Origin: a virus
Length of the DNA stretch: 25,553 bases
IMG/VR virus record: IMGVR_UViG_3300037520_001251
Span: 1 to 25,553 of that record
Reading direction: 5' to 3' (one strand)
Within the stretch, counting starts at the first letter, position 1, and the number at the start of each line of letters is the position of its first letter. The position numbers and the translations under genes are program-made. Below are positions 1-25,553 of the stretch, piece after piece. The notes beneath the pieces are model-generated. The model had not been told where the DNA came from. It saw only the letters and a list, made by a program, of their open reading frames with translations, and ran no database searches.

Positions 1-27
1 AGTAAATTAAAACTTTTAGAAATAACG

Positions 28-40
28 ATATATTTATAAC
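28..40 (+). promoter_or_regulatory. putative phage promoter (ATATTTAT box)
   Basis: The box ATATATTTATAAC is preceded by an ACTTTTAGAAA stretch. Nearly the same arrangement occurs at 3842-3855, where CTTTTGAAAAG precedes ATATTTATAAC. Both lie just upstream of a very short ORF, a terminator and a tRNA array. The box recurs upstream of many other transcription units here, which is the main support. Confidence 0.5.
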
Positions 41-44
41 GAAA

Positions 45-152
45 ATGAAAACAAATCTTAGACATATGGTCATTAGCAAGCAACCGAAGAATCAGTGGTC
101 GTTCTGCTATAACACGCTTAAACCGTCCGGGGCATTTTCATTTATGAGTTAA
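45..152 (+). CDS. possible 35-aa leader peptide
   Basis: A short ORF starts 4 nt after the ATATTTATAAC box and ends before the terminator at 185-213. A second short ORF (3875-3949) has the same position relative to promoter, terminator, boxA and tRNA array, and its first codons are similar (ATGAAAA..., then CATAT). No domain is recognised. It may be a translated leader used in attenuation, or chance. Confidence 0.3.
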   Translation: MKTNLRHMVISKQPKNQWSFCYNTLKPSGAFSFMS

Positions 153-184
153 TAACGATTAACAAATATAATAAAGGATTATAA

Positions 185-213
185 GACCCAGGGCGACAAA
201 CCTTGGGTTTTTT
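185..213 (+). terminator. rho-independent terminator before the first tRNA block
   Basis: ACCCAGG pairs with CCTTGGGT around a CGACAAA-type loop, followed by a T-run (208-213). It lies only about 10 nt before tRNA-Thr and about 100 nt before a boxA-like site. The tRNA block therefore either uses another promoter or depends on read-through or antitermination. Confidence 0.75.
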
Positions 214-223
214 GTTTTATATT

Positions 224-296
224 GGTTCCTTAGTATAACTTGGCAATATCCCGGCTTTGTAACCCGGAGTCATCAGTTCGAACCTGATAGGAACCT
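224..296 (+). tRNA. tRNA-Thr (anticodon TGT)
   Basis: Acceptor GGTTCCT/AGGAACC, D-arm GTAT...ATAT, anticodon loop TTTGTAA and T-arm ATCAG-TTCGAAC-CTGAT are all visible. The last anticodon-stem pair (255 with 263) is a C-C mismatch. CCA is not encoded. Confidence 0.85.
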
Positions 297-310
297 CAAA
301 AAAAGAAAAA

Positions 311-327
311 GTTCTTTGACATATTGG
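311..327 (+). promoter_or_regulatory. boxA-like antitermination site
   Basis: GTTCTTTGACATATTGG resembles the boxA of Bacteroidetes rRNA leaders; the core CTTTGACA differs from E. coli boxA CTTTAACA by one base. The identical 17-mer recurs at 4004-4020, also just before a tRNA, and variants occur at 5190 and 8052. Likely role: loading a NusB/S10-type antitermination complex on untranslated RNA (inference). Confidence 0.55.
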
Positions 328-336
328 CTTCATAAT

Positions 337-408
337 TCTCCCCTCGTCTAATTGGCAGGACACCTGGTTTTGGACCAGAGAATCAAGGTTCGAGACCTTG
401 GGGGAGAT
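337..408 (+). tRNA. tRNA-Gln (anticodon TTG)
   Basis: Acceptor TCTCCCC/GGGGAGA, D-arm GTC...GGAC, anticodon loop TTTTGGA and T-arm CAAGG-TTCGAGA-CCTTG are seen. Discriminator T. It lies 9 nt after the boxA-like site. Confidence 0.88.
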
Positions 409-414
409 CAATAA

Positions 415-498
415 GGAAGATGAATCACAGCGGCCTGTGACCCCGTCTTGAAAACGGGCGGTACCGAAAGGTATTGGGATCGACACCTACTTCTTCCT
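415..498 (+). tRNA. tRNA-Ser (anticodon TGA)
   Basis: Class II tRNA. Acceptor GGAAGA/TCTTCC, D-arm TCAC...GTGA, a perfect anticodon stem CCCGT/ACGGG with loop CTTGAAA, and a variable arm capped by GAAA. The T-arm is weak (TGGG/CCTA), and the seventh acceptor pair is T-T. Confidence 0.85.
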
Positions 499-504
499 CT
501 ATAA

Positions 505-579
505 CGGGATGTGGACTAATTGGTAAGTCGCCACTTTTGGGAAGTGGACATCATCCAGGTTCGAGTCCTGGTATCCCGA
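505..579 (+). tRNA. tRNA-Pro (anticodon TGG)
   Basis: Acceptor CGGGATG/TATCCCG, D-arm GAC...GTC, anticodon arm CCACT-TTTGGGA-AGTGG and T-arm CCAGG-TTCGAGT-CCTGG. Canonical in every arm; A73; no CCA encoded. Confidence 0.93.
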
Positions 580-637
580 CTAATAATAAACAAATAAAAA
601 TAAGTGTTATGGAAAGTGACAAGTATGACAAACAGAA

Positions 638-712
638 GATCTCGTAGCTCAGTTGGTTTAGAGCACTCCACTTTTAATGGAGGGGTCGTGAGTTCGAGCC
701 TCACCGGGATCA
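638..712 (+). tRNA. tRNA-Lys (anticodon TTT)
   Basis: Acceptor GATCTCG/CGGGATC, D-arm GCTC...GAGC, anticodon arm CTCCA-CTTTTAA-TGGAG and T-arm GTGAG-TTCGAGC-CTCAC. Canonical structure, A73. Confidence 0.95.
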
Positions 713-720
713 CAAAAAAA

Positions 721-751
721 TTTGGTAGATTAAAAAAAAGTATTATCTTTG
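721..751 (+). promoter_or_regulatory. Bacteroidetes host-type promoter
   Basis: TTTG (721-724) and TATCTTTG (744-751) are separated by 19 nt, matching the Bacteroidetes -33/-7 consensus (TTTG, TAnnTTTG). The gene start ATG at 756 lies 4 nt after the -7 box, so the transcript is probably leaderless. The spacer (GGTAGATT...) matches four other promoters here (4945, 5137, 6587, 8001). Confidence 0.85.
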
Positions 752-755
752 TAAT

Positions 756-971
756 ATGAAAACAGTAAAAGAAATTAAGAAAGGACTACCAAAAGGAATG
801 GTTAAAGTTGGTGAAGAATGTGAAAGAGCTATTGTACGATTAATAAAACAAGGACAAACTCAAGAACAAGCAACAAACACCGTTCTAAGACTTTTGAATG
901 ATAGTAAACCTTATTTAGAACAAGGAATGTACTCTACCACAATTGAAAGTATTAAAATGATAACATCATAA
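756..971 (+). CDS. small conserved-looking hypothetical protein (71 aa)
   Basis: I do not recognise this family. It is a basic N-terminus (KTVKEIKKGLPKGM) followed by helical segments, with no membrane segment, cysteines or known motif. The start is chosen because the host-type promoter ends 4 nt upstream; no Shine-Dalgarno is present, which fits a leaderless message. An internal ATG at codon 15 is the alternative. It lies between tRNA-Lys and tRNA-Val, with its stop 3 nt before the latter. Confidence 0.75.
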   Translation: MKTVKEIKKGLPKGMVKVGEECERAIVRLIKQGQTQEQATNTVLRLLNDSKPYLEQGMYSTTIESIKMITS

Positions 972-974
972 AAC

Positions 975-1048
975 ACACTCTTAGCTCAGATGGTAGTAGC
1001 GGTTGTTTTACATACAACAGGTCACAGGTTCGATCCCTGTAGAGTGTA
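975..1048 (+). tRNA. tRNA-Val (anticodon TAC)
   Basis: Acceptor ACACTCT/AGAGTGT, D-arm GCTC..., anticodon arm GTTGT-TTTACAT-ACAAC and T-arm ACAGG-TTCGATC-CCTGT. A73. Well formed. Confidence 0.93.
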
Positions 1049-1084
1049 CGAGAAGTTTACGGTAAGTTCCTATAAACCGTGTTT

Positions 1085-1168
1085 GGGAGAGTAACCGGTA
1101 ATTGGTAGCCGCGCGGTCTGTAAAACCGATCTCATTTGAGACTGGGGGTTCAAGTCCCTCCTCTCCCA
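1085..1168 (+). tRNA. tRNA-Tyr (anticodon GTA)
   Basis: Class II as expected for bacterial Tyr. Acceptor GGGAGAG/CTCTCCC, anticodon loop CTGTAAA, variable arm TCTCA/TGAGA and T-arm with TTCAAGT loop. A73. Confidence 0.92.
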
Positions 1169-1177
1169 CAAAAAAAT

Positions 1178-1266
1178 TGATGGGTGTCCCGAGCTGGCCG
1201 AAGGGTCCGGCCTGTTAAGCCGACGAGAAATATTCTCCACCGTGGGTTCGAATCCCACCCCATCAG
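1178..1266 (+). tRNA. tRNA with Asn anticodon (GTT) in a Ser-like class II body
   Basis: Acceptor TGATGGG/CCCATCA, D-stem CCC/GGG, anticodon loop CTGTTAA (1212-1218, anticodon GTT), T-arm GTGGG-TTCGAAT-CCCAC, G73. A clear long variable arm, GAGAA-ATA-TTCTC at 1225-1237, is present. Bacterial tRNA-Asn is normally class I with a short variable loop, whereas long arms mark Ser, Leu and Tyr tRNAs. The anticodon reads Asn codons; the charging identity is uncertain. Confidence 0.8.
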
Positions 1267-1288
1267 CTGATTTTTTCCGAACTATCAG

Positions 1289-1299
1289 ATATTTATTAA
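1289..1299 (+). promoter_or_regulatory. putative phage promoter (ATATTTAT box)
   Basis: ATATTTATTAA lies 18 nt before the ATG at 1317. The preceding bases TCAG are the same as at the 4149 box, which also drives an HNH gene. Confidence 0.5.
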
Positions 1300-1316
1300 T
1301 ATAAAATGTTAATGTT

Positions 1317-1859
1317 ATGGAAAGATATTCGGAAAAAATTGTATCTTTGAGGAAAGAAGGTAAAACCTACAAAGAGATTACTAAAATTTTGGGTTGTGCG
1401 ATGTCAACTGTGTCGTACCATTGTGTGATAAACAAATTAGGAGACAACAACCAAAAAGTAACTGAAGAAGAAAAAGAACAACTTCAAAAATTATATGATG
1501 AGGTTGGGTCTTTAAAGAAAGTTGCAAAGATGACTGGCAGATCTTTTGAAACTGTTAAAAAACACGTTAATAGTGTTGGTAGGATTAAAAAGATTAGTGG
1601 ATCACAATCAGTCATACAATGGAGGAAAAGAACTAAAAAAAAACTGATAGAATACAAAGGGGGTAAATGTGAAGTGTGTGGTTATAATAAATGTGATGCA
1701 GCATTACAATTTCACCACAAAGACCCAAAGGAAAAGGATTTTTCAATTTCAGGTAGGAGTTTGTCGTTTGATAGATTAAAAGAGGAAGTTGATAAATGTA
1801 TGTTAGTGTGTTCAAATTGTCACGCCGAGATACATGAAAAAAATACCACCGAGAAGTGA
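1317..1859 (+). CDS. HNH endonuclease with N-terminal helix-turn-helix repeats
   Basis: The 180-aa product has two helix-turn-helix-like segments, around residues 13-37 (YKEITKILG...STVSYH) and 63-85 (LKKVAKMTGRSFETVKKHV). A C-terminal zinc-type HNH nuclease follows: CxxC at 118/121, HH at 133/134, CxxCH at 165-169 and a final histidine near 173. Such enzymes are typically free-standing phage homing endonucleases that nick or cut DNA. It lies between tRNA-Asn and tRNA-Ile, a common type of insertion site. A dedicated ATATTTAT promoter precedes it. The domain call is firm; target and mobility are inferred. Confidence 0.9.
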   Translation: MERYSEKIVSLRKEGKTYKEITKILGCAMSTVSYHCVINKLGDNNQKVTEEEKEQLQKLYDEVGSLKKVAKMTGRSFETVKKHVNSVGRIKKISGSQSVIQWRKRTKKKLIEYKGGKCEVCGYNKCDAALQFHHKDPKEKDFSISGRSLSFDRLKEEVDKCMLVCSNCHAEIHEKNTTEK

Positions 1860-1918
1860 CTGACGAGTCCGCTGACGAGCTGAGGGGGTGGTTAAGAAAT
1901 ACCCCTAAATACGTACCA
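1860..1918 (+). other. short spacer with a hairpin before tRNA-Ile
   Basis: The spacer contains a repeated CTGACGAG (1859-1866 and 1872-1879) and an AGGGG...CCCCT hairpin (around 1883-1906). The CTGACGAG resembles part of a hammerhead core, but the matching GAAA and third helix cannot be arranged. No gene is seen. Confidence 0.3.
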
Positions 1919-1991
1919 GCTCATCTAGCTTAATCGGGAAAGCACCACGCTGATATCGTGGAGAGAATCGGATCGTAACCGGTGATGAGCA
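1919..1991 (+). tRNA. tRNA-Ile (anticodon GAT)
   Basis: Acceptor GCTCATC/GATGAGC, D-arm GCTT...AAGC, anticodon arm CCACG-CTGATAT-CGTGG and T-arm ATCGG-ATCGTAA-CCGGT. The T-loop is atypical (ATCGTAA), as in tRNA-Asp at 6855. A73. Confidence 0.92.
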
Positions 1992-1995
1992 CTAC

Positions 1996-2084
1996 GGAAA
2001 GTAAACCCTAAAGGCGACGGGACATGCCTGCTAAGCATTGTGATCGGTGAGAAACCGATTGTGGATCGTTACCACTGCTTTCCT
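1996..2084 (+). tRNA. tRNA-Ser (anticodon GCT)
   Basis: Class II. Acceptor GGAAAGT/GCTTTCC, D-stem CCC/GGG, anticodon arm ATGC-CTGCTAA-GCAT, long variable arm ATCGGT/ACCGAT and T-arm GTGG-ATCGTTA-CCAC. Confidence 0.9.
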
Positions 2085-2089
2085 CAATA

Positions 2090-2161
2090 TGCCAATAGGA
2101 AAGGTTTCCGGTTCGGGCTCATATCCTGATCGTCATTGGGTTCGATACCCTTTATTGGTAC
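2090..2161 (+). tRNA. tRNA with CAT anticodon (Met or Ile2)
   Basis: Acceptor TGCCAAT/ATTGGTA, a D-arm region with GGAAAGGTTTCC, and anticodon arm TCGGG-CTCATAT-CCTGA. The GGG on the 5' side of the anticodon stem is initiator-like. The T-stem has mismatches. It could be initiator, elongator or lysidine-modified Ile2; sequence alone does not decide. Confidence 0.75.
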
Positions 2162-2167
2162 AATATG

Positions 2168-2240
2168 GTGTATGTAGCTCAGTTGGTAGAGCACTTGATT
2201 GTGGTTCAAGAGGTCGTGGGTTCGACCCCCATCGTACACA
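2168..2240 (+). tRNA. tRNA-His (anticodon GTG)
   Basis: Acceptor GTGTATG/CGTACAC, anticodon arm CTTGA-TTGTGGT-TCAAG and T-loop TTCGACC. The base before (2167) is G, as needed for the G-1 identity nucleotide. Confidence 0.93.
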
Positions 2241-2245
2241 CAAAA

Positions 2246-2320
2246 TATCCTTGTAGTTCAACGGATAAGAACATATAGCTACGGACTATAAAATGGGAGT
2301 TCGAATCTCTCCGAGGATAC
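2246..2320 (+). tRNA. tRNA-Arg (anticodon ACG)
   Basis: Acceptor TATCCTT/GAGGATA, D-arm GTTC...GAAC, anticodon arm TATAG-CTACGGA-CTATA and T-arm GGGAG-TTCGAAT-CTCTC. A34 implies editing to inosine by host TadA. Confidence 0.9.
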
Positions 2321-2321
2321 T

Positions 2322-2484
2322 AAAGATGATAAAAGGCGTAGAACAACGGACACGGAGAGGTGTTCGTAAGGGTACACACTAAGGAAAGGTGTTCAATCTT
2401 AATTGTATTGATGTAATAACCCGGCTCTCTAATGGTGTGTGAAGTATAATTACGGGATTCCTGATAAAGTTGTTCATCATCTTT
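2322..2484 (+). ncRNA. structured RNA closed by a 16-bp interrupted helix
   Basis: The ends pair in two perfect blocks: 2322-2330 with 2476-2484 (9 bp) and 2341-2347 with 2469-2475 (7 bp), with a 10-nt bulge on the 5' side only. Inside, GGACAC (2348-2353) pairs with GTGTTC (2360-2365) around loop GGAGAG, which is complementary to a downstream CTCTC near 2431, so a loop-loop contact is possible. CCCG/CGGG forms another hairpin. It fills the gap between two tRNA-Arg genes and has no ORF. I recognise no known family. Confidence 0.6.
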
Positions 2485-2489
2485 TATTT

Positions 2490-2561
2490 ACCCCTTTCGT
2501 ATAATGGAAGTACAACACTCTTCTAAGGTGTCAGGTCGGAGTTCGAATCTCTGAGGGGGTA
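2490..2561 (+). tRNA. tRNA-Arg (anticodon TCT)
   Basis: Acceptor ACCCCTT/AGGGGGT, D-arm GTAT...GTAC, anticodon arm ACACT-CTTCTAA-GGTGT and T-arm CGGAG-TTCGAAT-CTCTG. A73. Confidence 0.92.
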
Positions 2562-2600
2562 CGGATCCGATGTCGGTCCCGAGCTAGGTCGGGCAAATTT

Positions 2601-2671
2601 ACGTGGTACAGACAGGGCGTCGGGCAGGTCTCCAAAACCTCGCCGGGTAGGTTCGATCCCTACACCACGTG
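2601..2671 (+). tRNA. tRNA-Trp (anticodon CCA)
   Basis: Acceptor ACGTGGT/ACCACGT, anticodon loop CTCCAAA in stem AGGT/ACCT, T-arm GTAGG-TTCGATC-CCTAC, and G73 as usual for Trp. The D-arm is short (GAC/GTC). A small hairpin CCCGA/TCGGG lies upstream at about 2577-2593. Confidence 0.9.
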
Positions 2672-2680
2672 CAAAAATAA

Positions 2681-2753
2681 GGACAGGTAGCTCAGTTGGT
2701 AGAGCTCAGGATTGAAGATCCTGGAGTCGGGGGTTCGACACCCTCTCTGTCCA
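2681..2753 (+). tRNA. tRNA-Phe (anticodon GAA)
   Basis: Acceptor GGACAGG/TCTGTCC, D-arm GCTC...GAGC, anticodon arm CAGGA-TTGAAGA-TCCTG and T-arm with TTCGACA loop. A73. Confidence 0.94.
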
Positions 2754-2775
2754 CAAACAATTAAAATTAACTAAA

Positions 2776-3231
2776 ATGAACAGAGTTTTTAGAACGGTTA
2801 ATGGTGTTGCAATACCAGATGTGGTTAATCACACTTTGGGTGTTCTAAAAGAATGTCCCTGGGTGGAAGTCCACATTGGGACTGACTCACAAAACCACAG
2901 AAGATCAACCGTGTATGTTACGGTAATAGCATATAGGTATGGAAATAGGGGTGTTCATTATATTCTTCACAAACAAAAAGTGAAAAAAATAAAAGATAAA
3001 TGGACACGTCTTTGGAATGAGGCCGATTATTCAATTGAGGTTGCCGAATGGTTAACCCAGAAAGTAAAAGTAAAAGTTGAAATTGATTTGGACTTTAATA
3101 GTGATGAAAAACACTTTAGTTCAAAACTGGTTCAACCAGCTGTTGGGTGGGCAACATCGTTAGGGTATAAAACAAATATTAAACCTGACAACCAAATTGC
3201 AACAAAGGCGGCAGATCACCATTGCCGTTAA
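2776..3231 (+). CDS. DUF458/YkuK-type RNase H-like protein
   Basis: The 151-aa product contains VHIGTDSQNH (about residues 32-41) near the N-terminus, then a strand with TVYVTVIAYRYG, and acidic/DxD-like residues in VEIDLDFN. This is the arrangement of the DUF458 (YkuK-like) RNase H-fold family seen in bacteria and phages. The conserved aspartate after the first strand (GTDS) and the later IDLDFN are candidate metal ligands. Catalytic activity has not been proven for most members. A role in RNA or RNA/DNA hybrid processing would fit its place among tRNA genes, but that is inference. It lies 22 nt after tRNA-Phe and 5 nt before tRNA-Cys. Confidence 0.75.
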   Translation: MNRVFRTVNGVAIPDVVNHTLGVLKECPWVEVHIGTDSQNHRRSTVYVTVIAYRYGNRGVHYILHKQKVKKIKDKWTRLWNEADYSIEVAEWLTQKVKVKVEIDLDFNSDEKHFSSKLVQPAVGWATSLGYKTNIKPDNQIATKAADHHCR

Positions 3232-3236
3232 AATAA

Positions 3237-3307
3237 GCTCAGGTGGCCGAGGGGTTAGGCGCCGGTCTGCAAAACCGAGTACGGGGGTTCAACTCCCTCC
3301 CTGAGCT
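3237..3307 (+). tRNA. tRNA-Cys (anticodon GCA)
   Basis: Acceptor GCTCAGG/CCTGAGC with T73, the usual Cys discriminator. D-arm GCC...GGC, anticodon loop CTGCAAA and T-arm GGGGG-TTCAACT-CCCTC. The acceptor end resembles the GTCAGG/CCTGAC family further downstream. Confidence 0.92.
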
Positions 3308-3316
3308 CAACAAAAT

Positions 3317-3390
3317 GCCCTTATGGCGGAATAGGTATACGCGTGTGATTTAGGATCACAATTTTGCAGGTTCGAGTCCTGCTAGGGGTA
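3317..3390 (+). tRNA. tRNA with Leu anticodon (TAG) and short variable loop
   Basis: Acceptor GCCCTTA/TAGGGGT, Leu-type D-arm GCGGAATAGGTATACGC, perfect anticodon arm TGTGA-TTTAGGA-TCACA, T-arm GCAGG-TTCGAGT-CCTGC and A73. Only 5 nt (ATTTT) lie between anticodon stem and T-stem, so the long variable arm normal for Leu is missing. Confidence 0.88.
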
Positions 3391-3455
3391 CAATTATAAT
3401 TAATGTGTTTACAAGTTATTAATTATTTATTATTTTTTTTAAAAATTATAAAAAT

Positions 3456-3815
3456 ATGAAAAAAATTATTTTGTCTTTAAGTATTATGTTGACCACGATT
3501 TTTACGTCTTTTGGTCAAGCCACAGTTAATGGTACACCGATTAATGAATTGGATGTAGATTACGTACAAATTGTTGGAACAAAAAATTTAATGGGATCAA
3601 AAGTAACTATTGATTTAGAGTTTGGACAACAAGATAAACTTTTTAGTTATGGTGATACTAAAATTTTAGATTCTGATGGATCCGCTTTAAAACTCAATTC
3701 TATGGTAGATGCTTTGAATTTCATGTCAGATAATGGTTATGAATTTGTTACTGCTTATGCTATAACTGTTGGTAATTCAAATGTCTATCACTTCTTAATG
3801 AAGAAAAAAGATTAG
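3456..3815 (+). CDS. secreted hypothetical protein (119 aa)
   Basis: A clear signal peptide occupies the first ~20 residues (MKKIILSLSIM... to TSFGQA, cleavage likely after the GQA region). The mature part of about 98 residues is mixed beta/alpha with no cysteine. No family is recognised. It probably acts in the periplasm or outside the host cell. It follows tRNA-Leu by 65 nt of very AT-rich sequence and precedes a phage-type promoter. It could be a moron expressed independently of the RNA genes. Confidence 0.75.
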   Translation: MKKIILSLSIMLTTIFTSFGQATVNGTPINELDVDYVQIVGTKNLMGSKVTIDLEFGQQDKLFSYGDTKILDSDGSALKLNSMVDALNFMSDNGYEFVTAYAITVGNSNVYHFLMKKKD

Positions 3816-3841
3816 AGAAACTTGACACTTTTGAAAAGTTG

Positions 3842-3855
3842 CATATATTTATAAC
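3842..3855 (+). promoter_or_regulatory. putative phage promoter (ATATTTAT box)
   Basis: CATATATTTATAAC preceded by CTTTTGAAAAG; almost a copy of the arrangement at 28-40. It would drive the short ORF 3875-3949 and the following terminator, boxA and tRNA unit. Confidence 0.5.
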
Positions 3856-3874
3856 AAAACAAATAAAAACGCAA

Positions 3875-3949
3875 ATGAAAAATTTACATATCATATTATT
3901 AGGCGGATTGGCGATAGCTGAGGATCGTTCCTATATGGAGATGGTATGA
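3875..3949 (+). CDS. possible 24-aa leader peptide
   Basis: The short ORF starts MKNLHIILLGGLA. It has the same place in the promoter, short ORF, terminator, boxA, tRNA layout as 45-152. The shared architecture rather than its sequence suggests it matters. Attenuation by translation of the leader is a hypothesis. Confidence 0.3.
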   Translation: MKNLHIILLGGLAIAEDRSYMEMV

Positions 3950-3974
3950 TAATTTAATACATAAAAAATTTAAT

Positions 3975-4004
3975 AACCCATCTCCAAAAGAGGTGGGTTT
4001 TTTG
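3975..4004 (+). terminator. rho-independent terminator directly before boxA
   Basis: AACCCA-TCTC pairs with GAG-GTGGGTT around CAAAA, followed by TTTTTTG. The T-run merges into the boxA-like site at 4004. Confidence 0.8.
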
Positions 4005-4020
4005 TTCTTTGACATATTGG
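4004..4020 (+). promoter_or_regulatory. boxA-like antitermination site
   Basis: A 17-nt sequence identical to 311-327, placed immediately after a terminator and 10 nt before tRNA-Leu. Conservation of a 17-mer in two non-coding places argues for function. Confidence 0.55.
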
Positions 4021-4030
4021 TGTGAATAAC

Positions 4031-4104
4031 ATCCCCGTAGCCCAATCGGCAGAGGCATTGGACTTAAAATCCATTCAGTATGAGTTCGAATCTCATCGGG
4101 GATA
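4031..4104 (+). tRNA. tRNA with Leu anticodon (TAA) and short variable loop
   Basis: Acceptor ATCCCCG/CGGGGAT, D-arm GCC...GGC, anticodon loop CTTAAAA in stem TGGA/TCCA, T-arm ATGAG-TTCGAAT-CTCAT and A73. The variable region is only about 6 nt, again unlike standard class II tRNA-Leu. Confidence 0.88.
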
Positions 4105-4110
4105 CAGAAA

Positions 4111-4135
4111 AAAAGTTAAAATTTATTTAACTTTT
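4111..4135 (+). terminator. weak AT-rich hairpin, possible terminator
   Basis: AAAAGTTAA pairs perfectly with TTAACTTTT around AATTTAT. It is followed by only a few T residues, so it may end the tRNA-Leu transcript or separate it from the HNH gene. Confidence 0.35.
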
Positions 4136-4148
4136 CGTGTTGGTTCAG

Positions 4149-4158
4149 ATATTTATTA
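4149..4158 (+). promoter_or_regulatory. putative phage promoter (ATATTTAT box)
   Basis: ATATTTATTA lies 12 nt before the ATG at 4171. TCAG precedes it, as at 1289. An AAAAGGAATT purine tract next to the ATG is a plausible ribosome binding site. Confidence 0.5.
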
Positions 4159-4170
4159 TAAAAAGGAATT

Positions 4171-4938
4171 ATGATAAAAAAACGATACACATACGAAGAT
4201 GTTATGAACGCAGTTGGAAAATCTAAATCAGTTGCGAATGTTTTAAGGTTGGTTGGTTTAAAAGATAAAGGTGGAAACTACCGAACAATGAAAAAATTTA
4301 TATTAGATAATAATATTGATATAACTCATTTTACCGGACAAGGGCATAATGTTGGTGAAAATTACAAAAGATTGAACGACATAATACCGATTGAATATTA
4401 TTTGGTTGATGGTTTAATGTATTCGAGTTGTAGTTTAAAAAAAAGACTTATAAATGAAGGGATAAAAGAATATAGATGTGAAAATTGTAATTTAGATTCT
4501 TGGTTAGATAAAAAAATACCATTAGAACTGCACCATATTGATGGAAACCACTTCAATAATAAATTGGATAATATCCAAATATTGTGTCCTAATTGTCACG
4601 CAAATACACCTAATTATAGGGGTAATAACAAATCAATTAAGTCGACACCAAAAAATATGAGGGAAATGTATCCAGAACTTTTTGAAAAAAAAGAAAGGGC
4701 AATTAAATTAAAAAAAGTTGAGAAAAATTACATTAGGTTGGAGGATCGAATTTGTGAGTGTGGTAAAAAAATTGGTAAAAGAAGTAAAACTTGTGAAACT
4801 TGCTACCAAATAAATAGTAGAAAAGTAGAAAGACCAAAAAGAGAAACATTATTAAAAGATATTGAATCTTTAGGGTATTTGGGAACAGGAAGAAAATATG
4901 GTGTTAGTGATAATTCAATTAGAAAATGGTTAAAATAA
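4171..4938 (+). CDS. HNH homing-type endonuclease with C-terminal zinc and helix-turn-helix domains
   Basis: The 255-aa product begins with a helix-turn-helix-like region (YEDVMNAVGKSKSVANVLRLVG). The HNH core follows: CENC, then LELHHIDGNHFNNKLDN, then CPNCH. A second small zinc motif (CECGKK...CETC) comes next. The C-terminus has GYLGTGRKYGVSDNSIRKW, a DNA-binding helix-turn-helix tail also present at the end of the unrelated-fold nuclease at 7015-7917. This is a typical free-standing phage homing endonuclease. It lies beside tRNA-Leu(TAA) and has its own promoter box. The nuclease call is firm; the target is unknown. Confidence 0.92.
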   Translation: MIKKRYTYEDVMNAVGKSKSVANVLRLVGLKDKGGNYRTMKKFILDNNIDITHFTGQGHNVGENYKRLNDIIPIEYYLVDGLMYSSCSLKKRLINEGIKEYRCENCNLDSWLDKKIPLELHHIDGNHFNNKLDNIQILCPNCHANTPNYRGNNKSIKSTPKNMREMYPELFEKKERAIKLKKVEKNYIRLEDRICECGKKIGKRSKTCETCYQINSRKVERPKRETLLKDIESLGYLGTGRKYGVSDNSIRKWLK

Positions 4939-4944
4939 AAAAGA

Positions 4945-4976
4945 TTTGGCAGATTAAAAAAGATTATATATCTTTG
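4945..4976 (+). promoter_or_regulatory. strong host-type promoter for the pseudoknot RNA
   Basis: TTTG (4945-4948), 20-nt spacer, TATCTTTG (4969-4976), then GTAAGACAAAT. The spacer GGCAGATTAAAAAAGATTA is identical to that of the promoter at 5137-5168. Confidence 0.85.
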
Positions 4977-4981
4977 TAAGA

Positions 4982-5125
4982 CAAATCGGTTTAGAAGTTA
5001 ATTGCCTGATTATACAGTAATCCTCCCGATCACAGGCAGAAAGGAGGTAAACAACTAAACCAAAAAAAAACGAGGGAAGGGTTGGAACGTCTGTAAAACC
5101 TTGGTTTCCTAAACCTCGAAAAAAA
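4982..5125 (+). ncRNA. pseudoknotted RNA with an anti-16S (SD-like) sequence
   Basis: The RNA begins about 6 nt after a strong promoter and has no ORF. The outer helix is 4988-4994 with 5055-5061 (GGTTTAG/CTAAACC). Inside, TGCCTG (5003-5008) pairs with CAGGCA (5033-5038), and CCTCC (5022-5026) with GGAGG (5043-5047). These two helices interleave as an H-type pseudoknot. AGAAAGGAGGT (5038-5048) is complementary to the expected Bacteroidetes 16S 3' end, yet no start codon follows closely. A second hairpin, CGAGG (5071-5075) with CCTCG (5114-5118), lies downstream and is followed by an A-run, not T. The 3' end is uncertain. Confidence 0.65.
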
Positions 5126-5136
5126 AATAAAAAAGA

Positions 5137-5168
5137 TTTGGCAGATTAAAAAAGATTATATATCTTTG
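5137..5168 (+). promoter_or_regulatory. strong host-type promoter for structured RNA A
   Basis: TTTG (5137-5140), 20 nt, TATCTTTG (5161-5168). Repeat of the promoter at 4945, followed by a GAACAAATAAGGAA leader like those at 6587 and 8001. Confidence 0.87.
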
Positions 5169-5173
5169 TAGAA

Positions 5174-5398
5174 CAAATAAGGAATAAAGGTTCTTTGAAA
5201 TATTAGAAAACATTGTGGTTGTAAGAAACGGGAAACTCGTAAAGTGTATCAACCTGTTAAATCAAGATAGTGAAACGAGAGTTTGATTTAACTACTAAAC
5301 TACAGTAAATATTGTGTTGTTCCCTTGAGAAAGGAATACTTCCATCGAGTTGGAAGAGTGTTAATCCCGTCACTACAACACAGAGGATCTCAACCTCA
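5174..5398 (+). ncRNA. structured RNA A ending in the kissing-loop module
   Basis: An untranslated transcript of about 225 nt. It starts after a strong promoter, carries a boxA-like site at 5190, and ends 5 nt before a tRNA. Helices: GGTTG/CAACC (5217-5221 with 5250-5254) enclosing ACGGG-AAA-CTCGT; TTAAATCAA/TTGATTTAA (5257-5265 with 5283-5291). Its 3' part (5313-5397) has TGTGTTGT/ACAACACA, a hairpin with loop containing TTGAGA (5325-5330), a variable hairpin CTTCC/GGAAG, and a final hairpin GAGG-ATCTCAA-CCTC whose loop complements TTGAGA. This 3' module is conserved at 8451-8548. RNase P cutting of the tRNA would leave its 3' end just after the last hairpin. Function unknown. Confidence 0.7.
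5190..5204 (+). promoter_or_regulatory. boxA-like site in structured RNA A
   Basis: GTTCTTTGAAATATT, a variant of the 17-mer at 311 and 4004, about 17 nt downstream of the predicted transcription start. Bacteroidetes rRNA leaders carry very similar sequence. Confidence 0.5.
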
Positions 5399-5403
5399 CA
5401 TTT

Positions 5404-5478
5404 GGTGCGGTAGCTCAGAAGGTAGAGCAAAGGAACGGAAAATCCTTGTGCCGGTGGTTCGATTCCATCCCCTCACCA
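5404..5478 (+). tRNA. tRNA-like gene with 8-nt anticodon loop, identity unclear
   Basis: Acceptor GGTGCGG/CCTCACC (one mismatch), D-arm GCTC...GAGC and T-arm GGTGG-TTCGATT-CCATC are good. The anticodon stem AAGGA/TCCTT encloses ACGGAAAA, 8 nt with no clear U33. A GAA (Phe) reading is possible but not secure. It follows structured RNA A by 5 nt. Confidence 0.65.
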
Positions 5479-5485
5479 CAAAAAT

Positions 5486-5563
5486 TGTGACGCAGGTGCA
5501 ACGTCGGTCTCATGAGCCGAATAGGGTCGCCCCCCGTCGGAGGTTCGAGTCCTTCAGTCACGA
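5486..5563 (+). tRNA. tRNA-like, CAT anticodon, reduced D-arm and long variable region
   Basis: Acceptor TGTGAC/GTCACG, anticodon arm TCGGT-CTCATGA-GCCGA and T-arm GGAGG-TTCGAGT-CCTTC. The D region is only about 11 nt (CAGGTGCAACG), and about 18 nt lie between anticodon and T stems. Met or Ile2 by anticodon. Confidence 0.65.
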
Positions 5564-5569
5564 CAAATA

Positions 5570-5645
5570 TTGCGAGCGGACAGGTTGGTATCTGGGGGGG
5601 TCTCATAAGCCTCATAAATCTGGTTCAATTCCAGAGCGACGCAAC
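5570..5645 (+). tRNA. tRNA-like, CAT anticodon, bulged acceptor stem
   Basis: TTGCG/CGCAA plus GC/GC form an acceptor interrupted by A on one side and GA on the other. D-arm CAG-GTTGGTAT-CTG, anticodon arm GGGGT-CTCATAA-GCCTC, T-arm TCTGG-TTCAATT-CCAGA. This is the third CAT anticodon in the window. Confidence 0.65.
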
Positions 5646-5651
5646 TAAAAT

Positions 5652-5732
5652 GCTGACGTACCGGTGGATGCTTATATCATCTATGCCCGTAGAGGAAAGT
5701 TTGAAACGTTGGTTCGAGTCCAACCGTCAGTA
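5652..5732 (+). tRNA. tRNA-like lacking a normal D-arm, possible Ile (TAT)
   Basis: Acceptor GCTGACG/CGTCAGT and T-arm GTTGG-TTCGAGT-CCAAC are clear, with A73. GGATG-CTTATAT-CATCT (5666-5682) looks like an anticodon arm with TAT, but only 7 nt separate it from the acceptor, and about 25 nt follow before the T-arm. An alternative hairpin TCTA/TAGA overlaps it. Identity is uncertain. Confidence 0.5.
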
Positions 5733-5733
5733 C

Positions 5734-5950
5734 GGGAGTGTATACAGTAGAGTTCTACTTGTGAGAAGATGGTAACACGCACTTAAAATGGGGGTTACAA
5801 GGTGGCAAGTCGTTTTTTAGTTTTTGCGATAAAAACTAACGTTGTTGTGGAGATAGTTTGACGTGATAAACTTACACCCGTGATGTTAGTGGGTTTGATC
5901 ACCCCTTTCACGTAAATGTGATGAAACAATCCCAAGGAGTAGTCACAAAT
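5734..5950 (+). ncRNA. structured RNA between tRNA-like 5652 and tRNA-Gly
   Basis: A 217-nt gap with no supported ORF. AGTAG/CTACT forms a hairpin near 5749-5762. TTAGTTTTT (5817-5825) pairs with AAAAACTAA (5831-5839) around GCGAT, extended by CG/CG after a T-bulge. ACGTGA (5862-5867) pairs with TCACGT (5908-5913) and encloses GGGT/ACCC (5891-5894 with 5901-5904). TTTTTGCGATAAA (5821-5833) is repeated exactly inside the tRNA-like gene at 9407-9539. No known family is recognised. Confidence 0.5.
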
Positions 5951-5951
5951 T

Positions 5952-6023
5952 GCAGGTATCGTATAACGGTTATTACCCCACACTTCCAATGTGGAGATCT
6001 CGGTTCGATTCCGGGTACCTGCT
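5952..6023 (+). tRNA. tRNA-Gly (anticodon TCC)
   Basis: Acceptor GCAGGTA/TACCTGC, D-arm GTAT...TTAC, perfect anticodon arm CCACA-CTTCCAA-TGTGG, T-arm CTCGG-TTCGATT-CCGGG, and T73 as usual for Gly. Confidence 0.95.
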
Positions 6024-6025
6024 CA

Positions 6026-6205
6026 AAATGAAACAACAGAAGACGGATTAGCGCCGTTGAAAGGAACCTTGGCTCTCACAGGATCGCAACCTTTAACGAG
6101 AGTTGGAATGCCCCAAGGTACTCTGTTCAGATCCCTGCTCTGATGTGCACGTCAACAGGTTATGGGGAACAAACCATAAGTAAAAATCGTAGAAATGTTT
6201 CATTT
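6026..6205 (+). ncRNA. 180-nt structured RNA closed by a perfect 10-bp helix
   Basis: AAATGAAACA (6026-6035) pairs with TGTTTCATTT (6196-6205). Inside are ACGG/CCGT around ATTAGCG; ACCTTGG/CCAAGGT (6066-6072 with 6113-6119) enclosing CTCTC/GAGAG (6073-6077 with 6098-6102); CAGA/TCTG near 6128-6142; and TTATGG/CCATAA (6160-6165 with 6174-6179). It begins 2 nt after tRNA-Gly and ends 5 nt before tRNA-Ala, so tRNA processing would release it. No ORF or known family. Confidence 0.65.
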
Positions 6206-6210
6206 ATTTT

Positions 6211-6286
6211 GGGCTGGCATGTACCAAGGCTTTGGCGAGAAACACTTGCAATGTTTCTGTGGTGAGTTCGATTCTCATCCGGTCCA
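6211..6286 (+). tRNA. tRNA-Ala (anticodon TGC), unusual D-arm
   Basis: Acceptor GGGCTGG/CCGGTCC, anticodon arm AAACA-CTTGCAA-TGTTT extended by two further pairs, T-arm GTGAG-TTCGATT-CTCAT, A73. The D region holds CCAA-GGCT-TTGG rather than a standard D-arm. Confidence 0.82.
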
Positions 6287-6290
6287 CGAA

Positions 6291-6377
6291 GTTCGGAGTA
6301 ATTAACCGAACCTAACAAGAAGATGGGTCATATAGCCTAAGGAAATTTGTCGACACTAATTCCTGTCTGTCTTCTTG
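6291..6377 (+). ncRNA. two-hairpin structured spacer
   Basis: GTTCGG/CCGAAC (6291-6296 with 6306-6311), then CAAGAAGA/TCTTCTTG (6316-6323 with 6370-6377, 8 bp), enclosing GGAA/TTCC and a TGTCGACA palindrome. It fills the space between tRNA-Ala and the next tRNA-like gene. Confidence 0.5.
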
Positions 6378-6381
6378 ATTA

Positions 6382-6456
6382 ACTACTTATGGTGTAAACT
6401 GGTTTGCACATCGGACATAGTCCGAAGGGTTATAGGTTCGAGTCCTATGGGTAGTT
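6382..6456 (+). tRNA. tRNA-like gene with abnormal anticodon loop
   Basis: Acceptor ACTACTT/GGGTAGT, D-arm GTG...CAC and T-arm ATAGG-TTCGAGT-CCTAT are good. The anticodon arm is TCGGACATAGTCCGA, which folds as a 5-bp stem with a 5-nt loop, or as CGG/CCG with loop ACATAGT lacking U33. No anticodon can be assigned. Confidence 0.6.
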
Positions 6457-6461
6457 CAAAT

Positions 6462-6539
6462 AGTCAGGTAACTCAATTGGTAGAGTGGTGCCCCTGTATA
6501 GGAGCATAACGGGTACAGGTTCAAGTCCTGTCCTGACTA
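6462..6539 (+). tRNA. tRNA-like gene, AGTCAGG family member 1
   Basis: Acceptor AGTCAGG/CCTGACT, D-arm ACTC-AATTGGTA-GAGT, T-arm ACAGG-TTCAAGT-CCTGT, A73. The anticodon arm GCCCC-TGTATA-GGAGC has one mismatch and a 6-nt loop; a GTA (Tyr) reading is possible. Acceptor and T-arm match family members at 8553, 8951, 9407 and 9756 nearly exactly. Confidence 0.65.
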
Positions 6540-6586
6540 CAAAAAATAAACGAGTAAAAAAAAAATTAAAGAAAACAAAAAAAAGA

Positions 6587-6618
6587 TTTGGTAGATTGAA
6601 ATAAAATACATATCTTTG
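6587..6618 (+). promoter_or_regulatory. host-type promoter for 6638-6850
   Basis: TTTG (6587-6590), 20 nt, TATCTTTG (6611-6618), followed by GTAAGACAAATAAGGAAAAT. The AAGGAAA just before the ATG may act as ribosome binding site. Confidence 0.85.
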
Positions 6619-6637
6619 TAAGACAAATAAGGAAAAT

Positions 6638-6850
6638 ATGAGATTTATAAAATTAACAAATATAAAAGGAAATCTAATAGTGGTAAACGTTGCACACATC
6701 GGACACCTATATCCTATTGATGAAAAAGTGGAGTACGGAAGAGTTACTGAGAAAGCACATACTAAACTTGGTGTTACCACTCACAATAATGGTGGATTTT
6801 CTGTAACGGAAACTGTTGATGAAATTATGAAATTGATAAATAAAATGTAA
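6638..6850 (+). CDS. small FlbD-like hypothetical protein (70 aa)
   Basis: The product begins MRFIKLTNIKGNLIVVNVAHIGHL and ends TVDEIMKLINKM. The pattern of a short strand (IKLT), a residue pair then VxVNxxHI, and a C-terminal V..EIMKLI helix resembles the small FlbD/YlzI family (IKLTxLNGxxxxVNxxxIxxI...SVEEVxxKI). That family is linked to flagella in bacteria but is also a simple small fold, so function cannot be carried over. It is driven by a strong host-type promoter and lies between tRNA-like 6462 and tRNA-Asp. Confidence 0.75.
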   Translation: MRFIKLTNIKGNLIVVNVAHIGHLYPIDEKVEYGRVTEKAHTKLGVTTHNNGGFSVTETVDEIMKLINKM

Positions 6851-6854
6851 AAAT

Positions 6855-6928
6855 GGGCTATTGGTGAAATGATATCATCTCTGACTGTCTATCAGAAGTC
6901 GACGGATTGTAACCGTCATAGCCCGCCA
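6855..6928 (+). tRNA. tRNA-Asp (anticodon GTC), CCA encoded
   Basis: Acceptor GGGCTAT/ATAGCCC, perfect anticodon arm TCTGA-CTGTCTA-TCAGA, T-arm GACGG-ATTGTAA-CCGTC, and G73 followed by CCA (6926-6928). It is the only tRNA here with an encoded CCA, which could be chance. The D-arm is short and the T-loop atypical. Confidence 0.88.
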
Positions 6929-6945
6929 AAAAATTTTAATTAAAT

Positions 6946-7017
6946 GGCCCATTCGTCTAAAAGTAAGGACATATGGTTTTCAACCATAAAATCTCGGAGC
7001 GTTACCGGGATGGGCTA
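6946..7017 (+). tRNA. tRNA-Glu (anticodon TTC)
   Basis: Acceptor GGCCCAT/ATGGGCT, D-arm GTC...GGAC, anticodon arm TATGG-TTTTCAA-CCATA and T-arm CTCGG-AGCGTTA-CCGGG. Its last three bases are also the stop codon of the convergent minus-strand gene. Confidence 0.9.
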
Positions 7018-7917
7018 CAATCCTTTATCGTAAGAAATTAACCACTTACGTATTGCATTATCAGAAACACCAAACATTTTACCGGTTCCAACATAACCGT
7101 GTTTACTAACTAAAGTTTTTAGTTCTTCAAATGGGGGTCTATCTACTCTTCTTTGACTCCTTATTGATTGGATTTGTTTTTCAGTAAAACCAAATTCATT
7201 TCGTTCTTTTTTTTGTCGTTTTTTTGGGTGTACAACCATACCAATTTTTATATTATTTACTTTTGGTTTTTCATTTAATATTGAAGTAATTTTATTAAAA
7301 ACTTCTTTAATGTTAGTTTTAATTTCATTTTCTGAAATTCTAACAACAAACCAACCAAGATCATTTAAAAGTTTATCTTTCTTATCATCACTTTCTTTTC
7401 TTTCTGGTAAAAGATGTTGGGATCCGTCAATTTCAATTGCAACCATTTGATTAACAAACGCAAAATCAACAAAATAAGGAAAAACAGAATATTCTCTTAT
7501 TATAGAGTATTTTTTATCTAAACCATTTGATTCAACATACTTAATAAAAAGTTTTTCAGGATATGAAACATTGGACAATCTCCAAGCAGTTTTTTCTGGA
7601 TTATTTTTCATAAACTCCAACCTCTTTTCTCTCATTATTTTTTTACTTTCTTCAGTATGTTTGAATTTTTCTGGATATTTTTTATGTGCAATTTTATTTG
7701 ATTCGGATAATGATCTAATTTTATCACCTAAAACATTTTTAATATCATCTGATTGTAACTTAAATTTGTTTCTTAAATCTCTAACTGAATAATCCTCATT
7801 TATATAAAGATTGATGATTTCATCTTTTATTTGCGATAATTTTTCACATTTTTTAATGTGTTGATTAAGATTACCCAAATTATCTAACTTACGATTACAA
7901 ATTTTACATTTAAACAT
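7015..7917 (-). CDS. Vsr/DUF559-like homing-type endonuclease
   Basis: The product is 300 aa from the ATG at 7917, chosen because AAAGGAGG lies 7 nt upstream; an upstream in-frame ATG at 7944 lacks this. The N-terminus has a zinc-finger-like CKICNRK...HIKKC. A PD-(D/E)xK core of the Vsr/DUF559 type follows: YFVDFAFVNQMVAIEIDGSQH, then GWFVVRISENEI. The C-terminus GYVGTGKMFGVSDNAIRKW matches the tail of the HNH enzyme at 4171-4938. This combination is typical of free-standing phage homing endonucleases. It is the only minus-strand gene in the tRNA region, and its stop overlaps tRNA-Glu by 3 nt. Target unknown. Confidence 0.88.
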   Translation of the reverse strand: MFKCKICNRKLDNLGNLNQHIKKCEKLSQIKDEIINLYINEDYSVRDLRNKFKLQSDDIKNVLGDKIRSLSESNKIAHKKYPEKFKHTEESKKIMREKRLEFMKNNPEKTAWRLSNVSYPEKLFIKYVESNGLDKKYSIIREYSVFPYFVDFAFVNQMVAIEIDGSQHLLPERKESDDKKDKLLNDLGWFVVRISENEIKTNIKEVFNKITSILNEKPKVNNIKIGMVVHPKKRQKKERNEFGFTEKQIQSIRSQRRVDRPPFEELKTLVSKHGYVGTGKMFGVSDNAIRKWLISYDKGL

Positions 7918-7933
7918 AATACCTCCTTTATAT

Positions 7934-7942
7934 ATAAATATC
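7934..7942 (-). promoter_or_regulatory. putative phage promoter (ATATTTAT box, minus strand)
   Basis: On the minus strand the order is GATATTTAT, TATATAAAGGAGGT, then the ATG at 7917. Box and strong Shine-Dalgarno support the chosen start. Confidence 0.55.
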
Positions 7943-8000
7943 ACGAACCCACAAAAAAGTCATACAAACTAACCTAAAAATTAATTTTTTTTAAAAAACA

Positions 8001-8032
8001 TTTGGTAGATTGAAATAGATTACATATCTTTG
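8001..8032 (+). promoter_or_regulatory. strong host-type promoter for structured RNA B
   Basis: TTTG (8001-8004), 20 nt, TATCTTTG (8025-8032), then GTAAAACAAATAAGGAAAA. Same extended repeat as at 5137 and 6587. No ORF follows. Confidence 0.87.
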
Positions 8033-8037
8033 TAAAA

Positions 8038-8549
8038 CAAATAAGGAAAACGTTCTTTGAAAGATTAAATTGGTAAGATAGCAGATAGACCTATATCAGC
8101 AGAATCCCACAGGGAATCAGAAATGATGAGCAAAATGGAGCCCCTATCAGATTACAAGTTGAGGAGGTACTCAAAGATATCCGAGAGGATAACAGGTATA
8201 TAAACGATGGTTTGGGTAGAACGGATGTTAAAGGCGAGGTATAGGTAGTAGGGATGAGGTGACTCACGAATAAGTAAATCTAAAGGTCTTACCATTTTTT
8301 AAAATAATTGATAGTGGACGCCTCTACTTATGTTGTCGACGAACTAGGTAGGCTAAGGATAGTCATCACCCTTCTGCCGGTGCACCCTAAAACTCGGGCA
8401 AGCAGTTAAGATTGGAGCGAGACCGGGTACTCCATCACTATCAATAATATTGTGTTGTTCCCTTGAGAAAGGAAATATAAAGATGAGTGACATTACTTGA
8501 ATTATGGAAAACATAATCGTACACTACAACACAGAGGATCTCAACCTCA
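8038..8549 (+). ncRNA. large (~510 nt) structured RNA B ending in the kissing-loop module
   Basis: Three domains can be drawn. Domain 1: TGGTAAGA/TCTTACCA (8071-8078 with 8287-8294). Domain 2: ATTGATAGTG/CACTATCAAT (8307-8316 with 8436-8445). Domain 3 (8451-8548): TGTGTTGT/ACAACACA with a hairpin whose loop holds TTGAGA (8463-8468), an ATTATG/CATAAT hairpin, then GAGG-ATCTCAA-CCTC, whose loop is complementary to TTGAGA. Domain 3 matches 5313-5397 in its conserved parts but has a different middle hairpin. A strong promoter, a boxA-like site (8052) and a tRNA-like gene 4 nt after its 3' end frame it. There is no convincing ORF. Size, phage context and tRNA adjacency recall GOLLD and ROOL RNAs; homology is not claimed. 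Confidence 0.72.
8052..8066 (+). promoter_or_regulatory. boxA-like site in structured RNA B
   Basis: GTTCTTTGAAAGATT, about 14 nt downstream of the predicted start, in the same place as at 5190 in structured RNA A. Confidence 0.45.
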
Positions 8550-8552
8550 TAT

Positions 8553-8666
8553 AGTCAGGTGGCGGAATGGTATACGCACTAAACGGTTTGTCGGTTTGAC
8601 GGTATTATACTGGTACGAAGGTGAAAGACCTTTGATGACTTACAGGTTCGAGTCCTGTCCTGACTA
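8553..8666 (+). tRNA. tRNA-like gene, AGTCAGG family member 2 (114 nt)
   Basis: Acceptor AGTCAGG/CCTGACT, Leu-like D-arm GCGGAATGGTATACGC and T-arm ACAGG-TTCGAGT-CCTGT, A73. The middle of about 64 nt contains AAAC/GTTT and the strong hairpin CGAAGGT-GAAAG-ACCTTTG. No normal anticodon loop can be assigned. It follows structured RNA B by 4 nt. Confidence 0.6.
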
Positions 8667-8681
8667 CTAAAACAATAAAAA

Positions 8682-8948
8682 ATGAGATTTTTTGTTAAAA
8701 GAGAAAAAAAAGACGTACATAAATGTTCAGAGCCTTGTCCTTTTGTGAACAGCCAAGAGCTTTTGGATATACATAAAGAAACAGAAGGACATCATTATAG
8801 GTCACTTACAATGATTGGTAGTGGATATTGTCAACGTTGTGAACACCATAAAAATAGCAATTTGATTGAGTCAATTGGTAAGGATTATGATGTCAATAAA
8901 CATAGTGGTTTATTATCTTGGATAGAATGTGATAAACTAAAAGAATAA
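8682..8948 (+). CDS. small cysteine/histidine-rich hypothetical protein (88 aa)
   Basis: The product has CSEPC near residue 15, CQRCEHH around residues 51-57 and a further cysteine near the C-terminus (WIECD). It probably binds one zinc ion. No family is recognised. It is flanked on both sides by AGTCAGG-family tRNA-like genes and lies 15 nt after one of them. It may be co-transcribed from the promoter at 8001 and released by tRNA processing. Confidence 0.7.
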   Translation: MRFFVKREKKDVHKCSEPCPFVNSQELLDIHKETEGHHYRSLTMIGSGYCQRCEHHKNSNLIESIGKDYDVNKHSGLLSWIECDKLKE

Positions 8949-8950
8949 AT

Positions 8951-9044
8951 AGTCAGGTGGCGGAATTGGTAGACGTTATTAGAGGTAAATCCCTGTAGGT
9001 AAAATCGAAAGGTACTCATACAGGTTCGAGTCCTGTCCTGACTA
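8951..9044 (+). tRNA. tRNA-like gene, AGTCAGG family member 3 (94 nt)
   Basis: Same acceptor and T-arm as member 2, and D-arm region GCGGAATTGGTAGACG. The likely anticodon stem AGAGG/CCTGT has one mismatch and a 6-nt loop TAAATC. About 23 nt follow before the T-arm without a clear variable stem. Anticodon not assignable. Confidence 0.6.
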
Positions 9045-9068
9045 CAAATAATAAAATTATGGAAGAAT

Positions 9069-9194
9069 ATGAAATGTGATGTTAAAAAATACTTAAAATA
9101 TCTTAAAGATAGAAAAACTAAGAATAGAATTAAAAACGAAGAATGTTTTAAAAATAAAAAATATGATACCAATAGTACATCCACTAAGAATTAA
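9069..9194 (+). CDS. short lysine-rich ORF, possibly the 5' part of a frameshifted gene
   Basis: The 41-aa ORF (MKCDVKKYLKYLKDRK..., ending NSTSTKN) overlaps the next ORF (9163-9390) by 32 nt in another frame. The overlap follows A-rich sequence (AAAAATAAAAAATATG). Either these are two small genes, or one gene of about 105 codons broken or joined by frameshifting. No family is recognised. Confidence 0.4.
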   Translation: MKCDVKKYLKYLKDRKTKNRIKNEECFKNKKYDTNSTSTKN

Positions 9195-9390
9195 GACCTC
9201 AATTGATATTTCTAATATATCAGATATAGTTAAATACATATGTGACGGAAATGATTTAGAGATTAAAGATAATATTAAAAATAAGTTTTTAATATTAACG
9301 CTTGATAATATGGTAGATGAAGGATTATTTAATAAAACTGTTACCAATAATATTTTTAGTAGTAATATTACAAAATATCATAAATTTTAG
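9163..9390 (+). CDS. hypothetical protein (up to 75 aa)
   Basis: The ORF encodes MIPIVHPLRIKTSIDISNISDIVKY... with strand/helix character and no known motif. There is no good Shine-Dalgarno before the ATG at 9163. Because the preceding ORF overlaps it in another frame, its true N-terminus may come from 9069. It lies between tRNA-like members 3 and 4. Confidence 0.5.
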   Translation: MIPIVHPLRIKTSIDISNISDIVKYICDGNDLEIKDNIKNKFLILTLDNMVDEGLFNKTVTNNIFSSNITKYHKF

Positions 9391-9406
9391 ATCAAAAAAA
9401 TAGAAT

Positions 9407-9539
9407 AGTCAGGTGGCGGAATGGTAGACGCTTTTTGCGATAAACATTGTAAAATTGACGGATTGGTTGCGACCAGAAACAGAAACATAAGCTATCGGAA
9501 ACAAAAACAACTATACAGGTTCGAGTCCTGTCCTGACTA
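9407..9539 (+). tRNA. tRNA-like gene with giant anticodon arm, AGTCAGG family member 4 (133 nt)
   Basis: Acceptor AGTCAGG/CCTGACT, D-arm GCG-GAATGGTAGA-CGC, T-arm ACAGG-TTCGAGT-CCTGT, A73. The anticodon arm is replaced by an arm of about 76 nt: TTTTTG (9432-9437) with CAAAAA (9502-9507), then CGATA (9438-9442) with TATCG (9493-9497). There is a GAAA bulge on the 3' side only, and an inner TGGT-TGCG-ACCA hairpin. It may be an intron-like insertion in the anticodon arm, or a non-decoding RNA with tRNA ends. Confidence 0.6.
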
Positions 9540-9554
9540 CAAAAATTAAAAGTT

Positions 9555-9752
9555 ATGAAAATATATATTCACGAAGGTAAGGGACACTACATAGGTAGTT
9601 GTGTGATAGTAGTTTCTGATAATCTAGAAAACGCTAGGGGTTTAATAAGACAATCTTTAGATGATGTGGGTTTATCAAATGAAGAACTTTCAATTACCGA
9701 AAAAGAAATTTCAAACGGTATTATTGTTTGGAAAGAAAATGGTGATTATTAA
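9555..9752 (+). CDS. hypothetical protein (65 aa)
   Basis: The compact product starts MKIYIHEGKGHYIGSCVIVVSDNLENA and ends GIIVWKENGDY. The alternation of strands and an acidic helix (ENARGLIRQSLDDVGL) looks like a well-folded small alpha/beta protein. No catalytic motif or membrane segment is seen, and I do not recognise the family. It lies between tRNA-like members 4 and 5, its stop 3 nt before the latter. Confidence 0.75.
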   Translation: MKIYIHEGKGHYIGSCVIVVSDNLENARGLIRQSLDDVGLSNEELSITEKEISNGIIVWKENGDY

Positions 9753-9755
9753 TAT

Positions 9756-9840
9756 AGTCAGGTGGTGTAATTGGTAACACGTCCCTAATTTAATATGGTG
9801 TATACCAGGTTTAGTACAGGTTCGAGTCCTGTCCTGACTA
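9756..9840 (+). tRNA. tRNA-like gene, AGTCAGG family member 5 (85 nt)
   Basis: Acceptor AGTCAGG/CCTGACT, D-arm GTG-TAATTGGTAA-CAC, T-arm as in the family, A73. The possible anticodon arm CCCTA-ATTTAA-TATGG has one mismatch and a 6-nt loop; GGT-GTAT-ACC follows as a variable hairpin. Anticodon unclear. Confidence 0.6.
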
Positions 9841-9879
9841 CGTGGGAAAGATCTATCCCGAAATTAGAACATGGATCAC

Positions 9880-9972
9880 AAACACGTAAACCTAAGTACC
9901 CATACCGCTGACGGTGGGCTAAGTAAGATACAATTTCGTACCGCGGGAAGTAGAATGCTTAGGAGCGTGTTT
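9880..9972 (+). ncRNA. two-copy structured RNA, copy 1
   Basis: Outer helix AAACACG/CGTGTTT (9880-9886 with 9966-9972), internal loop TAAA/AG, then CCTAAG/CTTAGG (9891-9896 with 9958-9963). Inside are CCC-AT-ACCG-CTGA-CGGT-GGG and a conserved tail GGGCTAAGT, ATACAATT and GTAGAATGCTT. Copy 2 at 10058-10148 keeps the internal loop and tail while both helices change with compensating bases. A GGGA/TCCC hairpin precedes it at 9844-9859. Confidence 0.7.
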
Positions 9973-9989
9973 TTAAAATATAAAAAATT

Positions 9990-10052
9990 ATGACACCATT
10001 ATTGTTTTTAATCTTTATTTTATTTATCTTTGGGATAAGAAAAAGAAGATAA
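9990..10052 (+). CDS. possible 20-aa membrane micropeptide
   Basis: MTPLLFLIFILFIFGIRKRR is one hydrophobic segment with a basic C-terminus, a plausible single-pass toxin-like or regulatory micropeptide. It lies between the two copies of the structured RNA. No family is known, and it could be chance in AT-rich DNA. Confidence 0.35.
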   Translation: MTPLLFLIFILFIFGIRKRR

Positions 10053-10057
10053 GTTTT

Positions 10058-10148
10058 TGATAAACTCAAGTACCTGTACAGCGGTGAGTAACGGGCTAAG
10101 TTATATACAATTCCTCGGAGCTGGGAGTAGAATGCTTGAGAGTCAAAG
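10058..10148 (+). ncRNA. two-copy structured RNA, copy 2
   Basis: Outer helix TTTTGA/TCAAAG flanks the same TAAA/AG internal loop as copy 1, then CTCAAG/CTTGAG (10065-10070 with 10135-10140). CCTGT/ACGGG forms the inner stem. Conserved parts GGGCTAAGT, ATACAATT and GGGAGTAGAATGCTT match copy 1. Helix bases differ but remain paired. The RNA ends a few bases before tRNA-like 10152. Confidence 0.7.
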
Positions 10149-10151
10149 GTT

Positions 10152-10267
10152 GGTCAGGAGCGTAATGAGGCACGGTGCCGAGTCCTAAAAGTACCACGGT
10201 CCATAAGCATTTGGACGCGAGAAACTATAAGGGTTGCTCATTGTGGGTTCGACTCCCTCCCTGACAA
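10152..10267 (+). tRNA. tRNA-like gene with enlarged middle (116 nt)
   Basis: Acceptor GTCAGG/CCTGAC and T-arm GTGGG-TTCGACT-CCCTC are clear. The roughly 85-nt middle holds hairpins GGCA/TGCC and GTCCA/TGGAC (loop TAAGCATT) but no standard D and anticodon arms. It is related to the AGTCAGG family by its acceptor. Confidence 0.5.
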
Positions 10268-10432
10268 CACCGGTTACTTGATTCCTGGTAGTAGAGTAAC
10301 AACCATTGGGGAATTCGGGATGTCCCGCGAATGGTGGTGTAAGATAAGAGGAACTTACAACGGTAGAGTACCATAAACAAAAGAAACAAGACGTAGAGGT
10401 GACTCTGCGTTGGTGCAAATCTCTACCAACTT
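10268..10432 (+). ncRNA. 165-nt multi-hairpin structured RNA
   Basis: It lies between two tRNA-like genes and has no ORF. Hairpins in order: GTTACT/AGTAAC; ACCATT/AATGGT enclosing CGGGA-TG-TCCCG; TGTAAG/CTTACA; GGTA-GAG-TACC; ACGTAGAG-GTGA-CTCTGCGT (8 bp with a GNRA loop); TTGGT/ACCAA. GGTAGAG near 10362 can alternatively pair with CTCTACC near 10422. No known family. Confidence 0.55.
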
Positions 10433-10524
10433 AGTCAGGTTGGTACAAGGTCGGTTCGAGTCCGATGGAAGGTCATGGATGTCGGGTAGCTCCCTGTAGA
10501 GAGGTTCGATTCCTCTCCTGACTA
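10433..10524 (+). tRNA. tRNA-like gene with two T-arm-like hairpins, AGTCAGG family member 6
   Basis: Acceptor AGTCAGG/CCTGACT and terminal T-arm AGAGG-TTCGATT-CCTCT. A second complete T-arm-like hairpin GTCGG-TTCGAGT-CCGAT sits in the 5' part, where D and anticodon arms should be. GGG-TAGCT-CCC lies between them. It may be a fusion of tRNA fragments, or a non-decoding tRNA mimic. Confidence 0.5.
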
Positions 10525-10563
10525 CACTTGACATTATTAAATTAATGTCTTATTATTATACAA

Positions 10564-10637
10564 AACCGGGTAGCTCAGCTGGTAGAGCAATCCTATTTAA
10601 ACAGGACGTGTCATTGGTTCAACCCCTTTCCCGGTTT
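10564..10637 (+). tRNA. tRNA-like gene with 8-nt anticodon loop; last of the array
   Basis: Acceptor AACCGGG/CCCGGTT and D-arm GCTC...GAGC are canonical. The anticodon stem TCCT/AGGA encloses ATTTAAAC (8 nt), so the anticodon could be TTT, TTA or TAA. The T-stem is weak. The run of T after CCCGG may let the acceptor helix act as a terminator. Confidence 0.65.
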
Positions 10638-10661
10638 TTTTATTTATAAAATTAAAATATT

Positions 10662-10850
10662 ATGAAAAAGTTTCTTTTATTGGTTTTGTCTTATGTTCTG
10701 TCATTCAGTATTGTTTGGATTGGTTTGGGGTTGTTCAAATACTATTTGGAATCAGAATCATCAATCGGAACTTTTTTAATTGGATTAGTTGGTTTTTTCG
10801 TTGCCATTAATCCTGCTATGGATGTTTGGGAAAAATTATTCAAACGCTGA
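10662..10850 (+). CDS. small two-TM membrane protein (62 aa)
   Basis: Two hydrophobic segments are visible, about residues 3-25 and 37-54, with a basic end (KLFKR). Such proteins near lysis genes can be holin or antiholin candidates, but nothing specific supports that. It follows the tRNA array by 24 nt. No family is recognised. Confidence 0.65.
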   Translation: MKKFLLLVLSYVLSFSIVWIGLGLFKYYLESESSIGTFLIGLVGFFVAINPAMDVWEKLFKR

Positions 10851-10942
10851 TTTAAAATCAAAGAATAATAATTTAATAGTATGATCCACTCAAGAGGAGT
10901 GTTGGAACGGAGTTTGTTAATCTATTTATAAAAAAAAACACA

Positions 10943-11026
10943 ATGGAAGTAATTATCGCATGTTTGGTACCGGTCGCATTTATTGGTATTATGTTGGTGT
11001 CATATTTGACATACAAGGACAAATAA
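10943..11026 (+). CDS. possible 27-aa membrane micropeptide
   Basis: MEVIIACLVPVAFIGIMLV... is one membrane helix ending YLTYKDK. A CTATTTATAAA box precedes it (about 10922), resembling the phage promoter, and a terminator follows directly. Its place between promoter and terminator suggests it is real. Confidence 0.5.
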   Translation: MEVIIACLVPVAFIGIMLVSYLTYKDK

Positions 11027-11028
11027 AA

Positions 11029-11048
11029 AAAGGGACCGAAGTCCCTTT
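11029..11048. terminator. bidirectional rho-independent terminator
   Basis: AAAGGGAC-CGAA-GTCCCTTT forms a perfect 8-bp hairpin with a CGAA tetraloop, with A-run before and T-rich sequence after. It serves the plus-strand micropeptide and the minus-strand gene, whose stop is at 11052. Confidence 0.85.
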
Positions 11049-11051
11049 ATA

Positions 11052-11660
11052 TTATTTAATGTCTGTTGACTCTATTAGAGTATAAGAAAACTTATTTCCG
11101 TGAATTTTAGATGCCTTCTTACATAAAGACATAAACACATCAAAGTCTTTTACTCTTTTGAATACCTGACAACCTTCAGACCAATTTTCTACCCACTGAG
11201 AGTCTTGACCTGCTTTGTGGATGTTAATACCAAAAATACCTGTATCGGTTTTTGTTTCTTCAAAAATAAGATCTTTGTTTGCATCTCTCCATACAGTTAC
11301 ATTTCCTAATCTTTGACAAAGAGCTTCATATTTTCCTTGATGTAAATCAATTTTCCATACACCTCTGTATTGTCCCGGTACTAATCTTGCAACACCATTT
11401 TTGTTATGGAATTGTTGAACACCCTTTTTACCTGGATCACATGTTGCCATCCAACAATAGTATTGCCAAGCACCTTTTTCATCTTTAAATGATAATGTAA
11501 GGTGATCATCAAACACGTTTGTTACTTTTTTTGCGACTGAAGGTGCGTTATTTCTTACTCCTACGATATTCACATCGTAACTTTTGTTGTTTGCGTCTTC
11601 AAACCAAACATACCCTTTGGCTTTTACGGCAGCCTCAACCTGTTCTCTTGTGTAACTCAT
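11052..11660 (-). CDS. L,D-transpeptidase-like / envelope-associated phage protein (202 aa)
   Basis: The product starts MSYTREQVEAAVKAKGY and contains, in order, DVNIVGVRN, a central region with PGQYRG, and GIFGINIHKAG...WSEGCQVF (about residues 145-168). The His-containing IHKAG followed by SEGC is reminiscent of the HxG...SxGC active site of YkuD-type L,D-transpeptidases. Similar proteins occur in Bacteroidetes phages as hypotheticals. No signal peptide is seen. It lies opposite and next to the lysis operon, so a role at the cell wall is likely but inferred. Its own ATATTTAT box lies 18 nt upstream. Confidence 0.7.
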   Translation of the reverse strand: MSYTREQVEAAVKAKGYVWFEDANNKSYDVNIVGVRNNAPSVAKKVTNVFDDHLTLSFKDEKGAWQYYCWMATCDPGKKGVQQFHNKNGVARLVPGQYRGVWKIDLHQGKYEALCQRLGNVTVWRDANKDLIFEETKTDTGIFGINIHKAGQDSQWVENWSEGCQVFKRVKDFDVFMSLCKKASKIHGNKFSYTLIESTDIK

Positions 11661-11677
11661 AATAATTAATTTTCATT

Positions 11678-11685
11678 ATAAATAT
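11678..11685 (-). promoter_or_regulatory. putative phage promoter (minus strand)
   Basis: On the minus strand AATATTTATAATG lies about 18 nt before the ATG at 11660. It is divergent from the plus-strand box at 11715. Confidence 0.5.
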
Positions 11686-11714
11686 TGTGATTTTTGAAAA
11701 GTAAAGAGTTAAGG

Positions 11715-11726
11715 TATATTTATTAA
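11715..11726 (+). promoter_or_regulatory. putative phage promoter for the kinase-lysis operon
   Basis: TATATTTATTAA ends one base before the kinase ATG (11728), so if this is the promoter the message would be leaderless or nearly so. TTGAAAAGTAAAGAGTTAAGG precedes it in a -35-like place, similar to 3830-3841. Confidence 0.5.
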
Positions 11727-11727
11727 T

Positions 11728-13326
11728 ATGATTAAAAAACGTAAACTATTAATAATACCATCTGTAATCTTGATGGTTATTTTTCTTTTAACTAAAATTT
11801 TTGTTTTATCGGGTCTTATTGAAGCCACTGATATAACAAGAATTATTGAGATATCTTGCTTTTTATTATTTTCCCCATTATTTTATTTCTTAATGAAATC
11901 TCAAACCGTAGAATTAAAAGGTGAATTATTAAAACAAATAAAAGATAGTGAAGATTTTATTGATTCTGCAACCATTGTTTCTGTTGCCGATAAATACGGT
12001 AAAATCACATACGTTAATAAAAAATTTGAAGAAGTATCGGGTTGGTCTTTAGATGAGGTTAAAGGTGAAGATCATAGTGTTGTTAACTCTGGATTACAAC
12101 CTGATGGATATTGGGGTAAGATGTATGAAAAAGTAATGAAAGGTGAGATATGGAATGATGTTGTTACCAATAAAGGAAAGTCAGGAGAACTATATTATGT
12201 TGATACATATATTAGGGCAAGATTTGATAAAGATGGTAAATTAGAAGGGTTTTCATCCATCAGACAAGATGTGACAGAGCTTAAGAAAAAAGAAGTTGAG
12301 ATCCGTAATAGAATGAATGCAATAAATAAATCTAATGCTGTTATTGAATTTGATTTAGAAGGTAACATTATTTTTGCTAACGATTTGTTTTTAAATACTA
12401 TGGGGTATTCATCAATTGATGAAATAGTCGGAAAACACCATAGAATATTTATAGATGACGATCATTCAAAAAGTGAAGAATATAATATTTTTTGGAAAAA
12501 ATTAAATGATGGTGTATTGTTTACTGGTGAAGTTACAAGAATTAAAAAAGATGGGTCCATTGTATATCTGCAATCGACTTATAACCCTATTGTTGGTTTA
12601 GATGGTAAAATTTATCGTATTATGAAAATAGCCACTGATATCACTAACTCTCATGAACAAAGAAAAGAGATTGAAAAGAAAAACACTTACTTAGAACACG
12701 CAGCAAAGATATTAAGACACGACATGCATTCAGGCATTAATACATATATGCCAAGAGGATTGAGTTCTTTAGAAAGAAGGTTAAGTTCTGAAGATATTAC
12801 ATCATTAAAAATTGAGGCACCTATTAGAATGATTAAAGAAGGTTTAAAACATTCTCAAAAAGTATATAAAGGTGTCTATGAATTTACTAATTTAGTTAAA
12901 AAAGACGTTGTTCTAAATAAGTCGGAATGTAATTTAAAAACCATTCTAACTGATTATTTGTCATCAACCGCATATCTAAGTCAAGTAATTATTGAGGACT
13001 TACCAACAATAGAAGTAAACGAGGCGTTATTTTGTACCGCAGTAGATAACCTTATTAGAAATGGTTTAAAGTATAATGATTCAGATACTAAGTTTGTTAA
13101 AATTTATTCTGATGGAAATAATATCCATATACAAGATAATGGTAGAGGAATCACACAAGAAGATTTTGATCACCTACGTAAACCATACATAAGAAAAGAA
13201 GGACAGAAAGAATCAGGTACTGGTTTGGGGTTAAATATTTGCGTTGCAATTTTAGAAGAACACGGGTTTAGTATCACTTGTGAGAAAAATGAAATAGGAA
13301 CAAAAATGAAAATAAAAATAAAATAA
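11728..13326 (+). CDS. membrane sensor histidine kinase with two PAS domains
   Basis: The 532-aa product has two N-terminal membrane helices (about 8-29 and 40-58). A PAS domain follows (about 70-185; VADKYGKITYVNKKFEEVSGWS), then a second (about 190-310; EFDLEGNIIFANDLFLNTMGY). The dimerisation helix carries LRHDMHSG with H331 as likely phospho-acceptor. The HATPase has N-box DNLIRNGLKYN (440-450), G1 DNGRG (470) and G2 GTGLGL (497). All ATP-binding motifs are present, so it should be active. It would phosphorylate the receiver protein 14 nt downstream. The stimulus is unknown; lacking a periplasmic domain, it likely senses the membrane or cytoplasm. Histidine kinases are uncommon in phages. 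Confidence 0.93.
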   Translation: MIKKRKLLIIPSVILMVIFLLTKIFVLSGLIEATDITRIIEISCFLLFSPLFYFLMKSQTVELKGELLKQIKDSEDFIDSATIVSVADKYGKITYVNKKFEEVSGWSLDEVKGEDHSVVNSGLQPDGYWGKMYEKVMKGEIWNDVVTNKGKSGELYYVDTYIRARFDKDGKLEGFSSIRQDVTELKKKEVEIRNRMNAINKSNAVIEFDLEGNIIFANDLFLNTMGYSSIDEIVGKHHRIFIDDDHSKSEEYNIFWKKLNDGVLFTGEVTRIKKDGSIVYLQSTYNPIVGLDGKIYRIMKIATDITNSHEQRKEIEKKNTYLEHAAKILRHDMHSGINTYMPRGLSSLERRLSSEDITSLKIEAPIRMIKEGLKHSQKVYKGVYEFTNLVKKDVVLNKSECNLKTILTDYLSSTAYLSQVIIEDLPTIEVNEALFCTAVDNLIRNGLKYNDSDTKFVKIYSDGNNIHIQDNGRGITQEDFDHLRKPYIRKEGQKESGTGLGLNICVAILEEHGFSITCEKNEIGTKMKIKIK

Positions 13327-13339
13327 AAAAAAAGAAAAA

Positions 13340-13777
13340 ATGATTGATTCAATTTTATTAGTGGATGATGAGGATTTATTCCATTTGGTATTTGAAGACG
13401 CTTGTTCGTTACTTGACATAAGTTTGTCTTTAAATGCGTTAAATAGTTCTGACGAAGCAGCAAAACTATTTGAAAAATGGTTCAAAAGTGGGGAGGATAA
13501 TGATAAACCTGAATGTGTGTTTGTTGACCTAAATATAATTGGTAGTTCCTTTGATGGTATTGAACTAATTAGAAAAATTAATTTTGAATACGGTAATCAC
13601 GTAGTTATCGGTATTATTTCATCAAGTAATGAACCAGAAGAACAAGCAAAGGCGATCCAAGCGGGTGCTCAATTTTGGATTATTAAATCTGATGACATTG
13701 AACCTCGTTTAGAAGAATTTAGAAATGATTATGAAGGTTATAAAAATAGAACATTACCATTTAAAGTTTACAAATGA
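13340..13777 (+). CDS. receiver-domain response regulator without output domain
   Basis: The 145-aa product is a stand-alone receiver domain. Acidic pair D9/D10 (ILLVDDEDLF), phospho-acceptor D63 (CVFVDLN), S94/S95 in place of the conserved Ser/Thr (GIISSSNEP) and K116 (FWIIKSDD) are all in place. No DNA-binding domain follows, so it probably acts by protein binding, like CheY. It lies 14 nt after the kinase and overlaps the next gene by 4 nt, suggesting the partner may be the coiled-coil membrane protein encoded there (inference). Confidence 0.93.
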   Translation: MIDSILLVDDEDLFHLVFEDACSLLDISLSLNALNSSDEAAKLFEKWFKSGEDNDKPECVFVDLNIIGSSFDGIELIRKINFEYGNHVVIGIISSSNEPEEQAKAIQAGAQFWIIKSDDIEPRLEEFRNDYEGYKNRTLPFKVYK

Positions 13778-14451
13778 TAAAAATAGATAGTAATACTAAA
13801 AAAACATTGATGGACCTATACACTAAAAAAGGTATAGGTCTTGAAGGTAATATTACTAAACTTATTGATACTGAAGATGATGAGGACTTTAAAACGTATT
13901 TAAAAGAATGTGAAACAAAAGACGGAGACAAAAGAAAAAAACGTCTTGAGATGACAAAAAAAATACAAAAACAAAATGATGAACTCGTAACGTTAAATGA
14001 AAAAAACGAAAAAATGATGGAGGATCTTCAAAACAAAATCACAGAAATAGAAGAGTCCAAGTTAACATTTGAAGTTCAAAACAGAGAACTTAACGAATGG
14101 AAAAAAGAAAATTTAGAACTTACAGAAAAACTTCAAACAGAAATGATGAAGTCCGAAAAGGCGAGAGTTGATGCTGAAGCAGCAAAACAAAATGCAGAAA
14201 ATGATTTAGATTTATTACAGAAAAAAACACAAAACGAACTCATATCCACAATAGTTAAAGTGGCTCTTTGGGTTATCATGGGTGTAGGTGTTGTCACTAC
14301 CGGTGTATATGTTTTAACATTATTTGTTGGTAAGGACACCCAAGTTATTAGTGCTGCTTGGTCAAACATATTTGGTATTCTTTTAACAAACGCTTTCTCA
14401 ATAGTAGGAACAATTATGGGTATAAAATACGCAACAGAAAATAAACAATAA
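13774..14451 (+). CDS. coiled-coil membrane protein (225 aa)
   Basis: Residues about 45-155 form a long charged coiled coil (KKIQKQNDELVTLNEKNEKM...EKARVDAEAA). Two hydrophobic helices follow, about 163-187 and 192-217. The N-terminus is soluble and acidic. No known family is recognised. It overlaps the receiver gene (ATGA) and precedes the endolysin by 11 nt. Position and topology suggest a lysis-timing regulator or target of the receiver protein; a spanin-like role is less likely, as no signal peptide or lipobox is seen. Confidence 0.8.
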   Translation: MIKIDSNTKKTLMDLYTKKGIGLEGNITKLIDTEDDEDFKTYLKECETKDGDKRKKRLEMTKKIQKQNDELVTLNEKNEKMMEDLQNKITEIEESKLTFEVQNRELNEWKKENLELTEKLQTEMMKSEKARVDAEAAKQNAENDLDLLQKKTQNELISTIVKVALWVIMGVGVVTTGVYVLTLFVGKDTQVISAAWSNIFGILLTNAFSIVGTIMGIKYATENKQ

Positions 14452-14462
14452 AAACAAAAATT

Positions 14463-15290
14463 ATGTTATTAAAAGTAGGATCTAAAGGAGAGGATGTAAA
14501 AAAACTCCAAACAAAATTAGGATTAACCGCTGATGGTTCATTTGGACCTAAAACAGAAGCGGCGGTAAACGCTTGGTTAACTAAAAATGGATTAACTGCT
14601 GATGGAACAATTACTTCGGCAAATAAAAGTTGGGAATTGATGTTCGGAGCTGCAGTAATTAAAGAAGATGTAGTTATCCAACCATCAGGAGGATTAAACA
14701 TTCAAAAATTAAAAGGACACATTCCGGATGTTGTTATTGCACAGATTCCTGAAACTGCAAAAAAATTCAACATTACGACTAACTTGAGACTTGCACATTT
14801 TTTATCACAATGTGGTCACGAGTCAGGAGGATTCAAGGCCGTTTCTGAAAACCTTAACTATTCTGCTGATGGATTAAAAAGAACCTTTGGAAAGTATTTT
14901 CCTGGTAACTTGGCAGAATCATACGCAAAACAACCTGAGAAGATCGCATCAAGAGTTTATGCTAACCGTATGAGTAATGGTGACGAGGCATCAAAAGAAG
15001 GTTTTAAGTTTAGAGGAAGAGGTTATATTCAATTAACCGGAAAGGCAAACTATACAAGTTTTACTAAATTCATTGGTGAAGATTGTGTTGCAAACCCTGA
15101 TTTAGTTGCTACAAAATATCCACTAGCATCTGCTGGGTTTTTCTTTGACTCAAATAAGTTGTGGTCAATATGTGATAAAGGCGCGGATGATGCAACAGTC
15201 ACTGCAGTAACAAAAAGAGTAAACGGAGGTACAATAGGATTAGCAGATAGAATAAAACACTTTAAAGAGTATTATAACTTATTAAAGTGA
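14463..15290 (+). CDS. GH19-type endolysin with peptidoglycan-binding domain
   Basis: The 275-aa product starts with a PG_binding_1-type domain (about 1-60; GSKGEDVKKLQTKLG..., DGSFGPKTEAAVNAW). A glycoside hydrolase 19 domain follows (about 75-275). GHESGGF supplies the likely catalytic glutamate E120, and FKFRGRGYIQLTGKANY is the signature substrate-binding region. It should hydrolyse peptidoglycan glycan strands during lysis. No signal peptide, so it needs a holin, and a holin-like gene follows 35 nt downstream. Length and order are typical of phage lysins. Confidence 0.93.
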   Translation: MLLKVGSKGEDVKKLQTKLGLTADGSFGPKTEAAVNAWLTKNGLTADGTITSANKSWELMFGAAVIKEDVVIQPSGGLNIQKLKGHIPDVVIAQIPETAKKFNITTNLRLAHFLSQCGHESGGFKAVSENLNYSADGLKRTFGKYFPGNLAESYAKQPEKIASRVYANRMSNGDEASKEGFKFRGRGYIQLTGKANYTSFTKFIGEDCVANPDLVATKYPLASAGFFFDSNKLWSICDKGADDATVTAVTKRVNGGTIGLADRIKHFKEYYNLLK

Positions 15291-15299
15291 TATTTATAT
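15290..15299 (+). promoter_or_regulatory. putative phage promoter for the holin-like gene
   Basis: ATATTTATAT starts at the final base of the endolysin stop codon, 26 nt before the holin-like ATG. This may let the holin be expressed separately from the operon. Confidence 0.45.
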
Positions 15300-15325
15300 A
15301 TAAATAAACCTTTAAAATTTTTATT

Positions 15326-15496
15326 ATGAAATTAACTAAAGAACAAGTAATAGGTATTGTTAGACACACTTTAACGTTTGTTGGTGGTATTGTAGTTGCT
15401 CAAGGTCTTGCAGATCAAGGAGTTGTTACTGAAATCATTGGTGGTGTTATGACACTTACTGGAGCTATTTGGTCAGTTATTGATAAAAACAAATAA
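15326..15496 (+). CDS. small holin-like protein (56 aa)
   Basis: The product reads MKLTKEQVIGIVRHTLTFVGG, then a hydrophobic stretch, ADQGVVTEIIGG and VMTLTGAIWSVIDKNK. RHxLTxxGG, a G-L-A/D turn, then EIxGxVxTLxGxxWSxxDK matches small phage holins of the Pam3_gp28-like type as I remember them. Two hydrophobic segments flank the central loop. It follows the endolysin and precedes a terminator. The expected role is timed permeabilisation of the inner membrane. Confidence 0.75.
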   Translation: MKLTKEQVIGIVRHTLTFVGGIVVAQGLADQGVVTEIIGGVMTLTGAIWSVIDKNK

Positions 15497-15521
15497 TTTT
15501 TACTGATAAAATTTAATTTAG

Positions 15522-15546
15522 CCCCACTCAAAAGGTGGGGTTTTTT
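15522..15546 (+). terminator. rho-independent terminator after the lysis genes
   Basis: CCCCAC-TCAAAAG-GTGGGG hairpin followed by six T. It ends the kinase-lysin-holin transcription unit. Confidence 0.9.
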
Positions 15547-15556
15547 AATTTATATT

Positions 15557-15567
15557 ATATTTATTAA
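15557..15567 (+). promoter_or_regulatory. putative phage promoter (ATATTTAT box)
   Basis: ATATTTATTAA lies 5 nt before the ATG at 15573 and directly after the terminator, so it restarts transcription. Confidence 0.5.
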
Positions 15568-15572
15568 TTAGT

Positions 15573-16181
15573 ATGGAAAATTATGTAGGAGTAATAGTCG
15601 CATTCATAACAGGTGTGATAGGTCCAATTTTGGTTCTTTATATAAAGAGTAGATTGGAGAAGAAGGAGAAACCGGATATGGTTAAAGAAACGTTAAGAGT
15701 TTCAGAGTTGGTTACCAACAAAATAGAACACATAAAAGAAGAGTTTAATGCTGATAGAGTGTGGATCACACAGTTTCATAACGGAGGAAATTTTTATCCA
15801 ACAGGTAAATCTATGGCGAAGTTTTCAATCATGTATGAAACGGTACATCCAGGTGTTCAATCTGTACAAAATAACTTTCATAACATACCGGTTAATTTAT
15901 TTTCAAAATCCATTAACCAACTATTAAGTAATGATGTTATTGAAATACCGGACTATAAAGACGAGACAATTGCGACTTATGGTTTAAAATATATTGCAGA
16001 AGATACTGGATGTAAATCAGGTTATTTATTTGCAATCAAAACGATTGATGATAAGTTTATTGGGACTTTAGGGCTTGATTATACAAAAAGAAAAACAAGA
16101 CTTGATATGGAATCAATTAATCATTTACAAGTACATGCAACTGCCTTAGGTGGAGTACTTATGACACACTTACAGCAATAA
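15573..16181 (+). CDS. membrane-anchored GAF-like domain protein (202 aa)
   Basis: One N-terminal membrane helix (about 5-24) is followed by a linker rich in K/E and a GAF-like sensory domain. The segment ADRVWITQFHNGGNFYPTGKS is the recognisable core, and a second strand region (GCKSGYLFAIKTIDDKFIGTLGLDY) is consistent with the fold. It has no kinase or cyclase domain. It probably sits at the inner membrane binding a small ligand or protein. Being next to the kinase and lysis operon, it may belong to the same signalling function, but it has its own promoter and follows a terminator. Confidence 0.75.
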   Translation: MENYVGVIVAFITGVIGPILVLYIKSRLEKKEKPDMVKETLRVSELVTNKIEHIKEEFNADRVWITQFHNGGNFYPTGKSMAKFSIMYETVHPGVQSVQNNFHNIPVNLFSKSINQLLSNDVIEIPDYKDETIATYGLKYIAEDTGCKSGYLFAIKTIDDKFIGTLGLDYTKRKTRLDMESINHLQVHATALGGVLMTHLQQ

Positions 16182-16182
16182 T

Positions 16183-16803
16183 ATGTCAACAAAAATAAAA
16201 AAAATTATTGAGGCTAATTTATTATCAGAACAACGATATCTGAATAATAAATTTATTTTTGAAAATCCGATTAATTCTGGAGATACAACTACAAGTCAAA
16301 CACCTGAAACCCCTGAAGATGTACAAACATCTAGTGATATAACAAAAATGGGTATTAACGTTAATGACACAGCAACACAACAATCTATTTTAAAACAGTT
16401 AGAACCACATAAAGATAAAGTAAATATGGGTTACCTTAAACAGAACCTTGGAAAACCAAGTTTTTTTGATGTTTTGGGAAATTACATGAAATTTGATTTA
16501 GAGAAAGATTCTAAATTAGAGAATAGTTTACTACCATCACAATCTAAAACCGCAACAGGTGAAGAAGCAACCTTTAAGTTGGGTAATTTAAGTTTAAAAG
16601 GTACTTTTGATTTTAGAGATAAGCAAGTAGGAGATATAGGTTTAAATTATAAAACTAAAATTGATCACCAACCGGTCACCATAACCGCTAAACTTAAAGA
16701 CCCAGTATCAACCTTTAGTGGTAATTTTAACCCATCTAACGTACAAGTTGGAGCCAAACTATCTATACCTTCAGGAAAAAAATCACACGGAACACAATTA
16801 TAA
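16183..16803 (+). CDS. hypothetical protein, possibly head-associated (206 aa)
   Basis: The N-terminus is IKKIIEANLLSEQRYL, followed by a Thr/Ser/Pro/Glu-rich linker (about 33-55) and a C-terminal region of repeated strands (TFKLGNLSLKGTFDFRD, then GLNYKTKIDHQPVTITAKL). The N-terminal amphipathic helix ending LLSE resembles capsid-targeting peptides cut after LxE-type sites in T4-like phages; the protein at 17424 starts similarly (SKISKKIILE). That reading is an inference. It starts 1 nt after the GAF-like gene and overlaps the convergent CAP gene by 6 nt. Confidence 0.7.
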   Translation: MSTKIKKIIEANLLSEQRYLNNKFIFENPINSGDTTTSQTPETPEDVQTSSDITKMGINVNDTATQQSILKQLEPHKDKVNMGYLKQNLGKPSFFDVLGNYMKFDLEKDSKLENSLLPSQSKTATGEEATFKLGNLSLKGTFDFRDKQVGDIGLNYKTKIDHQPVTITAKLKDPVSTFSGNFNPSNVQVGAKLSIPSGKKSHGTQL

Positions 16804-17364
16804 TCTATATATTTTAACATAATTAACAAACACGTAAACCATACCGTCTTCCTTCATTACTGAATGACAAGAAAAAACACCTGGTAAATCACTTGAAGAA
16901 TACACTAAATTTTGAATTTCATTATGTGCGGAAGAATTTATCCATGAGGTTATAGCTACATCAACAATAGTTTCGTAGTTGTAAAATTTTTTATTAGTTC
17001 TAAAACAATTTTCATTCATATCCATTTTAGGGACACCTGTACTTAACAATACGCTCTGACCACCATATTTGTTTTTAAATTCATCAATAATTAAACTACG
17101 TAAATATGAGTTTTTATGTCTCTCTGAGTTTGATGGGTGATACAGAGTGTTAGTGTTTGAAACTTCAACACAATTAGGTTTAGAAAATATATTAAAAACA
17201 GAAATTGACGGAACCAATGTATCCAAACCTTTATCTCGTCTCATTTTATTTAAAGATATTAATAGTTTTTTATTAAATGTTTCTGAATCAAAATTAGATG
17301 AATTAATTTGAGAAAAAACAAAATTTAAAGTAATTAAAAAAATTGAAGTGATAAATGTTTTCAT
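16798..17364 (-). CDS. secreted CAP (SCP/PR1-like) domain protein (188 aa)
   Basis: A signal peptide covers about residues 1-18 (MKTFITSIFLITLNFVFSQ). The CAP-type pattern follows: NKKLLISLNKMRRDKGLDTL near the N-terminus, then VDVAITSWINSSAHNEIQNL, then GMVYVFVNYVKIYR at the end. CAP proteins are secreted, with varied and often unclear activities. In a phage it could act on the host surface or be carried on the particle. On the minus strand it carries a TATATTTG host-type -7 box about 20 nt upstream. It overlaps the convergent gene by 6 nt. Confidence 0.75.
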   Translation of the reverse strand: MKTFITSIFLITLNFVFSQINSSNFDSETFNKKLLISLNKMRRDKGLDTLVPSISVFNIFSKPNCVEVSNTNTLYHPSNSERHKNSYLRSLIIDEFKNKYGGQSVLLSTGVPKMDMNENCFRTNKKFYNYETIVDVAITSWINSSAHNEIQNLVYSSSDLPGVFSCHSVMKEDGMVYVFVNYVKIYRL

Positions 17365-17411
17365 GATTTATAATTTATTAGATTACAAATATACAAATTT
17401 AATTTGAATTT

Positions 17412-17419
17412 ATATTTAT
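17412..17419 (+). promoter_or_regulatory. putative phage promoter (ATATTTAT box)
   Basis: TATATTTATACAT runs up to the ATG at 17424, so a transcript from here would be leaderless or nearly so. It is divergent from the CAP gene. Confidence 0.5.
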
Positions 17420-17423
17420 ACAT

Positions 17424-18083
17424 ATGAATAAAAATTTAGTTATAGAAAATATCATATCTAAAATTAGTAAAAAAATCATTTTAGAAAGAAAATCAGACGA
17501 GTTATCCATGCAACTCTCAAGAGAAGTAATCAAACATTTTAAAAAAGATGAGGACTTTGAGTTGTATGATTTAAGATTTGACAGGGGAGATGAGTATGCG
17601 GTCTTTGATTTTAAGTGTTATTTTTTGGAGGATATTGATTTGGACGATCCATTCTCAATACATGCTGAGGCAGACATGGAAGAAATACATATTGAAATAA
17701 CTTTTAACCCACAGTCGTTTCCTAAGAGTATGAATGATTTAGTTGCTGAAGTAAAAGAAACAATTGAACATGAGTTAGAACACGTTGAACAACAAAACTT
17801 TGAAGATATGGAATTTGAACGTCAAGATGATATTGAAGATGATGATGAAGAATACAACTTTAAATATCTGACATCAAATGTTGAAATACCTGCATATGTT
17901 AGAGGACTAATAAAAAGATCCAAAACTAAAAATATTTCTTTGAGTGATTCAATGGAAGAATGGTTTAAAGAAAACAAAAGAAAGTTTAAAGATCCCAAAA
18001 AAGATTGGCCAAAAGTTAAAAAAGTATGGACATCTTACGCCAATGAGATGAGATCTAAAGAAAGAGTCAAAAAATTTAAATAA
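17424..18083 (+). CDS. HExxH-motif protein, possible zinc metalloprotease (219 aa)
   Basis: The central motif TIEHELEHVEQQ (about residues 112-123) contains HELEH, the zincin HExxH pattern. A third ligand cannot be fixed by eye. An acidic stretch (ERQDDIEDDDEEY) follows, then a helical C-terminus rich in lysine. The N-terminus ISKISKKIILERK resembles that of the 16183 protein and could be a capsid-targeting signal. Similar proteins occur in Bacteroidetes phages. Activity and substrate are unknown. Confidence 0.7.
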   Translation: MNKNLVIENIISKISKKIILERKSDELSMQLSREVIKHFKKDEDFELYDLRFDRGDEYAVFDFKCYFLEDIDLDDPFSIHAEADMEEIHIEITFNPQSFPKSMNDLVAEVKETIEHELEHVEQQNFEDMEFERQDDIEDDDEEYNFKYLTSNVEIPAYVRGLIKRSKTKNISLSDSMEEWFKENKRKFKDPKKDWPKVKKVWTSYANEMRSKERVKKFK

Positions 18084-18110
18084 TCTAATTGTAAATTCAA
18101 AAAAAGTTAT

Positions 18111-18118
18111 TATATTTG
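18111..18118 (+). promoter_or_regulatory. host-type -7 box for 18137
   Basis: TATATTTG fits TAnnTTTG; the -33 element is not clear (TTGT at about 18089). The ATG lies 18 nt downstream. Confidence 0.45.
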
Positions 18119-18136
18119 TCGTAATAAAATTTTAAT

Positions 18137-18577
18137 ATGACAAAGATAAGAAAATGGTTTAGACGCCAAATCAAACGTTTAAAAGTAAAACTCCATATTT
18201 GGGAAAGAGGGACTAGTTGGTTCAAGGCACCACAAGACACAACCGGTTATGAAAACATCACAACTGCGATTGTTAGAAAAATGATTAATCACCCCGACTC
18301 AAAGTTTACAATCGCACCACTTTCAGGTAAAAGATATATTGTTAATAAAACTTTGGACATTTTTATTATTATGGAAGATAGTAAAGTTGAAATAACAAAT
18401 CACGTTTATCATTACGTATCTAGTTTAGGTCAAAGAGATATTGAAAAATTAACAAAACTTTATGACACTAAAGTAGAAACAGAAAGGGTGAATTACGAAG
18501 ATCAAATTAAATCTCAAATTTCTAACACATTACAAGCAATTTATGACAAAATCAATAAACAATCTACCATTGATTGA
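18137..18577 (+). CDS. hypothetical protein (146 aa)
   Basis: The strongly basic N-terminus (RKWFRRQIKRLKVKLHIW) is followed by a mixed fold (TIAPLSGKRYIVNKTLDIFIIMEDSKVEI) and a helical C-terminus. No cysteines or membrane helices. The family is not recognised. A TATATTTG box precedes it. It overlaps the next gene by 35 nt. Confidence 0.75.
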   Translation: MTKIRKWFRRQIKRLKVKLHIWERGTSWFKAPQDTTGYENITTAIVRKMINHPDSKFTIAPLSGKRYIVNKTLDIFIIMEDSKVEITNHVYHYVSSLGQRDIEKLTKLYDTKVETERVNYEDQIKSQISNTLQAIYDKINKQSTID

Positions 18578-18755
18578 AACACCAAAAGGTGTTGGGCAAA
18601 TTGAAAAACTTTACGTGTCTGATCTTGGATTTTTGATGGTGAGGGTTTATTTTGATAACGGCACGTACACAACCTATAATATGGGAAAACACGATATTCA
18701 AAACAACCTGATCACCAACCAATTATTTGAAGATGAAAGTAAAACTTTTGGTTGA
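18543..18755 (+). CDS. hypothetical protein (70 aa)
   Basis: The product contains PKGVGQIEKLYVSDLGFLMVRVYFDNGTYTTYNMG, a small beta-barrel-like stretch (SH3-like by pattern). No function is recognised. The start overlaps the previous gene by 35 nt; an internal start is not obvious. The following ORF overlaps its end. Confidence 0.65.
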   Translation: MTKSINNLPLIETPKGVGQIEKLYVSDLGFLMVRVYFDNGTYTTYNMGKHDIQNNLITNQLFEDESKTFG

Positions 18756-18882
18756 TAACGAGATAACCGAAGGGGTTGTTGAGATTGATGAAAGATTTTA
18801 TGGTGGCAAAAAAGTAATTTACCAAAATAAAGAAAAAATAATGTGTGTTATATCAATAAATTTAGTTACCTTTGTATTATGA
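18733..18882 (+). CDS. short hypothetical ORF (49 aa) coupled to the next gene
   Basis: MKVKLLVDNEITEGVVEIDERFYGGKKVIYQ..., ending hydrophobic. It overlaps the previous gene by 23 nt and the next by ATGA (18879-18882), typical of coupled phage genes. No family is recognised. Confidence 0.5.
   Translation: MKVKLLVDNEITEGVVEIDERFYGGKKVIYQNKEKIMCVISINLVTFVL
18867..18874 (+). promoter_or_regulatory. host-type -7 box 4 nt before the lipoprotein start
   Basis: TACCTTTG followed by TATT and ATG (18879): the same 4-nt spacing as at 744-751 and 22154-22161. A -33 TTTG is not clear, so it may be weak or coincidental. Confidence 0.4.
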
Positions 18883-19094
18883 AAAAATTATTAATTATGT
18901 TATGTCTTGTGTCCTGTACATCAAACGGGTACAAGTACAAAATTGAAGGTGTGGTTGAAACAAAAGATGGTGGACATCCAGCAGTCTGGTATACCGACAC
19001 AATAAGTTTTGATGGTGATACTGCGTATTACTTTAATAGTGATGGTAGTGAAGTAAGAATTAGTCCTCCATATGTTGTTAAAACGATTAAATGA
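18879..19094 (+). CDS. small lipoprotein (71 aa)
   Basis: MKKLLIMLCLVSC is a short signal peptide ending in a lipobox (LVSC, Cys at residue 13), so the mature protein is lipid-anchored. The rest (KYKIEGVVETKDGGHPAVWYTDTISFDGDTAY) is a beta-rich domain. A GTG 36 nt upstream is in frame but would bury the signal peptide. First of three small lipoproteins in this operon. Role unknown; a surface or superinfection-exclusion role is possible. Confidence 0.75.
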   Translation: MKKLLIMLCLVSCTSNGYKYKIEGVVETKDGGHPAVWYTDTISFDGDTAYYFNSDGSEVRISPPYVVKTIK

Positions 19095-19366
19095 TGAATA
19101 TGAAAGAATTAAATGATAGTGAGTTATTGGATAATGCGTATAAACACTTAAAAATTGCCGATAAACACCTCTACTCAACAATAATTTTAAGTGTTGTTTC
19201 ATTGATACAATCAATTTTATTATTTTTTAATATAGTTGGAGTAGTTAGTTTTTTAATTGTATACCTAATCTGTTTTTTATTATATCTTTACCATAAAAAA
19301 AAACAAGAAAAATATATGAAAATTGTTGACGAAGTACTTAAAGAATTAACCTCAAGAGGAGTTTGA
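19091..19366 (+). CDS. two-TM membrane protein (91 aa)
   Basis: The helical N-terminus (KELNDSELLDNAYKHLKIADKHLYS) is followed by two membrane helices (about 30-48 and 50-68) and a basic helical tail. The start codon overlaps the lipoprotein stop by 4 nt. The M-M-N-M start leaves codon 1 or 4 possible. No family is recognised. Confidence 0.7.
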   Translation: MMNMKELNDSELLDNAYKHLKIADKHLYSTIILSVVSLIQSILLFFNIVGVVSFLIVYLICFLLYLYHKKKQEKYMKIVDEVLKELTSRGV

Positions 19367-19368
19367 TT

Positions 19369-19617
19369 ATGAAGAAAATTATTTATATATTTGTTCTGTG
19401 GTTGGTAACGAGTTGTTCTAACTGGGAATATAAGGAATTTACATATTTAAGATGTAAAAAGTTGGATAAAATTCATGCCCATTTATATTATCACGAAACG
19501 TGTGAGTGGAATTGTTTGAGTATGTCGGAGACGTATACAATTGTTGTTGACACGGCTAAAATTAAATATAAAGTAGATAAAAACGGTGAAGTAAAAAAAG
19601 TAAAACTAATAAAATGA
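19369..19617 (+). CDS. small lipoprotein (82 aa)
   Basis: MKKIIYIFVLWLVTSC gives a signal peptide with lipobox (VTSC, Cys at 16). The mature part has two further close cysteines (CEWNC) that may form a disulphide. The ATG at 19369 is preferred over an in-frame TTG at 19363, and GAGGAG lies about 10 nt upstream. It overlaps the next gene by 4 nt. Confidence 0.75.
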   Translation: MKKIIYIFVLWLVTSCSNWEYKEFTYLRCKKLDKIHAHLYYHETCEWNCLSMSETYTIVVDTAKIKYKVDKNGEVKKVKLIK

Positions 19618-19877
19618 AAAAAGTATTTTTAGCAATTTTAATGGGTGTTATGGTAACATCTTGTACGGAAAACTCAAGAGTGAAGAGTTTTGGTGGAGAA
19701 GGAACAATCAACCTACCAAAAGGTCGTAAATTAGTGACCGTTACTTGGAAAGAAACTCAGGTTTGGTATTTAACAAGACCAATGGATTCAAGCGATGTGG
19801 CACAGACATATCAATTCCACGAAGAATCATCTTGGGGTGTAATTGAAGGAACATATAACATTATAGAAACTAAGTAA
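19614..19877 (+). CDS. small lipoprotein (87 aa)
   Basis: MKKVFLAILMGVMVTSC is a signal peptide with lipobox (VTSC, Cys at 17). The mature region (LVTVTWKETQVWYLTRPMDSSD) is beta-rich and similar in style to proteins of cellular and phage lipoprotein clusters. The ATG overlaps the previous stop (ATGA). Function unknown. Confidence 0.78.
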   Translation: MKKVFLAILMGVMVTSCTENSRVKSFGGEGTINLPKGRKLVTVTWKETQVWYLTRPMDSSDVAQTYQFHEESSWGVIEGTYNIIETK

Positions 19878-19878
19878 T

Positions 19879-20130
19879 ATGACAGAAAGAGAATTAATAC
19901 TTTTAGGGTTTAAAAGTGAGGAAATGAGGGAGCACGATGAAGACGAGTCTTATTACTACGTTCTTGATATCGTTGATGGATTAACTTTTATAACACCACC
20001 AAATGATGAGATTAAAGATGGTGATTGGTATGTTGATTTTTTCAATACTGATCCACTTGTTAGATTTCACGAATTCGGAGAAGTCCAAGCGTTAATCAAC
20101 CAATTAACAAAGGCAATAATAAAAAAATAA
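19879..20130 (+). CDS. acidic hypothetical protein (83 aa)
   Basis: The product starts MTERELILLGFKSEEM and continues as an alpha/beta domain (YYYVLDIVDGLTFITPP, then DGDWYVDFF). The pattern of an N-terminal LxxLGF helix followed by strands is common in small phage proteins of unknown function. It starts 1 nt after the lipoprotein stop. No motif for catalysis. Confidence 0.72.
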   Translation: MTERELILLGFKSEEMREHDEDESYYYVLDIVDGLTFITPPNDEIKDGDWYVDFFNTDPLVRFHEFGEVQALINQLTKAIIKK

Positions 20131-20141
20131 AATATAAAAAA

Positions 20142-20327
20142 ATGGAACAAGACAGTAGAATTTTACAAGGGGCTTTAATGGAGCAACACAGAAGGATAGT
20201 TAATGAGATTGCGGATATTAAAGCAGAAAAGTTTGAACTAACTGAAGAAGATAAACAAAAAATATCAAAATTAGAATTACAATTAAAAGAAATTGCTCAA
20301 AGACTTTACGTACTTTATAATAAGTAA
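20142..20327 (+). CDS. small coiled-coil protein (61 aa)
   Basis: Almost the whole product is charged helix (HRRIVNEIADIKAEKFELTEED...ISKLELQLKEIAQRL), likely a two-helix hairpin or coiled coil. It sits in the small-gene operon, 2 nt before the next gene. Function unknown. Confidence 0.68.
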   Translation: MEQDSRILQGALMEQHRRIVNEIADIKAEKFELTEEDKQKISKLELQLKEIAQRLYVLYNK

Positions 20328-20329
20328 TA

Positions 20330-20701
20330 ATGAAAACAATACCAACACACGATCCACAGACCGGAGAACTTAATCCGTATTATGAAGAACTGACAGGAGA
20401 AAAAAATCCATTATCGAAAGATGATCAAAATGAAAGTTTCGATATTCCAAGTTTTGTCGGTAGAAAGTTTAGGTATAATGGAAAATACGGGTTATCAACA
20501 TGGACCGATACGGTTAAAAGAATATCATATAGACAAGGGATAGTATTTGATAAACCATTTAAGATTAAAGTACCAAAAAAAGGTGAAGAGTTTAAAGCTG
20601 AAAAAATAAACATTATCGGTTATAGAATTATATTAGATGTTATATCTTCAAGATCCGGACAAGTTTATGAGTTTGATAATTGTGTTTTTATTAACGATTA
20701 A
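20330..20701 (+). CDS. hypothetical protein (123 aa)
   Basis: The N-terminus THDPQTGELNPYYEELTGEKNP is followed by a beta-rich domain (FVGRKFRYNGKYGLSTWTDTVKRI, then YRIILDVISSRSGQVYEFDNC). No catalytic motif. The family is not recognised. It lies tightly packed between two small genes. Confidence 0.72.
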   Translation: MKTIPTHDPQTGELNPYYEELTGEKNPLSKDDQNESFDIPSFVGRKFRYNGKYGLSTWTDTVKRISYRQGIVFDKPFKIKVPKKGEEFKAEKINIIGYRIILDVISSRSGQVYEFDNCVFIND

Positions 20702-20704
20702 AAT

Positions 20705-20908
20705 ATGAAAAATGAAATGAAGTTTTTTAAAGTGTTTCTGATGTGGCTTGGATTTATAACAACCACATCAATATTTGGTGAGTATATCATCAGTAGGGAA
20801 GTAAACGGGTTCCTCCAACTGTTAAGTTTCGTTGGGTTGATTGGGGTCCTTATGTATGTAATAAACGAAACAATTAAATTATTTAAAAAAGAAGAAAAAA
20901 ATGATTAG
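20705..20908 (+). CDS. small two-TM membrane protein (67 aa)
   Basis: Two hydrophobic helices (about 8-25 and 35-55) with a short loop and an acidic/basic tail (KLFKKEEKND). It overlaps the SPFH-like gene by 8 nt, which suggests the two proteins may work together in the membrane (inference). Confidence 0.7.
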   Translation: MKNEMKFFKVFLMWLGFITTTSIFGEYIISREVNGFLQLLSFVGLIGVLMYVINETIKLFKKEEKND

Positions 20909-21848
20909 TACTTTAATTTTTATTTTAGGATTGGTAATTGCGGGATTTGTGACATTTACAACAAGAGACCGAATGTATGTAACAGGAACAGACAGATGGG
21001 GTGATAGTAAAGAGATGTTTAATACAATGTGGATACTCAAACCAATTGGTATTTTTGTCTTAGGTATTATAATTAGTAGTATCCAACCTTTTGCACTTGA
21101 AAGAGTTGATGCGGGACACGTTGGTATCAAAGTTAATTTGACTGGAGACAAAAGAGGTGTGTCAAGTTATGAATACAAAACAGGTTGGGTAATGTATAAC
21201 ACCTGGACAGAACAGATGTTAGAGTTTCCTACATTCCAACAACATATTGAATACAAGGATCAAACTGTGATTACAAAAGGTGGGTTCGCAGCAACAATTA
21301 AACCGTCATTCAACTACTCACTTAAACCAACAGCAATTGGTAATATGTTTGAGAACTTGAGATTGGATATAAAACAAATTGAACAAGGATGGTTAATGAA
21401 CGCAATTGTCTCTTCAGTAAATGACGTGGCTAATAAATGGGAAGTGGATGCAATCTTTAATAAAAGAGAAGAATTTGAAGCGGCAATTGTTGCGGAGTGT
21501 AATAAAAGATTATCTAAATGGTTTGAGGTATCACAGTTAAGAACTAATATTATACCACCAAAATCTCTACAACAAGCAATTGAAGGTAAAACAAAAGCGG
21601 TCCAAGAAGCACAAGCTGCGACACAACGTAAATTAGTTGCAGAAGCTGAAGCTCAAGAAAAAATCGCAATCGCTCGTGGTGATTCGGCAAAAGTTATAAT
21701 TGACGCACAAGCTTTGGCCTTGGCAATGAAATTAAAACAAAAAGAAATAACTCCTCTTTATGTTGAATATTTGAAAGCACAAAGTTGGGACGGAAAACTT
21801 CCTACAACAGTTGCGGGTGGATCAGGAACATTTTTAAACATTAAATAA
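20901..21848 (+). CDS. SPFH/prohibitin-like membrane protein (315 aa)
   Basis: Two N-terminal hydrophobic segments (about 2-19 and 45-64) are followed by an SPFH (Band 7) domain (about 68-225; LERVDAGHVGIKVNL is the typical first strand). A long Ala/Glu-rich helix with RKLVAEAEAQEKIAIARGDS comes next, and the end is GGSGTF. This order fits prohibitin/HflK-type scaffolds that form membrane cages. Phages of Bacteroidetes and other hosts carry such genes; their role is unclear, possibly membrane organisation or modulation of host FtsH-type proteases (inference). Confidence 0.88.
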   Translation: MISTLIFILGLVIAGFVTFTTRDRMYVTGTDRWGDSKEMFNTMWILKPIGIFVLGIIISSIQPFALERVDAGHVGIKVNLTGDKRGVSSYEYKTGWVMYNTWTEQMLEFPTFQQHIEYKDQTVITKGGFAATIKPSFNYSLKPTAIGNMFENLRLDIKQIEQGWLMNAIVSSVNDVANKWEVDAIFNKREEFEAAIVAECNKRLSKWFEVSQLRTNIIPPKSLQQAIEGKTKAVQEAQAATQRKLVAEAEAQEKIAIARGDSAKVIIDAQALALAMKLKQKEITPLYVEYLKAQSWDGKLPTTVAGGSGTFLNIK

Positions 21849-21849
21849 T

Positions 21850-22101
21850 ATGATAAGAAATTTTAGTTTTATAATTTTATTTATAATATTAACATCTGTA
21901 TTATTTAGTTGGTTTGTGTACATCTCAATCCAAAATGATAAAGTTTGTGATGAGTTAGTAATACTAAATGATGGGTCACAAATTGAAGCAACACAGGTAT
22001 TATCACATGAAAGTGGAATGAGTACCATAAAAATGTGTAACGGACAATGGATGGACACACCAACAGTTAATATAAAGATGGTCAAACCTATTGAGAAATA
22101 A
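21850..22101 (+). CDS. single-TM hypothetical protein (83 aa)
   Basis: One N-terminal helix (about 5-25) may be a membrane anchor. A small domain follows (VILNDGSQIEATQVLSHESGMS, then MCNGQWMDTPTVNIKMV) in which two or three strands would pack into an SH3-like barrel. It starts 1 nt after the SPFH-like gene and is followed by a terminator. Function unknown. Confidence 0.7.
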   Translation: MIRNFSFIILFIILTSVLFSWFVYISIQNDKVCDELVILNDGSQIEATQVLSHESGMSTIKMCNGQWMDTPTVNIKMVKPIEK

Positions 22102-22106
22102 TATTT

Positions 22107-22140
22107 AACCCCAATTCTAAAAGTTGGGGTTTGTTTTTTT
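22107..22140 (+). terminator. rho-independent terminator
   Basis: AACCCCAA pairs with TTGGGGTT around TTCTAAAAG, then TGTTTTTTT. Its T-run overlaps the -33 TTTG of the next promoter. Confidence 0.87.
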
Positions 22141-22161
22141 AAAAAAAGTTTTGTATCTTTG
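22130..22161 (+). promoter_or_regulatory. host-type promoter, leaderless start
   Basis: TTTG (22130-22133), 20 nt, TATCTTTG (22154-22161), then ACTT and ATG (22166). The 4-nt gap to ATG matches 744-756 and suggests a leaderless mRNA. Confidence 0.8.
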
Positions 22162-22165
22162 ACTT

Positions 22166-22405
22166 ATGGAAAATAGAAGCACACACTACGGAGACGTATC
22201 AAACTGGATTGAAAAGGTAATTGATTCTTGCGAGACATATCAACAAACATTTACTGTTAAAAGATTAATTAGGAATTTTGAAAAACAACTAAGGACTAAC
22301 ACTCCTGATAAATATTGGAACAATTATCAATATACAGTTATTTGGCCACTTGAGGATTTGGTAAGAATTAAAAGACAATCATTCATAAATAAGATTGAGG
22401 AATAA
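22166..22405 (+). CDS. hypothetical protein, tandem paralogue 1 (79 aa)
   Basis: The all-helical product contains SNWIEKVIDSCETYQQ and KRLIRNFEKQLR. It is clearly related to the 75-aa protein at 22709-22936 (KWIEKIIKSSVNWEQ; EKLIENFKTQM), so this locus has a tandem duplication with one gene between. It overlaps the next gene by one base. No family is recognised. Confidence 0.75.
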   Translation: MENRSTHYGDVSNWIEKVIDSCETYQQTFTVKRLIRNFEKQLRTNTPDKYWNNYQYTVIWPLEDLVRIKRQSFINKIEE

Positions 22406-22731
22406 TGGAAGAAACAAAATACCCAATAGGTGGTTTTGCACCTGGTGACTATATGTGTAAATGTGTAACCTGTAAAGAACAATTTCACGGAGATAAAAGA
22501 GCCACACAATGTGAACCTTGTGCTATTGAAATGGTTAGAACTAAAATCGTTAAAAGTGAAGAAGGTGGATTTGAAATTGAACGTGATTATTTACAAGGAT
22601 TTATTGATCAGTTCGGAGATGGACCATTAGGTGAACTGAATCCAAATGAATGGACCGTACTTGATTTTTTAGAATGGTTAAAGTTGAATAATTATAAAAT
22701 AATAAAAAATGACAGAAAAGTATCAAATTAA
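22405..22731 (+). CDS. zinc-ribbon hypothetical protein (108 aa)
   Basis: YMCKCVTCKEQFHGDKRATQ then CEPC (about residues 16-38) is a four-cysteine zinc ribbon (CxxC...CxxC) common in small phage proteins. The C-terminal half (DQFGDGPLGELNPNEWTVLDFLEWL) is acidic and helical. It may bind nucleic acid or protein. It overlaps the following gene by 23 nt. Confidence 0.8.
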   Translation: MEETKYPIGGFAPGDYMCKCVTCKEQFHGDKRATQCEPCAIEMVRTKIVKSEEGGFEIERDYLQGFIDQFGDGPLGELNPNEWTVLDFLEWLKLNNYKIIKNDRKVSN

Positions 22732-22936
22732 AAAATGGATTGAAAAGATTATAAAATCTTCTGTAAATTGGGAACAATTAACCACTTGTGAAAAATTAAT
22801 TGAAAACTTTAAAACACAAATGGAAAAAGATGATTACGACAAAATGATGTCATTACCATTTATTGTTGATTTAAATTATAAAATCGATTTACAAAAAAGA
22901 AAACTAATTGAAAATAATAAATTAATACTAAACTAA
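22709..22936 (+). CDS. hypothetical protein, tandem paralogue 2 (75 aa)
   Basis: The helical product is related to 22166-22405 by WIEKxI...EKLIxNF and a shared C-terminal pattern (D...IxxQKRKLIE versus DLVRIKRQSFI). The first codons overlap the zinc-ribbon gene. Function unknown. Confidence 0.72.
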   Translation: MTEKYQIKKWIEKIIKSSVNWEQLTTCEKLIENFKTQMEKDDYDKMMSLPFIVDLNYKIDLQKRKLIENNKLILN

Positions 22937-22937
22937 T

Positions 22938-23123
22938 ATGAAAAATAATATGTTTGATCCAAATACGTTAAAAAACCTTGAAAATATGATTAAAGGTTTT
23001 GGTAATATAACTTCTAAACCATTGTTCGATACTAAACTTATAAAAAAATTAATTATTGTTGTTGGTTTAAGTGTGTTCCTTTCGGGTTTTGGTTTGGGTA
23101 TTTTAATTGGGTTATTGTTTTGA
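22938..23123 (+). CDS. C-terminal tail-anchored small protein (61 aa)
   Basis: The soluble N-terminus (FDPNTLKNLENMIKGFG) is followed by one membrane helix at the very end (LIIVVGLSVFLSGFGLGILIG), giving a tail-anchored topology. It starts 1 nt after the previous gene. No family is recognised. Confidence 0.65.
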   Translation: MKNNMFDPNTLKNLENMIKGFGNITSKPLFDTKLIKKLIIVVGLSVFLSGFGLGILIGLLF

Positions 23124-23131
23124 TATTGTTT

Positions 23132-23239
23132 ATGTTCCTAATTAAAATGTTACTTATTTGTTGGTTCTTGGTCCTGATGGTTTTTATTTATTGGATTTTA
23201 GAATTTGTTTATGAAGAATATAAAAATAAGAAAAAATGA
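23132..23239 (+). CDS. membrane micropeptide (35 aa) coupled to the next gene
   Basis: One long hydrophobic helix (LLICWFLVLMVFIYWILEF) is followed by YEEYKNKKK. Its stop overlaps the next start (ATGA at 23236-23239), supporting a real, translationally coupled gene. Confidence 0.55.
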   Translation: MFLIKMLLICWFLVLMVFIYWILEFVYEEYKNKKK

Positions 23240-23517
23240 AAAGATTTGTAAGATGGTTTGAACTAAACTGCGGTTGGTTCTTTGTAAACGGTAGAAAACA
23301 GGAAACATGGAGAGAGTACCTAAAAAACAAATATGGTGATATTAATACCAACGAACAAAAAAAGGTTATGGTTAACTATCCACCAAAATGTTTGGTTTGT
23401 GAATCAGAGATGGATTCATTAAGAATTAATCGTCCTTTCTGTGATGAATGTTTGGGAACTTTAAAAGAATTAATAGATAAAAAAAAGAAAAAAAATGAAA
23501 AAAGAAAAAGTAATTGA
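23236..23517 (+). CDS. zinc-binding hypothetical protein (93 aa)
   Basis: CLVCESEMD...PFCDEC (about residues 52-75) forms a CxxC...CxxC zinc knuckle. The N-terminus is basic and aromatic (RFVRWFELNCGWFFVNGRK), the C-terminus lysine-rich. It may bind nucleic acid. It overlaps ORFs on both sides. Confidence 0.72.
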   Translation: MKRFVRWFELNCGWFFVNGRKQETWREYLKNKYGDINTNEQKKVMVNYPPKCLVCESEMDSLRINRPFCDECLGTLKELIDKKKKKNEKRKSN

Positions 23518-23650
23518 AGTAAATTTAGGAATTGGTATGAATATGTTTTTTCCTGAACCGGTAAAGATTGTTATTGAAGAAGATACAGATGATGAAACAA
23601 CTAAAAAATCAAGTAAGGTTAAACCTGAAATAGAAATAGAAAAGGAGTAG
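23495..23650 (+). CDS. small acidic protein (51 aa)
   Basis: MKKEKVIEVNLGIGMNMFFPEPVKIVIEED then an acidic/lysine tail. It overlaps the zinc-binding gene by 23 nt in another frame. The strand pattern and coherent codon use suggest a real gene, but no family is recognised. Confidence 0.55.
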   Translation: MKKEKVIEVNLGIGMNMFFPEPVKIVIEEDTDDETTKKSSKVKPEIEIEKE

Positions 23651-23702
23651 GGGTTTACCCTATATTTTAAAAAATCACTTTTTTAATCAAAAAATATTAT
23701 TT

Positions 23703-23710
23703 AATTTTGT
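23703..23710 (+). promoter_or_regulatory. possible host-type -7 box
   Basis: TAATTTTG fits TAnnTTTG, with the ATG 16 nt downstream. The 76-nt gap before 23727 is the longest in this part; a short GGG-TTTA-CCC hairpin lies near 23650-23661. No clear -33. Confidence 0.35.
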
Positions 23711-23726
23711 GTAAGAATTATATAAA

Positions 23727-24377
23727 ATGAAAAACATACATTTATTACCAACAGAAAAACCAAGTAGGTTAACTAAACCTGGTGGGAGTTCATTCATTAA
23801 ACTTTATACTAATGGATTAACTAACACACCAAAAGGACATTGTAAGAATTATCATTTATACATCACTTCTGATGAAGAAATTAAAGAAGGGGATTGGATA
23901 AAATGGGGTGATGCTATATATAAAGCTAACAGAAAATATATTCCCCCATTTAAAAAAATCATCCTGACAACAGACCAAGATTTAATCGCAGATGGTGTAC
24001 AAGCTATTGATGATGAGTTCTTAGAATGGTTTGTTAAGAATCCAAGTTGTGAGTTTGTTGAAATTAGAAAATATCATAGTGGTATTTTAAGTGATATTTC
24101 CGAAATTACTTCTTCTCTAAAAATCATCATTCCACAAGAAGAACCTAAACAAGAAACACTTGAAGAGTATTCTAATGGACTTTACAAACAAAGTTTAAAA
24201 GATGATGTAGATTTAACATTTAGTGATGGTGTTAAATTAGGTGCTAAATGGCAAGCTGAAAGAATGTATAGTGAGGAAGAACTAAAAAATGCAATTGAAA
24301 TATCTGTAGCTAAAGCACTTGGTGTAATGAGCTTTACAATAAATGAAGAATCGTTTGAACAATTTAAAAAGAAGTAA
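23727..24377 (+). CDS. conserved Bacteroidetes-phage hypothetical protein (216 aa)
   Basis: The product begins MKNIHLLPTEKPSRL, then YHLYITSDEEIKEGDWI, ILTTDQDLIADGVQAIDDEF and LEWFVKNPSCEFVEI. These phrases recur in proteins of Flavobacteriia and Bacteroidia phages and prophages as I remember them, always without known function. The C-terminal part (about 150-216) is helical and acidic (GVKLGAKWQAERMYSEEEL). No catalytic motif is seen. Confidence 0.82.
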   Translation: MKNIHLLPTEKPSRLTKPGGSSFIKLYTNGLTNTPKGHCKNYHLYITSDEEIKEGDWIKWGDAIYKANRKYIPPFKKIILTTDQDLIADGVQAIDDEFLEWFVKNPSCEFVEIRKYHSGILSDISEITSSLKIIIPQEEPKQETLEEYSNGLYKQSLKDDVDLTFSDGVKLGAKWQAERMYSEEELKNAIEISVAKALGVMSFTINEESFEQFKKK

Positions 24378-24396
24378 CATATAAAATGATTGACTG

Positions 24397-24492
24397 ATGA
24401 AAAAAATTTACATATTTTTTTGGTGGTTACGGAATCATCCGGAAATAGTTTGGATGAAAATTAAATCAATTTTTAAAATAAAACAAAGATGA
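24397..24492 (+). CDS. micropeptide (31 aa) coupled to the next gene
   Basis: MKKIYIFFWWLRNHPEIVWMK... is aromatic and basic, with a short hydrophobic stretch. Its stop overlaps the next ATG (ATGA at 24489-24492), which supports translation. Function unknown. Confidence 0.5.
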   Translation: MKKIYIFFWWLRNHPEIVWMKIKSIFKIKQR

Positions 24493-24716
24493 GCGAACAA
24501 ATTAAAATAGAACTTTCCTTTACTATGGAGGAAATGGAGAACTTCCTTTTATACAACTACCCAACAAACTATCACTGGAAAGATAGAGTTAAGAAAGATG
24601 TAATGGTGTGGGGTAATGATAACGTCGTTGAAGACATAAAAGAAGAATTTGTTAAGTGTTTCAAGGAAACTTTATTGAGTCAAAGACTTAATTCAAGACC
24701 ATCAATATACAAATAA
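24489..24716 (+). CDS. hypothetical protein (75 aa)
   Basis: The product contains QIKIELSFTMEEMENFLLYNYP, a strand then a helix, followed by a charged helical C-terminus. No recognised motif. It lies 8 nt before the next gene in the same run. Confidence 0.7.
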   Translation: MSEQIKIELSFTMEEMENFLLYNYPTNYHWKDRVKKDVMVWGNDNVVEDIKEEFVKCFKETLLSQRLNSRPSIYK

Positions 24717-24724
24717 AATAAAAG

Positions 24725-25204
24725 ATGAATAAAGAAACAAAATTTAAAGTGGGGGACAAGGCTCACAAACCAAAAGGTTATAAATTTCCTTGTACAATTG
24801 TAGGTGTATTTGAAACAATTGCTGGAGAAGTCCGGGTGATTGGTGAAATGGATGAATACGGATTATTACATATCTTCAACGAAAATCAATTGGAACATTA
24901 TGGTAAAGACGAACCAGACTTATTGAATGAGGCTTATATGGGTTATTACTGGATAATGGGGGATAAAATTAAATTAACAAAGGATGAATTTATCAACAAA
25001 TGTAAAACAGATACAGAGTTCTCTGAAAAGTGGGGACTAAAGATTGAAGAACGAGAGTTGAGTGAAATTGATAGAATAAACTGGGCAATAATTAATAGAG
25101 GTGTAACACCATCTGCACCACCAAAAGAACTTGATAGATTACAAATTCCAACCAAACTAATCACAATAACATACAACGATAAAACAATTGAAAGCTATGA
25201 GTAA
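24725..25204 (+). CDS. hypothetical protein with SH3-like N-terminus (159 aa)
   Basis: The N-terminal 60 residues (KFKVGDKAHKPKGYKFPCTIVG... to FNENQLEHY) look like a small SH3-type barrel common in phage proteins. The middle and C-terminal part (DEFINKCKTDTEFSEKWGLK, IEERELS, IPTKLITITY) is shared with the next gene, so the two are tandem paralogues. An 8-nt overlap joins them. Function unknown. Confidence 0.78.
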   Translation: MNKETKFKVGDKAHKPKGYKFPCTIVGVFETIAGEVRVIGEMDEYGLLHIFNENQLEHYGKDEPDLLNEAYMGYYWIMGDKIKLTKDEFINKCKTDTEFSEKWGLKIEERELSEIDRINWAIINRGVTPSAPPKELDRLQIPTKLITITYNDKTIESYE

Positions 25205-25553
25205 AGAACAGGAAAAATTGGTGGATGAGGCTTATAATAATTTTATTAAGAAAACTAAAGGTTTAAATCTTTTTTTAGAAGTCAATAAAGATATTGTAGC
25301 GGTAGAAGGACCTGTTTACAACGCACATCCAAAATTATTAACACAAGAAGAGTTCATCAACAAAATCAAAACAGATGATGAGTTCGCTAAAAAGTGGGGA
25401 TTAAAAATTGAAGAACGAGAGTTGAGTTTGGAAGAAAGGTATAAAATAGCCCTCCCAATATGGAAAGAAAAATACGGTCTTTTAGCTAATATGATGGTTC
25501 CTACTAATGTAGATAACACACCTTATAAAATCCCAACCAAACTAATCACAATA
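25197..25553 (+). CDS. paralogue of the preceding gene, truncated by the window end
   Basis: The ORF starts at ATG 25197 (MSKEQEKLVDEAYNNFIKK) and is open to the last base. It carries EEFINKIKTDDEFAKKWGLK, IEERELS and IPTKLITI, nearly as in 24725-25204, but lacks the SH3-like N-terminus. The near-identical DNA in the shared block suggests recent duplication or gene conversion. The 3' end lies outside the window. Confidence 0.75.
   Translation, partial: MSKEQEKLVDEAYNNFIKKTKGLNLFLEVNKDIVAVEGPVYNAHPKLLTQEEFINKIKTDDEFAKKWGLKIEERELSLEERYKIALPIWKEKYGLLANMMVPTNVDNTPYKIPTKLITI

Follow-up and report, generated by a model that had tools for sequence, protein, structure and literature searches.

A conserved phage RNA carries the extended Shine-Dalgarno sequence of flavobacterial rpsU without a start codon and is a candidate decoy for the 16S rRNA tail

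We found that a viral record with a dense tRNA array holds a compact, conserved non-coding RNA containing the 11-nt sequence AGAAAGGAGGT. This sequence is fully complementary to the 3' tail of flavobacterial 16S rRNA and identical to the extended Shine-Dalgarno (SD) sequence of rpsU, the gene for bS21, and it precedes no coding sequence in the RNA. We are nearly certain that the conserved RNA is real, and its SD probably engages the 16S tail. That it does so as a trans-acting mimic of rpsU, and thus as a decoy, is the reading we favor, at slightly less than even confidence. Our fuller proposal is more tentative and open to considerable doubt: the RNA would copy the rpsU extended SD, jam ribosomes that lack bS21 and cut the autoregulation of host bS21, and the phage would then control which bS21 is used and hence which mRNAs are translated. 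Such an RNA would be a natural decoy of the 16S anti-SD, possibly the first of its kind.

The window, by which we mean the whole stretch of DNA analyzed here (25,553 nucleotides), is a 25.5-kb viral record with Bacteroidota-type promoters (TTTG-N18-TAxxTTTG) in addition to its tRNA array. It is syntenic with other uncultured phage contigs, of which G002 (IMGVR 3300008117_000445) is the closest. The prohead protease of G002 shares 61% identity with its counterpart in the 634-kb phage LR745206, so the window probably represents part of a very large phage genome. The promoter type and the relatives point to a Bacteroidota/Flavobacteria-like host; rRNA and rpsU were read from Flavobacteria in general rather than from a proven host. 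Inside the tRNA array are HNH-type and DUF559-type putative endonuclease genes (1317-1859, 4171-4938, and 7015-7944), and the one at 4171-4938 is similar to homing endonuclease genes from T5-like and crAss-like phages. A tRNA at 5404-5478 was found by Rfam (41.7 bits) and missed by ARAGORN, and several other tRNAs of the array have odd anticodon loops. Farther along, positions 11728-13777 hold a gene pair that is like a PAS-domain sensor histidine kinase (by Pfam) and, on sequence only, a response-regulator receiver.

The RNA and its promoter comprise the following parts:

4945-4976, + strand: putative Bacteroidota-type promoter TTTG-N18-TATATCTTTG driving the RNA (pattern match, 0 mismatches)
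4980-5061, + strand: conserved non-coding RNA (three homologous lineages, no ORF, no Rfam family)
4988-4994/5055-5061 plus 4997-4999/5050-5052, + strand: outer helix (complementarity; G-C to G-U in G001)
5004-5008/5033-5037, + strand: predicted pseudoknot helix S1, GCCTG/CAGGC (complementarity; invariant)
5009-5021, + strand: possible small hairpin ATTAT-ACA-GTAAT in the first loop (invariant in three lineages; marginal energy)
5022-5026/5043-5047, + strand: predicted pseudoknot helix S2, CCTCC, which would mask GGAGG (complementarity; invariant)
5038-5048, + strand: extended SD AGAAAGGAGGT, 11 nt (complements the whole 11-nt 16S rRNA 3' tail)

An equivalent of the upstream promoter stands at the same place in all homologues, and an identical copy lies at 5137-5168, directly 3' of the RNA. 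We infer from the perfect match that the RNA is transcribed from its own promoter, in agreement with a preliminary description of this DNA that had called it promoter-driven. The same description had located the outer helix, the two interleaved helices and AGAAAGGAGGT at 5038-5048, and its coordinates and pairings were correct when the sequence was read again. The folded core is 74 nt long (4988-5061, + strand) and is closed by the outer helix with the ends GGTTTAG...CTAAACC (4988-5061). The 5' end of the RNA is probably near 4980; the 3' end is uncertain and has no T-run terminator. A downstream hairpin at 5071-5118 was rejected as part of the element, being absent from the homologues and folding no better than shuffles.

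The pseudoknot is plausible from the complementarity of its strands. Crossing helices of equal stability that include GGAGG arose in 0.24% of composition shuffles with the SD held fixed, and any crossing helix pair arose in 53% of the same shuffles. The nested fold of 4980-5064 had a z of -2.1, with 5/200 shuffles as good, and that of a larger stretch around the RNA was no better than shuffles (z = -0.57). Nested alternatives to the pseudoknot also fold well. As for conservation of the helices, which the preliminary description had proposed to look for in related phages, both are kept in all three distinct sequences, but none of the ten pairs of S1 and S2 varies, so there is no covariation. 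Rfam searches at gathering and permissive thresholds gave no family for the RNA, the only gathering matches in the window being tRNAs. A search of RNA families and of the literature (open-access papers) gave no earlier description of it.

We then compared the 11-mer with flavobacterial ribosomes. GGAACACCTCCTTTCT was present at all 21 rRNA loci of 16 Flavobacteriaceae genomes, and the 16S 3' tail, ACCUCCUUUCU, is fully complementary to AGAAAGGAGGT at each of them. The pairing with the Bacteroidetes 16S end, which the preliminary description had put forward, is thus borne out over all 11 nt. Our first search pattern for the 16S end, GGATCACC, had no match because Flavobacteria have GGAACACC. 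Among 80 Bacteroidota rpsU leaders that we fetched, exact AGAAAGGAGGT was found in 34, AGAGGAGGT in 27, and GGAGG in 73. The AUG follows GGAGG by 7 to 10 nt in the 34 exact-match leaders; at this spacing the phage RNA reads CTAA and has no ORF. The exact match is limited to part of the family, the rpsU SD in the genus Flavobacterium itself being GAGAGGAGGTG. The identity of the motif with the rpsU SD goes beyond the preliminary description. Nothing beyond the 11-mer was common to the phage RNA and either rpsU leaders or rRNA operons, and an origin of the RNA from one of these was rejected.

Chance does not readily supply such a sequence. Under a first-order Markov model, the expected number of copies of AGAAAGGAGGT is 0.014 for the window and about 2e-5 for 74 nt; when at most one mismatch is allowed, the window has four matches versus 0.74 expected. 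Each carrier contig has it once, each time in the RNA. ORFs led by an SD are rare in these phages (1/32, 1/210, 1/109, and 0/22 ORFs). Matches to AGAAAGGAGGT in other contigs were set aside as follows: the one in G020 belongs to a GAGA-loop hairpin of a different array RNA, those in LR756504 are antisense to gene leaders, and that in G028 is probably coding. Of the converse sequence, that of the 16S tail (ACCTCCTTTCT), the genome of LR756504 (L304, 636 kb) has four copies, all within its first 5.7 kb (near 444, 985, 3300, and 5616); three of these stand just before small paralogous genes.

The window contains further structured-looking non-coding stretches between tRNAs. Those at 5180-5405 and 5640-6460 are long, 75 to 90% conserved in G002, and without an Rfam family at gathering score. 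One of them includes a CCUU-GAGA-AAGG hairpin at 5315-5330, whose G020 equivalent reads AGAAAGGAGGT by chance. After the second promoter, at 5189-5205, stands GGTTCTTTGAAATATT, which we take to resemble the boxA/rRNA leader of Bacteroidota. The motif recurs at tRNA operon heads in relatives, which suggests rRNA-like antitermination of the phage tRNA operons.

Exact scans of 2.9 million viral contigs for homologues of the RNA identified three other IMG/VR carriers, namely, G001 (155 kb), G002 (69 kb), and G003 (17 kb), which belong to two further lineages. G002 and G003 are identical in sequence around the RNA, giving three distinct RNA sequences in total. Over 66 nt, these differ at 2 (window/G001), 3 (window/G002), and 5 (G001/G002) positions, for an identity of 92 to 97% between lineages. 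Between G001 and G003, the GOLLD RNA in these tRNA arrays is 61% identical, the few proteins found to be common to G001 and G002 are 37 to 59% identical, and the genes of the window and G002 mostly have 67 to 78% DNA identity. Per 15-column block, identity is 0.7 to 1.0 inside the RNA and mostly 0.2 to 0.6 outside, the exceptions with higher identity being A-rich spacers and the promoter boxes. Every homologue keeps the SD-like stretch unchanged, so the lack of conservation that would have spoken against the preliminary description is not seen. Within the RNA, the lineages differ by a single base next to S1 and by at most four bases of the S2-S1 loop, and in the outer helix a G-C pair has become G-U; in G001, where this last change occurs, the outer helix has gained two further pairs. 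The RNA is flanked by its own promoter and the second promoter in all lineages, and its neighbors differ. Because conservation is confined to the RNA and the promoter boxes, the alignment pattern is that of an RNA under constraint and not that of a segment copied recently, although the piece may have been exchanged at some time.

The RNA was absent from the huge relatives LR745206 and LR756504 and from 50 related contigs. Scans of the viral collection with RNA patterns, with promoter plus SD, with a UCUCA-type SD variant, and among prohead protease relatives returned only the three homologue contigs and chance or coding matches, and a bacterial-genome scan with the RNA core had no match. Two carriers have the GOLLD RNA (RF02032) in their tRNA arrays (L053 18529-18936 and L056 11836-12246, both on the - strand); in G001, its distance to the SD RNA is about 1 kb. 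As ribosomes bind GOLLD in pull-downs (PMC12286853), these arrays may hold several ribosome-related RNAs.

The biology of rpsU gives the shared SD its interest. In Flavobacteriales, rpsU is essentially the sole SD gene and its SD is extended; the 16S tail (A1534-U1544) is buried by bS21, bS18, and bS6, and rpsU is translated by ribosomes without bS21 (McNutt et al. 2023, PMC9976891). The same work speculates that bS21-encoding phages may also encode products that help to replace host bS21 and proposes that the autoregulation of rpsU serves the host as a counter-defence when phages replace bS21 (PMC9976891). In our proposal, a large phage of Flavobacteria-like hosts would make an RNA of ~80 nt, using a dedicated promoter within the tRNA array, and this RNA would offer the extended SD of host rpsU without a start codon, in a small folded domain. 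The tail would be exposed only on 30S subunits that lack bS21, the ones that translate rpsU, and there the RNA would pair with it in trans in competition with rpsU mRNA. The feedback that replenishes host bS21 would be blocked, or such subunits would be held for the benefit of the phage. The phage bS21 genes inspected in huge relatives, which have no extended SD, would escape this block, and the counter-defence of rpsU autoregulation would be disabled. A decoy for the 30S anti-SD had already been suggested in the preliminary description, and the identity of the motif with the extended SD of host rpsU lends this strong circumstantial support; binding to the 30S, competition with rpsU, and the benefit to the phage are what we infer.

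We calculated the predicted net binding to the tail, with the cost of nested refolding paid, as -6.3, -6.5, and -5.4 kcal/mol for the three sequences, compared to about -0.6 kcal/mol with GGAGGT changed and a median of -11.4 kcal/mol for the rpsU leaders. These values take in nested structure only; the pseudoknot was left out and would weaken binding further. By this calculation, the RNA is a specific but weaker binder per molecule than the rpsU leaders, and it would therefore have to be abundant or be opened by something. The earlier suggestion that the GGAGG switches between paired and exposed forms is thermodynamically plausible, since binding to the tail is still favorable by about 5 to 6.5 kcal/mol after the nested structure is unfolded, but S2 is invariant and covariation neither supports nor refutes it.

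The distribution of bS21 bears on the proposal as well. The protein is encoded by the huge relatives LR745206, LR756504, and LR756511 and by 6 of 25 other related contigs. In the two genes inspected, those of LR745206 and LR756504, the Tyr54-equivalent tyrosine is kept and there is no extended SD. The RNA and bS21 were found together in no contig, all carriers being fragments; LR745206 and LR756504, which are complete bS21-encoding relatives, are without the RNA, and this counts against a decoy.

Several other accounts of the RNA were weighed. It might engage the 16S tail to activate or to switch: it would free the tail from the bS21 pocket, or open only on a signal, and so convert or mark subunits for the phage instead of titrating them from rpsU. 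The invariant S2 could mask the GGAGG, and binding weaker than that of the rpsU leaders suits a switch better than a plain sponge. However, the phages have almost no SD-led genes for altered ribosomes to favor, no ligand site or trigger was identified, and we regard this account as unlikely. A cis-acting role is rather improbable. Here, the RNA would be a leader or a processing or antitermination element of the tRNA operons, with the SD-like stretch recruiting a ribosome or other factor to the nascent transcript. In all lineages it stands between tandem promoters at the head of the tRNA array, with GTTCTTTGA boxA/rRNA-leader-like motifs nearby and no T-run terminator after it, and this would fit such a role, but the second promoter directly downstream makes tRNAs without the RNA, most promoters of the same arrays lack it, and a cis element does not require perfect complementarity to the 16S tail. 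Improbable to a similar degree is a real RNA that acts via a protein ligand or another RNA target, its SD-like stretch being a coincidence or a structural strand only. Conservation is as high in the remainder of the RNA as in the SD, which implies that other parts matter too; against this stand the low chance of the 11-mer in 74 nt (about 2e-5) and its identity to the natural rpsU SD.

The remaining accounts explain less. Recent DNA exchange between phages, with no special constraint, could give high identity, and G001 is otherwise distant from the other carriers while the RNA is missing from the 50 related contigs. It is nevertheless very unlikely, as identity falls where the RNA ends, the spacers of the promoters are not alike, and what changes there are lie in a loop, lie beside a helix, or keep a pair. 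A GGAGG in a small folded RNA also resembles CsrB-type sites, but a decoy for a Csr/Rsm-type GGA-binding protein is extremely improbable with one GGA site only. This candidate was rejected when no CsrA was detected in 13 records (seven Flavobacteriaceae genomes, the carriers, and two huge phages) by a search that fires in controls such as E. coli and B. subtilis. The sole ATG, GTG, or TTG inside the RNA is the TTG at 5002, which opens 18 codons (5002-5058) in the window and G002. That these encode a tiny peptide is scarcely conceivable and was rejected, because the TTG is an in-frame TAG stop in G001 and no homologue has a start codon 3' of the SD within the RNA. The preliminary description had held that the stretch is not a normal ribosome binding site, and no overlooked coding start contradicts it.

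The rpsU-mimic reading matters because in Bacteroidota the ribosomal anti-SD is hidden and serves almost solely for bS21 regulation, and many phages of these bacteria encode bS21. A phage RNA with the exact rpsU SD links control by the anti-SD and bS21 to phage bS21. This suggests that the bS21 feedback loop, which has been proposed as a host counter-defence, is itself what phages attack. If true, the RNA would represent a new type of decoy, and it might be used as a tool for controlling SD-dependent translation in Bacteroidota.

The phage RNA is like the Flavobacteriales rpsU leader (PMC9976891) in having the same extended SD, AGAAAGGAGGT, as 34 of the 80 leaders, complementing the whole 16S tail. 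Unlike the leader, it has no start codon or gene, is folded, has its own promoter, and shares no other sequence. 6S RNA and CsrB/CsrC are small RNAs that mimic a natural target and titrate a central machine or regulator. If our reading is right, the phage RNA is like these decoys in having the recognition sequence of the natural target without its product. It is unlike them in that its presumed target is the 16S anti-SD of the 30S rather than RNA polymerase or CsrA, in its one site, and in having no sequence relation to them. In particular, the CsrB/RsmZ family has several GGA sites in hairpin loops and acts with CsrA, whereas the phage RNA has a single site and the tested records have no CsrA. 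Sequestering of an SD in a small pseudoknot, as predicted here, is known from the preQ1-I and SAM-II riboswitches, but these have a regulated gene downstream and the phage RNA does not; in Rfam, the only riboswitch match was SAM-II, at 13.3 bits versus a cut-off of 44 and outside the RNA element. Phage-encoded bS21 (Chen et al. 2022, PMC9723584) is a protein rather than an RNA, and the two were never found in one contig, but both would act at the same site, the 16S tail/bS21 platform of Bacteroidota ribosomes, and they come from similar phages.
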